From the NCBI RefSeq assembly GCF_022489035.1, contig NZ_JAKVTV010000003.1, forward strand, positions 496,001-560,000: a DNA stretch of 64,000 nt, read 5' to 3'. The position numbers were made by a program, and so were the translations under genes. The notes under the pieces are model-generated. The model had not been told where the DNA came from and made no database searches. It saw nothing but the letters and a program-made list of their open reading frames with translations. This document shows, in pieces, positions 1 through 64,000 of the stretch. How positions within the stretch are numbered: position 1 is the first letter of the stretch; every line of letters starts with the position of its first letter. The DNA is from Christiangramia lutea. GTDB lineage: Bacteria > Bacteroidota > Bacteroidia > Flavobacteriales > Flavobacteriaceae.

Positions 1-618
1 ACGTTTAACAGTTCCTTTATTTGAATAGACTGAATTTTCTTCCGTGTTTCTTTCTATAGCACAATTCATACCTATAATTGAATTTTTACCGATTTTTATA
101 TTTTGTTTGACTGAAGCATTTAAACCGATATATGAATTTTCGCCAATAGTAACATTTCCTCCTGTTTTAGATCCACTCATCAATGAATTCTTTTGTATAA
201 TCGTATGATGGCCTAGGTCTGTTGTGAAAAGTATACAGTTATCCTCAATTTTAATGAAAGGCTGAAGTACACAACCCTCATCAATAAAGCAATTTGACCC
301 TACTATAAGATTAGGCCATTTCGAACATTTTGAAGAAACGTAAGTTGCATGTTTATAATTTTCCAATCCCGTTAAATCGAAAATTTTTTTTCTAATTTGA
401 TTATTTCCTACAGCAATAAAAAGTTCAAATTGATTTGCTGGAAAACGATTTTTCAATTCATTCAGTTTAATTAGGGGTTTTCCAAAGATTTCATCTTGTT
501 GGTGATAATTTTCTTCTACACAAAAGGCTACTACATCGTAATTAGTATCCTCCTGAAATACATAAGCAACATATTCTGCAAACTTACCTATACCATAAAT
601 TATTAGTTTATTATTCAT
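1..618 (-). CDS. PglD/NeuD-type sugar O/N-acyltransferase, 3'-partial
   Basis: The frame is open from an ATG at 618 to base 1 with no stop, so 206 N-terminal residues of a gene that leaves the window on the left. The N-terminus (MNNKLIIYGIGKFAEYVAYV) looks like the nucleotide-sugar-binding Rossmann-like domain of PglD/NeuD acetyltransferases. From about residue 103 there are hexapeptide repeats typical of a left-handed beta-helix (NLIVGSN, NVTIGENSYIG, NIKIGKNSIIG). GHH at residues 136-138 lies roughly where the catalytic histidine of PglD sits. By family it should transfer an acyl group from acyl-CoA to an amino or hydroxy sugar for a surface glycan. It faces away from the polysaccharide genes to its right and is separated from them by a long empty stretch, so it is probably the end of a neighbouring glycan operon. 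Exact substrate unknown. Confidence 0.8.
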   Translation of the reverse strand, partial: MNNKLIIYGIGKFAEYVAYVFQEDTNYDVVAFCVEENYHQQDEIFGKPLIKLNELKNRFPANQFELFIAVGNNQIRKKIFDLTGLENYKHATYVSSKCSKWPNLIVGSNCFIDEGCVLQPFIKIEDNCILFTTDLGHHTIIQKNSLMSGSKTGGNVTIGENSYIGLNASVKQNIKIGKNSIIGMNCAIERNTEENSVYSNKGTVKR

Positions 619-1380
619 CAAATTGAAGTTTCATATCAAATATATTGTATTCGGCTTGGATTATATTTTATTTTAAAATGTATTTTATCCACTAGATAGG
701 TAAATAATCGGATATAAATTATACTGTAAAAACGTAATATAAAATTGTAATTAATAGAAAAATATGGCTTTTTTAGGTTTTCTGAATATTTTACCAACAA
801 AAAATTTGAGGAAGATATGCTGATCTAAGAATTCACAGGTAAGGTTAATTGGATTTCGTGATTATATGACTTCGATGAATTTAAATTTGAATGAGTATTG
901 AATATTCCTATTCAAAACCTCAAATTTTAGGCAGAATTTGATTAGAAATTTAAAATTAAGTTCTTAATAAATACAGCTACGGTTCCGTTGTTAATATGAT
1001 TTTGAAATGCTTGGAAGCTTTTTATATAAGCTAGAGATACCTAGAATTCTAATTATTTTTTTAAATTTTGAAAGGTTTGTCAAATAATGTTTGAAAATTC
1101 TAAAAAAAGAAACCTGTTAAATTTTTATTCAATCTATTAACACTCTTTTGTATGTTAAGTAATTGAATTCGTGGGTATTGTATTCTAATAAAATTTTCTA
1201 AAGAAGAAATGAGGTTATATGTTCAAAATTATTACAAAATAATCATTAAACCCTCCAAAAATATTCTTAAAGTAGGAACCGGTTGATGCTTTAACAGGAA
1301 GTTCTTCCAGACATCGAAAATTTTGAAATAGCAGTTTTTAATGGCGTAAATTTAAGTAAACCATTCTAAATATTACTGCT
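619..1380. other. Long AT-rich stretch with no gene seen
   Basis: About 760 bases between the divergent acyltransferase and the repeat lipoprotein. I read both strands and found no open frame of useful length, no RNA-like fold and no clear gene remnant. It is even richer in A and T than its surroundings. It presumably carries the promoters of both flanking genes, but I could not pick one with confidence. It may also be the scar of a gene-cassette exchange, which is common at polysaccharide loci. Confidence 0.5.
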
Positions 1381-2370
1381 ATGCAAACAAGATTACTATT
1401 TTCAATTATTGTTATTTTAATTTTCATCGGATGCTCAGTAAAGCCTATTGAAGATGAAATTATTGATGATCAAATAACCCAGGCTTCTTCTCAAACGGAT
1501 GATGAAGTCGTGGGTTGTGCTGGACCTGATAACTCGATGACATTGACTCTTTCTGAGGCTAGGGCTGTTCCTAGTTGGGATGAGGTTAGAAAGCTTTATC
1601 TAAGTCTATTAAGTGAAGGTGTTTCAAGAAACGGAACTTTTGATCCTTCCGTCTGGGATATTATCGATGCCTTTAATGATCCAGATCGTGAATCACAACT
1701 AGGTGACTATACAACAACCTATTCAGTTGATTCTGATCTATGTTCAGATTCTGTACAGCTTACTATAAGAGTTGTAGCAGATCAGGAAATCCCTGTTTGC
1801 GAGTTATCAGCTGGAGAAGACAGTTCTATGGAGCTTCAATTGGCTGAAGCTTCGGCAATACCAAGTTGGGACGAGGTTCGTAAGCTTTATTTAAGTTTGT
1901 TAGACGAGGGAGTACCAAGAAATGGCGAATTTGATCCATCTATCTGGGACTTGATAGATGCTTTTAATGATCCAGATCGAGAATCTCAATTAGGTGATTA
2001 CACGACGACTTACACTATTACAGATGGAGAGTGTTCCGACTCAGTTGAATTAACTATTACCGTCATACCTGATTTTACTGATCCTGTTCCGTGTGAGTTG
2101 GATGCAGGAACCGATAGCTTGAGAGAAATGACTGAAAGTGAAGCGGCTGCTGTTCCTAGTTGGGATGAAGTTCGTAAGCTCTATTTGAGTTTGTTGGATC
2201 AAGGTGTTCCTAAAAATGGCGAATTTGATCCTTCAATTTGGGATCTTATAGATGCATTTAATGATCCGGATAAAGAATCTAGACTCGGCGATTACACAAC
2301 CACTTATACTATTTCTAATGGTGAATGCTCAGATTCAGTAGAGCTAACAATCAGGGTTGTGGCAGATTGA
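1381..2370 (+). CDS. Lipoprotein with three near-identical about 95-residue repeats
   Basis: A 329-residue predicted lipoprotein: the signal peptide ends in IFIGCS with the lipidated cysteine at residue 18, followed by an acidic linker to about residue 45. The rest is three tandem units starting at C46, C140 and C238. Each carries an AG(P/E/T)D start, the block PSWDEVRKLYLSLL, then NG-FDPS-WD-IDAFNDPD and LGDYTTTY, and ends in a C-SDSV-LTI strand. The last part resembles the edge of Ig-like or HYR-like domains found in flavobacterial adhesins; the central helical-looking block I do not recognise as a named domain. Each unit has two cysteines that could form a disulphide. There is no C-terminal sorting domain, so anchoring is by the lipid only. 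It ends at a strong terminator, so it is its own transcription unit beside the polysaccharide genes. Function unknown; a surface or periplasmic binding role is inference. Confidence 0.85.
   Translation: MQTRLLFSIIVILIFIGCSVKPIEDEIIDDQITQASSQTDDEVVGCAGPDNSMTLTLSEARAVPSWDEVRKLYLSLLSEGVSRNGTFDPSVWDIIDAFNDPDRESQLGDYTTTYSVDSDLCSDSVQLTIRVVADQEIPVCELSAGEDSSMELQLAEASAIPSWDEVRKLYLSLLDEGVPRNGEFDPSIWDLIDAFNDPDRESQLGDYTTTYTITDGECSDSVELTITVIPDFTDPVPCELDAGTDSLREMTESEAAAVPSWDEVRKLYLSLLDQGVPKNGEFDPSIWDLIDAFNDPDKESRLGDYTTTYTISNGECSDSVELTIRVVAD
1516..2367 (+). repeat. Three tandem in-gene repeats (about 94, 98 and 92 codons)
   Basis: Units at 1516-1797, 1798-2091 and 2092-2367. The protein blocks PSWDEVRKLYLSLL and LGDYTTTY are identical in all three, yet the codons differ at many third positions (for example the Arg of EVRK is AGA once and CGT twice, and Leu codons vary). 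That pattern indicates an old duplication kept by selection on the protein, not a recent DNA-level expansion. Confidence 0.9.
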
Positions 2371-2396
2371 TGACAATTCTTAATCAAATGGTGACG

Positions 2397-2423
2397 AAAG
2401 AGAGGCATTGCCTCTCTTTTTTT
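2397..2423 (+). terminator. Rho-independent terminator after the repeat lipoprotein
   Basis: Perfect stem GAGAGGC / GCCTCTC (2400-2406 with 2410-2416) with a 3-base loop, flanked by AAA and followed by seven T. It lies 26 bases after the lipoprotein stop and closes that unit before the membrane-protein gene. Confidence 0.9.
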
Positions 2424-2558
2424 CTACAGTTTTTTGTGGATGATATACACAATTAATCCTCCAGATAGCCGAGACATTGGCTAGTATCACTACATATTGG
2501 TGTTTTTTTTGTTTTGGCAGAACCTTTGTTAAATCTAAGGCGAGCTAAGAATGCAATT

Positions 2559-3767
2559 ATGTATAGTATAGATCCATTCCTGAAAATTATTGAGATAATT
2601 CTTTTGATTCCGTTTTTGTATGAACTGAATCAGGTTTTCTTGGATATACTCAAAAGAAAATATGGGCTGATAAATAAATTGAAACTCAATTTGTTATTTT
2701 TTTATCATTTAGCCTTTGGGGGGATTTATTACATATACTCTCTTTCGAATCCTTCTGACTCTAAGCGATATTTCAGAGTTCCCTTTAATACAGATAAATC
2801 CTGGTTTGAGTTTTTAGGAACTGAAACAACCTTCATAGATTTCATATCATACCCTTTCATAAATTACCTTGGATTCTCATATGAAATGATGATGTTATTA
2901 TTTACCTGGATTGGATACTGGGGATTTGTATATGGATTTCTTTTTTTCAAGGAAAATATAAGAGAAAAAGTTAAGGTGTTTAGGAGAATTGACTTGCTTA
3001 CCTTAATCTTATTCTTTCCAAACATGCATTTCTGGTCGGCCTCCCTAGGAAAGGGAGCCTTAATCTTCTTTGGAATAATGCTTTTTGCTTTTTCAATCTC
3101 AAAACCTCAGAATAGGAAAACTGGAATATTTCTTTCTTCATTATTGATTTTTGCAGTGAGGCCGCATATGTTTTTACTAATTACCATTGGTTGCTTATAC
3201 GGTTTATACTTTGGTAAAAATATGATTTCGAAAAAGAAGAAGATTATTGGAGGTATTGCTGCGCTCACCGCCATATTTCTTTTTCAAGAGAAAATTCTTG
3301 CTGTTGTAAACCTAAATGGATCTGAAAACCTGGTTCAGGATTTTCTTAGCTTTGCTCAGAACAGATCAGAAAGCCTTTCAACCGCTTCTAGTGGTGTGGC
3401 TATGGCTGATTATTCCATAATCGAGAAAATTTTTACTTTTTGGTTCAGACCATTATTTCTGGATGCTCCTGGAATCTTAGGGGTTGTCGTTTCTATAGAA
3501 AATTTTATCTACCTTTTACTTTTTGGTAAAATTCTTAAACTGAATTTTTTCAAGTTTTGGAGAAATGCACCATCGCAAGTTAAATCTTGTTTGATGATTT
3601 TTATTCTTACATCGGTTGCCATGACATTTATAATGTCAAATCTGGGAATTATGATTAGGCAAAAAACCATGATTATGTATTTCATGTTTTTTGTTATCTA
3701 TTATTACCTGGCCTATGAAAAATCCTACACGAGCGAAACCAGATTGAAGAATATAAGTCCTGCTTAA
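2559..3767 (+). CDS. Polytopic membrane protein, candidate polysaccharide polymerase (Wzy-like)
   Basis: About 402 residues from the ATG at 2559; the same frame extends to a TTG at 2514, but the ATG start is more plausible. The protein is very hydrophobic with roughly nine or ten membrane segments, and has a larger soluble stretch around residues 245-295 between late segments. Position matters: it sits just upstream of a glycosyltransferase and the pgl-type genes, and no other polymerase or flippase gene is visible in this part of the locus. Wzy polymerases share this topology and hardly any sequence, so the call rests on topology and context alone. It could instead be an unrelated transporter. 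The motif FFPNMHFWSASLGKGALIFF (about residues 153-172) is a likely conserved loop to use when searching for relatives. Confidence 0.5.
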   Translation: MYSIDPFLKIIEIILLIPFLYELNQVFLDILKRKYGLINKLKLNLLFFYHLAFGGIYYIYSLSNPSDSKRYFRVPFNTDKSWFEFLGTETTFIDFISYPFINYLGFSYEMMMLLFTWIGYWGFVYGFLFFKENIREKVKVFRRIDLLTLILFFPNMHFWSASLGKGALIFFGIMLFAFSISKPQNRKTGIFLSSLLIFAVRPHMFLLITIGCLYGLYFGKNMISKKKKIIGGIAALTAIFLFQEKILAVVNLNGSENLVQDFLSFAQNRSESLSTASSGVAMADYSIIEKIFTFWFRPLFLDAPGILGVVVSIENFIYLLLFGKILKLNFFKFWRNAPSQVKSCLMIFILTSVAMTFIMSNLGIMIRQKTMIMYFMFFVIYYYLAYEKSYTSETRLKNISPA

Positions 3768-3821
3768 GTAATAGGATTAAATTGATTTTTTATTATCACA
3801 TTTTTTAATAGTTGAAAACCT

Positions 3822-3829
3822 TAGATTTG
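3822..3829 (+). promoter_or_regulatory. Candidate -7 box before the GT4 gene
   Basis: TAGATTTG matches the Bacteroidota -7 consensus TAnnTTTG exactly and lies 24 bases before the GTG start of the glycosyltransferase. The -33 element is poor (a T-run with no TTG at the ideal distance). If active it would start the glycosyltransferase-pgl-wza-wzc unit independently of the membrane protein. Confidence 0.35.
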
Positions 3830-3853
3830 TGGCAAAATGGAAAAAAGCTTTAA

Positions 3854-5017
3854 GTGCAAAAACTAGTAAGGATAACTACCATACCGCTATCATTAGAAAA
3901 ATTACTTGAAGGGCAACTGACATTTATGAATCGGTATTATAATGTCACTGCTGTTTCTTCGGAAAAGAATAGGTTAGATAAATATGGCAAGGATAATTCG
4001 GTAAGTACTTATCACGTTGAAATGACTCGGGCTATTACTCCAGGGAAAGATCTTCGATCACTTATAAGTTTGTATCAATTTCTGAAAAAGGAAAAGCCAC
4101 TTATAGTTCACACACACACCCCGAAGGCTGGAATAATAGGAATGTTAGCTTCAAAGCTAGCTGGAGTGCCTATCAGATTACATACCGTTGCTGGCTTACC
4201 GCTACTTGAAACTTCAGGTGCAAAACGAAAAATACTGGATTTTGTTGAAAAAATGACCTATCGAATGGCCACAAGGGTATATCCCAACTCTTTTGAATTA
4301 AAGAATATATGTTTACAACTGGGATATGCCGAAGAAAATAAATTTAAGGTTCTGGGGCAGGGAAGTTCTAATGGGATCGATACAAATTATTTCGATCCTG
4401 AAAAATTTACAGATATAGAGAAGACCGAACTTCGTTCGAAATTAAATATACCAGAATCAGATTTTATTTATGTATTTGTAGGGCGACTGGTGAAAGAGAA
4501 AGGAATCAATGAATTGGTGAAATCATTTGAAAAGGTCAATTCAGAATTTCCAGAAACTACATTACTTTTAGTTGGCCCCTTTGAACAAGAGCTTGATCCC
4601 GTAGATGAAGATGTTTATAAAACAATAAAATCCCATAAAAAAATTATTACTACAGGCTATCAAACAGATGTTCGACCATTCTTTGCAATTTCAGATGTTC
4701 TTACCTTTCCAAGTTACAGGGAAGGATTTCCTAATGTTGTAATGCAGGCTAACGCGATGAGCCTACCGGTGATTGTAAGTGATATTAATGGATGTAACGA
4801 AATTGTTTCCAATGGAATTAATGGGATAATCGTGCCACCTAAAAAGAAGGATAACCTAAGGGAGGCGATGATCCTATTACTGGAAGACCGTGACTTGAGA
4901 ATGAAAGTGAAAATCAATTCACGAAAATTGATTCAGGATAAATATGAAAGAAAACAGTTTTGGCAAATTTTGTTAAAAGAATACAAAGAGTTAGAGGCCT
5001 TTCATAAACATGATTAA
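3854..5017 (+). CDS. GT4-family glycosyltransferase (GT-B fold)
   Basis: A 387-residue glycosyltransferase of the GT4 type. The N-terminal half has [19 protein letters not shown] and a TVAGLP segment, typical of capsule GTs related to PglA/WbnE-like enzymes. The C-terminal nucleotide-sugar domain starts at [17 protein letters not shown] and contains [17 protein letters not shown]. In most GT4 enzymes the second acidic residue of EX7E sits where this protein has Gln (EGFPNVVMQ); I believe several Bacteroidota capsule GTs share this, so it need not mean loss of activity. The start is GTG at 3854 because a stop codon lies immediately upstream in frame. It is followed by the pglC-like gene and probably adds the second sugar to the diNAcBac-linked lipid. 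Acts on the cytoplasmic face of the inner membrane. Confidence 0.85.
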
Positions 5018-5058
5018 ATTCGCGGCCTTTATTGGGCAGTGTAGAAATTGTAGGAAAA

Positions 5059-5664
5059 ATGTATAAAGATATCGTAAAACCATTATTGGATTTTTTCATA
5101 TCACTTATAGGTTTCATTATCATAAGTCCAGTATTTATTATTGTGCTTATTTTGTTAGCGTTTGCGAACGATGGAAAACCATTCTTTGTTCAAAGAAGGC
5201 CAGGAAAATCTGGAAGGATCTTTAAAATCATTAAGTTTCGAACCATGACAGATGGAAGGGATGAAAATGGTCATTTATTGCCAGATGCGCAGAGGTTGAC
5301 AGTAATTGGTAAATTTGTACGCAAAACATCGTTGGACGAAATTCCGCAACTAATAAATGTAATAAAGGGAGATATGAGTTTTGTAGGCCCAAGACCATTA
5401 TTGCCGGAATACCTGCCAATTTACTCAGAGGAACAAATGATAAGGCATAATGTTAGACCTGGAATTACCGGTTGGGCGCAGGTTAATGGTAGAAATGCGA
5501 TCAGCTGGAAAAAGAAGTTTGAATTAGATGTTTGGTATGTAGAAAACATTTCTTTCTGGCTGGACCTGAAAATTTTATTTAAAACAGTTCAAAAAGTATT
5601 GGTCTCAGAAGGAATCACTAGTGAAAATATGGCTACTACAGAACCTTTTAACGGAAACAATTAA
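5059..5664 (+). CDS. pglC: Undecaprenyl-phosphate phosphoglycosyltransferase, PglC type
   Basis: 201 residues from the ATG at 5059 (an in-frame TTG at 5032 is less likely; monotopic PGTs start with MYK-like sequence). It has one N-terminal hydrophobic segment (about 8-35), expected to be a re-entrant helix, then the conserved catalytic core: [20 protein letters not shown], the Asp-Glu dyad D93-E94 in [18 protein letters not shown] and the [14 protein letters not shown] block. The family transfers a sugar-1-phosphate from a UDP-sugar to undecaprenyl phosphate and so primes glycan synthesis. The short length is that of PglC and not of the five-TM WbaP/WcaJ form. The next three genes make UDP-diNAcBac, so that is the likely donor. 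It overlaps the next gene by one base (TAATG). Confidence 0.88.
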
Positions 5665-6275
5665 TGATAATATTCGGAGCAAGCGGACATGGAAAAGTAA
5701 TTATTGATGTTATAGAATCTACCGGAAATTCGGTTGACTTTGTAATTGACGATGATGTTTCCGTAAAAGAACTTCTCGAGTATAAGGTTGATCATTCTTT
5801 TAATGCATCAATGAAAAACCAACCAGTAATAATCGCTGTTGGAAAAAATCAAACCAGAAAAAGAATTGCCGAAAGATTAGAAAACTCAATTTCAGAAGCT
5901 CTGGTGCACAGATCTGCGATGGTATCTAATTCCAGTTTTATCGATTTTGGGTCTGTAGTTATGGCAAACGCAAGCATAAACTCTAGTGCTACAATAGGAA
6001 AACATTGTATTATTAATACAAATAGTGTCGTAGAACATGATTCTATTCTTTCAGATTTTGTGCATATATCTCCAGGTGCGGTGATTACCGGGAACGTAAA
6101 AATAGGTGAAGGTTCTCATGTTGGAGCTGGAGCTATTGTAATTCCCGGGATTACAATAGGGAAATGGGTTACTATTGGAGCTGGAGCAGTTATTATTGAG
6201 GATATTCCTGATAATGCTGTTGTGGTGGGGAACCCTGGTAGAATTATAAAATTCAATACTGTTGAAAATGAATAA
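5664..6275 (+). CDS. pglD: UDP-4-amino-sugar N-acetyltransferase, PglD type
   Basis: 203 residues, matching the family length. The N-terminus [17 protein letters not shown] is the PglD/NeuD UDP-sugar-binding loop. From about residue 92 there is a left-handed beta-helix of hexapeptide repeats (ATIGKHC, VKIGEGSHVGAG, ITIGKWVTIGAG) that binds acetyl-CoA. The expected catalytic base is H125 in VVEHDSI. In Campylobacter, PglD acetylates UDP-4-amino-4,6-dideoxy-GlcNAc to UDP-N,N'-diacetylbacillosamine, the step after the aminotransferase PglE, whose homologue is the next gene. The start overlaps the pglC stop, and its end overlaps the start of the aminotransferase gene by eight bases, so the three are translationally coupled. 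A distinct second PglD-like gene lies at 1-618. Confidence 0.88.
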   Translation: MIIFGASGHGKVIIDVIESTGNSVDFVIDDDVSVKELLEYKVDHSFNASMKNQPVIIAVGKNQTRKRIAERLENSISEALVHRSAMVSNSSFIDFGSVVMANASINSSATIGKHCIINTNSVVEHDSILSDFVHISPGAVITGNVKIGEGSHVGAGAIVIPGITIGKWVTIGAGAVIIEDIPDNAVVVGNPGRIIKFNTVENE

Positions 6276-7419
6276 TGAGAAAATCTGGTTATCATCCCCG
6301 CATATGGGAGGAACCGAGCTTAAATATATTAATAAAGCCTTTGAGGAGAATTGGATTGCACCATTGGGTCCTAATGTGACTGGATTTGAGGAAGATATTA
6401 AAAAATATCTGAGTTCTTCAAGCAAGGACTCCTTCCAGGTAGCGGCACTAAGTTCTGGAACAGCAGCCCTTCATTTAGCCCTTATCATCCTGGGTGTTAC
6501 TAGTGAAGATGAAGTGCTATGTCAAAGTATGACCTTTGCGGCATCGGCTAATCCGATAAAATATCTTGGCGCCACTCCTGTTTTTGTAGATAGTGAGGAG
6601 GAGACTTTGAATATTTGTCCTATTCAGCTTGAAAAGGCAATTAAAGATAGGATTTCGAAAGGTAAAAAGCCTAAAGCCATAATAGCAGTTCATTTGTATG
6701 GAATGCCTTATAAAGTGGATGAAGTTCATAAGGTTGCTAAACAATACGATATTCCGGTTATTGAGGATAGTGCAGAGGCTTTGGGAAGTACCTTTAAAGG
6801 TGAAAAGTGCGGAACATTTGGTGATCTGGCAATTCTTTCTTTTAATGGAAATAAGATAATAACAACCTCAGGAGGTGGAGCATTGATCGCAAGAAATGAG
6901 GATGAAAAAAATAAAGCGGTTTTTCTTGCAACTCAGGCCAGGGATGATGCACCTCATTACCAGCATAGTCAAATAGGATACAACTATAGACTGAGTAATA
7001 TTTCTGCCGGAATAGGACGTGGACAAATGGAGGTTCTGGACAAAAGAGTTCACGCTCGCCGTGAAATGTTCGAATTTTATGTAAATTTATTCCGTTCTGT
7101 AGATGGAGTGAGAATTTTTGAAGAACCAAATAGTGATTATTTTAGTAACCACTGGTTAACAGTGATTTCAGTAAATGAAGACGTGGCTGGATTCAGTAGA
7201 GAAACCTTAAGGGAATGCCTTTTAGGGTTTAATATTGAAAGCAGACCACTTTGGAAGCCAATGCATATGCAACCAGTTTTTGATGGATGTCCTTTTTATG
7301 GCACAGGTGTTTCAGAAAAGATGTTTGAAAATGGTTTATGTTTGCCAAGTGGTTCAAACCTCACAAATGAAGACCGTAATAGAATTAAAGAGGCAATTCA
7401 AAATTGTTTGAATAAATAG
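6268..7419 (+). CDS. pglE: UDP-4-keto-sugar aminotransferase, DegT/DnrJ/EryC1/StrS family (PglE type)
   Basis: 383 residues from the ATG at 6268 (a TTG two codons upstream is in frame but unlikely). The N-terminus IWLSSPHMGGTELKYI with WIAPLGPNV is typical of PglE and close relatives. PLP is expected on K196 in SFNGNKIITTSGGG, and VIEDSAEALGS supplies the pyridine-nitrogen Asp. The enzyme would move the amino group of glutamate to C4 of UDP-2-acetamido-2,6-dideoxy-4-keto-glucose, the product of the dehydratase encoded next. Overlap with pglD and an 11-base gap to pglF indicate one operon. Other sugar aminotransferases of this superfamily look alike; the assignment to the bacillosamine branch rests on the neighbours. 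Confidence 0.87.
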   Translation: MNNEKIWLSSPHMGGTELKYINKAFEENWIAPLGPNVTGFEEDIKKYLSSSSKDSFQVAALSSGTAALHLALIILGVTSEDEVLCQSMTFAASANPIKYLGATPVFVDSEEETLNICPIQLEKAIKDRISKGKKPKAIIAVHLYGMPYKVDEVHKVAKQYDIPVIEDSAEALGSTFKGEKCGTFGDLAILSFNGNKIITTSGGGALIARNEDEKNKAVFLATQARDDAPHYQHSQIGYNYRLSNISAGIGRGQMEVLDKRVHARREMFEFYVNLFRSVDGVRIFEEPNSDYFSNHWLTVISVNEDVAGFSRETLRECLLGFNIESRPLWKPMHMQPVFDGCPFYGTGVSEKMFENGLCLPSGSNLTNEDRNRIKEAIQNCLNK

Positions 7420-7430
7420 AAAAAGTAATT

Positions 7431-9398
7431 ATGGGTAGACTAAACAAGGCCCTTAAAAAAATTCTTACAGATCCGGACAGCGCATTAGATATTAGAAATC
7501 TAAAATATCTTCCTCGTTGGGCAGTGCTACTTATAGACCTGACTCTCGTGTCTATTTCGGCAGTTTTTACAATTTTTATTCTTCTTGATCTTTCACCAGT
7601 TCAGTATGAATTTCTTAATTACTTTGAGAAAGCCATGTTGGTTGTAGGAACCAACTTGCTTTTTTTCTTCGTTTTTAAAACTTATGCCGGAATAATTCGT
7701 TATTCGTCAAATATTGATGCTTTAAAGTTGCTTCTGGCTACTTCAGGTACTTTTGTAACCTTAATGGCGATAAATTATATTGTTTATTTTGGTTTTGGGG
7801 AAAAGATTTTTCTAACCGGTGGACTTTTAATTAATCTTTGGGTTTCTTTTTCATTACTTTTCTTGTTTAGATTAGGAGTTAAACAGGTATACGAATACTT
7901 TAAACTCTTACAAAAGAATCAATCCCTTGTTAATGCCGTTATTCTTGGTGCTGATGAGAATGCTATATCCATAGCAGGAGCTTTAGAACTCGAACATCCG
8001 CGGAGGTTTAAAATTGTTGGATTTCTCACGAATAAACCTCAAAGAAGTCTTAGGATTTTAGATAAACCTGTAATAGCTAATAGCAGAAAGCTCTATGAAG
8101 GGGTGAAATCTCTTGGAGCTGAAGCTATAATTCTTTCAGAACATTCTTATTCTCCAGAGGAGAAATTTAAGATTGTAGAGAAGTGTCTGGAACATGATAT
8201 TTTGGTTTATAACGCGCCATTAGTTTCGTCCTGGGAGGATAATCAACCTATAGCTCAGAGTGTAAAATCTTTACAAATCGAAGATCTCCTCGAAAGAGAC
8301 CCTATTCAATTAGAAGTTCAGAATAAGATAGATCAATTAACAGGAAAAACAATTCTCGTAACCGGTGCTGCAGGGTCTATTGGAAGCGAAATAGTGCGGC
8401 AGGTCGCAGAATATAATCCTGAGAGGGTAATCATCTTAGATCAGGCTGAGACCCCATTGCATAATCTGCAATTAGAGGTTGAATCTAAATTTCCTGACCT
8501 TAATTTCAAGGTTATAATCTGTGATGTGGGCAATCAGAAAAGACTGGAGGTTTTATTTCAGAATTATAAAATTGATGTGCTTTATCATGCTGCGGCTTAT
8601 AAGCATGTGCCGTTAATGGAGAGCAATCCCCATGAAGCCGTTTTTGTCAATATTCAGGGTACAAAAAATCTTGCAGATCTTGCTGTTCGATATGGTGTAG
8701 GTCACTTTGTGATGGTGTCTACAGATAAAGCAGTTAATCCAAGTAATGTGATGGGAGCCTCTAAGCGGGCTGCAGAAATGTATGTGCAATCACTGTTTCA
8801 TGAACAGGTTAGACTAGGTGATGTGCAGACAAAATTTATTACTACAAGGTTTGGGAATGTTTTAGGATCTAATGGATCTGTGGTTCCTTTATTCAAAGAG
8901 CAAATCGAAAAAGGAGGTCCGGTAACCATCACTCATCCAGATATAATTAGATATTTTATGACGATCCCGGAGGCCTGCCAATTGGTTCTAGAGGCTGGAG
9001 CTATGGGAAAAGGAGGTGAGATTTTTGTATTTGATATGGGCGAACCTGTAAAGATCATGGATCTTGCTATTAAAATGATTAAGCTTGCAGGATATCAGCC
9101 TAATAAGCATATTAAAGTTAGAATTACGGGATTGCGTCCAGGTGAGAAACTTTATGAAGAGTTATTAAATGATGAATGCAGCACCTTGCCAACTCACCAT
9201 AAGAAAATCATGATAGGCCAGGATGTTGTTCGTAATTATGCTCTTATAAACGAAAAGATTGAAAAAATTATTAATTCAGCCACCAAGCTAAAGAATGATA
9301 AGGTCGTTGCAAAGCTTAAGGAGTTGATCCCCGAATTTAAAAGTAACAATTCATCTTATGAAAGACTTGATGCTGTTACTGAACTTAAAAAAAAATAG
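7431..9398 (+). CDS. pglF: Membrane-bound UDP-GlcNAc 4,6-dehydratase, PglF/CapD/WbpM type
   Basis: 655 residues, the length of the large membrane form. Four hydrophobic segments lie in residues about 25-160, followed by a CoA-binding-like Rossmann domain (VNAVILGADENA) and then the SDR catalytic domain starting at TGAAGSIGSEIV (about 311-322), the NAD-binding GxxGxxG. STDKAVNP (430-437) carries the T-D-K catalytic set of this family, in which the usual SDR tyrosine is replaced. The reaction is UDP-GlcNAc to UDP-2-acetamido-2,6-dideoxy-4-keto-hexose. Together with PglE and PglD this gives UDP-diNAcBac. Retention or inversion at C5 cannot be read from sequence, so the product could belong to a related 2,4-diamino sugar. 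Co-transcribed with the genes on both sides. Confidence 0.9.
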   Translation: MGRLNKALKKILTDPDSALDIRNLKYLPRWAVLLIDLTLVSISAVFTIFILLDLSPVQYEFLNYFEKAMLVVGTNLLFFFVFKTYAGIIRYSSNIDALKLLLATSGTFVTLMAINYIVYFGFGEKIFLTGGLLINLWVSFSLLFLFRLGVKQVYEYFKLLQKNQSLVNAVILGADENAISIAGALELEHPRRFKIVGFLTNKPQRSLRILDKPVIANSRKLYEGVKSLGAEAIILSEHSYSPEEKFKIVEKCLEHDILVYNAPLVSSWEDNQPIAQSVKSLQIEDLLERDPIQLEVQNKIDQLTGKTILVTGAAGSIGSEIVRQVAEYNPERVIILDQAETPLHNLQLEVESKFPDLNFKVIICDVGNQKRLEVLFQNYKIDVLYHAAAYKHVPLMESNPHEAVFVNIQGTKNLADLAVRYGVGHFVMVSTDKAVNPSNVMGASKRAAEMYVQSLFHEQVRLGDVQTKFITTRFGNVLGSNGSVVPLFKEQIEKGGPVTITHPDIIRYFMTIPEACQLVLEAGAMGKGGEIFVFDMGEPVKIMDLAIKMIKLAGYQPNKHIKVRITGLRPGEKLYEELLNDECSTLPTHHKKIMIGQDVVRNYALINEKIEKIINSATKLKNDKVVAKLKELIPEFKSNNSSYERLDAVTELKKK

Positions 9399-9408
9399 AT
9401 ATCATTCT

Positions 9409-10182
9409 ATGAGAAAATTGTTAGGGTTAATTTTACTGCCCTTATTATTGAACGCATGTTCTACTAAAGAGGAAATAGTTTATTTCTACGAAGGAAAAGA
9501 AGATTTGGTAGGTCAAAAGAACCTTTTAGAATATGAGCCTCAAATTGAGAAAAATGACGTATTAAGGATTAACGTTTCCTCGTCCTCAATTAATGAAGAG
9601 GTTGTAGCTCCTTTCCAAATGAATACGAATTCCCAGCAATCTGGTGGCGGAGGAGGCCAAAATTTATCGCTCACCGGTTATTTAGTAAGTCCGCAGGGTA
9701 GTATTAATTTTCCTGTTATTGGTGAGGTTAAAGTAGAAGGTTTAACAAGAACCGAAATTCAAAGAAATCTCGAATCTGAAATAAGAAGATATGTTAAAGA
9801 TCCTATTGTGGATGTGAGAATTGTTAATTTCACAGTAACTGTTCTAGGTGAGGTTGGCAGTCCTGGCCGTGTAACAGTTACTGACGGTAGGTTGTCCATT
9901 CCCGAATTAATTGCTTTATCTGGAGATATTACTTATAACGGAAAAAGGGAAAATATTACGGTAATTCGAGATGATAATGGGGTGAAAAAGATTGGTACAA
10001 TAGATATGACTGAAACTAATCTTTTTTCTAGTGAATTTTTTTATTTGAAACAAAACGATATTGTATATGTAGAGCCAACCTATAGAGCAGTAAAATCGGC
10101 AGGATTTTTTACTAGTTATCAAGGTATAATCAGCCTAGGTACCACAATAATTAGTTTATATCTATTGATAAATAGTTTGTAG
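9409..10182 (+). CDS. wza: Outer-membrane polysaccharide export lipoprotein (Wza-like)
   Basis: 257 residues from the ATG at 9409. The frame also opens at 9358, inside the dehydratase gene, but only the 9409 start gives the lipoprotein signal peptide MRKLLGLILLPLLLNACS. The polysaccharide-export domain runs from about residue 40 to 125 (GYLVSPQGSINFPVIGEVKV), followed by an SLBB-type unit (TVLGEVGSPGRVTV). The C-terminus is hydrophobic (about 233-255), as in many Bacteroidota Wza-like proteins, which lack the alpha-helical barrel segment of E. coli Wza in its exact form. It should form the periplasmic and outer-membrane channel for the glycan and work with the Wzc-type kinase encoded three bases downstream. 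Confidence 0.88.
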   Translation: MRKLLGLILLPLLLNACSTKEEIVYFYEGKEDLVGQKNLLEYEPQIEKNDVLRINVSSSSINEEVVAPFQMNTNSQQSGGGGGQNLSLTGYLVSPQGSINFPVIGEVKVEGLTRTEIQRNLESEIRRYVKDPIVDVRIVNFTVTVLGEVGSPGRVTVTDGRLSIPELIALSGDITYNGKRENITVIRDDNGVKKIGTIDMTETNLFSSEFFYLKQNDIVYVEPTYRAVKSAGFFTSYQGIISLGTTIISLYLLINSL

Positions 10183-10185
10183 AAG

Positions 10186-12588
10186 ATGGAAGATTTACAG
10201 GACTTTTCCGAAGAAAATAATGAGTCAAAATTTGATATAAAAGCTGAAGTCTTTAAATATTTAACCTATTGGAGATGGATTGTTTTTGGAGTTATCGTTG
10301 GAGTTTTAATAGCATACTTATATAATAGGTATACCATTCCTAAGTATAGAACCTGGGCTACTATGATACTTGTAGATGACCAGGAGAAGAATGCTATGAA
10401 CGCCTTACCTTCAGGAGGGGGAACATTACTATCGCTCGGTGAAGATGGTCTTCAAAGTGATATTGAAAAATTAAAATCGAAGCAACTAGTTGCAACGGTT
10501 ATCAATGAATTAGATTTAAACAAATCATATTATATTGAGGGGAATGTAATTAACGTAGAGGCTTATAAATCAAGTCCACTTGTTTTGGAATTCATTTCGC
10601 CTGATTCTATCGTAAATGTTACAAATCTAAATTTATTTATTACTCCTAAATCTGATACTGAATTCAATCTTCGTGAAGCCAACTCAGACTTGAGTAAAGA
10701 TTATAGCATTGGTGAAATAATTAGTCTTAATGGTATAGATTTTACAGTCCTTCCAAAATCAAGAGATACTGAAGGAGCCTTTAAAAGGTCAAATACTGTT
10801 AATGTAGTTATTCAACCATTAAAAGAAACTGCAAATAGTTATATCCAAAATCTTTGGATTTCTCCCAAAGGTCAATCAAAGGATATACTTGAACTTTCTA
10901 TAGTTAATGAGTCAAGCTCGAAGTCAGAGGATTTTCTAAATAAGCTAATGGAAAAATTTAATGAAGAAGGGGTTGAAGATAAACAAGAAGTAGCTGAGAA
11001 TACAACCACATTTATCCAGGACAGACTCGAAATGATAACCAATGAGTTAGATTCTGTAGAAGTTGGGATTGCAGATTTTAAAAAAGAGAACAGGATAATG
11101 AGCGTTGAATCGGGTGCTGCCGAATTTCAATCAAAGTTTTCGGCTGCTGAACAGCAGATATTCGATCTGGAAACACAATTAGAACTTTTACGATCTGTAG
11201 AAGCTTTGTTAAAAGAGCAGGAGCGGTATGATTTTTTACCAGAAGTAGGAATCGATGAAGGAGGTATTTCAGGATTGATTAATTCTTATAATGCTTTGGT
11301 TATGGAGAGAAAAATGTTTCTAAAAAGCTCTACAGTAAATAATCCAGTAGTTGAAGCCTTGTCAGAGCAATTAGATGGATTGAGATCAAATCTTTACGAA
11401 AATATAGAAAGCACAAGACAGTCAATAAATGTAAGGTTAAGTGAATTAAATAATCGGGAGAATACTGCCCAGGGTAGATTTAGTACATTCCCTGGTTTGG
11501 AAAAGGGAATGAGGAGTATTGAGAGGCAGCAACAGATCAAGGAGCAATTGTATTTGTTTCTATTGCAGAGAAGGGAAGAAGCAGCAATTTCTTTTGCAGC
11601 TACTGCTTCAGTAGCTAGGGTTATTGATAAGGCTTATACGATCAATCAACCGGTGGACCCTGCTCCGTGGCTAATTTTGTTAGGTGGATTTTTTATTGGT
11701 TTGATATTACCAATCCTAATAATTTTTATAAAGAACTTTTTAGATACAAAGGTTCATCATAAAGGAGACCTTTCATCACTCTTAAAATCTATTCCTTTTA
11801 TTGGTGAAGTTCCCAGAATTGGTGCAGATCAAACAGACGTTATACAATTGAATGATAGATCGGCGCTTGCGGAATCTTTTAGGATTTTAAGAACTAACCT
11901 TGCATACCTGATTCAAAATAAAAATAAAGAAAAAGGTGAAGTCATTTTCGTAACCTCGACAGTTAAGGGAGAAGGTAAAACTTTTGTGTCTTATAATCTT
12001 TCTAGAACTCTCGCTAGTACTGGTAAATCAGTTCTTTTAATTGGTGCAGATATTAGAAATCCTAAGTTACACAGGTATACAGAAAATATTCAGAATGCTA
12101 AGGAAAAAGGTTTATCAGATTATTTATATGACTATGAAGTTCATCCTTATAATATAATTACGAAAACTAATGACGATAACATTTCTGTAGATATAGTTTT
12201 ATCTGGTCCAATACCACCAAATCCAGCGGAATTGTTGATGAATGATAGAATGGAGGAGCTTATAGGAAAAGTCAAATCTGATTATGATTATGTTATTGTG
12301 GATACCGCTCCAACAATGATCGTGACAGATACTCTTCTAATAAGCCAACTTGCAGATTATACGCTATATGTAACTAGAGCAGATTTCACTGAAAAGAACC
12401 TTTTAGAGTTTCCTAAGGATCTTAAAAAGCAAGGAAAGCTTAAAGGCCTTGCTGTAATATTGAATGATGTAGACTATTCTAAATTCTCATATGGAGCGCA
12501 ATACGGATATTCCTATGGGTACGGATATGGTTATGGTGTGGAACAGGAAAGTAGATGGAAACGATTAAAAAGACGGTTGTTTAGCTAA
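10186..12588 (+). CDS. wzc: Polysaccharide co-polymerase / BY-type tyrosine kinase (Wzc-like)
   Basis: An 800-residue fused Wzz-BY-kinase. A Wzz-type TM (about 28-47), a periplasmic domain with coiled coil (about 275-450) and a GNVR-like segment (GLEKGMRSIERQQQIKEQLY) lead to a second TM (about 490-512). The cytoplasmic kinase has Walker A VKGEGKT (K598), Walker A' LLIGADIRNP and Walker B YVIVDTAP (D706). The C-terminus is a tyrosine cluster, SYGAQYGYSYGYGYGYG, the expected autophosphorylation tail, then a basic end. It controls chain length and export with the Wza partner upstream. The convergent gene six bases downstream encodes the cognate CpsB/YwqE-type phosphatase. In Walker A' a Gly-Ala replaces the usual Asp-x pair start (IGADIRNP); the second Asp is kept. 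Confidence 0.9.
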   Translation: MEDLQDFSEENNESKFDIKAEVFKYLTYWRWIVFGVIVGVLIAYLYNRYTIPKYRTWATMILVDDQEKNAMNALPSGGGTLLSLGEDGLQSDIEKLKSKQLVATVINELDLNKSYYIEGNVINVEAYKSSPLVLEFISPDSIVNVTNLNLFITPKSDTEFNLREANSDLSKDYSIGEIISLNGIDFTVLPKSRDTEGAFKRSNTVNVVIQPLKETANSYIQNLWISPKGQSKDILELSIVNESSSKSEDFLNKLMEKFNEEGVEDKQEVAENTTTFIQDRLEMITNELDSVEVGIADFKKENRIMSVESGAAEFQSKFSAAEQQIFDLETQLELLRSVEALLKEQERYDFLPEVGIDEGGISGLINSYNALVMERKMFLKSSTVNNPVVEALSEQLDGLRSNLYENIESTRQSINVRLSELNNRENTAQGRFSTFPGLEKGMRSIERQQQIKEQLYLFLLQRREEAAISFAATASVARVIDKAYTINQPVDPAPWLILLGGFFIGLILPILIIFIKNFLDTKVHHKGDLSSLLKSIPFIGEVPRIGADQTDVIQLNDRSALAESFRILRTNLAYLIQNKNKEKGEVIFVTSTVKGEGKTFVSYNLSRTLASTGKSVLLIGADIRNPKLHRYTENIQNAKEKGLSDYLYDYEVHPYNIITKTNDDNISVDIVLSGPIPPNPAELLMNDRMEELIGKVKSDYDYVIVDTAPTMIVTDTLLISQLADYTLYVTRADFTEKNLLEFPKDLKKQGKLKGLAVILNDVDYSKFSYGAQYGYSYGYGYGYGVEQESRWKRLKRRLFS

Positions 12589-12594
12589 TTGAAA

Positions 12595-13332
12595 TCAAAT
12601 AAATAATTGCTTGTTATTTTCTACTGAGGATTCGATTGCCGATTGGAATTTTTCCGGAACTTTGATATTTTTTATTTTATCAATATGATCAATCCTGTGT
12701 GCATCGCTGCAAATAAAATCTATAAAATTACCTTCAAGTAATTTAAAAGCAATTTTTTGAATTCCGTTTCCATAATGACCAGAGAGGGATAACATATTTA
12801 ATTGGAATTGACATCCCCTTCCTTTTAGGTCTTTATACTTCGCTAAATCTTTTGAATGATAAAAGGCATATCTTTCAGGATGCGCCAGGATTGGCGAAAA
12901 GGAATGGTTTTGAATTTTAAATAAAATTTCGTTCAAATTTAACGGAGGTTGAAAATAGGACATTTCTACAAGGATCTTTTTATCCCTGATGGTTATCACT
13001 TCATCTTTTTCTAAAATTCCCAAAAAATGCTGATCCAACATATATTCTGCAGAATATCCAATTAAAATTTCTGACTCAATTTCAGAAACTAGTAATTTAT
13101 AAGCTTTAGAAATAGTTTCGGGAGTGTTTGGATAATATTCTCCAATCACATGAGGAGTAGCGATAATATTTTTTACTCCTATTTCCTTGAACCCGTTGAT
13201 CAAGGAGACAGATTCATCTATATCTTTAGCTCCATCATCAATTCCAGGTAAAACATGATTGTGAAAATCTGTGATTCCATCAATTAGGTCAACTAGGTAA
13301 ATATTCTTTCTGAATATTGAAAACATTGGCAT
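12595..13332 (-). CDS. Tyrosine-protein phosphatase, CpsB/YwqE (PHP) family
   Basis: 245 residues. PHP-domain metal-binding motifs are present in order: DFHNHVLPGIDDGA near the N-terminus, ATPHVIGEYYPNT, the mid-protein VEMSYFQPP, LAHPERY and ICSDAH. These are the signatures of the manganese-dependent phosphatases CpsB, Wzb2 and YwqE that dephosphorylate the tyrosine tail of bacterial capsule kinases. It is convergent with the Wzc-like kinase with only six bases between their ends, which fits a kinase-phosphatase pair under separate promoters. The start at 13332 (MPMFSIF) may really be the second ATG at 13326. Cytoplasmic; no signal peptide. Confidence 0.9.
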   Translation of the reverse strand: MPMFSIFRKNIYLVDLIDGITDFHNHVLPGIDDGAKDIDESVSLINGFKEIGVKNIIATPHVIGEYYPNTPETISKAYKLLVSEIESEILIGYSAEYMLDQHFLGILEKDEVITIRDKKILVEMSYFQPPLNLNEILFKIQNHSFSPILAHPERYAFYHSKDLAKYKDLKGRGCQFQLNMLSLSGHYGNGIQKIAFKLLEGNFIDFICSDAHRIDHIDKIKNIKVPEKFQSAIESSVENNKQLFI

Positions 13333-13403
13333 TTATTTTAGGCTCAAAATTACATAATTTAAATTCTTATTATTAATATTTGCACTGTTCCTAGATCAGA
13401 TTT

Positions 13404-14762
13404 ATGAGATTAACCTACCTGAGTTTAATTTTACTTTCCATTAGCTTTTATTCTTTTGGCCAGGTTCAATATATTATTCGAACCGAGGGTCAAGGTCAGT
13501 TATTTTCGGAGAAAGAATCGCCCTTCTGGATGCATACCAATTACAGAGGAAGATTGGATGAGAAAACTCATTTTTACGGCCTATTGAGTTCTTCAGCTAG
13601 TATCGAGTTAGGATCGGAAAGATTTGTGGATTTTGGTTTAGGAGGTTTTTATAAGGATGGCTATGAAGATGGTGTAAAACTTGATGAAGTCTATTTTGCT
13701 TATAATTCACCAAAAATAGGTTTCGTTCTTGGTAAAAAGCAAAGAGAAGATCTTTTCCAAGGTTTAAGTGTTTCCAATGAAAATATTTTATGGTCCTTGA
13801 ATGCGGCTCCATTACCTGGAATCAGATTTTTCACTACAGACCCTATTTTTCTGGTTGAAGACCATGGGCTAGGAGTTAAATTTAGCTGGGAAGAATACTT
13901 AATGGATGACGACAGGTTTATTGAAGATACGCGTTTACATCATAAAAGTGTTCACGGCGTCTATAGAAGTAAAGGAAATTTTCAGATTGAAGTCGGTGTC
14001 CAGCATTTCGTTCAGTGGGCAGGCTATTCTGAAGAATTTGGTGAGTTACCTCATAGTTTTGAAGATTACATTAAAGTCTTTACGGGTGGAGCTACTGGAG
14101 GTGATGTAGCCGACGGGCAGGAGATTAATGCCTTGGGAAATCAAATTGGCAGCTACGAGATTAAGGTTAAAACCAAAATTAGAGATGTAGATTTTCAATT
14201 TATTTTCAATCATCTATATGAGGATGCATCTGGGCTTAAGCTAGGTAATTTTCCAGACGGTCGTTACGCCATATATTTCGAGGATAATCGCGATACATTC
14301 TGGGGATCCTCTTGGTTGAAAGCCTTTATGTATGAATTCTACTATACCAAAAATCAAAGTAGGGATAGACAGAGTTCTTTGGAAGACGGAGCAGATAACT
14401 ATTTCAACAATAACTTGTATCGTTCGGGTTGGACATATAATAATCAGGTTTTAGGATTGCCCTTTATTCTCTTAAATGAGAATAGGTTTCGAATAGGTAC
14501 TAATATTCTTATGGCCCACCATTTTGGATTGAGAGGGAACCTCTTTGAGGATTATCCGTACAGGTTTCTTTTAAGTTATCGCAAAAATTACGGTGTAAAA
14601 GATTCATTCTTTCCGGAAAAACGAGAAATTCTATCTTCTTTATTTGAGCTGGAATTAGTCGATAAAGACTATAACCTGAAAGCACAATTAGGAATGGATA
14701 TTAGTTCATATGAAAAATCCAATTTTGGAATTGGGATACATTTTTCAAAAACTATTTTTTGA
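13404..14762 (+). CDS. Capsule-assembly Wzi-family outer-membrane protein
   Basis: 452 residues with signal peptide MRLTYLSLILLSISFYSFGQ. The rest is rich in alternating hydrophobic residues and aromatics, as in an outer-membrane beta-barrel, and ends with a terminal Phe (SKTIF). The opening QVQYIIRTEGQGQLFSEKES and WMHTNYRG resemble the capsule-assembly Wzi family, whose E. coli member is an outer-membrane lectin that holds capsule at the surface. It is divergent from the phosphatase gene, sharing a 70-base intergenic region, and closes the polysaccharide locus. A secretory role or attachment role cannot be told apart from sequence. Confidence 0.75.
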   Translation: MRLTYLSLILLSISFYSFGQVQYIIRTEGQGQLFSEKESPFWMHTNYRGRLDEKTHFYGLLSSSASIELGSERFVDFGLGGFYKDGYEDGVKLDEVYFAYNSPKIGFVLGKKQREDLFQGLSVSNENILWSLNAAPLPGIRFFTTDPIFLVEDHGLGVKFSWEEYLMDDDRFIEDTRLHHKSVHGVYRSKGNFQIEVGVQHFVQWAGYSEEFGELPHSFEDYIKVFTGGATGGDVADGQEINALGNQIGSYEIKVKTKIRDVDFQFIFNHLYEDASGLKLGNFPDGRYAIYFEDNRDTFWGSSWLKAFMYEFYYTKNQSRDRQSSLEDGADNYFNNNLYRSGWTYNNQVLGLPFILLNENRFRIGTNILMAHHFGLRGNLFEDYPYRFLLSYRKNYGVKDSFFPEKREILSSLFELELVDKDYNLKAQLGMDISSYEKSNFGIGIHFSKTIF

Positions 14763-14854
14763 ATTTTGCTGTATCCAGGGATCGAGGATATTTCCTGAAA
14801 ATTAGCTTTGAATAATATTCCCAAATTCTATTCGAATAAAGAGATTTTTAAACC

Positions 14855-15967
14855 TCAATTAAATAACCTATTATCTGGAAAATTATACTCGATCCTTTTC
14901 ATGAGCGGATTGGCATTCTGGATTTTTTCTTCTGCCCATTCTTCTTCTTCTCTAGCAGGTTTGTCCGTATCCTCATTGATTACCGTAGCTGTTGGCTCGT
15001 AATTCAGATTTATATACATAGGGAAATGGTCTGAACCGATACTCTTTTCTCTGGCAATCTCAATAAGCGTGAAATCCTTGGTATGAAATACATGGTCCAA
15101 TGGCCACCTGAGTAAAAAATAGCCAGCGTGAAATGTATTGAAAAAACCTCTTCCTATTCTGGGGTCCATTAGGCCGCTAAGTTTCTGAAATAATCTCGTG
15201 GTTCTGGACCATGCCACGTCATTCAGGTCTCCGATAACAAGAATAGAATCCTTTTCAACATCAATATCTCTTCCTAGCATTAATAGTTCTGCGTCCCTGT
15301 TGGTAGAAGTTTCACTTTCTGTTGGGCTAGGTGGCATAGGATGGAGGCAATGTATTTTTATCCTTTTGCCATTTCTTAGAACAACTTTTCCATGGATCGA
15401 TGGGATATCTTCCTGAACCAGGTTTCTTACCTTTATATCTTCTAGTTCAAGCCTGGAATATAGATGCATGCCATACAAGTTATCTTTTGGGATTTTTACA
15501 TTGTATTTGTATTCATCCTCAATTTCAGATAGCTCGTTTTCCCAACGTTTATCAGATTCTAAAGTTAGAAGCACATCGGGTTCTCTTTCATTCACCAAAG
15601 CGATGAGTTTATCACTTCTTTTATTTGGTGTTAGCACGTTACTTACCAGGATAGATATACTAGCATCTGGATCGGAACCTTTGAACCTTTGAACCTGTTT
15701 TGGAGAAATATAAGTATAGGGGTATATCTTAGTGAATTGATAAATAAGACTTAAGAAAAGAGCTCCAATACCAATAAAATGCCAGGGTTCAGAAAAACTA
15801 AATACAAAATAGGAAGCTACCATCACACAAATGATCAGGAAGCTTATTTGGATCCTCGGAAAATCAAATCCTCTTATCCACCAAATATCAAATTTAGTTA
15901 TCGAGGCAATACTGGGAATGCACATTAGAATTGTAAAAAAGAGGACAATACTTTCTCCTATGCTCAT
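14855..15967 (-). CDS. Membrane-anchored endonuclease/exonuclease/phosphatase-family protein
   Basis: 370 residues. Three N-terminal hydrophobic segments (about 4-20, 38-57, 63-80) are followed by an EEP-fold domain from about residue 100. Its catalytic motifs are visible: LLTLESDKRWENEL (metal-binding Glu region), VIGDLND, WPLDHVF and GSDHFPM, the last two being the C-terminal Asp-His pair. The C-terminal tail (about 330-370) is charged and low in structure. EEP proteins cut nucleic acids, phospholipids or inositol phosphates, and the membrane anchor suggests a periplasmic role, so the substrate is open. It is co-directional with the PAP2 gene just upstream (15982), with a 14-base gap, so the two probably form an operon. 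Confidence 0.82.
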   Translation of the reverse strand: MSIGESIVLFFTILMCIPSIASITKFDIWWIRGFDFPRIQISFLIICVMVASYFVFSFSEPWHFIGIGALFLSLIYQFTKIYPYTYISPKQVQRFKGSDPDASISILVSNVLTPNKRSDKLIALVNEREPDVLLTLESDKRWENELSEIEDEYKYNVKIPKDNLYGMHLYSRLELEDIKVRNLVQEDIPSIHGKVVLRNGKRIKIHCLHPMPPSPTESETSTNRDAELLMLGRDIDVEKDSILVIGDLNDVAWSRTTRLFQKLSGLMDPRIGRGFFNTFHAGYFLLRWPLDHVFHTKDFTLIEIAREKSIGSDHFPMYINLNYEPTATVINEDTDKPAREEEEWAEEKIQNANPLMKRIEYNFPDNRLFN

Positions 15968-15981
15968 ATTTTGGTAGGGTT

Positions 15982-16803
15982 TTAAAAACTATAATTTAAG
16001 CCTAATCCTTTAGAATCTATACTGGTTCCCATAATATTTGCTTGCGCAGTAGGGTAAATATCGATCCTGTTATTTCCAATTTTGTGGATCTCAGGAACTA
16101 ATATACCACACGCCGCTCCAATTCCAAAACCGATCAAATTATCGGTTAAAAAATGTTTTCCGGCCTTGGTTCTTAAATAACCTACATAGGCAGGTACAGC
16201 TACCGCACCAGCCCAAACAAATGGAACTGCAGGCGAATCTGGATTAAAATCATGAAATACTTTGGCCGTAAAGAAACTAGCAGCAGCTGTGGCGGCTGTA
16301 TGACCGGCAAAAAACGATCTTTGAGCATCAGAATCTTTCCTTTCTTCATCTGACAGATTTTCGTTGTAAACTAATGGCCGACTTTTTTGAACGGTTCCGG
16401 CAGTTATGGTAAAAAGAGCTCCGGTGGTAGCCATTGTTTCAACGAACATTACCGAAATCTGGCCGAAATTTTGTCTTTCATCTTCCCCGAGTAAGAAAAG
16501 GAGAGGTGAAGCAAAAGAAGCATAAAATGGAACATAACTCAGTTCATCCGCACTTACCGAATAATTGCCAACTGCTCCTCGGTTTATTTTCCAAATATCA
16601 TCACCATTAAGATCTGCTAATTCATTATCGGTTAGATCAGCTTTATTTTGGATAGTAATTACTCCAAGAACGTTTAATGCTGTAGAACCGGCAATCCAGG
16701 ATCCATCTTTCCAGAAATCAGTTTTGTATGGCGATGAAGTTTCCTGTGCCTGAAGGCCAGAAAATAGTATTAATAGTAGGAGTAGGGGGGCTAATTTTCT
16801 CAT
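15982..16803 (-). CDS. PAP2-family phosphatase
   Basis: 273 residues with signal peptide MRKLAPLLLLLILFSGLQAQ. The phosphatase core is in the second half: QKSRPLVYN, RSFFAGHTAATAAAS and YLRTKAGKHFLTDNLIGFG. Motifs 2 and 3 (x-GH and R-x5-H-x3-D) are clear. Motif 1 is shortened: the family norm is K-x6-RP, while here the nearest Lys is two residues before RP. The motif-2 serine is shifted or replaced (FAGH instead of PSGH). PAP2 enzymes act on lipid phosphates such as undecaprenyl pyrophosphate, PGP or LPS. Being next to an EEP protein and near a glycan locus suggests envelope lipid metabolism. The stop is followed by the EEP gene. Confidence 0.83.
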   Translation of the reverse strand: MRKLAPLLLLLILFSGLQAQETSSPYKTDFWKDGSWIAGSTALNVLGVITIQNKADLTDNELADLNGDDIWKINRGAVGNYSVSADELSYVPFYASFASPLLFLLGEDERQNFGQISVMFVETMATTGALFTITAGTVQKSRPLVYNENLSDEERKDSDAQRSFFAGHTAATAAASFFTAKVFHDFNPDSPAVPFVWAGAVAVPAYVGYLRTKAGKHFLTDNLIGFGIGAACGILVPEIHKIGNNRIDIYPTAQANIMGTSIDSKGLGLNYSF

Positions 16804-16969
16804 TGTATGTTTTTTTTCAAATCTCTAATATCCTGCGAAAACTTCGAAGTAATTAAGAAAAGAATAACAATGTGAGGGTTCTGTTGAAACGATTCAATTA
16901 ACAAAAGTTTAGATAGTGTTGATTGGAGTAGTTTTCATATTCTGTACAAAAAGGTTTAATTTTAGATTT

Positions 16970-18100
16970 ATGAAGAGGAAGGAAGAAAAGGCAATTAGAG
17001 GTTTCATTTTCAATAAATATGATGCGCCGGAAGTTTCACCGTTCGATAAATTGTTTGAAATCTTTAAGGAATTGATCACTCATACCTCCGGAGATCTGGA
17101 GGAGGCTCTGGACTGGATGAAACAGCTCGATGAGGAGTATAAGCTTACCAACGATGATTATACGTTGGATGATTTCATTGAAGATCTTAAGAAAAAAGGT
17201 TATATACGTGAGGAAATAGACCAGGATGGAGGCGGTGGAATGGTGATTACTGCCAAGACAGAAAGAGCTATCAGGCAGCAGGCGCTCGAACAAATATTCG
17301 GAAAGCTCAAAAAAGGCTCAGCAGGAAATCACCGCACGAAACAAATTGGTCGTGGTGACGAGCACACTGGAGATTTCAGAGCTTACCAGTTTGGAGATAG
17401 TTTGAGCAGAATTTCAGTAACTGAAAGTTTGAAAAATGCCCAGATAAATCACGGAATAGGTGAGTTTTCGATGTCTGAAGCTGATCTTGTGGTAGAGGAG
17501 ACACACTATAAATCTCAAATGAGTACTGTGCTAATGATCGATATTAGCCATAGTATGATACTTTACGGGGAAGACAGAATCACTCCTGCAAAGAAAGTTG
17601 CCATGGCTCTTTCAGAATTGATAACAACGAGATATCCAAAAGACACGCTCGATATTCTAGTTTTCGGAAATGACGCCTGGCCTATTTCAATTTCAGAATT
17701 ACCTTATTTAAAAGTAGGGCCTTATCATACGAATACTGTAGCCGGTTTGGAACTTGCCATGGATCTTTTGCGCAGAAAAAGAAATACAAATAAACAGATT
17801 TTCATGATTACAGATGGGAAACCCAGCTGTGTAAGGGAAAGAGATGGGAGTTACTATAAAAATAGCATGGGACTCGATCCTTATATTGTAGATAAATGTT
17901 ACAATATGGCCAGGCAGGCCAGAAAACTACGTATCCCAATTACTACCTTCATGATCGCACAGGATCCCTATTTAACGAGGTTTGTACAGGAATTTACGAA
18001 GGCAAATCAGGGAAAGGCGTTTTATACAGGTTTAAAAGGACTTGGGGAAATGATCTTTGAAGACTATGAAATAAATCGTAAGAAAAGAATTAGAGGCTAA
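16970..18100 (+). CDS. vWA-domain protein, partner of the AAA+ ATPase
   Basis: 376 residues from the ATG at 16970 (a GTG at 16916 is in frame but gives an unrelated hydrophobic stub). The N-terminal part (1-180) is acidic and helical. From about residue 185 there is a von Willebrand A domain with a complete MIDAS: DISHS (D191), a Thr in the middle loop and ITDGKPS. This is the pattern of the ChlD/BchD-like and CoxE-like vWA partners of MoxR/ChlI AAA+ ATPases. No signal peptide, so cytoplasmic. The AAA+ gene starts ten bases after its stop. Such pairs insert metals or remodel protein complexes, but the client is unknown; no chelatase or cobalamin gene lies nearby. Confidence 0.82.
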   Translation: MKRKEEKAIRGFIFNKYDAPEVSPFDKLFEIFKELITHTSGDLEEALDWMKQLDEEYKLTNDDYTLDDFIEDLKKKGYIREEIDQDGGGGMVITAKTERAIRQQALEQIFGKLKKGSAGNHRTKQIGRGDEHTGDFRAYQFGDSLSRISVTESLKNAQINHGIGEFSMSEADLVVEETHYKSQMSTVLMIDISHSMILYGEDRITPAKKVAMALSELITTRYPKDTLDILVFGNDAWPISISELPYLKVGPYHTNTVAGLELAMDLLRRKRNTNKQIFMITDGKPSCVRERDGSYYKNSMGLDPYIVDKCYNMARQARKLRIPITTFMIAQDPYLTRFVQEFTKANQGKAFYTGLKGLGEMIFEDYEINRKKRIRG

Positions 18101-18110
18101 GAAAAAGAAT

Positions 18111-19574
18111 ATGAATAAAGACAACATTAAAACCCTAGGAGAACTTAAAAAAGCAGGTTATCAGTCGAAAGGTATCAAGGATGAACTTCGGGATAACCTG
18201 AAGCATAAGATTCGCAATGGGGAAAAGGCTTTTGAAGGAATTCATGGCTATGAATACACCGTAATTCCAGAATTGGAACGAGCAATACTTTCTCGACACA
18301 ATATTAATTTACTCGGTCTTCGGGGGCAAGCGAAGACCAGGCTTGCCAGGCTTATGGTCAACTTGTTGGATGAATGGATTCCAGCCATTGAAGGTTCAGA
18401 AATTAATGATGATCCTTTAAGACCCATAAGCAGGTTCGCTAAAGACCTTATTAATGAAAAGGGTGATGAAACCCCTGTCTCATGGATCCATCGAGACGAG
18501 CGTTTTTTTGAAAAGCTAGCTACCCCAGATGTAACCGTAGCCGACCTTATTGGAGATGTAGATCCTATAAAGGCTGCAAACTTACGTTTAAGTTATGCAG
18601 ATGATCGCGTGATACATTTTGGGATGATCCCTCGTGCAAACAGAAGTATTTTTGTGATCAATGAATTACCAGACCTGCAGGCAAGGATACAGGTAGCACT
18701 TTTCAATATTTTACAGGAAGGTGATATTCAAATTAGAGGATTCAAGTTAAGGCTGCCTTTAGATATGCAGTTTGTTTTCACGGCGAATCCTGAAGATTAT
18801 ACAAATCGAGGAAGTATAGTTACTCCATTAAAAGATCGTATCGGTTCACAAATTCTAACCCATTATCCTGAAAACATTGAGGTTGCCAAAATTATAACCT
18901 CACAGGAGGCACAGTTAGACCAAAGACAGAAAGAGTTAGTTCATGTTCCAGAGATTGCAAAAGATCTTCTCGAGCAAATTAGTTTTGAGGCAAGAGATAG
19001 TGAATTCATAGATCATAAGAGTGGAGTTAGTGCCAGAATGAGCATTACCGCTTTTGAAAACCTGTTGAGTACAGCTGAAAGAAGGGCCATTAAAAATGGA
19101 GAAGTGGAGACCTTGCTGAGATTTGGAGATTTTCTAGGGGTGATCCCTTCGATAACCGGAAAGGTAGAACTTGTTTATGAAGGCGAACAGGAAGGAGCAG
19201 CCTTTGTTGCCCTTCAGTTGATTGGAAATGCAGTGAAAACACTTTTCCCTAATTATTTTCCGAAAATCGAGAAGTTACAGAAACCAGATGAAAAAACACC
19301 ATTTGATGATCTGGTAGAGTGGTTTTTTGAAGGCTCCGGATTTGAGCTTCCAGATGATCTTCCTGAAGCCGAATACAAGGATAAACTTGATTCAATAGAA
19401 CCACTTAATAAATTGATTGAAAAATATCAGCCAGATCTGAAACCAGAAGATCGATATTTTGTTAAGGAATTTTTGCTTTGGGCCTTGGTAGAGCACAAAA
19501 AGTTGAGTAAACAGAGATTTTCGAAAGGACTTAGGTTTAAAGACCTTTATGGTAGTTATATAAGCGGTCTATAA
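18111..19574 (+). CDS. AAA+ ATPase of the Mg-chelatase (ChlI/BchI)-like family
   Basis: 487 residues. Walker A is LLGLRGQAKTRLARLM (about residues 64-79, G-x4-GKT type with A before KT), the Walker B region is SIFVINELPDLQ, and sensor 1 is VFTANPEDY. The insertions match the ChlI/BchI and related MoxR-clade family often annotated as magnesium chelatase in bacteria without chlorophyll. The tail (about 400-487) is acidic, with DLVEWFFEGSGFELPDDLPE. It forms an operon with the vWA gene, and together they probably make a two-component remodelling machine. A terminator at 19599-19632 closes the operon. Not a sigma-54 activator: no GAFTGA loop is seen. Confidence 0.85.
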   Translation: MNKDNIKTLGELKKAGYQSKGIKDELRDNLKHKIRNGEKAFEGIHGYEYTVIPELERAILSRHNINLLGLRGQAKTRLARLMVNLLDEWIPAIEGSEINDDPLRPISRFAKDLINEKGDETPVSWIHRDERFFEKLATPDVTVADLIGDVDPIKAANLRLSYADDRVIHFGMIPRANRSIFVINELPDLQARIQVALFNILQEGDIQIRGFKLRLPLDMQFVFTANPEDYTNRGSIVTPLKDRIGSQILTHYPENIEVAKIITSQEAQLDQRQKELVHVPEIAKDLLEQISFEARDSEFIDHKSGVSARMSITAFENLLSTAERRAIKNGEVETLLRFGDFLGVIPSITGKVELVYEGEQEGAAFVALQLIGNAVKTLFPNYFPKIEKLQKPDEKTPFDDLVEWFFEGSGFELPDDLPEAEYKDKLDSIEPLNKLIEKYQPDLKPEDRYFVKEFLLWALVEHKKLSKQRFSKGLRFKDLYGSYISGL

Positions 19575-19598
19575 ATTCTGATTTGTAAATTTTTAATT

Positions 19599-19632
19599 AA
19601 AAGCCTGATTCATTGATGATTCAGGCTTTTTT
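19599..19632 (+). terminator. Terminator of the vWA-AAA+ operon
   Basis: AAAAGCCTGA (19599-19608) pairs perfectly with TCAGGCTTTT (19621-19630), followed by more T. It separates the AAA+ gene from the threonine leader region. Confidence 0.88.
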
Positions 19633-19682
19633 ATTTGATAAAATATTAAAATGATAATTTTTAAAGAGAGAGAGATAAAAAA

Positions 19683-19713
19683 TTTTGCCAGTAAATTAAA
19701 TTGAATACCTTTA
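19683..19713 (+). promoter_or_regulatory. Candidate promoter of the threonine operon
   Basis: TTTTG (19683-19687) and TACCTTTA (19706-19713) are separated by 18 bases, close to the Bacteroidota -33 (TTTG) and -7 (TAnnTTTG) pattern with one mismatch in the last base. A start near 19720 would give a transcript with about 40 bases before the leader peptide. Confidence 0.4.
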
Positions 19714-19762
19714 AAAAACTTATCGGAGTAAAATCGTGAAGGAACTTCTACAAAATATTAAT

Positions 19763-19849
19763 ATGACAGCTGGGAAAATCTCTTTCCGAATGCTCACTCT
19801 TACTATCACGATTACCGGTATTACCCCTTTAGGGGTCCTTGCTATATAA
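19763..19849 (+). CDS. thrL: Threonine-operon leader peptide (28 or 19 residues)
   Basis: Not long enough for routine gene calling. From ATG 19763 it reads MTAGKISFR then, from the in-frame ATG at 19790, MLTLTITITGITPLGVLAI and stop TAA at 19847-19849. The alternating Thr/Ile run (five Thr and five Ile in 19 codons) is the hallmark of the E. coli thrL leader, where charged tRNA-Thr and tRNA-Ile are sensed by ribosome stalling. It ends 56 bases before thrA, has its own candidate promoter upstream and lies after the terminator of the preceding operon. Position, composition and orientation together make a chance match unlikely. Which ATG is used is not decided by the sequence. What differs from E. 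coli is that I see no strong terminator with a U-run between the peptide and thrA. Confidence 0.75.
   Translation: MTAGKISFRMLTLTITITGITPLGVLAI
19823..19836 (+). promoter_or_regulatory. Hairpin within the leader, candidate attenuation element
   Basis: ACCCC-TTTA-GGGGT is a perfect 5-bp GC-rich stem inside the 3' part of the leader-peptide frame. A ribosome stalled on the Thr/Ile codons just upstream would change whether it forms. There is no T-run directly after it, so it is not by itself an intrinsic terminator. A second possible long-range pairing is AATCGTGA (19732-19739) with TCACGATT (19806-19813). Confidence 0.4.
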
Positions 19850-19905
19850 TTTCCGTCCGTACCAGTATATCATATTTACTTTTTAATAATTAAATAATTT
19901 CAGCT

Positions 19906-22353
19906 ATGTACATCCTGAAATTTGGTGGTTCATCTTTAGCCACTCCTGAACGCGTTAAACTAGTCGCTAAAACTATACAGGAACATTTAAAAAAAGATGC
20001 AGTAATTTCTGTTTTTTCGGCCTTTGGCGGTGTAACCAATGATCTTTTACTTATGGCTGAACTCGCTGCAAGAGAGGATCTATCCTACAAAGAAATTCTT
20101 GAGAAAAATGAAAAAAGACATCTTGAAGCGGTTCGTGAACTTATACCGGTTACTGCCCAAAGCGGAATTCTAAGTCAGGTTAAAAATCAGTTCAACAGGT
20201 TGGAAACTCTTTATGAAGGCGTTTATTTGCTCAATGAGCTTTCAGATAAAACCAGGCATGTTGTCTCCGGCTTTGGTGAGATCTTAAGTTCATTAATTAT
20301 CGCTGAATACTTTAAGAGCCTGGGACTGGACAGTCTGTTCACCGATACTCGTGAGCTTATAGTCTGCAAAAACAATAATGAAAAGGTATTGGTGAATTAT
20401 CAAGCGACTAACAGGAATATAACAGAATTTTTTTCTGAAAATAAAGCAGATTTCTATATCGTTCCGGGCTTTGTTGCGAAGAATGATCATGGTGTTCCAA
20501 GTACTTTGGGTCGTGGGGGATCAGACTTTACGGCGGCTATTATCGCAGGAGCCCTGGACCTGGACAAGGTTCTTATTTATACCGATGTAAATGGTATGTT
20601 CACGGCCAATCCTAACCTGGTACCTCAAGCTTACTCCTTGAAAAATATTTCATACGAAGAGGCCATGGAACTTTCACATTTTGGAGCAAAGGTCCTTTAT
20701 CCGCCAACATTGCAACCTCTCCTGGATAAAAATATCGAGATCCATATTAGAAATACCTTTGAACCTGATCATCCGGGAACGGTGATATCAAAGTCGAGTA
20801 AGAAGAATTTCCGATGGGTTACCGGAATTACTCATATAGATGCGATAAAACTGCTCAATATCGAGGGGAGTGGCATGGTTGGAATTCCTGGTTTCTCTAA
20901 ACGATTTTTCGAGATCCTTTTTCAGGAACATATAAATGTGGTCCTTATCACCCAGGCTTCTTCTGAACATAGTATTTGTATTGCGGTGAAGGCAGATGAA
21001 GCCGAAAAAGCCAAAGAAGCTCTTGATGAAGCCTTTGAAGCAGAGATCGCATTTAAAAAGATCAAACCTGTAGAGATTGAAGAGAATGTATCGATTGTCG
21101 CACTGGTTGGGGATAGAATGAAAAGCCACCATGGTTTAAGTGGAAAAATGTTTAGTGCTCTTGGGAATAATAACATCAATATTAGAGCTATTGCGCAGGG
21201 TTCTTCTGAAAGGAATATATCTGCAGTTATAGCCAAAAAAGATGTAACAAAAGCTCTTAATACGCTTCACGAGCAATTTTTCGAGGTGCCTTCTAAAGAA
21301 TTAAATCTTTTTATTACCGGAGTTGGTAATGTTGGAAGCAAATTGCTTGACCAGCTTAAGAAACAGGAAAACTATTTACTTGAAAAATTAAGGCTGAAAG
21401 TAAGGGTGCTTGCAGTTTCTAATTCAAGAAAAATGTATTTTGATGAGGATGGAATTGATCTAGAAAACTGGGAGAAAGCACTAATTGAAGGCGAAACAGC
21501 AGATAAAAAAGAGTTTTTCAAAAGGGTAAAAGAGTTTAACCTGCGCAACAGTATTTTCGTAGATAATACGGCAAGTTCAGAAATCTCAAACTGGTATAAG
21601 GAGTATCTGGCAAATTCGATCTCGGTGGTCACCTGTAACAAGATCGCCTGTGCAGATGCTTATGAAAACTATGCAAATCTTCAGAACCTCGCCCGGGAAT
21701 ACGGAGCGTCATTTTTATATGAAACAAATGTTGGGGCCGGTTTGCCAATAATTGATACACTTCAGAATCTAATTGCATCTGGTGACCAGATAAGGAAGAT
21801 CCAGGCGGTACTTTCAGGCAGTTTGAATTTTGTATTCAATAATTACGATGCTTCATCACCATTTTATAAAGTGGTGGAAACAGCAATGAAAGAAGGGTAT
21901 ACAGAGCCAGACCCTAAGATTGACTTAAGCGGAGTGGATGTGGCAAGAAAAATTCTTATTCTGGCAAGGGAAAGCGGACTGGAACTTGAGCTGGAGGATA
22001 TTGAAAGAGATAATTTCCTTTCTGAGGAGAGTTTGAATTCAGAAACCAATGAGAAATTTTTTGAATTGCTGGAAAAAGGTGAATCAGAGTTTAAAAAGAT
22101 GTATGAAGATGCTGCTTCTAGTGATTCAGAATTGAAATATGTCGCCCAGCTAGAGAACGGAAAGGCTAAAGTTGGGCTGCAAAAAGTAGGTGAGCAGCAT
22201 CCTTTCGCTAATCTTAGCGGTAGTGACAATATCGTGTTGTTCTTTACAGACCGATATCCGGAACAGCCATTGATCGTAAAAGGAGCCGGGGCTGGTGCCG
22301 ATGTAACTGCTTCAGGAATATTTGCAGATATCATAAGGATAGGAAAGAAATGA
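19906..22353 (+). CDS. thrA: Bifunctional aspartokinase / homoserine dehydrogenase
   Basis: 815 residues, the standard length of ThrA/MetL fusions. Aspartokinase domain from the N-terminus (MYILKFGGSSLA, then the conserved GRGGSDFTAAIIAGAL and FGAKVLYPPT), regulatory ACT domains about 320-460 (GMVGIPGFSKRFFEILFQEH; NINIRAIAQGSSERNISAVI), then homoserine dehydrogenase from about 465 with the NAD(P) loop ITGVGNVGSKLL, TCNKIA, NVGAGLP and GYTEPDPKIDLSGVDVARK. It catalyses the first and third steps from aspartate to threonine, methionine and isoleucine. The ACT pair suggests feedback by threonine, and the leader peptide upstream suggests transcriptional or translational control by Thr/Ile supply. 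thrB follows after four bases. Confidence 0.97.
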   Translation: MYILKFGGSSLATPERVKLVAKTIQEHLKKDAVISVFSAFGGVTNDLLLMAELAAREDLSYKEILEKNEKRHLEAVRELIPVTAQSGILSQVKNQFNRLETLYEGVYLLNELSDKTRHVVSGFGEILSSLIIAEYFKSLGLDSLFTDTRELIVCKNNNEKVLVNYQATNRNITEFFSENKADFYIVPGFVAKNDHGVPSTLGRGGSDFTAAIIAGALDLDKVLIYTDVNGMFTANPNLVPQAYSLKNISYEEAMELSHFGAKVLYPPTLQPLLDKNIEIHIRNTFEPDHPGTVISKSSKKNFRWVTGITHIDAIKLLNIEGSGMVGIPGFSKRFFEILFQEHINVVLITQASSEHSICIAVKADEAEKAKEALDEAFEAEIAFKKIKPVEIEENVSIVALVGDRMKSHHGLSGKMFSALGNNNINIRAIAQGSSERNISAVIAKKDVTKALNTLHEQFFEVPSKELNLFITGVGNVGSKLLDQLKKQENYLLEKLRLKVRVLAVSNSRKMYFDEDGIDLENWEKALIEGETADKKEFFKRVKEFNLRNSIFVDNTASSEISNWYKEYLANSISVVTCNKIACADAYENYANLQNLAREYGASFLYETNVGAGLPIIDTLQNLIASGDQIRKIQAVLSGSLNFVFNNYDASSPFYKVVETAMKEGYTEPDPKIDLSGVDVARKILILARESGLELELEDIERDNFLSEESLNSETNEKFFELLEKGESEFKKMYEDAASSDSELKYVAQLENGKAKVGLQKVGEQHPFANLSGSDNIVLFFTDRYPEQPLIVKGAGAGADVTASGIFADIIRIGKK

Positions 22354-22357
22354 AATT

Positions 22358-23278
22358 ATGGAAGAATTAAAGGTTTTTGCGCCGGCAACCGTAGCCAACT
22401 TATCCTGCGGATTTGATGTTCTGGGATGTTGTCTCGATTCTGTGGGCGATGAAATGTTGGTGAGGAGAAACGATCTGGATCAGATTAGGATCACCAGGAT
22501 TACAGGTCAGGATCTGCCTTTGGAAGCCGATAAGAATGTAGCGGGTGTGGCAGTAAATGCCCTTTTGCAGAAATTGGGTTCAAACCAGGGATTTGATATC
22601 GAAATAATCAAAAAAATAAAACCGGGTAGTGGAATAGGAAGCAGCGCGGCCAGTTCTGCAGGTGCTGTATTTGCTGTAAATAAACTGCTGGGCGAGCCTT
22701 TTGACAAATTGGACTTAATTTCGTTCGCCATGCAGGGAGAATTGCTGGCCAGTGGAAATGCGCATGCAGATAATGTTGCTCCGGCAATTCTTGGAGGTTT
22801 CAGCCTGGTTAGAAGTTACTGTCCGCTTGAAGTTTTGAGTTTACCGGTACCTTCAGAATTAAGGATGGTAGTATTACATCCGCTAATTGAAATTAAAACC
22901 AAAGATTCAAGGTCTATTATCAGGCAAAATGTAAGTCTGCAGAAAGCTATCAGCCAGTGGGGAAATCTTGGTGCCTTAGTGAGTGCCTTATACACTGAGG
23001 ATTATGGACTATTGGGCCGAAGTCTGAAGGATGAGATAGTAGAGCCAGTAAGGTCAATTTTAATTCCCTATTTCCAGGAACTTAGAGAACTTGTTTCTGA
23101 GAAAGGAGCATTAGGTTTTGGCATTTCTGGATCGGGACCTTCGGTTTATGCTTTATGCAAAGGCGATGCGAATGCTGAACTTGTAAAAGAAGAGATACAA
23201 AGGTTTTATTCTGATAAGAATATTGCTTTTGAATTACATCTATCATCTATAAATGAAAAAGGAGTTAAAGTCTTATGA
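22358..23278 (+). CDS. thrB: Homoserine kinase
   Basis: 306 residues, a GHMP-family kinase of normal length. The N-terminus has VFAPATVANLSCGFDVLG, the ATP-binding loop is PGSGIGSSAASSAGAV (about 90-105) and the C-terminal glycine-rich motif is GFGISGSGPSVYAL. It phosphorylates homoserine using ATP, giving the substrate for threonine synthase. It overlaps thrC by four bases (ATGA), so the two are translationally coupled. Cytoplasmic. Confidence 0.96.
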   Translation: MEELKVFAPATVANLSCGFDVLGCCLDSVGDEMLVRRNDLDQIRITRITGQDLPLEADKNVAGVAVNALLQKLGSNQGFDIEIIKKIKPGSGIGSSAASSAGAVFAVNKLLGEPFDKLDLISFAMQGELLASGNAHADNVAPAILGGFSLVRSYCPLEVLSLPVPSELRMVVLHPLIEIKTKDSRSIIRQNVSLQKAISQWGNLGALVSALYTEDYGLLGRSLKDEIVEPVRSILIPYFQELRELVSEKGALGFGISGSGPSVYALCKGDANAELVKEEIQRFYSDKNIAFELHLSSINEKGVKVL

Positions 23279-24570
23279 AATATTTCAGCCTGAATAATAA
23301 AGAACATCACAGCAATTTTGAAAATGCAGTGATCAGAGGCCTTGCACCCGATAAAGGGCTGTATTTTCCGGAAAGAATTGTAAAACTTCCAGATGGCTTT
23401 TTTAAAGAACTCAGTGAGTATGATAAGGTTGAAATCGCTTTTGAAGCCATTAAAGAATTTGTAGGGAAAGAAATCCCTGATGCAGATCTTCTAGATATCA
23501 TCAAAGAAACACTGGATTTTGATTTTCCAGTAGTACCTGTTAAAGCCAATACAGGTAGCCTCGAACTTTTCCATGGTCCAACACTGGCTTTTAAAGATGT
23601 GGGAGCAAGGTTCATGGCCGGAAGTCTGGGCTATTTCATACAAAAAGGTAGCTTAGGGAAGGTCACGGTTTTGGTGGCTACTTCTGGTGATACGGGGGGA
23701 GCGGTGGCAAATGGATTCCTGGGCCTAGATGGAATTGATGTAGTAATTCTCTATCCTAAAGGCAAGGTAAGTGAGATCCAGGAAAAACAACTAACTACAT
23801 TGGGGAAAAACATCACTGCTCTAGAAGTTGATGGTGTTTTCGATGATTGCCAGAGAATGGTAAAACAGGCGTTCCTGGATAGCGATATTACAGAAAAACG
23901 AAAACTTACTTCTGCGAATTCAATCAATGTAGCGAGGTGGCTACCTCAAATATTCTATTATTTTCTGGCCTATCGTCAACTGATGGAGAGGGAGATGAAA
24001 CTAGCCTTTTCTGTTCCCAGCGGTAATTTCGGGAATATATGTGCCGGTCTTCTGGCAAAGGAAATGGGTTTGCCTATAGATCATTTTATAGCAGCCAACA
24101 ATGCGAATGATACAGTTACCAACTATATCCAAACAGAAAATTATCAACCTAAACCCAGTATAGCCACTATTTCCAATGCTATGGATGTTGGAGACCCAAG
24201 TAATTTCGTTAGGATCCTGGAATTGTTTGAAAATGAATATTCATCTGTAAAGAATGTACTTTCCGCATATAGTTTTAATGATGAAATGACCAAAAAGGCT
24301 ATAAAGGATGTTCATTCTGAAATTGGTTATACAATGGATCCTCACGGCGCAGTTGGCTATTTAGGGCTTCAAAAATTTCTGGAAAAAAATCCGGAATATT
24401 ATGGAGTATTTCTTGAAACAGCCCACCCGGTAAAATTTCTCGATACAGTGGAAGAAGCAACAGGGGAGAAAGTGCAAATTCCAGTAGTGATAAAAGGCTT
24501 AATGGATAAGAAAAAGAAATCCCTCCAGATCAGTAATTATGAAGACCTGAAGGGATTTTTACTGAGCTGA
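23275..24570 (+). CDS. thrC: Threonine synthase
   Basis: 431 residues. PLP lysine K107 in GPTLAFKDVG, phosphate-binding VATSGDTGGAVANGF, and the SANSINVARWLPQIFYYF segment typical of the E. coli-type synthase. It converts O-phosphohomoserine to threonine. It is the last gene of the operon; the S10 peptidase gene on the other strand ends nine bases later, leaving no room for a clear terminator between them. Confidence 0.96.
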   Translation: MKYFSLNNKEHHSNFENAVIRGLAPDKGLYFPERIVKLPDGFFKELSEYDKVEIAFEAIKEFVGKEIPDADLLDIIKETLDFDFPVVPVKANTGSLELFHGPTLAFKDVGARFMAGSLGYFIQKGSLGKVTVLVATSGDTGGAVANGFLGLDGIDVVILYPKGKVSEIQEKQLTTLGKNITALEVDGVFDDCQRMVKQAFLDSDITEKRKLTSANSINVARWLPQIFYYFLAYRQLMEREMKLAFSVPSGNFGNICAGLLAKEMGLPIDHFIAANNANDTVTNYIQTENYQPKPSIATISNAMDVGDPSNFVRILELFENEYSSVKNVLSAYSFNDEMTKKAIKDVHSEIGYTMDPHGAVGYLGLQKFLEKNPEYYGVFLETAHPVKFLDTVEEATGEKVQIPVVIKGLMDKKKKSLQISNYEDLKGFLLS

Positions 24571-24578
24571 TATTTCAA

Positions 24579-26066
24579 TTAATATCTGGCGGCTTCTTCT
24601 CCTGGTAAGGTGTTTTCTATAAATTTCCTGAGATCATCATTTGCTTTTTCCAGGTCTTCACTTCTAAGATACATCATATGTCCACTGCGGTATCCTTTAA
24701 AGCTCAAACGGTCTTTCATTTTTCCGCTTGGGTCTAGTTGCCACATGGAATATTTAGCATTAAAGTAGGTCGTAGCACCATCAAAATAACCAGACTGAAT
24801 CAAAACATCCAGATTCTTGTTTTGTGCCATGGCCTGTCTTAAATTCTCACCGGTATTATTCCCGCTTCTATCCCAAGGATGAACCGGGCCGAACATATTG
24901 TATTTAAGATCTGTCTTAAAATCGAGTTCTTCCCTGATATAATAGTTTATGGCAGGTGTGAATGAATGTAACCACGAAGTTAGCTCAACATTATAATCTG
25001 GATTATCCCCAGCTTCTTTAGCATCGAGGCCACGGTATCTTGAATCCAGTCGGCCAACGGTGAAACCACCTTCATCACGCAATAATTCTTTCCAGAAATA
25101 TCTGAAAGGTACTTCAAGATTATTCTGAAGTATCACTTTTTTATCAATGCCGGAATAATATGACATTTTCTCGGCTACTTCCTGTTTTCTCGCTTCTTCC
25201 ATAAAGCCTCCTTTTATCAAGGCAGGTAGAAGCTCATTAATAGCGTATTCTTCCACTTCTGGAAGCAATTCATCCAGATCTTTTTGTTGTAACTCTGAAG
25301 GCAATGCATCATGATACCAGGCAGCGGCAGCGAAATACGGAAGTCTGTTTGCAATCTCTACCGGTCCTTCCCTATCCAGCCCAATTTCTGTAGGTGATAC
25401 CAGAATAACTCCATTAAGATACATCCACTGGCTATTTTGTAATTCTAGGGCAAGACCCGAAACTCGGGTAGTTCCATAGCTTTCTCCTATAAGATATTTC
25501 GGAGAGAGCCACCTGTTTTTTCTGGTTACAAAAGTATTGATCCATTCAGCGAGATATTGAATATCGGCCTGAACCCCAAAGAACTTTTCACGATCTACTT
25601 TGCCGTCAGCATCTGGAATAGCGCGTGAATAACCTGTGTTCACCGGATTCACAAAAACGATATCGGCCACATCCAGAATTGAGTGAGGATTATCCTTAAT
25701 TCCGTATGGCTGAACAGGGAAACCTTCATCATCTATCTTCAGAACACGGGGCCCGGTATAGGCAATATGCATCCAGACAGATGCTGAGCCGGGTCCGCCA
25801 TTAAATGAGATCACCAAAGGGCGGTTCTCTTTATTTTTGATTCCGTCACGAGTATAGTACGTATAGAACAGACTCGCAATTGGTTCGCGATCTTCATTCC
25901 ATAAAGGCATGGTTCCCGTTTCCGCGGTATAATTAATTGATTTTCCCTTAATATTCACCGAGTGCTGCGTGGTGACCATCGTATCCATTGGAATTTCTAC
26001 CTTTTGGGCAAATCCTGTTAATAAAGGAATTAATCCGAAAAAAATTAAAAATGAAAACTTCTTCAT
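24579..26066 (-). CDS. Serine carboxypeptidase-like S10 peptidase
   Basis: 495 residues with signal peptide MKKFSFLIFFGLIPLLTGFAQ, so exported to the periplasm. The S10 hallmarks are present: SFNGGPGSASVWMH (oxyanion region), the nucleophile S196 in IGESYGTTR, and the catalytic His in GHMMYLR near the C-terminus. An Asp of the triad is expected around FDGATTYFN. This family is commonly annotated as carboxypeptidase C-like in marine Bacteroidota and removes C-terminal residues from peptides. Upstream lies the UbiB gene with a 30-base gap; co-transcription is possible but they are functionally unrelated. Confidence 0.88.
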   Translation of the reverse strand: MKKFSFLIFFGLIPLLTGFAQKVEIPMDTMVTTQHSVNIKGKSINYTAETGTMPLWNEDREPIASLFYTYYTRDGIKNKENRPLVISFNGGPGSASVWMHIAYTGPRVLKIDDEGFPVQPYGIKDNPHSILDVADIVFVNPVNTGYSRAIPDADGKVDREKFFGVQADIQYLAEWINTFVTRKNRWLSPKYLIGESYGTTRVSGLALELQNSQWMYLNGVILVSPTEIGLDREGPVEIANRLPYFAAAAWYHDALPSELQQKDLDELLPEVEEYAINELLPALIKGGFMEEARKQEVAEKMSYYSGIDKKVILQNNLEVPFRYFWKELLRDEGGFTVGRLDSRYRGLDAKEAGDNPDYNVELTSWLHSFTPAINYYIREELDFKTDLKYNMFGPVHPWDRSGNNTGENLRQAMAQNKNLDVLIQSGYFDGATTYFNAKYSMWQLDPSGKMKDRLSFKGYRSGHMMYLRSEDLEKANDDLRKFIENTLPGEEAARY

Positions 26067-26095
26067 TCTGATATTGAGTTTCTAAGGTTTAAAGA

Positions 26096-27766
26096 TTAGT
26101 CTTTGTTATTTAAGTTTTCGTCTCTGAAAATTATCACGTAGCTCAGTACGATCGCTCCAGCCGCGGCAAGGAGAAAAAATATCATGGCCAGGCCGGGATA
26201 GCCGAAAATAGTAAAATCTGATGGTACCTGCATGAGCATGGAGGCACCAACGATCATAGCGGCAATTATAAGTCCCAGGGTAATGCGGTTAGCCACTTTC
26301 TGAAACCCATCGGTGACTCGTTTCTCGTCAATCGCATCTATCTTCAGTTTAAATTCGTTGTTAGCCAGGTTTTCTGAAATGCGATTCATTCTTTCCGGCA
26401 TCTTTTCCAGAAAATGCTTTGATTCAATTAGGGTTCCGAAGAAATTCTCGGGTTTCAGTTCACTAAGCATTTTTTTACGCATTATCTCGTGAACATTCCG
26501 TTGAATGGCCGCCCTGAGATCGAATTCGGGATCTAGCATGGCTACGATCTGGTCCAGATTTAAAAGTATCTTTCCAAGAATGTTTATCTCTACAGGTAAT
26601 TTTATGTTGGTGTTAATGGCCAACCTGTTCAACTGAATAAGAATACGGCCTGTTTGCATATCCCTGGCCAGGCTGTTCTCACTTTCCATGATCACATCGC
26701 TTACTGTTTTCGAAAATTCCTTTCGTTGGGAATTCTCATTCAGTTCGCTCATTTTCAAGAGTACATGGGCAGTCTTTTCTCCATTACTACGGCTAATTGC
26801 CAGTAATAATTCAATGAGGTTCTCCTGAAGTTGCGGGGTAAACCTGGCAACCATTCCCAAATCAAAAAGCGCAATCTGATTATTTTCGGTAAACTTGATA
26901 TTCCCCGGGTGAGGGTCGGCATGAGCAAACCCGTCGTTGATAATTTGCTGAAGATAGGCTTCCACAAGCTCTTCCACCAGTTCAGAAAAATCATTTTCAA
27001 TCTGGCGTAAGGGAGAAAGGGAGGTGATTTTCTTTCCACCAACAAATTCCATGGTGAGTACTTTGGTAGCGCTGTAATCATCTACTGGTGAAGGAATAAT
27101 TAAATGCTCAAAAAGTTTAAGATTCGTTTTTAGTGTCTTTAGGTTCTGGGCTTCTTTTTTATAATCGAGCTCATTGATTAGAATCCTTCTTAATTCTGCG
27201 AAAACCTCGTCTATAGCATACGTTTGGGCAAATTCCAGGTGTTTTACAGCCATGGCCGTTAATTCATCCAGGGTTTCCAGATCGCTCATGAATTTTTTTA
27301 CGATCCCTGGCCTCTGAACTTTTACCGCGACCGGTTTGCCAGAATGTAATTCTGCCCGGTGAACCTGACCAATAGATGCGCTGGCGAGGGGAGTCTCATC
27401 AAAACTTTTAAAAGCCTTTGAAATCCTTATGCCCAGTTGCTCCTCAATTACATCTTTAATTTCTTCAATTGGAACGGGAGAGACATTATCCTGAAGGTTG
27501 GATAATGCTTTCAAATATTCATCTGGAAGAAGGTCTGGCCGGGTTGAAAGTAACTGACCTAGTTTTATATAAGTAGGCCCCATAGCCTTCAAATCTTCTA
27601 CTAGCTCTTCAGGAGTTTGCTGAAACTGGTGCTCATTATCATCCTCATCCAGGGCATCATCCTTTACAGCAGAACTGGTTTTGCGAAACAGATCACTGTT
27701 CCAGTATTTCAGCATAAAACGAATGAACTTATAATATCTTTTGATTTTATCTGGCGTAGTGCTCAT
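26096..27766 (-). CDS. ABC1/UbiB/AarF-family atypical kinase
   Basis: 556 residues. The family signature KLGQLLSTRPDLLP (KxGQ) is near residue 65, then ASASIGQVHRAEL (Ala-rich loop replacing the canonical P-loop), AVKVQRPGI, the catalytic region GFAHADPHPGNIKF and FDLGMVARF. Two C-terminal membrane segments (about 495-515 and 520-545) anchor it in the inner membrane. UbiB-type proteins are ATPases that support ubiquinone or menaquinone biosynthesis and lipid handling. In a flavobacterium the relevant quinone would be menaquinone. No quinone genes are adjacent. Confidence 0.9.
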   Translation of the reverse strand: MSTTPDKIKRYYKFIRFMLKYWNSDLFRKTSSAVKDDALDEDDNEHQFQQTPEELVEDLKAMGPTYIKLGQLLSTRPDLLPDEYLKALSNLQDNVSPVPIEEIKDVIEEQLGIRISKAFKSFDETPLASASIGQVHRAELHSGKPVAVKVQRPGIVKKFMSDLETLDELTAMAVKHLEFAQTYAIDEVFAELRRILINELDYKKEAQNLKTLKTNLKLFEHLIIPSPVDDYSATKVLTMEFVGGKKITSLSPLRQIENDFSELVEELVEAYLQQIINDGFAHADPHPGNIKFTENNQIALFDLGMVARFTPQLQENLIELLLAISRSNGEKTAHVLLKMSELNENSQRKEFSKTVSDVIMESENSLARDMQTGRILIQLNRLAINTNIKLPVEINILGKILLNLDQIVAMLDPEFDLRAAIQRNVHEIMRKKMLSELKPENFFGTLIESKHFLEKMPERMNRISENLANNEFKLKIDAIDEKRVTDGFQKVANRITLGLIIAAMIVGASMLMQVPSDFTIFGYPGLAMIFFLLAAAGAIVLSYVIIFRDENLNNKD

Positions 27767-27813
27767 TAATCACAGAAATGGTTAGGGCTTCCAATTTAAA
27801 AAATTATGGGATA

Positions 27814-29817
27814 TTAAAATGAAAGCAGGTTGTTTAAATGGTTTATATTATTGGGATGCCCGAACAGGTACAAAAGATCGCCCTGCTGAATAACCGTATC
27901 CGGAGAAATTTCAGTGAGGTATTTACGCTCCCGGTGAATTGCCAGAACGGTTACCCGGTAATTTTTACCTATTCCCGATTCCTGTATGGTCTTACCTACG
28001 ATCTGGCTGTTATCCCGCTGAACCTTGAGAGTCACGATCTCGCGATTGGGAATGTTCAAATGTTGAAGGGCAGGGGAGTGCGGACTCTTTTTCATAGAAG
28101 TTAGCATCTCATAATCTGAGGAACGTATCTGGTTAATGAATTCCTGAATCTCATCAAAAGGAACCAGGTATTTCTTTAAGACCCTGGTAAAGATCTCGAT
28201 GGAGGTTTCGAATTCTTCCGGAACAACTTCGTCTGCTCCCAGTCTTATCGCATCTTCAATTTCCTTCACATATTTAGTACGAACGATAATGGTTGCTGTT
28301 TGGGTAAACTGACGTATACTGGTAAGCATCTTCCGGGTGGCTTCAGCGTCTGAGATCGCGATCACGATCACCCTTGCCTCCTGCACATGGGCATGCTTCA
28401 ATATAGTACTCTGGGTAGCGTCACCGAAAATCACCGGTTCTTTGTCTCTTTTGGCCTTCTCGAAACTTTCGGGGTTGGTATCAATAATCACATACGGGAT
28501 TTCAGCTTTTCTGGCAGCTTTGGCTATATTAGAACCATTAACACCATATCCTATAAGTACAAGGTGATCATGTAGATTTTCCTCAGAAAACTCTTCTTCT
28601 GCCTGAGAACTTTTCTTAATGTTTTCCAGTCTTTTTCTCACGGCAGTTGGTATTGGTGCCTTGAGCAAGGAATAGGTGATCCTGGGTGCAGAGGAGATTA
28701 AAAATGGGGTGATTCCCATGGTAATAATCGAGATTGCGAGGAAATATTGATAAATATTGTCTGGTATTATTCCACTTTCTTTTCCAACCCCTGAGAGTAA
28801 CAGGGAGAATTCACCAACCTGGAAAAGGCTGAATAAAGCCAGGAAAACTGTTCTTGCGGGAAACCTGAGAATTAAGACTGTTAAGGCAACCACCAACATT
28901 TTTAATAATATCACCCCGATAACCAGCAGGAAAATATTAAGAAGATTGGCAAAGAAAAAATCCAGGTTTAAAAGTGTTCCTACAGATATAAAGAAAAAAC
29001 TGATGAATATTTCCCTGAAGGGAAGAACATTCGCTGTAGCCTGATGACTGTAATCTGATTCGGAAATGATAAGGCCGGCGAAGAATGCCCCTAACGCCAG
29101 GGATAGTCCAACAGTTGAGGTTAACCAGGCCACGCCAAAACAAAATACTACAATGGTAAGTATGAATAGTTCCTGGTTTTTTGTTTTCACTACCCATCCA
29201 AAGATTTTTGGTGCAACATATCGCGCAAGAATATAAACCAAAACCAGTACCAGTAAAATCTTTATGGCCATTATAGCAATTGTAGAAAGTATATTTGGAG
29301 TTTTACCGGCCAGCAAAGGTGTGAATAGCATCATGGGAACAACCACGATATCCTGAAAGATCAGGATCCCGAGCCCAATTTTACCGTGAGGGGTAGAGAT
29401 CTCTCCTCGTTCCTGCAATAATTTCAATACAATGGCCGTACTACTAAGGCTGAAAAGAAAACCTAAAAATATCGAGGTATTTAAAGGTAAACCAATAAAG
29501 TATGAGATTGCCGTGGTAATGAGTATCGTACCTCCAACCTGCAGTCCACCTCCTAAAAATATGATCCTTTTTATAGAAGCCAGCCCTTTCAGGGAAAGTT
29601 CAATTCCAATTACAAACAGGAGGAAAATGATCCCAATTTCAGAGAGTAATTCTACTTCATGCTGGGAACTTATCAGGTTAAAAGCATGTGGGCCAGCGAT
29701 GATTCCGGCGATTAGAAAACCAAGAATTGCCGGTATTTTTAGCCGATTGAATGCCAGGATTATGATTATAGATAATCCAAGAATAATGACTATATCCTGC
29801 AGGATAGGAATTTCCAT
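27814..29817 (-). CDS. Monovalent cation:proton antiporter, KefB/CPA2 family with RCK domain
   Basis: 667 residues from the ATG at 29817 (an upstream in-frame start at 29853 adds 12 polar residues and is less likely). Twelve or so membrane segments (about 1-380) contain LGLGILIFQDIVVVP and LALGAFFAGLIISE typical of CPA2 antiporters. The soluble part has an RCK/TrkA-N NAD-binding domain (LVLIGYGVNGSNIAKAARKA, then IFGDATQ) from about 420 and a TrkA-C domain at the end (VQRDNSQIVGKTIQESGIG). The likely role is K+ or Na+ efflux coupled to proton entry, gated by a nucleotide. No KefF/KefG partner is nearby. Confidence 0.9.
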   Translation of the reverse strand: MEIPILQDIVIILGLSIIIILAFNRLKIPAILGFLIAGIIAGPHAFNLISSQHEVELLSEIGIIFLLFVIGIELSLKGLASIKRIIFLGGGLQVGGTILITTAISYFIGLPLNTSIFLGFLFSLSSTAIVLKLLQERGEISTPHGKIGLGILIFQDIVVVPMMLFTPLLAGKTPNILSTIAIMAIKILLVLVLVYILARYVAPKIFGWVVKTKNQELFILTIVVFCFGVAWLTSTVGLSLALGAFFAGLIISESDYSHQATANVLPFREIFISFFFISVGTLLNLDFFFANLLNIFLLVIGVILLKMLVVALTVLILRFPARTVFLALFSLFQVGEFSLLLSGVGKESGIIPDNIYQYFLAISIITMGITPFLISSAPRITYSLLKAPIPTAVRKRLENIKKSSQAEEEFSEENLHDHLVLIGYGVNGSNIAKAARKAEIPYVIIDTNPESFEKAKRDKEPVIFGDATQSTILKHAHVQEARVIVIAISDAEATRKMLTSIRQFTQTATIIVRTKYVKEIEDAIRLGADEVVPEEFETSIEIFTRVLKKYLVPFDEIQEFINQIRSSDYEMLTSMKKSPHSPALQHLNIPNREIVTLKVQRDNSQIVGKTIQESGIGKNYRVTVLAIHRERKYLTEISPDTVIQQGDLLYLFGHPNNINHLNNLLSF

Positions 29818-29882
29818 ATTTTGGTTGGTTTTTACTGATTTTAAAGATAACAAGTTAAGTGAGCTTATTTATTAAAGAAGAC

Positions 29883-29912
29883 AAAAAAAGCGGCAGGTTT
29901 TCCTGCCGCTTT
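29883..29912 (-). terminator. Terminator of the M61 peptidase gene
   Basis: AAAGCGGCAGG (29887-29897) pairs with CCTGCCGCTTT (29902-29912) around a 4-base loop. On the minus strand it is followed by a T-run. It lies 25 bases after the M61 stop. Confidence 0.9.
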
Positions 29913-29936
29913 AAAAATTTAATAATCAATTCTTGT

Positions 29937-31811
29937 TTAGCCCTTTAACCAGGCATTGCGAAGTTCGATCTTATCGCTATCAGCATTTTGCATCTCGGCG
30001 TAAGTCGTTTCCATAGCTTTTGGAGTTGTTATCTTACCTTCAAGAGTCAATTCTTCACCATCTCTTGTTACAGTCATAGAAATATCATCACCTTCCTTCC
30101 AGTTCTGGCTCGCCATTATAAGATCATAAACATTCTGAATATTATATTCGGTTCCATTAACAGATTTTAGAGTGTCTCCTCCCTTAATGCCGAAATCTTT
30201 CAGAAAAGTATTCAGTTCAACATCCGGGCGGAAGATGATCTCCATGGTTTGTTGATTAGCAGTAATATACGGATTTTGACCCTTAATGAAGAATCCAACT
30301 TCATTCATAATTTCCTTTTCTTCCAGTCCTACCTTAGCAAAAAATTCATTGTAAGGAATTGGAGTAGGGCCGCTCACATAGGTATCGAAGAATTCCTGTA
30401 TTTCGGGATACGTTAGATCCACGATAACAGGGATAAGTTCTTCATCATTAAAAGGCTTGTCCTTTCCATACTTATTGTTTAACTTTTTCATTAGGTCAAG
30501 AATACCCATTTTTCCACCGCTTAGCTCTCTAAGACGAATATCGAGAGCCATTCCGATTAGAGCGCCTTTCTGATATACATTGTAATAACTGTCTTTGTAT
30601 TCGTCCTCGAGAATGTTTTTGCTCATTACGGTAAAAGGCACTGTATCATCAAATCTTTTTGAAGTGTTTATCTTTTCAACCATGCGGTTGTAGAATTCCT
30701 GGTTGCTAATAAGTCCCTGGTTTACCTGAAAAAGGTTCGCAAAATACTCTGTCACACCTTCATACATCCATAGATGCTGAGACATTTTTGGATCATTATA
30801 ATCGAAGTAGTGAACTTCATTGGAGTGAATTCCCAGCGGTGTAATAATATGGAAGAATTCGTGAGATACGATATCGGTCATGCTTTTGTCCAGTGCACTG
30901 GCTTCCATAGACTCTGGCATTACAACAACAGTAGAAGTGTGGTGTTCAAGCGCGCCAAAATTCCCGGCATTGCCTTCTCCAGGAGAATCTGAAAGGTATA
31001 CTAGGATCGCATATTTATTCGTACTGTTTATATCTCCCATGAACTTTTTCTGTGCGTTTATCATCTTTTCCATTTCTGGTTTAAGACTGGCGGCAGAATG
31101 TTTCTTATTCGGAGAATAAACACTTACCAAAACCTGCATATCCTGAACCATAAAGCTGGTTGTATCTGGAGCAGAATACATGATAGGGTTATCTATAACT
31201 TCAAAATACCTTTCCAGGTTATAAATGTCTATTTTAGTATTATCATCTTCACCGGGCATGGTTTTGTCCAGGGTTAGAGAAGTGCCAGCAATTAAATCTG
31301 AAGGTCTAAGGATCTCCAGGCGGAAATCTTCTTCCTTCATCTGGTCAAAATATCCCACAAATCCGTGAAGGTTTAGAAGGAAGTTTTCACCCTTTAAAAT
31401 GTTGGTCCCGGCCATGGAATAAACCCCACCTTCATTTTCCCAATCGAAGGAATCATTTACCTGGTACATTACTTTATCAAGATCTTTAGCTTTGACGATA
31501 GAATAACTATTGTCATCGATCTTAGTGAATTCCATTTCATTTCCCTTATAATCCAAGGCTTTAAATCCTTCTGCGAATTTCCCGTAGTTATCTTCAGAAT
31601 AGGTTCCAGGAACTGTTTTAGGAATATTGAAAGTCGTGGTTTCAGAAGTGAATTTATCCGGATCTACGGTGACCCAAACCTTATCGTTTTCTACATCTAT
31701 CAGGTTAATTTTCGCCAGGATTGGCTGTTCCGGTTCAGCCTGGGGTACATTTTGAGTTTTACAGGCAAAAAGCATCGCCGATGCCGCAACTCCTAATATT
31801 ACTTTTTTCAT
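29937..31811 (-). CDS. M61-family (glycyl aminopeptidase-like) metallopeptidase lipoprotein
   Basis: 624 residues from the ATG at 31811, which opens the lipoprotein signal MKKVILGVAASAMLFACK; the longer frame to 31841 would spoil it. The zinc site is HEFFH (H317, E318, H321) with E351 in YEGVTEYFAN downstream. An N-terminal beta domain (about 30-200) precedes the catalytic domain. A PDZ-like domain follows near the C-terminus (about 520-590, IKGGDTLKSVNGTEYNIQNV). M61 enzymes trim Gly/Ala-containing peptides; lipidation puts this one in the periplasm or at the cell surface. Flanked on both sides by terminators, so it is a single-gene unit. Confidence 0.9.
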   Translation of the reverse strand: MKKVILGVAASAMLFACKTQNVPQAEPEQPILAKINLIDVENDKVWVTVDPDKFTSETTTFNIPKTVPGTYSEDNYGKFAEGFKALDYKGNEMEFTKIDDNSYSIVKAKDLDKVMYQVNDSFDWENEGGVYSMAGTNILKGENFLLNLHGFVGYFDQMKEEDFRLEILRPSDLIAGTSLTLDKTMPGEDDNTKIDIYNLERYFEVIDNPIMYSAPDTTSFMVQDMQVLVSVYSPNKKHSAASLKPEMEKMINAQKKFMGDINSTNKYAILVYLSDSPGEGNAGNFGALEHHTSTVVVMPESMEASALDKSMTDIVSHEFFHIITPLGIHSNEVHYFDYNDPKMSQHLWMYEGVTEYFANLFQVNQGLISNQEFYNRMVEKINTSKRFDDTVPFTVMSKNILEDEYKDSYYNVYQKGALIGMALDIRLRELSGGKMGILDLMKKLNNKYGKDKPFNDEELIPVIVDLTYPEIQEFFDTYVSGPTPIPYNEFFAKVGLEEKEIMNEVGFFIKGQNPYITANQQTMEIIFRPDVELNTFLKDFGIKGGDTLKSVNGTEYNIQNVYDLIMASQNWKEGDDISMTVTRDGEELTLEGKITTPKAMETTYAEMQNADSDKIELRNAWLKG

Positions 31812-31863
31812 ATACGATTCTTTACAGATATTAGACTTCAATAATATGAAAATGTTACAAAAG

Positions 31864-31887
31864 AAAAGGCGCCCTTAGGCGCCTTTT
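31864..31887 (-). terminator. Terminator of the proline operon (probably bidirectional stem)
   Basis: AAAAGGCGCC (31864-31873) pairs with GGCGCCTTTT (31878-31887) around a CTTA loop. It is 21 bases downstream of the proA stop and upstream of the M61 gene. Confidence 0.88.
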
Positions 31888-31908
31888 TTAATTATATAGC
31901 TCAAGCCA

Positions 31909-33108
31909 TTACACTCTTACATGGCCTTCACCAAGGACATAATACTTGTTAGTTACAAGTTGTTTCAATCCTAACGGACCTCTGTGGTGTAGCTTATCTG
32001 TAGAAATTGCCAGTTCGGCTCCAACTCCCATTTGTCCACCGTCTGTAAACCTGGTAGAAGCATTGTGATACACAGCTGCACTGTCTACCTGCTCCATAAA
32101 TGTGAGTGCCTCATCTTTATCTTTCGTAATAATTGAGGCAGAGTGTCCACCGGAATACTGGTTAATCTTATCGATTGCTGCATCCAGACCATCAATAGCT
32201 CCAATCACGATCTTCATCGCCAGAAACTCTTCATACCAGGTATCTTCATTCGGAACTTTTTCTTCATCTGTCAGAACTTTCGATACTTCTTCGTCTACAA
32301 GAATATTTACCTTATTATCTCTGAACAATTCCTGAAGCTCCTTCAATTTAGATTCATAGCCTTCTATATTCTTATCAACAAGAACTTTATCTAGCGCGTT
32401 ACAACCGGAGATCTTATCGATCTTAGCATTAAGCATCACTTTCTTAGCTACCTCAAAATCGGCATTTTTAGATACATATAGGAAGTTATTTCCTCTACCG
32501 CTTACCAGAACTGCTCCGGTAGCGTGTTCTTTTACAAAACCAATCAATCTTTCACCACCACGTGGTACGATAAGATCTAATTGATGAGGAGGATTTTTCA
32601 GAAATTCCTGAGTCTCTGTTCTATCCATATGCAATAGTTCGATCCAATCTTTCTCCAATCCGTTTTCCTGAAGAGCTTCATGCCAGCACTCTTCAAGGAT
32701 CTTATTACTATTTATGGCTTCTTTACCTCCTTTTAAGTAAATCTTGTTGTTAGCCTTGAATGCAAGAACTGCCGCCTCAATAGTAACGTCTGGTCTTGAT
32801 TCATAAATTATTAGAATATTTCCGAAAGGAGCCGTTTTGTTGGTAATGTCTAATCCAGTATCCAGCTTACGATGTTCGATCACCTGCCCAACTGGATCGT
32901 CCTGTTCCATAACCTCTCTTACGGAACGAATCATATCATCAACTTTATTATCATCAACTACCAGCCTGTCATAAAGTGCCTGGTCGTCTCTGGAAAAAGC
33001 ATCCTGATCCTGTTTGTTAGCTTTAATAATTTCTTTGCGTCTTTTATCCAGGATATTAATCATGGATTTAAGTACGTTATTTTTGGTTTCAGATTTTATC
33101 AACTTCAT
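31909..33108 (-). CDS. proA: Gamma-glutamyl phosphate reductase
   Basis: 399 residues, aldehyde-dehydrogenase superfamily. Seen: ITNKTAPFGNILIIYESRPD, AVLAFKANNKIYLKGGKEA and DLIVPRGGERLIGFV. The nucleophile Cys is in KISGCNALDKVLV. It reduces gamma-glutamyl phosphate to glutamate semialdehyde with NADPH, the second step of proline synthesis. It is the last gene of the minus-strand proC-proB-proA operon, 36 bases after proB. Confidence 0.95.
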   Translation of the reverse strand: MKLIKSETKNNVLKSMINILDKRRKEIIKANKQDQDAFSRDDQALYDRLVVDDNKVDDMIRSVREVMEQDDPVGQVIEHRKLDTGLDITNKTAPFGNILIIYESRPDVTIEAAVLAFKANNKIYLKGGKEAINSNKILEECWHEALQENGLEKDWIELLHMDRTETQEFLKNPPHQLDLIVPRGGERLIGFVKEHATGAVLVSGRGNNFLYVSKNADFEVAKKVMLNAKIDKISGCNALDKVLVDKNIEGYESKLKELQELFRDNKVNILVDEEVSKVLTDEEKVPNEDTWYEEFLAMKIVIGAIDGLDAAIDKINQYSGGHSASIITKDKDEALTFMEQVDSAAVYHNASTRFTDGGQMGVGAELAISTDKLHHRGPLGLKQLVTNKYYVLGEGHVRV

Positions 33109-33144
33109 TTTATTCTTTTCTTTAGTTTGTTAATCTAGTTTTTT

Positions 33145-33918
33145 CTACGAGGTAAACTTAGTACCAACAGGTTTTCCTGCCATAATATCAAGGATCACAT
33201 CCTCTCGCTTACCGTTTGCGATGTAAGTGGTAATGTTTTTGGATGCAGTACCTTTAGCGATCTTAATTTTAGACTCCATTCCTCCACGGCCTTCACCTTC
33301 ACCTTTATCTGATGCCTGAACGTATTTTTCAACATTCTCATCTACCTGAACTTTATTCAGTTTTTCTGAATCATCAGCTTCCGGGTGACCGGTATATAAT
33401 CCGTCGGTATCACTTAGAATGATCAGTTTTTCTGCACCGATCAATTCAGCAACAAGACTGGCTAGCTCATCATTATCAGAGAACATAGACATGGTCACAG
33501 AAACCGCATCATCTTCATTCGCAATTGGAATAATTCCTTCGGAAAGTAAAGATTCATAACAATTGATCATATTCTCTCTGTGTATGCCAGGGCTGAAGTC
33601 TCGCTTAGTGGCCAGCACCTGGGCACATCTCATTCCGTAATCATGAAAAATACTATAATAATGTCTCATCATTCTTGGTTGTCCTACCGATGAATAAACC
33701 TGTCTACGTTTACTATCGTCTTCAATATTAATTTCACCAAGAATTTCTTTTCCTGCGATAGCAGAACCTGAAGAAACAAGAACCACCATAATATCTTCTT
33801 CATAAAGATGGTGAATCTGCCTTACCAGGCTTTTTAATACTGGTCCTAAAATTCTATTGTCCTTATTGGTCATCACGTTAGTTCCAACCTTTACAACAAT
33901 TCTTCTTTTATTATCCAT
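33145..33918 (-). CDS. proB: Glutamate 5-kinase, short form without PUA domain
   Basis: 257 residues: the amino-acid kinase domain only (VVKVGTNVMTNKDNRILGP; VSSGSAIAGKEIL; GGMESKIKIAKGTA). E. coli ProB is about 367 residues because of a C-terminal PUA domain, absent here as in other Bacteroidota. It phosphorylates glutamate to start proline synthesis; feedback control by proline may differ in the short form. Located between proC and proA. Confidence 0.94.
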   Translation of the reverse strand: MDNKRRIVVKVGTNVMTNKDNRILGPVLKSLVRQIHHLYEEDIMVVLVSSGSAIAGKEILGEINIEDDSKRRQVYSSVGQPRMMRHYYSIFHDYGMRCAQVLATKRDFSPGIHRENMINCYESLLSEGIIPIANEDDAVSVTMSMFSDNDELASLVAELIGAEKLIILSDTDGLYTGHPEADDSEKLNKVQVDENVEKYVQASDKGEGEGRGGMESKIKIAKGTASKNITTYIANGKREDVILDIMAGKPVGTKFTS

Positions 33919-33947
33919 TTTTAGAGGCTTTCGTTATCTGAATTTAG

Positions 33948-34754
33948 TTATTTTTCTTCTCCAAGTTCTACTGCACGATCGAAGGCGGCATAGGCTGCAT
34001 CCTTAATTAGATCCTTAACATTATTATCGTCCATAGAATCTAATGCAGCTCTGGTTGTTCCACCTTTGGAAGCTACACGATCCATCCAGGTACCTGGAGA
34101 AAGGTCATTTCGATTAAATAGTTCTACCGCGCCCTCAAAGGTCTGACTTACCAATACCTTGGAATCGTTCTTTGAGAAGCCCATTTTCCTGGCAGCTTCC
34201 AGCATAGAGTTCATAAAGTAGAATACATATGCAGGACCACTACCTGAGATTCCGGTGGAAGCGTCGATATAATTCTCATTTTCTACATGTATGGATTCAC
34301 CGGTAGTGTCTAATAGATTACGTACCATTAGTAATTCTACTCGAGAAACTTCTTTTGATTCCGTATAGGAAGTTACACCTTTTCCAACCTGCGCGGGAAG
34401 GTTAGGCATTGCTCTCACAACTTTTTTCACATTAAGACCATCCTGAATTTTACCGATTGTTACACCGGCCATAAGGGATACAAATATTTGCTCCTTATTC
34501 ACCATTGGTTTCATTTCTTCAAAAAGATCTTCACAGTGGTAGGGTTTTACCGCAACAAATACCATATCTGCCTGGGGCAGGCAATCTTCAAGAGATTCAT
34601 ATACGTCGAAATGGTCAAGATCTCTTAACCTGGCAATCACATCTGCCGACTTATCGAAAACCATAAGGTTTCTTCTGTTTAGCATTGCAGATTGCGCCAT
34701 TCCTTCGGCGTAAGTTAATCCCATATTTCCTGCTCCAATAACTAATGTCTTCAT
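33948..34754 (-). CDS. proC: Pyrroline-5-carboxylate reductase
   Basis: 268 residues. N-terminal NAD(P)-binding loop VIGAGNMGLTYAEGMA; VFVAVKPYHCEDL; the C-terminal motif SGSGPAYVFYFMNSMLEAA and SKGGTTRAALDSM. It catalyses the last step of proline synthesis. It is the first gene of the operon, which makes all three proline enzymes from one transcript in reverse pathway order. The region upstream contains repeated GCCAATA words (see 34778-34870). Confidence 0.95.
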   Translation of the reverse strand: MKTLVIGAGNMGLTYAEGMAQSAMLNRRNLMVFDKSADVIARLRDLDHFDVYESLEDCLPQADMVFVAVKPYHCEDLFEEMKPMVNKEQIFVSLMAGVTIGKIQDGLNVKKVVRAMPNLPAQVGKGVTSYTESKEVSRVELLMVRNLLDTTGESIHVENENYIDASTGISGSGPAYVFYFMNSMLEAARKMGFSKNDSKVLVSQTFEGAVELFNRNDLSPGTWMDRVASKGGTTRAALDSMDDNNVKDLIKDAAYAAFDRAVELGEEK

Positions 34755-35347
34755 TTTTGTTTTTTTGGTTCAAATTGTATTGGCCCTCTGCCAAAATATT
34801 GCATCCAATATTGGACAAATACCATGCGACAATGCCAATACTATTGTTTAGCATTCATTTTGAGCCAATAATTTACTTTGAATTTGCGGAAGCTTGCATT
34901 AATAAAACCATAAAATCCTCTAAAATATCTTAAACTGTTGCCTATTATTTTGGTGATATGTTCAAGAGAGGAGATTAAAATTTAAAAGTATCTTTGTTAA
35001 TTTGAGGTAATTATGAAGATATGATATTTGCCAAAATTTGGTAATTATTGCTGAATTAATTACTTTCTTAAAATAATGTTATTTGTATTTAAGAATTCTT
35101 AATAATTCGGAATATTTGCAGAAATGGCAATTTTCTGTAATTATGTCAGGTTTTAAAAAAAGTTGCTTTTAAAACTCGTGGCAAATGAATCAGACTAAAA
35201 ATGAATTCGAGGTGATTAACCTAGGAATACTGTTATTTACCGCAATAATTGTTTGAATAATAGTATTTTTTCTTCATTGAAAATGGTATTATTACGGGTT
35301 CTAGAATTTCTGTTTTATTACAGAGTAAAAACCTACTACTCAGATTG
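34755..35347. other. Divergent intergenic region between proC and the CheB/CheR kinase gene
   Basis: 593 bases with no supported gene. The half near proC carries a cluster of TTGGC/GCCAA words and palindromes (see the repeat entry). The half near the kinase gene is AT-rich and I could not identify a TAnnTTTG box there with confidence. Confidence 0.5.
34778..34870. promoter_or_regulatory. Cluster of GCCAATA/TATTGGC words and palindromes upstream of proC
   Basis: Contains TATTGGC at 34778-34784, the inverted repeat TTGGC-CCTCT-GCCAA at 34780-34794, the perfect 12-bp palindrome TCCAATATTGGA at 34804-34815, and GCCAATA at 34834-34840 and 34864-34870 (30 bases apart). All lie within 120 bases of the proC start. 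It could be an operator array for a dimeric regulator of the proline operon or of the divergent kinase gene. No regulator is known to me for it. Confidence 0.35.
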
Positions 35348-38300
35348 ATGAAAAGTACCAAAGAGAGCCCTGCAGCTGAGTCTGTAAAAGAAAATAAAAT
35401 TAACCAATCCAGGATTATTGCTGTTGGAGCGAGCGCCGGGGGATTAGAGGCCTTGAAATCCTTTTTTAAAAATATTCCTGCGAGCGACATAAATTCCTAT
35501 GTGGTAATTCAACACCTGTCTCCCGATTACAAAAGTATGATGGGAGATCTTTTGAAAAAGCATACAAATTTACCCATTGTCCAGATCACCGATGAAATGG
35601 AGGTCAAGCCTGGGCATGTCTATTTAATTCCGCCAGCCAATAATCTGGTGCTGGACGGAGATTCTTTGCACCTTACTAAAAAGCCGAACAATCAAACTCT
35701 CAATCTTCCTATAGATATGTTCTTTGAGTCGATGGCCAAACAACGAAAGGAGAGAAGCATTGGTGTGATTCTTAGTGGTACAGGAAGTGATGGAACCAGG
35801 GGAGTTAGGGCGATCAAGGAAAATGATGGGATGGTGATGGTGCAAGAACCTTCAGAAGCCAAATTTGATGGAATGCCAAAGAGTGCCATCAATACGGGTC
35901 TGGTAGATTATATTCTTCCCGTGGACGAAATGGGACCGGAGCTAATTGAATTCATCTCTGCGCCACCAATATTTCATTTCAAGGATGGAGATGTTCAATA
36001 TGACGAGAAGGAACTAAATAAGATCCTTAATTATATAGATCAAAAGGCAGGTCTTGATTTCAGGGAGTACAAATATGCGACTCTAGCCCGTAGAGTAGCG
36101 CGTCGTGTGAATATTTGTAAGTGTAAAGACCTAAGCGAATATTATGAATTTCTGAAATCTGATGATGAGGAGGTAGAGATTCTATACAGGGAATTCCTTA
36201 TTGGTGTAACGAAATTTTTCCGTGATGATAAGGTGTGGGAAGTCTTAAGAGAAGAGGTTTTTCCAAAGCTTATCGAAGAAAAAGAAGATGGTGAAGTACT
36301 AAAGGTATGGGATGTGGCATGTAGTACAGGTGAAGAAGCTTATTCTTTCGCGATGTGTCTGCATGAAGAAATGGAGAAGCAGGGTAAGAATATCGAACTT
36401 AAGATCTTCGCTACAGATATCTCACAGCCTCATTTGGATATAGGAAGTAAAGGTATCTATCCTGAAAGTATTGTAGCCGATGTATCCAAGGATCTTTTAC
36501 TTAAATATTTCCTGAGCAAATCTAATGGATACCAGGTCTCAGAGAAGATAAGGAGAACGGTAATCTTTTCCAAGCATAATATCATCAAGAATCCGCCATT
36601 CAGTAATATGGATATGGTGGTATGCAGAAATCTACTTATTTATTTTCAGAACAGCATTCAGAAAAAGGCGATGAATATGCTTCACTATGGCCTTAAAAAG
36701 GATGGAATACTTGTTTTGGGAACCAGCGAAAGCGTACAAAGTCACCGGGAAAATTTTTCTGAAATTAACAGAAGGTGGAAGATTTATAAGAACGTTAAAC
36801 CAAGTACGAGGATAAAGAATGGTATTAGCCATGCATCCAGTAATGGCGAATTGAATGCCAGCTTACTTGAAAATAGATCTGATAAGGAAAGGAAAAAATT
36901 CCGGGGGTCTGGTACAAATCCAATTAAACAAAAGCTACAAACCGAGCTTAATGAGACTATTCTGGAACAATTTGGAGGTGCTTCAGTTTTTGTAGATTCA
37001 AATTATAATATTCTTCAGGCAGTAGGAGAATTCAGGAAATATGCTAACTTACCTTTAAGTGGTTTTTCCATAAACCTGTTGGATATGCTGGACAGGGACC
37101 TGAAATATATTGTCCAGTCTACCTTCAACAAAGCGTTCAAAAAACAGGAAAGGGTTGTTTATCGCGACGTGGTAGTTAAGAAGGATGATAAAAAAATAGG
37201 TGCCGATATTGTAATTAAACCTTTCAAAGATCACAGTCTGGAAGGAGAAACGAATTATGTGATCACCTTCATTGAAAAGGAGCTTAACTTTGATGAGGTT
37301 GAGGAGGTGGCTAAAATAAGTCCGTCCAACCAAACGAAAGAATATGTTGCTAACCTTGAAAATGAATTAAAAAGTACTAAAGAGGATCTTCAAACCTCAT
37401 TAGAGGAAATTGAAACCAGTAATGAAGAATTACAGGCGGCCAATGAAGAACTTTTGGCCTCGAATGAAGAACTACAAAGCACCAACGAAGAATTACAGAG
37501 TGTAAACGAAGAGATCAATACTGTAAATGCCGAGAATATCCAAAAGATGGATGATCTTGCGGCCTTGAATGCAGATATGAATAACCTTCTTAAAAGTACA
37601 GATATTGGGGTTATATTCCTTGATTCAGATTTTAAGATCAGGAAGTTTACCCCGGCTATCAAAAAGCATTTTAGTCTTATTAATGGCGATATTGGAAGAC
37701 CAATTGATAATTTTATTAATAGCTTCGGATTAACCAGGAAGCAAAGTTTTATAGACAGGTGTAAGAAGGTTCTGAATAATGGAAAGATCCTGGAAAAGCA
37801 TATTGTTTCCAGGGAAGGAAAAAATTACCTTCAGAGAATAAGTCCTTACATGGATTCTAATAATGAGGTTGATGGTGTGGTAATCTCCTTTATCGATATC
37901 GAGACCATTCAGAAATCCAAGGAAAAGCTAATGGCGAGTGAACAGAGGTTTAAATCATTCTATGAGGATGACCCTGTTTTACATGTCAGTGTAGATCCAA
38001 AAACTTCGAAAATAGTTCAGTGTAATAAAAAGGCTGTACAGAAGCTGGGATATGAAGGCAAGGAAGACCTTATTGGAAAACCAATTCATGAGCTGTTTGT
38101 TAAAGGTTCACAGGTTACGGCTCTGAAATTGAAGAGTAGTATCAAAAAATCCGGTGAGCTTATCAACCTTGAGCAAAAAATGCGTACCAGTAAGGGCAGG
38201 ATCCTCCCTGTTATTCTGAATGCGACCGCAGAAAAGGATGAGAATAACAACCTAGTTACTATAAGGTATACCTGCGTGGATATTTCAGCACTAAAGAAAG

Positions 38301-39013
38301 CTCAGGAACAATTAAAGGAACAGAAGAACGATCTTGAAAGAGCGAATAGAGACCTCGAGCAGTTCGTATCCATTTGTTCTCATGACCTTCAGGAACCTTT
38401 AGCTACTATTAAATTTGGTAGTGATGTCCTTGGAAAAATGTATGCGAGTCAGCTTGATGAAAAAGGTGAGAATTACATTAAGTATATCAAAAATGCCTCA
38501 GACAGACTTTCTGCTCAAATCAGGGCACTTCTCGAACATTCCAGAATTGGTAAGAATGGGGAAAAAACCATGATAGACACCAAAGAGATTGTGGAAGTGG
38601 TGAAATATGACCTGGGTAAAAGTATCAAGGACTCCAATGCAAAAGTACATACAGGGGCGCTGCCAAAACTTATGGGGTACGAAGTGGAGCTTAGGCTACT
38701 TTTTCAGAACCTAATAAGCAATGCCATAAAGTATGTTCCTAAAGATAGAGATCCTGAGATTAGGATTTCAGCATATAGAGAAAATGACTTCTGGGTATTT
38801 TCCATTATGGATAACGGTGTAGGTATTTCGAAAGAAGATCAGAAGAATATATTTACAATCTTCAATCGCGTGCCAGGAAATGAGGATAGGGAAGGAACAG
38901 GTGTAGGTCTGGCTCACGTAGAAAAGATTGTTCTGTTACATGAAGGAAGTATCTGGGTAGATTCCCAGGAAGGAGTGGGCAGTACCTTCTATTTTAAATT
39001 AAAAGCGGAATAG
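35348..39013 (+). CDS. CheB-CheR-PAS-histidine kinase hybrid sensor
   Basis: 1221 residues from the ATG at 35348 (preceded directly by an in-frame TTG). Domains in order: CheB methylesterase (about 20-205; S29 in GASAGG, H56 in IQHLSPDY, D148 in SGTGSDG), CheR methyltransferase (about 210-480; FFRDDKVWEV, VWDVACSTGEEAYSFAM, MVVCRNLLIYF), a PAS-like segment, a long coiled coil with repeated NEEL heptads (about 660-730), two PAS domains (about 750-970), and a histidine kinase (H1012 in CSHDLQEPL; ATP lid NAIKYVP, DNGVGIS, GTGVGLA). All the catalytic residues I checked are present. Such fusions work outside classical chemotaxis. The next gene starts five bases later, so it is likely one operon with the phytochrome. 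Confidence 0.92.
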   Translation: MKSTKESPAAESVKENKINQSRIIAVGASAGGLEALKSFFKNIPASDINSYVVIQHLSPDYKSMMGDLLKKHTNLPIVQITDEMEVKPGHVYLIPPANNLVLDGDSLHLTKKPNNQTLNLPIDMFFESMAKQRKERSIGVILSGTGSDGTRGVRAIKENDGMVMVQEPSEAKFDGMPKSAINTGLVDYILPVDEMGPELIEFISAPPIFHFKDGDVQYDEKELNKILNYIDQKAGLDFREYKYATLARRVARRVNICKCKDLSEYYEFLKSDDEEVEILYREFLIGVTKFFRDDKVWEVLREEVFPKLIEEKEDGEVLKVWDVACSTGEEAYSFAMCLHEEMEKQGKNIELKIFATDISQPHLDIGSKGIYPESIVADVSKDLLLKYFLSKSNGYQVSEKIRRTVIFSKHNIIKNPPFSNMDMVVCRNLLIYFQNSIQKKAMNMLHYGLKKDGILVLGTSESVQSHRENFSEINRRWKIYKNVKPSTRIKNGISHASSNGELNASLLENRSDKERKKFRGSGTNPIKQKLQTELNETILEQFGGASVFVDSNYNILQAVGEFRKYANLPLSGFSINLLDMLDRDLKYIVQSTFNKAFKKQERVVYRDVVVKKDDKKIGADIVIKPFKDHSLEGETNYVITFIEKELNFDEVEEVAKISPSNQTKEYVANLENELKSTKEDLQTSLEEIETSNEELQAANEELLASNEELQSTNEELQSVNEEINTVNAENIQKMDDLAALNADMNNLLKSTDIGVIFLDSDFKIRKFTPAIKKHFSLINGDIGRPIDNFINSFGLTRKQSFIDRCKKVLNNGKILEKHIVSREGKNYLQRISPYMDSNNEVDGVVISFIDIETIQKSKEKLMASEQRFKSFYEDDPVLHVSVDPKTSKIVQCNKKAVQKLGYEGKEDLIGKPIHELFVKGSQVTALKLKSSIKKSGELINLEQKMRTSKGRILPVILNATAEKDENNNLVTIRYTCVDISALKKAQEQLKEQKNDLERANRDLEQFVSICSHDLQEPLATIKFGSDVLGKMYASQLDEKGENYIKYIKNASDRLSAQIRALLEHSRIGKNGEKTMIDTKEIVEVVKYDLGKSIKDSNAKVHTGALPKLMGYEVELRLLFQNLISNAIKYVPKDRDPEIRISAYRENDFWVFSIMDNGVGISKEDQKNIFTIFNRVPGNEDREGTGVGLAHVEKIVLLHEGSIWVDSQEGVGSTFYFKLKAE

Positions 39014-39017
39014 CAAG

Positions 39018-41228
39018 ATGCCCCAGCAAAGTTACCCGGAAAAGGTAGACATCTCCAATTGTGAGAAAGAACCCATACATATTATAGGAAAATCTCAGGC
39101 ACATGGTGTGATTGTAGCCTGTAACAAGGAAAATCTGCAGATAACTCAAATTGGGAGAAACACCGATGAGTTCTTTGGAATTCCTTATAATGATCTTCTT
39201 TCTAAAAACCTTAGTGCTCTTATTGGCGAGAAAGCAGCCAATGAACTGGGAAAAGAGATCAGGTCTGGCAAACAACTCGAAGCAAGAGAATTTAAGATCA
39301 ACGAGGTGGAGTTTATTGCAATTCCTCATATTTCAGGCGAAAGCCTGATCGTTGACTTCGAGCCTGCAATGAGTGACCTTAATCCTTTCAAATATCAACG
39401 AGAACTATCCAACATACTAAATACCCTGGGAGCTTCAGAGTCTCCAGAAGAATTATGCTTTGATGTGGCAAGGATCACCCGAAATATCTTTGGATATGAC
39501 CGGGTTATGGTTTATAAGTTCGATGAGGAATGGAATGGAGAGGTAATCGCAGAGGAAAAAACCGATCAGCTTGAGAGCTGGCTGGGTCTGCATTATCCAG
39601 CGAGCGATATTCCAAGGCAATCACGTGAATTGTTCATGAAGCACAGAGTACGAATCATTGGCGACGTAAATTATTCACCAGTACCCTTAGAACCTGAATT
39701 ATCTCCAATAAATAACGATCCTCTGGATCTTTCAAGATCTGAGCTTAGAGGTGTATCTCCAATACATATTGAATACCTTCAAAATATGAAGGTGGGTGCC
39801 TCTTTAACTGCGGCATTAATAAGCAATGGAAAATTATGGGGTCTACTGGCCTGTCATCACTATTCCAGTAAGATCATTGATTATTACCACCGGCAAACCT
39901 GTGAATTTCTCACCCAGATTTTCTCAAACGAGCTAACCTTAAAAGAGACCAATCTCTATATAAAGAAATTAGAAGAATGGGGAAAGATAAGGGATGAGCT
40001 AGTTACGCAAATTGAATCTGAAAGCAAGATAAAGAAAGGTCTAACCGATAAGAAAGTGATCTTTACAGATCTTATGGACTGTGAAGGAGGTGCACTAATG
40101 CTCAATAATAAATTACGCCTGGTTGGTGAAACTCCTAATAAAGAGCAGGTAAAGGCCCTCATCAGGAATTATTTGTCTGGTAAGAGCGAGGCGGTTTATT
40201 TCACGAAAAATCTTTCAAAGTTTTATTCACCGGCAGAGGAATTCACCGATACAGCTTCAGGAATTTTAAGTATTAAATTAGGAAGAAGCAATAACGATTT
40301 TCTTATATGGTTCCGGCCTGAGGCGATACAGAAGGTGAATTGGGGCGGAAATCCTGAAAATAAAGCGGGTTATGACGAGGAAAAACAACGGATAACTCCG
40401 CGGAAGTCATTTAAAAAATGGACACAGAATTTAACGGGGGTATCTGATGCTTGGCTGGATTACCAGATAAGTGCAGCAGGTGCAATTAGGGAAAGCCTTG
40501 GTAGTATTATCCTGGAGAAGCAGAAACTCAAGATAGATAATCTTAATAAGCAGCTAATGAGAGCCCATGAAGAGCTGGAACTATTCAGTCAGGGACTTTC
40601 ACATGACCTTAAAGCGCCTTTAAGAGGAATAGATGGTTATGCACATATTCTTAAAGAGGATCATTATAATGAACTTGAGAAATCCGGGAAGAAGGCTGTA
40701 GATACTATTTTAAGTTCTACCAAGGAAATGGGGGAGCTTATTGATAATATTTTATCCTTCGCAGGGGTTTCCGGCCAAAGTCTTGATAAGCAAATATTCT
40801 CGGTAAATCATTTATTAGAGGACATCATGGAGACTTTTAATATTAGGGTAAATTATTCTGGTACCACTGTCAAGGTAGAAAGTGAACTGCCAAGGATGAT
40901 GGGAGATAAGCGAATGATTGCCCAGGTATGGTCTAATCTTATCGTGAATGCCCTTAAATATACTGAACGCGAGGATGAACCGAAGGTTGAAATAGGCTGC
41001 ATGGCTAAAGACAATAAATCTGTATATTTTGTTAAAGACAATGGAATAGGTTTTGACCCAAAATTCAAAGAAGAAATATTCGATCTTTTCTCGAGGTTTT
41101 CCGGCAGTAATTTTAAGGGAACCGGTATAGGCCTCGCCATCGTGAAAAAGATCATTGAAAAACATAATGGTAGGATATGGGCTGAAAGTGAGCCAGGAAA
41201 AGGGTCTACTTTCTATTTTTATGTTTAA
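39018..41228 (+). CDS. bphP: Bacteriophytochrome histidine kinase
   Basis: 736 residues with the full photosensory core: PAS (about 10-110) with the biliverdin-linking Cys15 in ISNCEKEPIHIIG and the following AHGVI; GAF (about 135-310) with DRVMVYKFDEEWNGEV and the PASDIP motif; PHY with the tongue motif PRKSF. The kinase part has H529 in GLSHDLKAPL and NALKYTER, DNGIGFD and GTGIGLA. Red/far-red light should switch the kinase. All chromophore contact motifs are present, so it should bind biliverdin. The heme oxygenase that would make biliverdin is two genes downstream. Known relatives signal to stand-alone receivers like the one encoded next. No membrane segments, so cytoplasmic. Confidence 0.95.
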   Translation: MPQQSYPEKVDISNCEKEPIHIIGKSQAHGVIVACNKENLQITQIGRNTDEFFGIPYNDLLSKNLSALIGEKAANELGKEIRSGKQLEAREFKINEVEFIAIPHISGESLIVDFEPAMSDLNPFKYQRELSNILNTLGASESPEELCFDVARITRNIFGYDRVMVYKFDEEWNGEVIAEEKTDQLESWLGLHYPASDIPRQSRELFMKHRVRIIGDVNYSPVPLEPELSPINNDPLDLSRSELRGVSPIHIEYLQNMKVGASLTAALISNGKLWGLLACHHYSSKIIDYYHRQTCEFLTQIFSNELTLKETNLYIKKLEEWGKIRDELVTQIESESKIKKGLTDKKVIFTDLMDCEGGALMLNNKLRLVGETPNKEQVKALIRNYLSGKSEAVYFTKNLSKFYSPAEEFTDTASGILSIKLGRSNNDFLIWFRPEAIQKVNWGGNPENKAGYDEEKQRITPRKSFKKWTQNLTGVSDAWLDYQISAAGAIRESLGSIILEKQKLKIDNLNKQLMRAHEELELFSQGLSHDLKAPLRGIDGYAHILKEDHYNELEKSGKKAVDTILSSTKEMGELIDNILSFAGVSGQSLDKQIFSVNHLLEDIMETFNIRVNYSGTTVKVESELPRMMGDKRMIAQVWSNLIVNALKYTEREDEPKVEIGCMAKDNKSVYFVKDNGIGFDPKFKEEIFDLFSRFSGSNFKGTGIGLAIVKKIIEKHNGRIWAESEPGKGSTFYFYV

Positions 41229-41294
41229 CAATTCAAAATTGCCAGTTATACGACTTTGTGATAATTTCGTATACTTTATAATAATTAAAAATAA

Positions 41295-41855
41295 ATGATC
41301 AATACTTCTCTCCGAATATTATTGGTGGAAGACCAGGAGACCGATGCGGAATTGATAAAGAGACAGATCAATAAAATTGTAAAGCACCCTGAGATAGAGT
41401 TGACAGATGATATCGAAGGATGTAAAGAACAATTATTGAACTTTGCACCAGATGTAGTGCTTTCCGATTATAATCTGCCAACCTGTACAGGTCTTGATAT
41501 TATGGAAACGGTTAAGGAATATGACGAAGATATAGCCTTTATTTTCATAACCGGAACCATAAATGATGAAGAACTAGCCGCGAATACCATTTTAAATGGA
41601 GCTTCAGGATATATCTTGAAGAAACATATGAATAATCTTGGAGAAAAACTTGAACCACTTTTGAAAAAAGTAGTGTTTAATATGGTAGCCAGGGATGATC
41701 TTAGAGAAAAGATAAGAAATAATAAGATTACCGTAAATCAGATCTATGATTATCTCGATAAGATAAATGAAGATAATGCCGAACACAGGCAGAATGTAGA
41801 AAAGATTAAACAGGCCATAAATCAATTTAGATTAGATGATGAAGATGCTGGATAG
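41295..41855 (+). CDS. Stand-alone response regulator (REC only)
   Basis: 186 residues. Receiver domain with acidic pocket VEDQETD, phospho-acceptor D58 in VVLSDYNLP, the Thr in FITGT and Lys in YILKKHM. After about residue 130 there is only a short helical tail, with no DNA-binding or enzymatic output domain. It is the likely partner of the phytochrome upstream. Its stop overlaps the start of the heme-oxygenase gene. The target of a lone receiver is not visible here; it may be the CheB-CheR kinase or a protein elsewhere. Confidence 0.9.
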   Translation: MINTSLRILLVEDQETDAELIKRQINKIVKHPEIELTDDIEGCKEQLLNFAPDVVLSDYNLPTCTGLDIMETVKEYDEDIAFIFITGTINDEELAANTILNGASGYILKKHMNNLGEKLEPLLKKVVFNMVARDDLREKIRNNKITVNQIYDYLDKINEDNAEHRQNVEKIKQAINQFRLDDEDAG

Positions 41856-42393
41856 ACTGCGAGAAGAGACTTTAGAACTGCATAAGGAACTGGAGAAAGA
41901 TAATCTCGCCAATAAGATCATGGATAACTCTATAGGAATGGATGATTATACCAATCTTCTTTTTCAGAATTATGTAGCTTATAAAAGCGCCGAGTCTGAA
42001 ATTGCCAGATTCCTTCTTGATTATAGCAGTGATAAAACGAATCGCTTGAAGCAGGACCTATCTGGATTAGGAATGTATGATCTTGAATTTGACCTTGAAT
42101 TCGAATGTCATAATGAAGCTGAAGCTCTTGGTGCCTCCTATGTTATTGAAGGATCAGCGATGGGAGGGATGCTCATAGGAAAGCAGCTCAAAAATTGTAA
42201 AAATCTTAATGGAATAGGTCAACAACAATTTTTCTCTGGCGACCGGAGCAGTATGAAAGGCTGGAATAAATTCCTAAAATATCTTCGCACCAGGGAATTT
42301 ACAGAAGGCGAAGTGAATTCAGCGGCGACCAAAGCAAAAGATACCTTCTTATTGTTTCAAAAAGCTTTTGCCCTGGTTCCCGATAATTGCTAA
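41845..42393 (+). CDS. bphO: Biliverdin-producing heme oxygenase, BphO type
   Basis: 182 residues from the ATG at 41845; two more in-frame ATGs lie at 41836 and 41839, so the start is uncertain by a few codons. It overlaps the receiver gene. Heme oxygenase-like helix bundle: proximal His13 in ELHKELE, distal region GSAMGGMLIGKQLKN, and the late WNKFLKYL segment. It opens heme to biliverdin IX-alpha, the phytochrome chromophore. The tight coupling to the phytochrome and receiver genes supports this against the other helical-bundle members (for example TenA-like). Confidence 0.88.
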   Translation: MLDRLREETLELHKELEKDNLANKIMDNSIGMDDYTNLLFQNYVAYKSAESEIARFLLDYSSDKTNRLKQDLSGLGMYDLEFDLEFECHNEAEALGASYVIEGSAMGGMLIGKQLKNCKNLNGIGQQQFFSGDRSSMKGWNKFLKYLRTREFTEGEVNSAATKAKDTFLLFQKAFALVPDNC

Positions 42394-42401
42394 TTCCAGT
42401 A

Positions 42402-42433
42402 TTGGCTTTTTAGAAAAATATTAGCTAGGTTTA
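42402..42433 (+). promoter_or_regulatory. Candidate promoter of the ggt gene
   Basis: TTGG (42402-42405) and TAGGTTTA (42426-42433) are 20 bases apart, close to the -33/-7 pattern of this phylum with the final G replaced by A. It ends 20 bases before the ggt start. Confidence 0.35.
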
Positions 42434-42453
42434 TTTACACAAATCTCCAAGGA

Positions 42454-44166
42454 ATGAACCAGATCATTAAACTTAGCTTTTCCTTCTTATTTTTAATAAT
42501 ATCAAATCTCCCTGTTTTTGCACAAGGAGGAAGAATTCCTGTTTCTGCAGAAAACGGGATGGTGGTTAGCAGCCATCATCTGGCCTCAGACGTTGGTAAA
42601 GATATTTTGAAAAAAGGTGGTTCGGCTGTGGATGCCTCGGTGGCAACAGCTTTTGCACTGGCAGTGACCCTTCCTTCTGCTGGAAATATTGGAGGAGGAG
42701 GCTTTCTGGTATATTACGGAAAAGACGGTGAAAATACTACCTTCAATTTCAGAGAAAAGGCTCCACTAGCAGCTACCAAAAGGATGTATTTGGGAGAGGA
42801 TGGGAAGGTGCGAGAAAACTCCAACCATGACGGGATATTATCGGTTGGTGTGCCGGGAACGGTCGCCGGTTTGTTTACAGCCCATAAAAAATATGGCAAG
42901 CTAGACTGGAAGGAGTTGGTTCAGCCGGCTATAGATCTTGCTGACAATGGATTTGAGGTAAGCGAACCGTTGGCTGGATTTTCGCAGTGGTTGGATAGGA
43001 ACAAGTCAGAATTTCCTTCTACTGCGAAGGTTTTTTTAAAACCCGATGGTACTCCATATGAACCGGGCGATTTGCTAATCCAAAAAGACCTGGCTGAAAC
43101 TCTGAAAAGAATACGGGATAAAGGTGTAGCTGGTTTTTACCAGGGAAAAACAGCAGATCTAATAGCCAGTTTTATGAAAAAGGAAAATGGCCTAATTACT
43201 AAAAAGGATCTGAAAAAATATAAAGCCCAGGAGTTACCGCCGGTAAAAGGGAATTATCGCGGTTATGATATTTATGGAATGGCACCTCCAAGCTCGGGAG
43301 GTGTGGCTCTTATAGAAATGTTGAATATCCTGGAAGGATTCGATCTCAGATCTACAGGTCATAATTCAGCAAGAAGTTTACATTATTTAACCGAGGCAAT
43401 GCGCCGGGCATATTCCGATAGGGCTCAGTTCCTGGGAGATCCCGATTTCAACCCAAAAATGCCGTTAGAGCAATTGCTTTCAAAATCGCATGCAGAGCAA
43501 CTAAGAAAAACTATAGAGCATAACAGAGCATCTGTTAGTGATTCAGCAAATTTCAACCAGGCACATATGGCGTATGAAAGTACAGAAACCACCCATCTTT
43601 CTGTTATTGATAATGATGGAAATGCCGTTTCTCTTACCTATACCCTGGAACAGTCCTATGGATCAAAGATCGTGGTAGATGGAGCAGGTTTTCTGTTGAA
43701 TAATGAGATGGGCGACTTCAACGCGATTCCCGGTTGTACCAATTCCAAAGGTCGTATAGGTACAAAGCCTAACCAAATTGCGCCAGAGAAAAGGATGTTA
43801 TCAAGTATGAGCCCAACAATCGTTACCAGGGATGGTGAACCTTATATTATTATTGGAACTCCAGGAGGCCGAACCATTATAAATACAGTGTTGCAGGTGA
43901 TCGTAAATATGATAGATTTTGGATTGAACATTGCTGAGGCCATTGAATCTCCACGTATGCATCACCAATGGCTGCCAGATACATCATATATGGAATCCTG
44001 GGGTTTTTCTCCAGATACAAGGGAAATTTTGGAGGAAATGGGTCATGAAATTAGAACCAGGAGAAGCCAGGGTAGGGCAATGGGTATATTTATAGATCCA
44101 GCGAATGGGAGAATCTATGGGGCAGCAGACTCCAGGAGTTTTGATGGGAAAGCCTCAGGATACTAA
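42454..44166 (+). CDS. ggt: Gamma-glutamyltransferase
   Basis: 570 residues with signal peptide ending ...LPVFAQ, so periplasmic. The precursor is cut before the catalytic Thr, expected at T379 in ETTHLSVIDNDG. Other hallmarks: KGGSAVDASVA, GNIGGGGFLVYY, FREKAP, and PSSGGVALIEMLNILEG, plus SSMSPTIV in the small subunit. It cleaves gamma-glutamyl bonds of glutathione and related peptides. The gene ends convergently with the pseudouridine synthase (four-base overlap). Confidence 0.95.
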   Translation: MNQIIKLSFSFLFLIISNLPVFAQGGRIPVSAENGMVVSSHHLASDVGKDILKKGGSAVDASVATAFALAVTLPSAGNIGGGGFLVYYGKDGENTTFNFREKAPLAATKRMYLGEDGKVRENSNHDGILSVGVPGTVAGLFTAHKKYGKLDWKELVQPAIDLADNGFEVSEPLAGFSQWLDRNKSEFPSTAKVFLKPDGTPYEPGDLLIQKDLAETLKRIRDKGVAGFYQGKTADLIASFMKKENGLITKKDLKKYKAQELPPVKGNYRGYDIYGMAPPSSGGVALIEMLNILEGFDLRSTGHNSARSLHYLTEAMRRAYSDRAQFLGDPDFNPKMPLEQLLSKSHAEQLRKTIEHNRASVSDSANFNQAHMAYESTETTHLSVIDNDGNAVSLTYTLEQSYGSKIVVDGAGFLLNNEMGDFNAIPGCTNSKGRIGTKPNQIAPEKRMLSSMSPTIVTRDGEPYIIIGTPGGRTIINTVLQVIVNMIDFGLNIAEAIESPRMHHQWLPDTSYMESWGFSPDTREILEEMGHEIRTRRSQGRAMGIFIDPANGRIYGAADSRSFDGKASGY

Positions 44167-44735
44167 AGCTTTACATTTTGCAATTCCTGAACTTCGCCAG
44201 TTTTCATTGAGCCCAGGTATTCATTCGCTATTCTTACTCTCACTAACCTTAGTGTGGGGAAGCCAATAGCTGCAGTCATCTTTTTTACCTGACGAAATTT
44301 GCCTTCGGTAAGGGTAATGCTTATCCAACTAGTTGGGCCATGGCGTTCATCCCTTATAGCTTTTGCTCGTTCTGGAAATTCCGGCCTTTTATTTAATATT
44401 CTTGCATCGCAATTAAGGGTTTGGTAGGATTTTCCATTTATGCTTATATCTACTCCCTTTTTAAGCTTATCAATTGCATGCTCCGTGATTTTTCCATCTA
44501 CCTGAACATAATACTCCTTCTCACTGTTGCCTGCCGTGATCTTGGTGCTAAGTTTTCCATTAGTGGTCAATATTAGCAATCCTTCTGAGTCTTTATCCAG
44601 TCTTCCCACTGCCATCGTTCCTTTAGGAAAATCGAATAACTCTCCCAACAGTTTATGTTTACCTGCCTTCTTCTGGTTTGTAATGAACTGACTTAGGTAA
44701 CCATAAGGTTTATAGATCTTAAAATGTCTGTGCAT
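44163..44735 (-). CDS. 23S rRNA pseudouridine synthase, RluE-like (RsuA family)
   Basis: 190 residues. The catalytic Asp is in AVGRLDKDSEGLLILT; other family motifs are KPYGYLSQF at the N-terminus, EKEYYVQVDG and EGKFRQVKKMTAAIG. No S4 domain is present, matching RluE more than RluB/RsuA with their S4 unit. It should isomerise one uridine of 23S rRNA. The exact target is not readable from sequence. Convergent with ggt. Confidence 0.9.
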   Translation of the reverse strand: MHRHFKIYKPYGYLSQFITNQKKAGKHKLLGELFDFPKGTMAVGRLDKDSEGLLILTTNGKLSTKITAGNSEKEYYVQVDGKITEHAIDKLKKGVDISINGKSYQTLNCDARILNKRPEFPERAKAIRDERHGPTSWISITLTEGKFRQVKKMTAAIGFPTLRLVRVRIANEYLGSMKTGEVQELQNVKL

Positions 44736-44750
44736 AGTTTCAAAATAAAA

Positions 44751-44774
44751 AATGCCCTGAAAATTCAGGGCATT
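44751..44774 (-). terminator. Terminator of the M3 peptidase gene
   Basis: AATGCCCTGA (44751-44760) pairs with TCAGGGCATT (44765-44774) across an AAAT loop; on the minus strand it is followed by T-rich sequence. It lies 19 bases after the M3 gene stop. Confidence 0.88.
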
Positions 44775-44793
44775 CTCAATATTTTAATTTGAT

Positions 44794-46944
44794 TTACTGA
44801 TCCTGGTTTTCAGGAACCGGGAAACCTCGGTCGCGCATTAAAGCGTCGATTTTGGCATCTCTACCACGGAATTTTTTATAGGCTTCAGCAGGATCCATCG
44901 CATTTCTAGGAGCAAACAAGTACTTCACCAGTTTCTCTGCTATCTCTTTATCATAAAAACCTCCTGGTGCTTCAGCAAAAGCTTCGGCAGCATCAGATGT
45001 TAGAACATCAGCCCAAAGATAACCGTAGTAACCAGCGGCATAACCTTCACCTGAGAAAACATGCCCGAAATGAGGAGTCCTGTGACGCATCACGATCTCG
45101 TCAGGCATATTAAGTTCTTTTAGAGTTTCTCGTTCAAAAGTATCAGGATCTATTTTTTCCGGATCTGTGGTGTGGTATTTCATGTCCATGATCGCAGAAG
45201 CAAGGAACTCTGTTGTAGCGAATCCCTGGTTGAAAGTAGAAGCTTTCTTTATCTTCTTCACCAGATCTGCCGGAATCACTTCATTGGTTTCATGGTGTCT
45301 AAGGAATTGATTGATCACTTTATCTGTAGATAACCATCTTTCCAGCAATTGAGATTGAAATTCAGTATAATCACGCACTCCGCTATTCAAAGTAGGATAC
45401 TCGATATCTGCGGCCAGAAAATGTAAAGCATGTCCGAATTCATGGAAAAAAGTTTCGGCATCATCCCAGGATACCAGAACCGGCTCACCTGGAGCTGGTT
45501 CTATAAAATTTGAATTGTTTGATGCAAGTACGGGTTTTGCGCCCGTAAGATCATTGTAGCTTCGGTAAGTAGTTGCCCAGGCTCCAGATCTCTTTCCCTG
45601 TCTTGCAAATGGATCCAGATACCACAGACCAACGATCTCCCCGGTGTTTTTATCACTAACCTCCCAAACCTTTACATCTTCATGAAATACCGGAACGCTT
45701 CCTTCCTCTACCGGAGAAAATTTAAAATTGAATAATTCTCCGGCTGTAAAAAATAACGCCTCGGTAAGATTACCTAACTCCAGGTACTGTTTCACTTCTT
45801 CGCTGTCCAGGTCATACTTTTCTTTTCTAACCTTTTCAGCATAATAGCGATAATCCCAGGGCTTTATTTTGAATTCGGCACCTTCGGCATCGGCAACCTT
45901 CTGCATGTCTTCTACTTCTTCTTCAACACGGGCCAAAGCAGCCGGCCAAACCTTCATCATAAGATCCATGGCGTTTTCCGGGTTTTTGGCCATTCTATTC
46001 TGAAGTCTCCATTTAGCATAATTCTCATAACCCAGAAGTTCAACTCTTTCATCTCGTAACTTCAAAATCTTTTTTACGATCTCATTATTATCATAATCGT
46101 CACCGTTATCTCCGCGGGAATAATAGTTGTTCCATACCTTTTCACGTAATTCTCTTTCTGTAGAGTAGGTGAGAAACGGATCCATGGAAGAGCGAGTGTT
46201 CGTCACCGCATATTTTCCCTCTTCGCCCCGATCTTCAGCAGCCTGGGCCGCCGATTTTACGTAAGAATCTGGCAAACCACCTAGTTGATCTTCGTTCAGG
46301 TAGATCACATAATTCTCTTCATCGGCAAGAACATTAGTTGAGAATTTGGTATAAAGTCCAGATAATTCTTTATTGATCGCAGCGTAGCGTTCCTTATCCT
46401 CTTTATCCAATTCGGCACCCTGCATGGCGAAATCTTCATAGATAAGGTCGATCACCCTTTGTTTAGCCGGATCAAGTGGATTTTTTTTAGATTTTTCATA
46501 AACACTTTTTATACGTTCGAATAACTCTTCATTCTGATTTATCTTCGAAGTAAACTCAGATATCTCTGGAGCCAGTTCTTTCTGAACCTCTCTGAATTCA
46601 GGACTGGAAATATTACTGCTGAAAATTCCATAATAAGTAAAAGCACGATCCAGTTCTTCTCCGGCTTTTTCGTAAGGAATAATAGTATTATCAAAAGTAG
46701 GTTCCGCAGGATTTTCAGTGATTTTGTCTATATCGTTAAGATGCATTTCCATGCCTTTTCGAATCGACGGCTTTACAAGTTCAACTTTCATTTCATCGAA
46801 TGCAGGCACACCTTGATAAGGGCCTGTCCATTCAGATAATAACGGATTCTTCATAGATTCTTTTTCATTTTCCTGGCCATTACAATAGCCAATTATGGAG
46901 ACCAAAGCAAAAACACTCAAGCCTTTTTTTATTTGTAATCTCAT
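44794..46944 (-). CDS. M3-family oligopeptidase / peptidyl-dipeptidase (Dcp-like)
   Basis: 716 residues from the ATG at 46944, which gives the lipoprotein-like signal MRLQIKKGLSVFALVSIIGYC; the longer frame starting at 47004 adds a non-signal extension. The zinc site is FFHEFGHALHF, followed by the downstream Glu region PTLNSGVRDYTEFQSQLLER. SGAWATTYRSY and the late HVFSGEGYAAGYYGYLWADV are M3 family features. It cuts dipeptides or short peptides. With a lipid anchor it is periplasmic, in line with peptide scavenging, unlike cytoplasmic E. coli oligopeptidase A. Confidence 0.93.
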   Translation of the reverse strand: MRLQIKKGLSVFALVSIIGYCNGQENEKESMKNPLLSEWTGPYQGVPAFDEMKVELVKPSIRKGMEMHLNDIDKITENPAEPTFDNTIIPYEKAGEELDRAFTYYGIFSSNISSPEFREVQKELAPEISEFTSKINQNEELFERIKSVYEKSKKNPLDPAKQRVIDLIYEDFAMQGAELDKEDKERYAAINKELSGLYTKFSTNVLADEENYVIYLNEDQLGGLPDSYVKSAAQAAEDRGEEGKYAVTNTRSSMDPFLTYSTERELREKVWNNYYSRGDNGDDYDNNEIVKKILKLRDERVELLGYENYAKWRLQNRMAKNPENAMDLMMKVWPAALARVEEEVEDMQKVADAEGAEFKIKPWDYRYYAEKVRKEKYDLDSEEVKQYLELGNLTEALFFTAGELFNFKFSPVEEGSVPVFHEDVKVWEVSDKNTGEIVGLWYLDPFARQGKRSGAWATTYRSYNDLTGAKPVLASNNSNFIEPAPGEPVLVSWDDAETFFHEFGHALHFLAADIEYPTLNSGVRDYTEFQSQLLERWLSTDKVINQFLRHHETNEVIPADLVKKIKKASTFNQGFATTEFLASAIMDMKYHTTDPEKIDPDTFERETLKELNMPDEIVMRHRTPHFGHVFSGEGYAAGYYGYLWADVLTSDAAEAFAEAPGGFYDKEIAEKLVKYLFAPRNAMDPAEAYKKFRGRDAKIDALMRDRGFPVPENQDQ

Positions 46945-47168
46945 TTCTTCTTGATTTGAAAATTCGCCTGAATATACAAACTTAAAAGAAATAGGATCGG
47001 TCATTTTTTATGTTATTAAGAATCGGAATTTATAGCCCGAAAGAATCATAATATTTCAACGTAAAGAAGACGATTTGGAATGTGCTTAGATTTCCGCTAA
47101 CAAAACTTTAGAAATTTCTTAGCTAATGTTCGCTTCTAAACTCGTTATCTTAGGAAAAACAAGATGTT

Positions 47169-47771
47169 ATGAGCAAAAAATTAAATTTGGCTATTATTTA
47201 TTATAGCGCCACAGGAACCAATCATCAAATGGCAGAATGGGCAAGGGAAGCCGCACAAAATGAAGATGTTGATATTCGATTCAAAAGAATTGAAGAAACT
47301 GCTCCGAAGGAAGCCATTGAACAGAATGAGAACTGGAAAAAACATTTGGAATCGACCAAAAGCATTGCTTTGGCTGAACAGGATGATCTGGATTGGGCAG
47401 ATGCAATTATTTTTAGTAGCCCTACCAGGTATGGAAATTTAAGTTCCCAATTTAAAAGTTTTATAGATGCTACGGGGCCATTATGGAGCAAAGGGAAATT
47501 GGTGAATAAAGTGGTAAGTGCCATGACCAGCGCCCAAAATCCTCATGGAGGACAGGAGTCTACTTTATTATCTCTATATAAATCTATGTTTCATTGGGGA
47601 GCGATTGTCGCTGCTCCTGGCTATACAGATGAGGTCATGTTTGCTGCTGGTGGTAATCCATATGGAATTAGCGTAAGCGCCGGTGGAGATGAATTAAATG
47701 ATACAACTAAAAAAGCCATAGCACACCAGGTAAAACGTACTATTGAAATTGCCCAGAAGATAAAAGCTTAA
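47169..47771 (+). CDS. wrbA: NAD(P)H:quinone oxidoreductase, WrbA-type flavoprotein
   Basis: 200 residues, flavodoxin fold. FMN phosphate loop IIYYSATGTNHQMA (S and T rich loop), SPTRYGNLSSQFKSFID and the late AGGNPYGISVSAG, all WrbA hallmarks. It reduces quinones by two electrons and limits redox stress. Single gene, divergent from the M3 peptidase gene. Confidence 0.93.
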   Translation: MSKKLNLAIIYYSATGTNHQMAEWAREAAQNEDVDIRFKRIEETAPKEAIEQNENWKKHLESTKSIALAEQDDLDWADAIIFSSPTRYGNLSSQFKSFIDATGPLWSKGKLVNKVVSAMTSAQNPHGGQESTLLSLYKSMFHWGAIVAAPGYTDEVMFAAGGNPYGISVSAGGDELNDTTKKAIAHQVKRTIEIAQKIKA

Positions 47772-47804
47772 ATTAGTTGTTAAAAAAAAAGGGGGAAGAA
47801 GCTT

Positions 47805-48860
47805 CTAATTATCAATCTTGTTCTCCCTTACTTTTTGAGCGATAGGTTTTCTGGAGAGAACTTTTCTGGGTGATATACCATATTTTTCCTTAAATATCTT
47901 TGAAAAATAACTTCGGCTGGAAAGTCCAAGCTCATAAACCACTTCACTAACATTTTTATTCCCTGTTGAAAGCACATTCAGTGCTTTGGTTAGCCTGATA
48001 TCTCTGATATATTCATTTACCGTCTTACCAAAAATCACCTGGAAACCTTCCTGCAATTTATTAGTATTCACACCAACAAGTTTTGATAGATCATTTACAG
48101 TACCGGTATTGGCTATATTGGCATCGATATGTTCTACGGCTTTCTCAATAGCCTTCATATCTTTCTCTTTCAGCTTTTTGTTTTGAGCATTCTGATCATC
48201 CTTTTTAAACCTGGAAAGCATGTAGCTAAGGATTTCCAAAGCCTTAGCCCCAATAAAGTTTACCCTGGGAAAGCCAGTAATCTCGGTATTCCTTATATCT
48301 TTAATTGACTCGGCAGTTTTTAAACTGAAACTGGATTTTTCGGATATTCTGGTTGTGGCTTTTTCATCACTAAATAATTCGTAAAATATGGGTTCCAATT
48401 CATCCAGATTAAAGGAGAAATATTTCTGAAATTTCGATCGATCAATTTCAAGATAACAAAGCATCACTTTTTCATTACCTGGTATAATTAAATTATGGGT
48501 TTCCATTTCTTTTGGGGCAGCAATCAAATATTCGTGTTCTTCTACGGAATCTCTTTCTTCATTATTGCCAAAACTACTTCCTAGATTACCTTCTATACAG
48601 TAAATAAATCTAATGGGTTTTACCTGCAGGTGAGATAATCTTAACTGAGTGTCATTTTTAAAACTGACATGATAGGTATGAAGACCAATTCCGTTAGGAA
48701 AATTTATCACTTTTATTTCTCCTTCACCTATAGTTTCTGGAAGGTTCAGGGTGAATTCTCCAAGGTTTTCAGTATATATAGTTCCAAAATGATTAGCTAG
48801 TTCAGGAATGATATCATCTACTTCATTTAATTCTAAATGATATGTATTCATTTTGTTCAA
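47805..48860 (-). CDS. AraC-family transcriptional regulator
   Basis: 351 residues. The C-terminal third (about 235-340) holds the two helix-turn-helix units, including TVNDLSKLVGVNTNKLQEGF and VSEVVYELGLSSRSYFSKIF. The N-terminal two thirds is a sensor or dimerisation region I do not recognise. The N-terminus has in-frame ATGs at 48860 and 48851. The target is unknown; the neighbouring wrbA gene is convergent, so neighbour control is not suggested. Confidence 0.9.
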   Translation of the reverse strand: MNKMNTYHLELNEVDDIIPELANHFGTIYTENLGEFTLNLPETIGEGEIKVINFPNGIGLHTYHVSFKNDTQLRLSHLQVKPIRFIYCIEGNLGSSFGNNEERDSVEEHEYLIAAPKEMETHNLIIPGNEKVMLCYLEIDRSKFQKYFSFNLDELEPIFYELFSDEKATTRISEKSSFSLKTAESIKDIRNTEITGFPRVNFIGAKALEILSYMLSRFKKDDQNAQNKKLKEKDMKAIEKAVEHIDANIANTGTVNDLSKLVGVNTNKLQEGFQVIFGKTVNEYIRDIRLTKALNVLSTGNKNVSEVVYELGLSSRSYFSKIFKEKYGISPRKVLSRKPIAQKVRENKIDN

Positions 48861-49022
48861 TTTAATTAGTGATCTTAAAAACCTGATTAAAATTACTGTC
48901 TAGGCTATTAAATCCAGAGATTTCACAGTTAAACTTATCTTAATGATTGTAAATCTGCTGGCCTTTAGGTGCAATGGCCAAAGTAAGATCGAAAAATACC
49001 TTTTTCCTTTTAAGTGAAATCT

Positions 49023-51581
49023 TTAACTCAGCTCTTTTCTTAACACAACCAGTGGCGGACTTTTGATAACACCCATACTATTTCCTAAACCTATACTCAT
49101 AACCAATAATATGATTCCGGGGAGCAGGACTAGGAAAGGGATCCAGGAAGGAACGAAGGTAGTTTCAAAAACAAAATACCCCAGTAATAGACTGCTTAGC
49201 AAGGATAGCAGGATTCCCGAAAGAGCCCCTAAAAAACCTAGATAAAAGTACTCCAGGGCTAAAATTTTCAGGATCTGATCGCTTTTTGCTCCAAGGGTGC
49301 GCAGTAAAACACTTTCCTTTATACGCTGATATTTACTGGTCCTAACCGCACCAATTAGGACTATTATCCCCGTAAGAATACTAAAGAATGCCATAAAATT
49401 GATAAGCCATGAAATCTTATTCAGGATCTTTTCAATTAGGCTAAGAACCTGCCTGAGATCTATTATCGTGAGGTTTGGAAATTTCTCTACAAGATTTTGC
49501 TGTAATTCGGCCGAGGTATTTTCATTGGGAACTTTCGTGGTTAACACACGGAATTGTGGTGCATCCTCTAAAACCCCTTTTGGAAAGACAATCGAGAAGT
49601 TAAGTTGCATTCGGCTCCAATCTACCGTTCTTATACTTCCAACTACCGTTTTCAATAATACTCCCTGTACATTAAATGTAATTTCATCACCAACCCCAAC
49701 AAGAGCATCTTTGGCGAAATTATCGCTTACAGAAATAGGGATGATTTCATTTTCCGGTTTGTTACCCGTCCATTCTCCCCGTTCAAGAATTTCTGAAGAA
49801 ATCAGGCTGTCCCTGTAGGTAGTTCTGAATTCATGATGCAGTATCCAGCCATTAACCCTGGAGGTAGTATCTTCTCTGATCTCATTTACCGGAATTCCTT
49901 TTAAACTTTCAACCCGCATTGTAACAATTGGAATGTTCTCCAGGACAGTAAGTCCCTGTGCATTAATGGTTCCGGCGACCTTCTCCTGCTGTTCAGATTG
50001 AACATCGAGCATAATCATATTCGGACTTTCAGCCTGTTCGTCTATAGAAGCCTGGGCCAGTAAAAGGTCTTTGGTAAAGTACAACGTACTTATAAGGAAA
50101 GTTCCAATACCTATTGCCAGTACAAGGATGAGAGTCTGGTTTTGTGGTCGAAATAAGTTCAGAAGGCTCTGTCTCGGAATGAATCCCCAGGTACCTGGAA
50201 AATTTTTTCTAATACTTTTCATGAAAAGATTCGCGACCCCGGCTAAAAGAGAGAAGGTAATGATGATTCCAATTACGAAAAAAACAGAATATTTCCAGTC
50301 CTCAAGAAGCCAGAAGGCGAATAGAAAAATAAATATAAAGATGCCTGCTAAAACCAGTATTCCTGCTTTTTTTGATTTCAATTTTTCTGAACCCTGAGCT
50401 CTTAATGTCTCCAAGGGAGATACATATAGTGTAGATATAAGAGGGTATAATGCAAATAACACAGACATTAAGATTCCTAAAAGAATACCCATAAAGATCA
50501 CCCTGGGTGCTAAATTGATTTCAACATTCACTGGTAGAATATCCTCCAGGATCAAAGGGAATAATTGCTGCAAGAAAAGGCCAAGAGTGGTACCCAGAAC
50601 CCCACCAATAAATCCGATGATCGCTATCTGGATAAGAAAAATATAAAAGCTCTGTCTTTTGCTGGCTCCAAGGCATTTTAAGACTGCGATAGAGCGTAAT
50701 TTTTCTTTTATATAAATATGAATCGCACTGGCAATCCCGACACAACCAAGCAGCAGTGCAATAAAAGCAACTAGGTTCAGGAACTTTCCGAAATTCTCGT
50801 ATCTGCGCCCAAGTCTCTCACTGGTTGAAGTGTGTGTATCAAGATCGGCATCGTTCGCATCAAGGATAGGGTCTATTTTTTTATCAAATTTTTCCAGATC
50901 CAATTTTGGATCTGTAACGAAGTAGTAGTTATAGTCAATTCTGCTTCCTACCTGGACCAGCCCGGTTTCTTCAATGAATCTATGCGGAATTATCACGGGA
51001 GGAGCTATAGAGCTAAATATTTCCGAACTACCCGGAACAGATTTTAATGCGCCTCCAACGGGTAATTCAATATTCCCGATTTTGATCTTATCTCCCTTTT
51101 CTATTCCTAACTGAAGCATAACCGTAGCATCCAGTAGGGCTGAACCATTTCCCTGGTATTCATTGGCAGCTTCTTTCGGAACTGTTTCCAGATCTCCATA
51201 GAATGGAAAGCCGCCCTTAATTCCTCGAACCCGAACCAATTTGGTTCCTTCTTTACCCGGGAAAGCAGCCATCGACGCAAAACTTATTTCCTTAGCATCT
51301 GGGCCACCCAGGGAATCTAAAATGAAAGAAACTCTTTCATTCGGCAGATTATCACTGTCTATGATATAATCGGCACCCATTAGGGATTTAGATTGCAATG
51401 CGATATTATCTTTCAGGTTACTGCTAAAAGATTGGATGGAAACCACCGCCGCTATACCAAGAACTATGGACGCCATGAATAAGGTCAGTTTTCTACTGCT
51501 GGCTTTTCCGTCCCGGAGAGCCATTTTTAAAAGCCAGTTAAAACCTGCCTTTTTGGGTGTGTTCAATTTAGGGTCTAACAT
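49023..51581 (-). CDS. ybbP: ABC transporter permease, YbbP/FtsX type
   Basis: 852 residues from the ATG at 51581 (a TTG two codons upstream is in frame). Ten or so membrane segments in FtsX-like blocks (about 265-375, 410-455, 750-850) with periplasmic domains between, in the DUF214/LolC-E-like class of permeases that do not import substrates. FtsX-type motifs include VLKCLGASKRQSFYIFLIQI and LLRTLGAKSDQILKI. It starts two bases after the ATPase stop. In E. coli the same permease pairs with YbbA next to tesA, which is also the case here. Substrate unknown, probably envelope lipid or stress related. Confidence 0.9.
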   Translation of the reverse strand: MLDPKLNTPKKAGFNWLLKMALRDGKASSRKLTLFMASIVLGIAAVVSIQSFSSNLKDNIALQSKSLMGADYIIDSDNLPNERVSFILDSLGGPDAKEISFASMAAFPGKEGTKLVRVRGIKGGFPFYGDLETVPKEAANEYQGNGSALLDATVMLQLGIEKGDKIKIGNIELPVGGALKSVPGSSEIFSSIAPPVIIPHRFIEETGLVQVGSRIDYNYYFVTDPKLDLEKFDKKIDPILDANDADLDTHTSTSERLGRRYENFGKFLNLVAFIALLLGCVGIASAIHIYIKEKLRSIAVLKCLGASKRQSFYIFLIQIAIIGFIGGVLGTTLGLFLQQLFPLILEDILPVNVEINLAPRVIFMGILLGILMSVLFALYPLISTLYVSPLETLRAQGSEKLKSKKAGILVLAGIFIFIFLFAFWLLEDWKYSVFFVIGIIITFSLLAGVANLFMKSIRKNFPGTWGFIPRQSLLNLFRPQNQTLILVLAIGIGTFLISTLYFTKDLLLAQASIDEQAESPNMIMLDVQSEQQEKVAGTINAQGLTVLENIPIVTMRVESLKGIPVNEIREDTTSRVNGWILHHEFRTTYRDSLISSEILERGEWTGNKPENEIIPISVSDNFAKDALVGVGDEITFNVQGVLLKTVVGSIRTVDWSRMQLNFSIVFPKGVLEDAPQFRVLTTKVPNENTSAELQQNLVEKFPNLTIIDLRQVLSLIEKILNKISWLINFMAFFSILTGIIVLIGAVRTSKYQRIKESVLLRTLGAKSDQILKILALEYFYLGFLGALSGILLSLLSSLLLGYFVFETTFVPSWIPFLVLLPGIILLVMSIGLGNSMGVIKSPPLVVLRKELS

Positions 51582-51583
51582 AT

Positions 51584-52264
51584 TCAAACCTTTAAGGTTT
51601 CCAGGATCCTTCCACCTTTAAGCCTAAGGATCTTCTGGGTTTTTCTGGCCAGTTCCAAATCGTGGGTTACGATCACAAGTGTAGTGCCTGCGTCCTGGTT
51701 CAATTCCATAAGAAGGTCTATAACCTTCTGCCCGGTTTCCTCATCCAGGTTACCGGTAGGCTCATCGGCAAAAAGTATTGCCGGCCTGTTGCTAAAGGCC
51801 CTGGCAACTGCCACTCTTTGTTGTTCACCACCTGAAAGTTGTGTAGGGTAATGATCAAATCGATCTCCCAGACCAACCTTAGTCAATAATTCCATTCCAA
51901 TTTTAGTTGCATTTTTATCTCCACGGAGTTCAAGGGGGACTGCTACATTTTCAAGAGCTGTAAGGGTTGGTATTAATTGGAAGTCCTGAAACACGAAACC
52001 TACGTTCTGATTCCTTAATAAAGCTCTTTCATCTTCGTTTAGATCGTTAATAAAAGTGCCGCAAAGTTCAATGCTTCCTGAATCTGGTTGATCAAGACCT
52101 GCACAAAGACCTAGCAAGGTAGTTTTACCACTTCCGGAAGGACCTATGATGGCAAAGGTCTCTTTTTCTTCAATTTCAAAACTGATATCCTCAAGCACCG
52201 TGAGATCTTTCGATCCACTTTTGTAACTTTTCTTCAGGTTTTGAATACTTAAAATTTTTGCCAT
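51584..52264 (-). CDS. ybbA: ABC transporter ATP-binding protein, YbbA type
   Basis: 226 residues from the ATG at 52264 (a TTG-led extension to 52300 is less likely). Walker A GPSGSGKTTLLG, Q-loop VFQDFQLI, signature LSGGEQQRVAVARA, Walker B ILFADEPTGNLD and H-loop VTHD are all intact. It belongs to the MacB/LolD/YbbA group of ATPases that power MacB or FtsX-type permeases. Operon with the permease downstream; divergent from the tesA-like gene. Confidence 0.95.
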   Translation of the reverse strand: MAKILSIQNLKKSYKSGSKDLTVLEDISFEIEEKETFAIIGPSGSGKTTLLGLCAGLDQPDSGSIELCGTFINDLNEDERALLRNQNVGFVFQDFQLIPTLTALENVAVPLELRGDKNATKIGMELLTKVGLGDRFDHYPTQLSGGEQQRVAVARAFSNRPAILFADEPTGNLDEETGQKVIDLLMELNQDAGTTLVIVTHDLELARKTQKILRLKGGRILETLKV

Positions 52265-52335
52265 CTTCTTACTTTTAGGTTTCTTTATCGATCTGAACAA
52301 AATAAAGAAATGATTTCAATAATATCTATATAACT

Positions 52336-53019
52336 ATGAGAAGCTTCACATTGTTTTTAACATTGTTCATGATGATCCTTATTTCCGGATGTGGTGACAA
52401 TAAAAAAAAGGAAGCCAGTGAATCTGAAGAATCTGTTCAACAGGAATCTGCCCAGGCTCAGGAAGATAAAGTGATACTGATGTTTGGCGATAGTCTTACG
52501 GCCGGTTACGGATTGGAAGAGCAGGAGGCATTTCCGGCAATTCTGCAAAGGAAGATCGATTCACTTGGATTAGCATATAAAGTCGTGAATGCAGGATTAA
52601 GTGGTGAAACGACTTCGGGAGGTAGAAACAGGATAGACTGGGTGCTTAAACAAAACGTGGATGTATTTGTTCTGGAATTGGGAGCAAATGATGGATTACG
52701 CGGTATTCCACTTTCCGAGACCCGTAAAAACCTTCAGGAGATCATCGATTTTGTTCGAGCAGAAAACCCTGACGTGGAGATAGTTCTTGCCGGGATGCAA
52801 ATACCGCCCAATATGGGACAGAATTATACCTCGGAATTCAAAAATATCTTTCCTGAACTTGCTGAAAAAAATAAGGTTCATCTAATCCCATTTTTACTTG
52901 AAGATGTTGCTGGAAATCCCGATTTGAATCAACAGGATGGTATACATCCAACGGCTGAAGGGCATAGGATCCTTGCCGAAAATGTTTGGGAAGTTCTTAA
53001 ACCAATTGTACAGGAATAA
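52336..53019 (+). CDS. tesA: SGNH/GDSL lipase-esterase, TesA type
   Basis: 227 residues with lipoprotein signal ending MILISGCG. The four SGNH blocks are seen: GDSLTAGYG (nucleophile), GLSGETTSGG, ELGANDGLRG and DGIHPTAEGH (catalytic Asp and His). Arylesterase/thioesterase I family. The lipidated form puts it at the envelope. Divergent from ybbA, as in E. coli where tesA and ybbA are adjacent and divergent, so this neighbourhood is old and conserved. Confidence 0.93.
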   Translation: MRSFTLFLTLFMMILISGCGDNKKKEASESEESVQQESAQAQEDKVILMFGDSLTAGYGLEEQEAFPAILQRKIDSLGLAYKVVNAGLSGETTSGGRNRIDWVLKQNVDVFVLELGANDGLRGIPLSETRKNLQEIIDFVRAENPDVEIVLAGMQIPPNMGQNYTSEFKNIFPELAEKNKVHLIPFLLEDVAGNPDLNQQDGIHPTAEGHRILAENVWEVLKPIVQE

Positions 53020-53045
53020 AAAAAGCACCCCATTTGGTGCTTTTT
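53020..53045 (+). terminator. Terminator after tesA, probably shared with the convergent gene
   Basis: AAAAAGCACC (53020-53029) pairs with GGTGCTTTTT (53036-53045); both strands have a T-run after the stem. It lies between the tesA stop at 53019 and the DUF5723 stop at 53082. Confidence 0.9.
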
Positions 53046-53081
53046 CCAGAGAAGAATGGTTAATTCGAAGAAGTGAAAATC

Positions 53082-54401
53082 TTATTGATAAATTGGCACT
53101 TTTAAACCTACATAAAGATCTGCCGTTTTACTGGAATCTGATAAAAGGCTGGTAATTAAAGATGCTGAACCTATCGTAAGTGGTCCTAATCTTAAACCTG
53201 CTCCTGCAGCGAATCCGTCATATTGCCTTATGCTGACTGGCAGATAAAAACTGAAAATCCTTGTTTCGAATCTTGGAGTGGCAGTCACCGTGTTTATTAT
53301 TCTGTTGGCCTGTTCCTTGTTGTTGGAAACAAGAGAAAAAGATCCATTCAAACTAACGTAGAGTCTTTTGGTAAAATTATAGTCGGCTATGAAATGCAGG
53401 GCAGTGGGCAAACTTATCTTACTGTTTAGAAATCTCTGATTACCCTCGTAGTTATCGTCCAGAAATTCTTCCAGGGTTTTATTTTCAAGTTCGCTTGTAG
53501 AAGCTGTATTATTGAGGTTGTAAGCAGTGAAATCGGTATCATCATATGAAACCTTTCCAATATCGGTTAAGGAAAGCCCTAATTTGAATTTATACTTATT
53601 GTCTTTTTTAGTTAGAGAGTCAAGGTCCGGAGTATTTCTGAATTCATATATGAAACCAATATCTCCACCAAATCCAGATCCCGTGGCTTCAAATTCAAAA
53701 TCTTCGCCGTTAAAATCTGTTGAAAAACCATAATTGAGAGTTCCTGAAGTGGTAAGTATTTCATTCATCGCATCATATTGTCCTTCCAGAGCCGGTGATC
53801 CTGCGAACGCGGTACCACCACCCTGTAAATATTTCAAGGTGATTCCTCCTTTTAGAAAATGGGATTGCTGGTCTAATAATATCCGGCCGTAGGTAATGCC
53901 AATTTCACCCCAGACATGGGTAGTCCCGGTGAAATCATTCATTTCAAAATTAAAATTTTCAGCGGTATCAAAATCTTTGGACAGGCTTTCATATAGTTCA
54001 CCGTTTATGTTATTCAGGTTGAGAAAAGCCCTTAGCCTGGAAGTAAATCCCAGACTATGTTTAGGAGACAGGTTAAACATGAATGAAGGCCCTAAAACAT
54101 CAAAATTCAGGAAGAATTGATTGTTATTCATTGGATTTTGATCTACATCATCTTCAAAATCGAAACCGTCCTCATTATTGAGGTCGCTGAATTCAATCGA
54201 AAAATAGTCACTACCGGCGAATGTCGAAACAGAAAAAAGGTTGACATCAGTTCTCATTCTGGAATCTGTAACCGCTGAAGGGTTAGTAATTATACCATGA
54301 ATTCCGCTGTAATTATCCAGAGTGTGGCCAATATAGGATTGGGAATGTAGCGGAAGGTTGTAAAAGCAGATGACTAAAATGATATAGGTGAATCTTTTCA
54401 T
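53082..54401 (-). CDS. DUF5723-type outer-membrane beta-barrel protein
   Basis: 439 residues from the ATG at 54401, which gives signal peptide MKRFTYIILVICFYNLPLHS; the frame continues to 54464 without a sensible signal. The family opening SYIGHTLDNYSGIHGIITNP is seen; the rest is amphipathic beta-strand, with GLSLTDIGKVSYD and RLYVSLNGSFSLV strands and a terminal LYVGLKVPIY. Such proteins are predicted outer-membrane barrels of unknown job in Bacteroidota. It faces the tesA gene across a terminator. Confidence 0.85.
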   Translation of the reverse strand: MKRFTYIILVICFYNLPLHSQSYIGHTLDNYSGIHGIITNPSAVTDSRMRTDVNLFSVSTFAGSDYFSIEFSDLNNEDGFDFEDDVDQNPMNNNQFFLNFDVLGPSFMFNLSPKHSLGFTSRLRAFLNLNNINGELYESLSKDFDTAENFNFEMNDFTGTTHVWGEIGITYGRILLDQQSHFLKGGITLKYLQGGGTAFAGSPALEGQYDAMNEILTTSGTLNYGFSTDFNGEDFEFEATGSGFGGDIGFIYEFRNTPDLDSLTKKDNKYKFKLGLSLTDIGKVSYDDTDFTAYNLNNTASTSELENKTLEEFLDDNYEGNQRFLNSKISLPTALHFIADYNFTKRLYVSLNGSFSLVSNNKEQANRIINTVTATPRFETRIFSFYLPVSIRQYDGFAAGAGLRLGPLTIGSASLITSLLSDSSKTADLYVGLKVPIYQ

Positions 54402-54503
54402 TATCCTGAGAATTAGTTCAAGCTTTAATTTAAAGCATTTAACTTCCTCATGGAATACCCTCACCTGGGTATATTCTGATTTTGCAACCGGATGGTTTTC
54501 TGA

Positions 54504-54884
54504 CTATTTTGATATCTGGCTAATGGAGTATGAGGCAATTAATGAAATGGCGGCAGTGGTACCCAGGCTTCCGCCATAACCTTCAAAAAAGGATCCTGTT
54601 AGCAGGTAAATTATCGAAAATGTGAGTCCGGATAGGCCTATGATCCAGACCTCTTTAATTACTCTGGAAGTAGCCATTCCAATAAATGAAGTACCCATAA
54701 CGACCAGGGGAATATGAGTAGTAAGGTTTTCATTCAAAAGGTCAGGAATGAAAAAGAAAAAACCTCCTGCAAATACTGAAACTCCTGCTGAAGCCATCAC
54801 ACCTCCCAGCTGGAATTTGTTGTTCAGTAAAAAAGTGAGCAAGGCGCCGGCAATACCAGATATTAAAATGATCGCTATATCCAT
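54504..54884 (-). CDS. Small membrane protein, related to the upstream gene product
   Basis: 126 residues with about four membrane segments and no recognised family. The C-terminal GSFFEGYGGSLGTTAAISLI matches the C-terminus of the 192-residue neighbour (TTLQGFGGKLGTIAFGGVAL), and both share the order of membrane segments before it. The pair probably arose by duplication and forms a complex, being separated by one base. No transport motif I know. Function not assigned. Confidence 0.75.
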   Translation of the reverse strand: MDIAIILISGIAGALLTFLLNNKFQLGGVMASAGVSVFAGGFFFFIPDLLNENLTTHIPLVVMGTSFIGMATSRVIKEVWIIGLSGLTFSIIYLLTGSFFEGYGGSLGTTAAISLIASYSISQISK

Positions 54885-54885
54885 A

Positions 54886-55464
54886 TTAGAAAATCAGGTA
54901 AAGGATAAGTGAAACCAGGGCTACACCACCAAAAGCAATGGTTCCAAGTTTCCCTCCAAATCCCTGAAGGGTTGTTTTAGTAAATATTAAAAGGATTCCG
55001 CTAAATAAACCTGCTGCCAGAATAAAAGCGTACCCGTTTGCAATCAAAGGAGAGGTCATCCCGGCGAAGGCTCCGCAATACATAGCAACAGGGAGCTCTC
55101 TTAAAATTTCAGATCTTCTGTTGAGATAGGGGAGAAGGGAACTGGCTAAACCTGTAATCCCGGCGGAAAGAACTACTCCAAGCCCTGCTTCAATATTAAA
55201 GGCATAAGTAACCACAGCGCCTAAACCAGTAAAAAGGATCAGTATTACATCTAATTTTCTGTAAACAGAATTCCGAAAACTGAATTTTTTGATGTAGAAG
55301 AAAGCAAGTAATGCGATTATCCCTGAAAATATAGCGATAAGATAGGGGTTAGGACATTTGTCATAAATGGCGGTCAGGATAAATACGAAGTGCAGGGCGA
55401 TGATGAAAAGGCCAGATAACCTAGTTAAGAATCGATACAATTTTTGAAAATAATTTGATTTCAA
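54886..55464 (-). CDS. Membrane protein with a glycine-rich C-terminal motif, pair of the next gene
   Basis: 192 residues with about six membrane segments and no recognised family; a basic patch follows the second. The C-terminal GFGGKLGTIAFGG repeats in the partner gene immediately downstream (gap one base). A weak resemblance to small membrane subunits of transhydrogenases is topological only and I do not claim it. Start: the ATG at 55464 (MKSNYFQKLYRFLTRLSGLF). Confidence 0.75.
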   Translation of the reverse strand: MKSNYFQKLYRFLTRLSGLFIIALHFVFILTAIYDKCPNPYLIAIFSGIIALLAFFYIKKFSFRNSVYRKLDVILILFTGLGAVVTYAFNIEAGLGVVLSAGITGLASSLLPYLNRRSEILRELPVAMYCGAFAGMTSPLIANGYAFILAAGLFSGILLIFTKTTLQGFGGKLGTIAFGGVALVSLILYLIF

Positions 55465-55573
55465 ATCTTTTGCAAAAATGGGAAAAATTCAAGGTTCTGT
55501 AGGGTGAAAATATGGATTTATTCACTGGAAGTTTTATTATTCATTTTCAATTTCCATGGTTAATTCTTTTTTA

Positions 55574-55614
55574 AATGTTTAATAAAAACATTAAAAAGTT
55601 AAACAAAATGTTTA
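55574..55614. promoter_or_regulatory. Pair of TGTTTA inverted repeats before the orphan small ORF
   Basis: Perfect inverted repeat AATGTTT-AATAA-AAACATT (55574-55592) and, 24 bp centre to centre, TAAACA-AAA-TGTTTA (55600-55614). The half-site TGTTTA recurs. The set lies 15 bases before the ATG at 55629. It looks like an operator array for a dimeric regulator, but AT-rich DNA gives such words by chance more easily than GC-rich DNA. Confidence 0.4.
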
Positions 55615-55628
55615 TATTTAAAATAAAA

Positions 55629-55778
55629 ATGGAAAATACAGGAAAGAAAATACGGGAAAATTTTGTGCTGGCAGACATGCACTGCAACGGAGTGTATTTT
55701 GATAAGAAAATACTAGGGGCTTATAAAATGAAAAGTGCTGAGGTCATTTCAGGAAAAAAAGAAAATAACCAGGCTTAG
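55629..55778 (+). CDS. Small hypothetical protein (49 residues)
   Basis: From ATG 55629 to stop at 55778: MENTGKKIRENFVLADMHCN and on to ...VISGKKENNQA. A longer frame begins at 55575 but its first codons overlap the inverted-repeat cluster, so the later ATG is preferred. Basic, no membrane segment, one Cys-His pair (HC at 35-36 counting from the long frame; residues 17-18 here). No family recognised. It stands alone between a divergent membrane-protein gene and a convergent transporter gene, with candidate operators upstream and a terminator-like stem downstream, which is why I keep it. Confidence 0.45.
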   Translation: MENTGKKIRENFVLADMHCNGVYFDKKILGAYKMKSAEVISGKKENNQA

Positions 55779-55838
55779 TCGCCGATCAAAACTTAAATCA
55801 TTTTTAATTATAATTAGTTTATAAACTTTAGCCAAAAG

Positions 55839-55864
55839 AACGGCTGCCTGAAATGGCAGCCGTT
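55839..55864. terminator. Bidirectional terminator-like stem between small ORF and DASS gene
   Basis: AACGGCTGCC (55839-55848) pairs perfectly with GGCAGCCGTT (55855-55864). It lies 37 bases from the transporter stop on the minus strand. T-runs on both sides are modest. Confidence 0.75.
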
Positions 55865-55901
55865 TATGTTTTATTTTACAATCCCAGAACCTCTATAAAT
55901 C

Positions 55902-57380
55902 TTATGGCTTTTCAATCTTGAATTGATCGCTGAAACCGAATGGTTCAAATTCCCAAATTAATGGTAGCATAAAATAAACCATTAACGTTAAGAAAAGTAT
56001 GGAGATCAGGTTCATCCAGATTCCCGTTCTAACCATGTCTGGAATTCTTAGATAACCTGAACCAAATACTACGGCATTGGGCGGTGTAGCTACGGGAAGC
56101 ATAAATGCACAGGAAGCAGCTACTGTAGTCGCTACAAGGAGCATATATGGATTAAGATCCAACTTTAGGGCTATAGGTGCAAGGATAGGTAACAACATTG
56201 CGGTAGTAGCCAGGTTTGATGTTAGTTCAGTAATAAAATTAACACTGAATATAACAACCAAAACAAGCAATAATAAAGGAAAAGCCTGAAGCAATGTCAT
56301 TTGCATACCTATCCATTTTGCAAGTCCGGTAACTTCAAATCCAGATGCAAGGGCCATACCTCCACCAAATAATAAAATTATTCCCCATGGAATATTCAAG
56401 GCATCTTTCCACTGGATAATCCTGTTGCCTTTCTGGCTCGTACCAATGGTGAAAAGGCATATTGCTGCTATCATGGCAATAATTGTGTCATCTATGCCAG
56501 GAAAAAATTTTTCCAGGATAAAAGATCTAGAGATCCAAGCAATAGCGGTAATTAGAAAAACTAAAAGAACTACTTTTTCTTCTCTTTTCATTGGGCCTAA
56601 CTCTGTTATCAAGCGTTGAATTTCCTCTTTTCCTCTTGAGAATTTCTTCTCCTGAAATTTAAAGGCAACGTGAGTAATATAAAACCAGGAACCTATTAAT
56701 AAGATAATTGAAATTGGCAACCCAAATTTTAACCATTGGAAAAAACTAATGTCTATGGCATAAACCTCTTGAATATAACCTGCAAAGACCAAGTTGGGTG
56801 GTGTTCCAATTAGAGTAGCGATTCCTCCAATAGAGGCACTGTAAGCGATACTAAGCATTAATGCTTTACCAAAAACATCATTTTCATCCTGGCTGGTTCT
56901 TTTATCATCTTTTAATTGTGACACAATAGACATCCCTATTGGTAGCATCATAACCGATGTGGCTGTATTAGAGATCCACATTGATAAAAAGGCAGTGGCA
57001 ACCATAAACCCGAGAATGATCTTTCTAATGTTCGTACCGATCAATTTTATAATATGTAAGGCTATTCTTTTGTGTAAATTCCACTTTTCAATAGCTATAG
57101 CTAGAATGAAGCCTCCCATGTACAGGAAAATATATTTATGACCATAGGAAGCCGTGGTTGTTGAAAGATCCAGGGCACCGGTTAAGGGAAATAAAACAAT
57201 GGGTAAAAGAGCGGTAACGGCAATTGGAACCGCTTCAGTGACCCACCAAAGGGCTATCCAGAAGGTAGCGCTAAGAATATCCCAGGCTGGTTCTGGCATT
57301 CCCTCTGGAGATTGAATATTTTGCAAAATCAGGAAAACGAGTGGCCCGAGAATCAGGAATACGTTTTTGTTTAATTTCAT
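55902..57380 (-). CDS. DASS-family (SLC13) sodium:dicarboxylate/sulfate symporter
   Basis: 492 residues with about 11-12 membrane segments. DASS signatures are the SNTATSVMMLPIG block (Ser-Asn-Thr motif) in the first half and a matching ITELTSNLATTAMLLPI in the second, the two Na+/substrate hairpins of the VcINDY fold. The likely substrate is succinate or another C4-dicarboxylate. Next to it, on the same strand, is PEP carboxykinase, so the pair fits gluconeogenic growth on dicarboxylates. Sulfate is a weaker alternative. Confidence 0.92.
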   Translation of the reverse strand: MKLNKNVFLILGPLVFLILQNIQSPEGMPEPAWDILSATFWIALWWVTEAVPIAVTALLPIVLFPLTGALDLSTTTASYGHKYIFLYMGGFILAIAIEKWNLHKRIALHIIKLIGTNIRKIILGFMVATAFLSMWISNTATSVMMLPIGMSIVSQLKDDKRTSQDENDVFGKALMLSIAYSASIGGIATLIGTPPNLVFAGYIQEVYAIDISFFQWLKFGLPISIILLIGSWFYITHVAFKFQEKKFSRGKEEIQRLITELGPMKREEKVVLLVFLITAIAWISRSFILEKFFPGIDDTIIAMIAAICLFTIGTSQKGNRIIQWKDALNIPWGIILLFGGGMALASGFEVTGLAKWIGMQMTLLQAFPLLLLVLVVIFSVNFITELTSNLATTAMLLPILAPIALKLDLNPYMLLVATTVAASCAFMLPVATPPNAVVFGSGYLRIPDMVRTGIWMNLISILFLTLMVYFMLPLIWEFEPFGFSDQFKIEKP

Positions 57381-57465
57381 ATTTCCTGTAATTGGTTTTT
57401 TTTCATAAAAAACATTTTATTGATCAGCTTTTACCATAAATTGAAAATCAACATTCAATTAGAAT

Positions 57466-59037
57466 CTAAAAATCAAACCTTTGTGGTCCGCCACGTCTTA
57501 TATCCTCATTGGCATATGACTCAAACTTTTCGAAGTTCTTTCTAAAAGAATTCGACAGTTTAAATGCCATGGTGTAATAAGCCTTATCATCATTCCAGGT
57601 TGCCCTTGGACTAAGAACCTTATCTGGAACTCCGGGGCAGGTCCTTGGCTGGGCAACTCCAAAAACCGAATGGATATGATATTTTTCATAGGTATATCTG
57701 GAGGGAAGTTTGCCTTCCAGGATGGCATTAACCATAGCCCGCGTATATTTTAATTTAATTCTGGAACCTACGCCATATGGACCGCCGGTCCAGCCAGTAT
57801 TTATAAGCCAGACGTTAGCACCGCTTTTATCTATCTTTTCACTGAGCATTTCAGCATATTCTGTTGGGTTTAGTGGCATAAAAGGTGCACCAAAACAGGC
57901 AGAAAAAGAAGGCAGCGGATCTACGATACCAGCCTCGGTACCGGCAATTTTCGAAGTATAGCCTGAAATAAAATGATAGGCTGCCTGGCTCGAAGTCAAT
58001 TTAGAAACCGGAGGCAGTACTCCAAAAGCATCGGCGGTGAGGAAGAAAATATTCTTAGGATTCTTTCCTACTGATGGTTTTTGAATGTTCTTTATAAAAT
58101 GTATAGGATAACTTACCCTTGTGTTCTGCGTGATAGAAGTGTCTGAATAGTCCACCTTTCCATCTTTAATAATTACATTTTCTAGCAGTGATCCTTTTTT
58201 AATAGCATTGTAAATATCCGGCTCAGACTCTGCGCTAAGGTTGATCACTTTAGCATAACAACCACCTTCAAAATTGAAGATGCGGTCATCTGGAGTCCAG
58301 CCATGCTCATCATCTCCAATCAGCTTTCGCGAGGGATCTGCGGAAAGGGTAGTTTTACCAGTTCCAGAAAGACCAAAAAAGATCGCGGTATCACCTTTTT
58401 CTCCAACATTGGCAGAGCAATGCATGGGAAGCACATGGTGTTCTACCGGAAGGATAAAATTTAGAGCCGAAAATATCCCTTTTTTAATCTCACCGGTATA
58501 GCCGGTTCCTCCAATCAAAACCGTCTTATCTGTAAAACTTAATATTGCGAAATTTTCTTGTCGTGTTCCATGTTTTTCAGGATCTGCCAGAAAACCCGGT
58601 GCATCTATAACCGTCCATTCTTTATCGAAATTTTCTAAATCTGCCTCTGCAGGCCGAATGAACATGTTATATGCGAATAGATTAGACCAGGAATATTCGG
58701 TGATCACTTCAAGGTTTAAACGATACTCTTCCAGAGCGCCGGCATAGGCAAACCTTTTGAATACATTTTTATCTTCCAGATATTCTAAAACCTCATTTTT
58801 GAGCTGTTCATAATTTTCTGTACTAAATGGCTGGTTAATATCTCCCCAGGATACTTTATTTTCAGTTAGATCATCTTTAACGATGAACCGATCTTTGGGA
58901 GATCTACCAGTAAATTTACCGGTGTTGATTGCGAGGCTTCCGGTATCGGTTAGCTTGCCTTCATTGTTTTTAAGGGTGATATCTATAAGTTCATCTGGCT
59001 CCAGCTGGAAAAAGACATTCGGTTTTTCGGCATTCAT
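57466..59037 (-). CDS. pckA: Phosphoenolpyruvate carboxykinase (ATP)
   Basis: 523 residues from the ATG at 59037 (a second in-frame ATG at 59043 is possible). It has the P-loop GLSGTGKTTLS, kinase-2 loop LIGDDEHGW, INTGWTGGPYGVG and FTGRSPKDRF, all present in ATP-type PckA. It makes PEP from oxaloacetate with ATP, the first committed step of gluconeogenesis. It is transcribed in the same direction as the DASS transporter 86 bases downstream. Confidence 0.96.
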   Translation of the reverse strand: MNAEKPNVFFQLEPDELIDITLKNNEGKLTDTGSLAINTGKFTGRSPKDRFIVKDDLTENKVSWGDINQPFSTENYEQLKNEVLEYLEDKNVFKRFAYAGALEEYRLNLEVITEYSWSNLFAYNMFIRPAEADLENFDKEWTVIDAPGFLADPEKHGTRQENFAILSFTDKTVLIGGTGYTGEIKKGIFSALNFILPVEHHVLPMHCSANVGEKGDTAIFFGLSGTGKTTLSADPSRKLIGDDEHGWTPDDRIFNFEGGCYAKVINLSAESEPDIYNAIKKGSLLENVIIKDGKVDYSDTSITQNTRVSYPIHFIKNIQKPSVGKNPKNIFFLTADAFGVLPPVSKLTSSQAAYHFISGYTSKIAGTEAGIVDPLPSFSACFGAPFMPLNPTEYAEMLSEKIDKSGANVWLINTGWTGGPYGVGSRIKLKYTRAMVNAILEGKLPSRYTYEKYHIHSVFGVAQPRTCPGVPDKVLSPRATWNDDKAYYTMAFKLSNSFRKNFEKFESYANEDIRRGGPQRFDF

Positions 59038-59232
59038 AATCATTGTTTTTTAATTATAATCACTTGGCAATATGTGTAAATTATTACGAAAACCTTATAG
59101 TTTAAAGTTTTTTATTGATTTTTATCAAAATTTAAGAACCTGTAATAGAGCGTTGTAAATCGGAATATTCAAAAAAGCCCTTTTATTATGCGCAATTTCG
59201 GTTGTTTTCGCCTGAAATTGTTTTTTCAGAAC

Positions 59233-59240
59233 TATTTTTG
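59233..59240 (+). promoter_or_regulatory. Candidate -7 box of the CDGSH gene
   Basis: TATTTTTG is an exact TAnnTTTG match 29 bases before the ATG at 59270. The -33 element is not clear at the ideal spacing. Confidence 0.4.
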
Positions 59241-59269
59241 GGTTTCTGTAATTAACCAAAATAAAAAAC

Positions 59270-59491
59270 ATGTCTAAAACAAAACTAACGGTTCTAAGTA
59301 ATGGTTCACTTAAAGTCCAGGGCGATTTTGAGATCGTAGATAAGGATGGAAACGTGTATGATCTCGGCGGAAGAGATCTGGTCTCTCTTTGTAGGTGTGG
59401 ACTTTCTAAAAACAAACCTTTTTGTGATGGCTCACATCGGAATTATTTTGAACATCAGGCAGAAGCTTTTGATCTTCCGCCAAAGAAATAA
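59270..59491 (+). CDS. CDGSH iron-sulfur protein
   Basis: 73 residues with one CDGSH domain. Cluster ligands C41, C43, C52 and H56 fit C-x-C-x8-C-x3-H exactly (CRC, then CDGSH). One domain with no membrane anchor. The family binds a labile [2Fe-2S] cluster and is thought to handle iron-sulfur transfer or redox sensing. Single gene with its own terminator. Confidence 0.95.
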   Translation: MSKTKLTVLSNGSLKVQGDFEIVDKDGNVYDLGGRDLVSLCRCGLSKNKPFCDGSHRNYFEHQAEAFDLPPKK

Positions 59492-59494
59492 ATT

Positions 59495-59526
59495 AAAAAA
59501 GCACTATAATTCATAGTGCTTTTTTT
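59495..59526 (+). terminator. Terminator of the CDGSH gene
   Basis: GCACTAT (59501-59507) pairs with ATAGTGC (59513-59519), extended by the A-run before and T-run after the stem. Confidence 0.9.
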
Positions 59527-59549
59527 GATCATTATAGTCACAGAATTTA

Positions 59550-60017
59550 TCACTTTCTTTGAAAACGCATTATGGCTATGTCACCCATAATGAGGTTAAG
59601 CGTGTTTCCACGGTTTGAAACTGAATAGGCATCTGCTTTTTCCAGATTTTTCAGGAACGTATCTTCCCCCGTCATGTCCGGGCACATTTTACGGGTAAGA
59701 GCAAGGTTTTCTGCTATCTTGAATTGTTTGCCATCAATAGTTAACCCTCCGCTGAAATTATTGCAACCGGTCATCCCGGAGATCTGAGATTTCTCAGAAT
59801 TAATGGTTAATGAAGGCTTGGATTCTGGATAGAGCGAATCCAGGGATTTTTCCTGAGGAATCATATAGTCCATTTCCCATTTTCCATCTATCAGATTCGC
59901 TTTTTGTTCTTTTTTTGTCACTTCACTGTTTTCTTCTGAAGTTTTTTTCTGATCATTACATGCAACATTTATAATTGCTATTATGACCAGAGCGATCATG
60001 AATATTCTTCTTTTCAT
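59550..60017 (-). CDS. META-domain lipoprotein (HslJ-like)
   Basis: 155 residues. The lipoprotein signal ends IINVACN. META domain from about residue 45: GKWEMDYM, SGMTGCNNFSGG (the conserved GxxGCNxxxG) and RKMCPDMTGED. A disulphide between the two conserved cysteines is expected. Related to HslJ, a heat- and antibiotic-stress protein of E. coli. Upstream on the same strand, 36 bases away, is the DUF2541 gene, so the two may be co-transcribed envelope genes. Confidence 0.9.
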   Translation of the reverse strand: MKRRIFMIALVIIAIINVACNDQKKTSEENSEVTKKEQKANLIDGKWEMDYMIPQEKSLDSLYPESKPSLTINSEKSQISGMTGCNNFSGGLTIDGKQFKIAENLALTRKMCPDMTGEDTFLKNLEKADAYSVSNRGNTLNLIMGDIAIMRFQRK

Positions 60018-60053
60018 ATTTTATTGGTTTTTTTGAATGTAGCAATAATTAGG

Positions 60054-60458
60054 CTATTCGTCTTTGTCCTTTTTACCCCAAATTTCAACCTTGGCACGCT
60101 TGTTCAGGGCGATTGAGCCTTTCGAGTCATATTTTAATTCTACTCGTTTTACTTTATCATCCTTATCTGGAACAGCATAACCCATGGAAGACATTCCTTT
60201 GGTCATTACTCCAATCCCCTTTGCGTCGTATTTCTTTTCCTTTCCATTTTCCATTATGATGGTGAGTTCCTTTAGCTGAACAGTTCCCTGAACACATTTA
60301 ATTTTGATCTTATCTACATTGCGTTCATTCCCCACTAGGTTTACGTTATCGGTTTCACTTTTAAAGGCAACACTTTTTTCAGCCAGTTTTTTCCAGTCAT
60401 CACCTTGAGCATAACCTGTAAACATCATAAGGATGATTATGAATTTCAAACACTTCAT
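60054..60458 (-). CDS. Secreted DUF2541-like protein
   Basis: 134 residues from the ATG at 60458 (longer frame to 60467 less likely). Signal peptide MKCLKFIIILMMFTGYAQG. The mature part has WKKLAEKSVAFKSETDNV, then a KIKIKCVQGTVQLKELTIIM strand and a late RVELKYDSKG segment. It resembles DUF2541 (E. coli YaaI) in overall pattern: a short exported beta protein whose job is unknown. Grouped with the META lipoprotein. Confidence 0.75.
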   Translation of the reverse strand: MKCLKFIIILMMFTGYAQGDDWKKLAEKSVAFKSETDNVNLVGNERNVDKIKIKCVQGTVQLKELTIIMENGKEKKYDAKGIGVMTKGMSSMGYAVPDKDDKVKRVELKYDSKGSIALNKRAKVEIWGKKDKDE

Positions 60459-60666
60459 GATATTCATTTTAAAATTTGATTAATGTAACTGTTTCAAATT
60501 TAGTGATTTAAAATTTACGATGCTTTGTTTTTAGTCGATTAGATGATATAGGGTTTAAGATATTTTCTGATTTTGCATTCGAATTTTAATTGTGAATATC
60601 TATTACAGATTTTATTATTCTAGTGTTTGCTGGAAATCTATATTTGCGCTCCCTAAAATTAAGATA

Positions 60667-61188
60667 ATGAGCGTAACCTGGTATGAATGTAAAGTAAAAT
60701 ATAGAAAAACTCTTGAAAGCGGAGAACAAAAGCAGGTGACTGAGACCTATTTGCTGGACGCGGTTTCTTATACCGAAGCTGAGGCCAGAATAAGTGAGGA
60801 AATGACTGCGTATACGAGTGAGGAATTTATGATCACCAATATTAAAGTGGCTAATCTTTCTGAAATCCATCCATTTGAGAATTCAGATCGCTGGTTCAAG
60901 GTGAAAGTATCCTTAATAGCCTATGACGACAAGAGCGGAAAGGAGAAAAAATCGAATATCTATTTGCTGATTCAGGCGAACGATGTAAAGGAAGCTTTTG
61001 AGAACACAAATCAGGCCATGCAGAATACGATGGGAGAATATACTATTCCTGCCATTTCTGAATCGAATATCCTGGATGTATTTCCATATTTCAGCGGAGA
61101 TGAAGAACCTGAAGGATCTTCGATGAATGAAAACAGCGAGGAGGAAGTAGATATTGAAGAACTAGTAGAGGAAGATGAGGTAGTTTAA
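60667..61188 (+). CDS. DUF4494-family protein
   Basis: 173 residues from the ATG at 60667 (MSVTWYECKVKYRKT); the frame also extends to 60592 with an unrelated start. The family block runs TYLLDAVSYTEAEARI through EIHPFENSDRWFKVKVSLIA and ANDVKEAFENTNQAMQ. The C-terminus is highly acidic. Cytoplasmic, no membrane segments. DUF4494 is almost confined to Bacteroidota and has no assigned function. Terminator follows. Confidence 0.9.
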   Translation: MSVTWYECKVKYRKTLESGEQKQVTETYLLDAVSYTEAEARISEEMTAYTSEEFMITNIKVANLSEIHPFENSDRWFKVKVSLIAYDDKSGKEKKSNIYLLIQANDVKEAFENTNQAMQNTMGEYTIPAISESNILDVFPYFSGDEEPEGSSMNENSEEEVDIEELVEEDEVV

Positions 61189-61221
61189 AATATCCTTTAA
61201 AATACTGATAATTAAAAAGGT

Positions 61222-61251
61222 AGCATCCCTTATTTACGGGATGCTTTTTTT
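61222..61251 (+). terminator. Terminator of the DUF4494 gene
   Basis: AGCATCCC (61222-61229) pairs with GGGATGCT (61238-61245), followed by T. Confidence 0.9.
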
Positions 61252-61448
61252 AGGTCAAAAAATGGAACAGAATTTAGGAATTCCTTCAGTACACCTGTCG
61301 TGAAAAGAATTCATCTCAATGAGATTTAGTTCATGTTCTGGGTATAATGTTTATAAAACTGGGTAATTAAAAAATTAATTGGGGTAATAATCCGCAAAGC
61401 TTCTTGATTTTTAGCGTTGAATGGCCCCGGATTCCGGAGATTTTCGAA

Positions 61449-61465
61449 TTGGCACGTGAATTGAA
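61449..61465 (+). promoter_or_regulatory. Sigma-54-like promoter before the GT2 gene
   Basis: TTGGCACGTGAATTGAA matches the -24 half (TTGGCACG) completely and the -12 half as TTGAA instead of TTGCA. GG and the next G are ten bases apart as required. The box ends 59 bases before the ATG at 61525. The -12 GC is normally the most conserved, so the A is a reservation. Confidence 0.4.
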
Positions 61466-61524
61466 AGATCCCTCGGTGTCGCGGATTAAATGCGATAAAT
61501 AGATCAACTAATTTTAAAATTGAA

Positions 61525-62973
61525 ATGAGAATTAATAATAAAAAATCAGAACATAATTCGCAAGGTTTCGTTCAGCCTAAAGGTAAAGATGGGCAGTCTA
61601 AACCTGTGTTTTCGCAGAATGATATTATGCCGGGAAAGGTAAGAAGCCGTACTGGGGTTCTGGTAAGGGCAGCCAGTTTTATGTTACTTCTGGGATCGGC
61701 CTATCTGGTGTATATTCTTCAGAGTGATTTCACAGAATATAACCTGGGAAGAATGGATTCCACCTGGGGTTTTACATTTTTTGTAATCGCAACCGCGTTG
61801 TTCCTTTTTAAAGCTTGCTTTTTTATATATAACCTCATTCTTTATCTTAAATATAAGCCTGTTGAAGGAGTAAAAGATGAAGAGTTGCCTACCTGTACGG
61901 TTATAGTACCGGCCTATAATGAAGGAAAACAGGTTTGGGCAACATTGATGAGCCTTTCTGAAGGAGATTACCCAAAAGAAAAATTACAGTTACTGGCTAT
62001 TGACGATGGTAGTAAGGATGACACCTGGTATTGGATGAAAGAGGCCAAAAAAGTACTTGGAGACAAACTTTCAATCTATCAGCAACCTGAAAATAAAGGA
62101 AAACGACATGCTTTATACCGTGGATTCCAATTAGGTAAAGGTGAAATTTTCGTAACGGTTGACAGTGATTCAATAGTGGCGAAAGATACCCTAAGGAATT
62201 TGGTAAGTCCTTTTGTGGTGAACGAAAAATGTGGAGCTGTAGCCGGGAATATTCGTGTTCTTAATAATGAAAAGAAGGCGTTATTACCAAAAATGCTTGA
62301 CGTGAGTTTTGTGCTTAGCTTTGAGTTTGTTCGTTCTGCAGAAAGTAGCCTGGAATCGGTACTTTGTACTCCTGGAGCTCTTGCTGCTTATCGCAGTGAA
62401 GCGGTATTCAAGGTACTTCCGGAGTGGATCAACCAGACTTTCATGGGGCAGCCTTCTGATATTGGCGAAGACAGAGCCATGACCAATATGATCCTTAAGC
62501 AAGGGTATCATGTTCTTTTCCAAAGAAATGCTTACGCTTATACCAATGTACCTGAAAAATATAAAGGCCTGTATAAGATGTTCATTAGATGGGGTAGAAG
62601 TAATGTGCGTGAAAACCTGGCCATGTCTACTTATGTATTTGGGAATTTCAGGGAAGGATCAAAAACTGGAACCAGAATACTTTTCTTCAATCAGGTATTG
62701 AAACTGATCATGAGTTATCCGTTTGTTTTACTGATGTTATTTTTTGTGATAACCAATCCGGTATTGTTCATTAGCTCTACTTTATTAAGTATTCTTATCT
62801 GGTCTAGTTTCCCGGTATTGTTCTATGCCAAGAGGTATAAACTTTCTGAATCTTTATGGGCTTATTCGTATAGTATTCTATATACTTTCGGATTGTTCTG
62901 GATCACACCTTACGCTATTGCTACGGCGAGTAGAAGAGGATGGTTAACCAGGGAGTTAGTTGATAAGAAATAA
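61525..62973 (+). CDS. Membrane glycosyltransferase family 2 (processive-type)
   Basis: 482 residues. Two N-terminal membrane segments (about 46-66 and 77-101), a GT2 catalytic domain (about 110-345) and three or four C-terminal ones (about 385-470). Catalytic motifs: TVIVPAYNEGK, LAIDDGSKDDTW, VTVDSDS (DxD type) and GEDRAM with FIRWGRS where QxxRW is expected. The Gln of that motif is Met here (MFIRW), which is a deviation. Topology resembles hyaluronan, chitin or N-acetylglucosamine synthases that extrude the chain. No exporter or co-synthase gene is next to it. Product unknown. Single gene, preceded by a sigma-54-like box. Confidence 0.88.
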   Translation: MRINNKKSEHNSQGFVQPKGKDGQSKPVFSQNDIMPGKVRSRTGVLVRAASFMLLLGSAYLVYILQSDFTEYNLGRMDSTWGFTFFVIATALFLFKACFFIYNLILYLKYKPVEGVKDEELPTCTVIVPAYNEGKQVWATLMSLSEGDYPKEKLQLLAIDDGSKDDTWYWMKEAKKVLGDKLSIYQQPENKGKRHALYRGFQLGKGEIFVTVDSDSIVAKDTLRNLVSPFVVNEKCGAVAGNIRVLNNEKKALLPKMLDVSFVLSFEFVRSAESSLESVLCTPGALAAYRSEAVFKVLPEWINQTFMGQPSDIGEDRAMTNMILKQGYHVLFQRNAYAYTNVPEKYKGLYKMFIRWGRSNVRENLAMSTYVFGNFREGSKTGTRILFFNQVLKLIMSYPFVLLMLFFVITNPVLFISSTLLSILIWSSFPVLFYAKRYKLSESLWAYSYSILYTFGLFWITPYAIATASRRGWLTRELVDKK

Positions 62974-62995
62974 AACTCATATGAATTGAAATCGA

Positions 62996-63027
62996 AAAGG
63001 GAATTGTATTGTACAATTCCCTTTTTT
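62996..63027 (+). terminator. Terminator of the GT2 gene, symmetric enough to serve both strands
   Basis: GGGAATTGTA (62999-63008) pairs with TACAATTCCC (63012-63021) across a 3-base loop, with A-run before and T-run after. Confidence 0.92.
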
Positions 63028-63073
63028 ATTGTTTGAAAAACAAGTTCTATTAAATCTGGATTGGAATATTTTA

Positions 63074-63756
63074 TCAACTCTTCGGAATGAAATCTGCCCC
63101 TATTTGTGCATGCAGATCTGTGGTAGATACTAAAGGCAAATCAAAATTTGTATTTTCAAACAGGATAGGCAATTCATTACAGCCTAAAATGATTCCATTT
63201 GCGCCCCGCTTTTTGAGCAGGTGCATTTGGTTTAAAAAGAGTTACCTGGCTTTTTCAGAAAAAATACCCTGGGTAAGTTCTTTCGATACAAAACATGAGC
63301 CTGGCTAAGACAATGCTCTTCAGGAATGATTGTTTCAATACCGTATTTCTCTCTTAATATCTTAGGAATAAAGTTCTTGGTCACTGTAGGTTTGCTCCCA
63401 AGGAGACCGAGCGTTTTTAAACCTTGTTTTTTCGCTTCTTTTCCAATGGCATCGGCTATACGGATAATGGAAATATCGATCCTGGGCTGCGCAAATTCGA
63501 AGACTATATGAGGAGTGATGGCACATATCACGATTGCTCTCGCTACTTTGTCTTATAACATTCTTGAGTTATTCAGGTAGCTTTCATTGATCTTTTTCAC
63601 ATTCTGTTCACGCCTTAGATCTATATTCTCACTATAGAGGAGAATTGGAGGATTGGCCTGGGATTCTATTTTTTCCTGAACCAGTTCCTTTATTTATGGA
63701 TAGCTAGTAATTGTGGAATGGTAGAAGGAGTCATCAATGAGATCAATTGATTCCAT
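63074..63756 (-). pseudogene. Decayed aspartate/glutamate racemase
   Basis: Read on the minus strand, family blocks follow in order but in shifting frames. From the ATG at 63756: FYHSTITSYP, then an in-frame stop and ELVQEKIESQANPPILLYS (about 63690-63600), another stop after INESYLNNSRML, then CAITPHIVF with IADAIGKEAKKQGLKTLGLLG (frame starting at 63531), GIETIIPEEH, then a frameshift to ELTQGIFSEKAR, a stop, LFLNQMHLLKKRGANGIILG, CNELPILF and STTDLHAQIGADF to the stop at 63074. At least three stops and one or two frame changes, with the family motifs still readable, mean recent loss. The catalytic Cys of the C-terminal half is still there (GCNE). It lies between the GT2 and rhodanese genes. 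Confidence 0.85.
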
Positions 63757-63760
63757 GAAA

Positions 63761-64000
63761 TTAGAATGTATAGTTGATATAGGCTCCTTCGAGATCAAAG
63801 ATCTTTTCAAAACCCATTTTCTTCATAATACGGGCTGCTTTACTACTTCTTCCGCCTACTTTGCAATAAACATATACAGGCTTATTCTTATCTAGTTTTT
63901 CAAGGCCGGCTAAAAAAGTTTTCTGATCGAAGAAATCAAGGTTCTGAGCATCTTCTATGGCCCCCTGATTGAATTCTCCCGGTGTTCTTACGTCTATTAA
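63761..64000 (-). CDS. Rhodanese-like domain protein, 5'-partial
   Basis: Open from the right edge to a stop at 63761-63763: the last 79 residues. Sequence begins IDVRTPGEFNQGAI and contains the active-site loop VYCKVGGRSSKAA with the catalytic Cys, as in single-domain rhodaneses such as GlpE/PspE. Sulfur transfer from thiosulfate is the family reaction. The N-terminus is outside the window, so a signal or extra domain cannot be excluded. Five bases separate its stop from the start of the racemase pseudogene. Confidence 0.88.
   Translation of the reverse strand, partial: LIDVRTPGEFNQGAIEDAQNLDFFDQKTFLAGLEKLDKNKPVYVYCKVGGRSSKAARIMKKMGFEKIFDLEGAYINYTF

Follow-up and report, generated by a model that had tools for sequence, protein, structure and literature searches.

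The thrABC operon of Christiangramia lutea is preceded by a short reading frame rich in threonine and isoleucine codons, and the last Thr codon of its run opens a tight GC hairpin, here named H1. Comparison across the flavobacterial family indicates that the observation is genuine and not confined to the window, by which we mean the whole 64,000 nt stretch of DNA that was analysed. The shared layout before thrA, consisting of a Thr/Ile run, a tight H1 and a leader stop in or just after H1, was found in 98 of 110 genera; in the flavobacterial layout a YATAT motif is usual after H1, and a second hairpin is often seen. We infer the function and the mechanism of the thr leader from comparison only, and the thr control suggested here would be leader-peptide control without a classic terminator. 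The observation made in the initial annotation of this DNA was confirmed, and its interpretation is partly supported. The features of the locus are as follows.

19684..19713, + strand: candidate promoter, TTTG (19684-19687), 18 nt and TACCTTTA (19706-19713), as read from the sequence.
19736..19849, + strand: predicted leader peptide gene VKELLQNINMTAGKISFRMLTLTITITGITPLGVLAI, probable GTG start, 37 codons, stop TAA at 19847-19849.
19773..19787, + strand: hairpin H0, GGAAA-AUCUC-UUUCC, inside the leader and before the Thr/Ile run, present in the fold of the window.
19796..19825, + strand: Thr/Ile codon run ACT CTT ACT ATC ACG ATT ACC GGT ATT ACC, from the sequence and the 98-locus comparison.
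19823..19836, + strand: hairpin H1, ACCCC-UUUA-GGGGU, with the last Thr codon of the run as its first three bases.
19843..19859, + strand: motif after H1, TATATAATTTCCGTCCG (YATAT, then TCCGTCCG or a clade variant), overlapping the leader stop here.
19866..19882, + strand: place of hairpin H2, occupied in many relatives; the window has a very weak hairpin at most.
19906..22353, + strand: thrA, bifunctional aspartate kinase / homoserine dehydrogenase, 815 aa (NCBIfam NF006959, 1056.7 bits, cut-off 726; Pfam domains).
22358-23278, + strand: thrB, homoserine kinase (TIGR00191, 239.3 bits, cut-off 168.25).
23275-24570, + strand: thrC, threonine synthase (TIGR00260, 296.4 bits, cut-off 167.1).

The probable target of the leader is thrA, with thrB and thrC as the rest of the operon. 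The initial annotation had placed a Thr/Ile frame at 19763..19849, 56 bases before thrA, after the terminator of the previous operon and behind a candidate promoter. The frame was borne out by the open reading and by the 98-locus comparison; 56 nt separate the end of the leader stop from the thrA start at 19906, and both flanking signals are seen in the sequence, the promoter candidate at 19684-19713 and, by reading, a strong terminator-like hairpin at about 19600-19633. This hairpin follows two genes (16916-18100 and 18111-19574) with a von Willebrand type A domain (PF13519) and an AAA domain (PF07728).

For the comparison, a family-wide thrA search with one genome per genus matched 170 of 199 genomes, and the upstream DNA of the 110 best-scoring of these 170 was used, from 30 search loci and 80 fetched stretches, with the window's own among them. 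Among 80 named loci the closest, at 77-81% in thrA, were Salegentibacter, Gillisia and Gramella, which places the genome in their group. Since some genomes occur in both the family set and the named set, counts taken over the two together are not independent.

Over the 12 codons before H1 the leader frame holds on average 4.82 Thr and 2.17 Ile and no stop in any of the 98 loci; the other two frames have 0.06-0.20 Thr, and stop codons interrupt them in 41 and in 23 of the 98 loci. By this measure the Thr/Ile leader frame is beyond chance. All four Thr codons are used (ACA 146, ACC 157, ACT 138 and ACG 31 over the 98 loci), which indicates that the amino acid is kept and not one particular codon. 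Codons -7 to -5 are also Thr-rich (47, 59 and 53 of 98 loci).

The initial annotation had described a frame of 19 or 28 residues. An open frame is indeed present, with 28 codons at 19763-19849 (MTAGKISFRMLTLTITITGITPLGVLAI), but the leader probably starts at GTG 19736 rather than at ATG 19763 or 19790. GTG 19736 is in frame and downstream of GGAG (19725-19728). This start leaves 30 codons before H1 and lies 22 nt after the TAnnTTTA box, and in relatives the leader has a median of 31 codons before the hairpin (5th-95th percentile 24-33) and a median box-to-start distance of 19 nt (5-23), both over the 88 loci with a TAnnTTTG box plus an in-frame start after it. ATG 19763 would give 49 nt from the box and 21 codons before the hairpin, and both ATG candidates seem less likely since length and box spacing fall outside the values of most relatives. 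In relatives the start was defined as the first in-frame ATG after the box, a rule that alone would yield ATG 19763 in the window; the choice of GTG 19736 thus follows from leader length and box spacing and not from the first-ATG rule. The TACCTTTA box is a variant of the Bacteroidota TAnnTTTG -7 box, part of the -33/-7 promoter consensus as quoted in the accessible text of PMC7366714. Of the 98 loci, 89 have the exact TAnnTTTG upstream of the leader, as compared to 13% of shuffles; the window's locus and 8 others are without it.

H1 was defined as a C3-5/G3-5 hairpin before thrA and in frame with a Thr/Ile-rich stretch, and the count of 98 in 110 flavobacterial genera includes L033, L038, L051 and L108, after inspection of which the permitted distance was widened. 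In the other 12 genera no H1 was found within the distance searched, and their Thr/Ile windows reach 3-7 of 12 codons at best; one of them (L100) has a similar frame further upstream. The codon opening the stem is Thr in 98/98 loci, and in equally many the leader stop lies inside H1 or at most 15 nt after it. The residues encoded by H1 vary (PLG, LWG, LLG, RLG and PFG among the examples) while the bases are largely kept, which argues that H1 is held as nucleic acid. CAACCC/GGGTTG and TACCCC/GGGGTA are frequent stems, and variants changed on both sides were found as ATCCGC/GCGGAT (L262), TCCGC/GCGGA (L267), CCCTC/GAGGG (L264), GCACCC/GGGTGC (L266) and ACGGG/CCCGT (L190), with loop lengths of 2-6 across loci. 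The comparison of relatives that the initial annotation proposed gave a positive answer, the Thr/Ile run and hairpin being kept in 98 of the 110 genera and stems being compensatory elsewhere, in some Chitinophagaceae. H1 after a Thr/Ile run was also seen in Chitinophagaceae, Ferruginibacter, Fulvivirga, Flammeovirgaceae, Chryseobacterium and Balneolaceae records.

A wider finder located the hairpin in 151 of 211 loci. This finder accepts only stems with four or more Watson-Crick pairs and frames with four or more Thr/Ile in nine codons, and it gives preference to long stems. The inner pairs and the Thr/Ile content that it reports are therefore no evidence, and there is some bias towards outer pairs. 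Counting outwards from the loop in 148 distinct hairpins, the sixth pair, which the finder favours without requiring it, was Watson-Crick in 51% of cases against 31% +- 3% with shuffled partners, and pair 5 in 78% against 68%. Pair 7 showed no excess over shuffled partners and pair 8 fell below them in the same set, so the stem ends at six pairs. The GC hairpin that the initial annotation saw inside the leader frame is not incidental; judged by its conservation, H1 is the best conserved part of a wider element. The stability of the whole leader fold in the window is not unusual compared to shuffles (z -0.38), and the conserved structure is the local hairpin, not the leader fold as a whole.

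Two loci upstream of thrA, L187 and L190, have another hairpin after the Thr run, CGGG-GTAA-CCCG and ACGGG-GTGA-CCCGT, and in both the leader stop codon sits in the loop of the hairpin.

YATAT was found at most 26 nt from the stem end in 122 of 151 hairpins, as compared to 15% of shuffled sequences. It starts most often 5-11 nt past the stem and is followed, depending on the clade, by TCCGTCCG, TTCTTCAGGC or GGGC in the alignments. On the other side of the Thr/Ile run, hairpins at the H0 position gave 12.28 against 9.11 for codon-shuffled leaders (98 loci), and 14.14 against 8.92 in the GGGTT group (48 loci). The run between H0 and H1 has about the length that we take to be one ribosome footprint, which is no more than suggestive.

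In the region of H2, 55 of 98 loci and 27 of 196 shuffles have a hairpin of -3 kcal/mol or better, and hairpins of -2 or better start 26-33 nt after H1 in 58/67 against 17/60 in shuffles. Counting any hairpin at all, 77/98 loci are little above the chance level of 121/196, and with a median of -3.5 kcal/mol over 77 loci H2 is weak. Its arms co-vary in one clade (TGTAAT/ATTACA, TGTGAT/ATCACA, GCGAT/ATCGC). The consensus fold of one clade's leaders returned H1 only, and in a G-test an H2 pair ranked top alongside many non-pairing columns. No antiterminator pairing was detected, as the H2 arms paired with their own and with swapped leaders to a similar degree (12.66 vs 12.50 and 10.88 vs 11.29, 67 loci). 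The motif showed a small excess of pairing with the leader (14.29 vs 13.55, P 0.004), in part explained by a GGAC/GTCC word in 9 of 25 GTCC loci. GGAC early in the leader and GTCC after H1 occur both in 9 loci, GTCC only in 16, GGAC only in 6 and neither in 67, giving a Fisher P of 0.002 that ignores shared ancestry; the window is without this word pair. GGAC near the leader start, complementary to GTCC after H1, was observed in L015, L024, L025, L028, L034, L042 and L046, and a long-range GGAC/GTCC helix is possible in one clade. Masking of the thrA start, which the initial annotation had offered as one way of control, found no support. In the fold of the window CAGCU just before the thrA ATG pairs with AGCUG, but this fold is no better than those of shuffles, and pairing of the thrA start region was the same with own and swapped leaders (13.95 vs 13.93, 98 loci).

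No U-run terminator had been visible to the initial annotation, and the scans agree. A strict scan for intrinsic terminators (5 or more base pairs in the stem, 3 or more of them GC, a T-rich tail and an energy of -6 kcal/mol or better) marked 1/98 thr leaders against 1/490 shuffles and none at the window's locus, which speaks against classic attenuation. The sole mark, in L003, is H1 plus TTTTGTAT. As a positive control, the same scan found a terminator after a His-rich frame in 30/30 family hisG loci (hisG was found in 33 of 41 genomes, and 30 loci were supplied). Among the 80 named loci two were marked (L261 and L270). A relaxed scan marked 16/98 thr leaders against 19/294 shuffles, the window not being among them, and 14/55 named loci with H1. 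Some of these marks come from an H1 or H2 that a T-rich tail follows, which leaves weak termination possible in some lineages.

The his, ilv and phe leaders of the same genome all carry terminators: hisG (L205, G000:C12; MRKNTVHHHHFYIHAQAR; -16.6 kcal/mol), ilvD (L206, G000:C23; MITAIQNIIVSIIEVIFIIENRP; -13.1 kcal/mol) and pheA (L207, G000:C1; MTSLINWNAFYYFYFYTRDRIGNAI; -14.5 kcal/mol) are classic attenuators with amino-acid-rich leaders. Since these leaders have terminators, the comparison indicates that the missing terminator is a property of this thr leader kind and not of family leaders generally; together with the strict-scan contrast between thr and his, this points to thr control without a classic terminator. 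A scan of 21 other thrA loci gave three from other Bacteroidota, L194, L196 and L197, with a Thr leader and a full terminator (-20.3, -21.2 and -15.7 kcal/mol), while L198 has an H1-type thr leader with a weak terminator (-7.8) and L195 a hairpin without a Thr leader. By eye, L194 and L197 contain a purine-rich GGAGGAA-type stretch complementary to the terminator arm.

Further we searched for the element with models. In the window's own genome model R1 gave the thr locus at E 1.6e-4 and its next match at 0.478. Class-wide, R1 matched 97/295 genomes at E up to 0.5, and thrA follows at only 7 of the 30 loci inspected, the window's own among them; as a non-thr match (L155) reached 3.5e-4, weak R1 matches are put down to chance. 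The idea that the element also stands ahead of other operons was rejected on these grounds. For the broader model R2 only thr leaders were used; at E up to 0.03 it missed the window's own genome and matched 43/392 genomes phylum-wide in 13 genera, a count that says little about absence given the strict filters and E threshold. The initial annotation had proposed a search with a new covariance model; 29 of the best 30 of 44 listed R2 loci precede a thrA-like start (KFGG), the exception among those 30 being L340, with another gene next. The Rfam Thr_leader search that it also proposed came out negative. RF00506 gave no match at the leader with E up to 10 in 19300-20200, where weak matches of 18.5 and 15.1 bits (cut-off 55) lie over the previous operon's terminator, and no Rfam family matched at gathering cut-offs in 17 relatives (sets of 7 and 10) or gave a notable match at the window's leader.

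Control of thrA in response to Thr and Ile is very probable. The full explanation, a Thr (and Ile) sensing leader peptide that controls thrABC without an intrinsic terminator and in the manner set out next, has in our judgement an even chance of being right. A shortage of charged Thr- or Ile-tRNA would make the ribosome stall at the final codons of the run, where its footprint would keep H1 from forming. When Thr and Ile are plentiful, the ribosome would reach the stop beside H1 and leave; H1 could then form behind RNA polymerase and hold it at or near YATAT, where transcription would be aborted, perhaps by Rho loading on the ribosome-free leader. Given the position of the stop, a ribosome that completes the leader would come to rest on H1 or beside it, and one stalled on the last Thr codons would cover it. 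This favours ribosome masking, and we lean slightly towards H1 being the masked part. A stall on the Thr-rich codons -7 to -5 would leave H1 free, so that masking holds for the last codons only. As neither a terminator nor an alternative partner for H2 was found, a classic switch between two structures is without support. Polymerase pausing at the YATAT motif is given a little less than even weight, and the motif is at odds with what we take to be the E. coli pause consensus.

Rho as the executor is a more tentative element of the proposal. The genome has a Rho-domain gene (PF07497, 121.6 bits), and C exceeds G in 95/98 thr leaders (0.210 vs 0.113) and in 97/98 spacers. The his leaders share this skew (0.185 vs 0.123, 28/30), so it is no special mark of Rho. 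The most far-reaching reading is a thr-specific attenuation over much of the phylum, in which masking of a pause hairpin (H1 with YATAT) by the ribosome takes the place of the terminator/antiterminator switch, Rho or another factor terminates, and the RNA class is absent from Rfam; to this we assign somewhat less than an even chance.

The main rival is control of thrA translation or mRNA stability, where leader ribosomes would alter folding or RNase access. The lack of a terminator and the excess of H0, H1 and H2 over controls would fit this as well, as would the CAGCU/AGCUG pairing in the window. We regard it as unlikely, its weight being reduced by the leader-pairing results given above; in addition, thrA starts about 67-124 nt after H1 (5th-95th percentile). 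Somewhat less likely again is classic attenuation by a weak terminator, with H2 or H1 and a T-rich stretch acting as the terminator unless a ribosome stalls. Hairpins immediately followed by a T-rich tail do occur, as H2 in L009, L072, L076 and Kordia L214 and as H1 in L003 and L261, and the relaxed-scan excess, the full terminators of L194, L196 and L197 and the weak one of the H1-type L198 point the same way. Against it stand the strict scan, which separates thr from his leaders almost completely, and the weakness of H2, which is barely present in the window and has arms without an alternative partner.

H1 and the motif might also be a DNA site for a thrA repressor or activator, the leader frame being secondary. 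H1 is near-palindromic in DNA and its sequence is kept within the family, but the variable loop length, the compensatory stem changes, the fixed reading frame and Thr codon and a position downstream of the promoter box make this very improbable. The exact H1 word occurs once in the genome, and H1 was rejected as a genome-wide DNA site, as up to two mismatches gave 41 matches against 74 for a reversed control. An unexpressed intergenic frame arising by chance, for which its shortness might speak, is contradicted by its conservation in 98 genera with frame-specific codon bias and in other families too, and its probability is close to nil.

In textbook leader attenuation the off state is an intrinsic terminator; here his keeps it and thr is without it, so thr and his leaders (also ilv and phe) form a natural comparison inside one genome. 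The thr leader would make it testable how a leader ribosome could control polymerase without a terminator. It also provides a new RNA element for searches and a small leader gene that may be overlooked in annotation. Bacteroidota ribosomes make little use of Shine-Dalgarno pairing, and to our knowledge the regulatory RNAs of this phylum have been little studied.

Attenuation by flavobacterial leaders has already been hinted at in print, in the text available to us. PMC9723704 sees 'strong clues' that leader peptides control amino-acid operons by attenuation in Flavobacterium psychrophilum, of the same family, and names 5' elements of pheA, hisG and others that are kept in other genera; its main text contains 'thrA' and 'threonine' 0 times. 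In their accessible text, PMC7366714 mentions leader-like sORFs in Bacteroides, PMC4833913 treats leader genes that lie close to structural genes, also in Bacteroidetes, without mention of thrA, PMC2965389 has no word starting with 'bacteroid' or 'flavobacter', and PMC6336406 gives background on pause hairpins. The thr element itself is described in none of the literature matches listed, which cover openly accessible papers; earlier comparisons of attenuation may have appeared in subscription papers.

Compared to an erm-type translation attenuator, the thr leader differs in that no conserved helix over the thrA start was found in the 98 loci. At the his pause a short GC hairpin stands about 11 nt upstream of the RNA 3' end, at a conserved sequence. 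YATAT starts most often 5-11 nt after the stem here, and a pause of this type is a candidate at the thr leader. Rho-coupled leader control is known from tnaC, where the signal is free tryptophan. With the toiL uORF of E. coli topAI, whether a short frame upstream is translated determines premature termination by Rho (PMC12121999, text as available), a role for which Rho is a candidate here; the toiL signal is an antibiotic, while the proposed signal here is codon starvation. The Thr/Ile leaders before thrA in L194, L196 and L197, from the same class, are alike in their codons and differ by their terminators, as do the his, ilv and phe attenuators of the same genome, which likewise repeat the codons of their pathway amino acids. 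Unlike E. coli thrL (RF00506), the leader has no intrinsic terminator or antiterminator that we could find and no RF00506 match. The likeness to thrL in composition and place claimed in the initial annotation nevertheless stands and is conserved in relatives: both have a short leader gene with a run of Thr and Ile codons ahead of thrA, and in E. coli thrL, as in this leader, a small hairpin is located at the end of that run.
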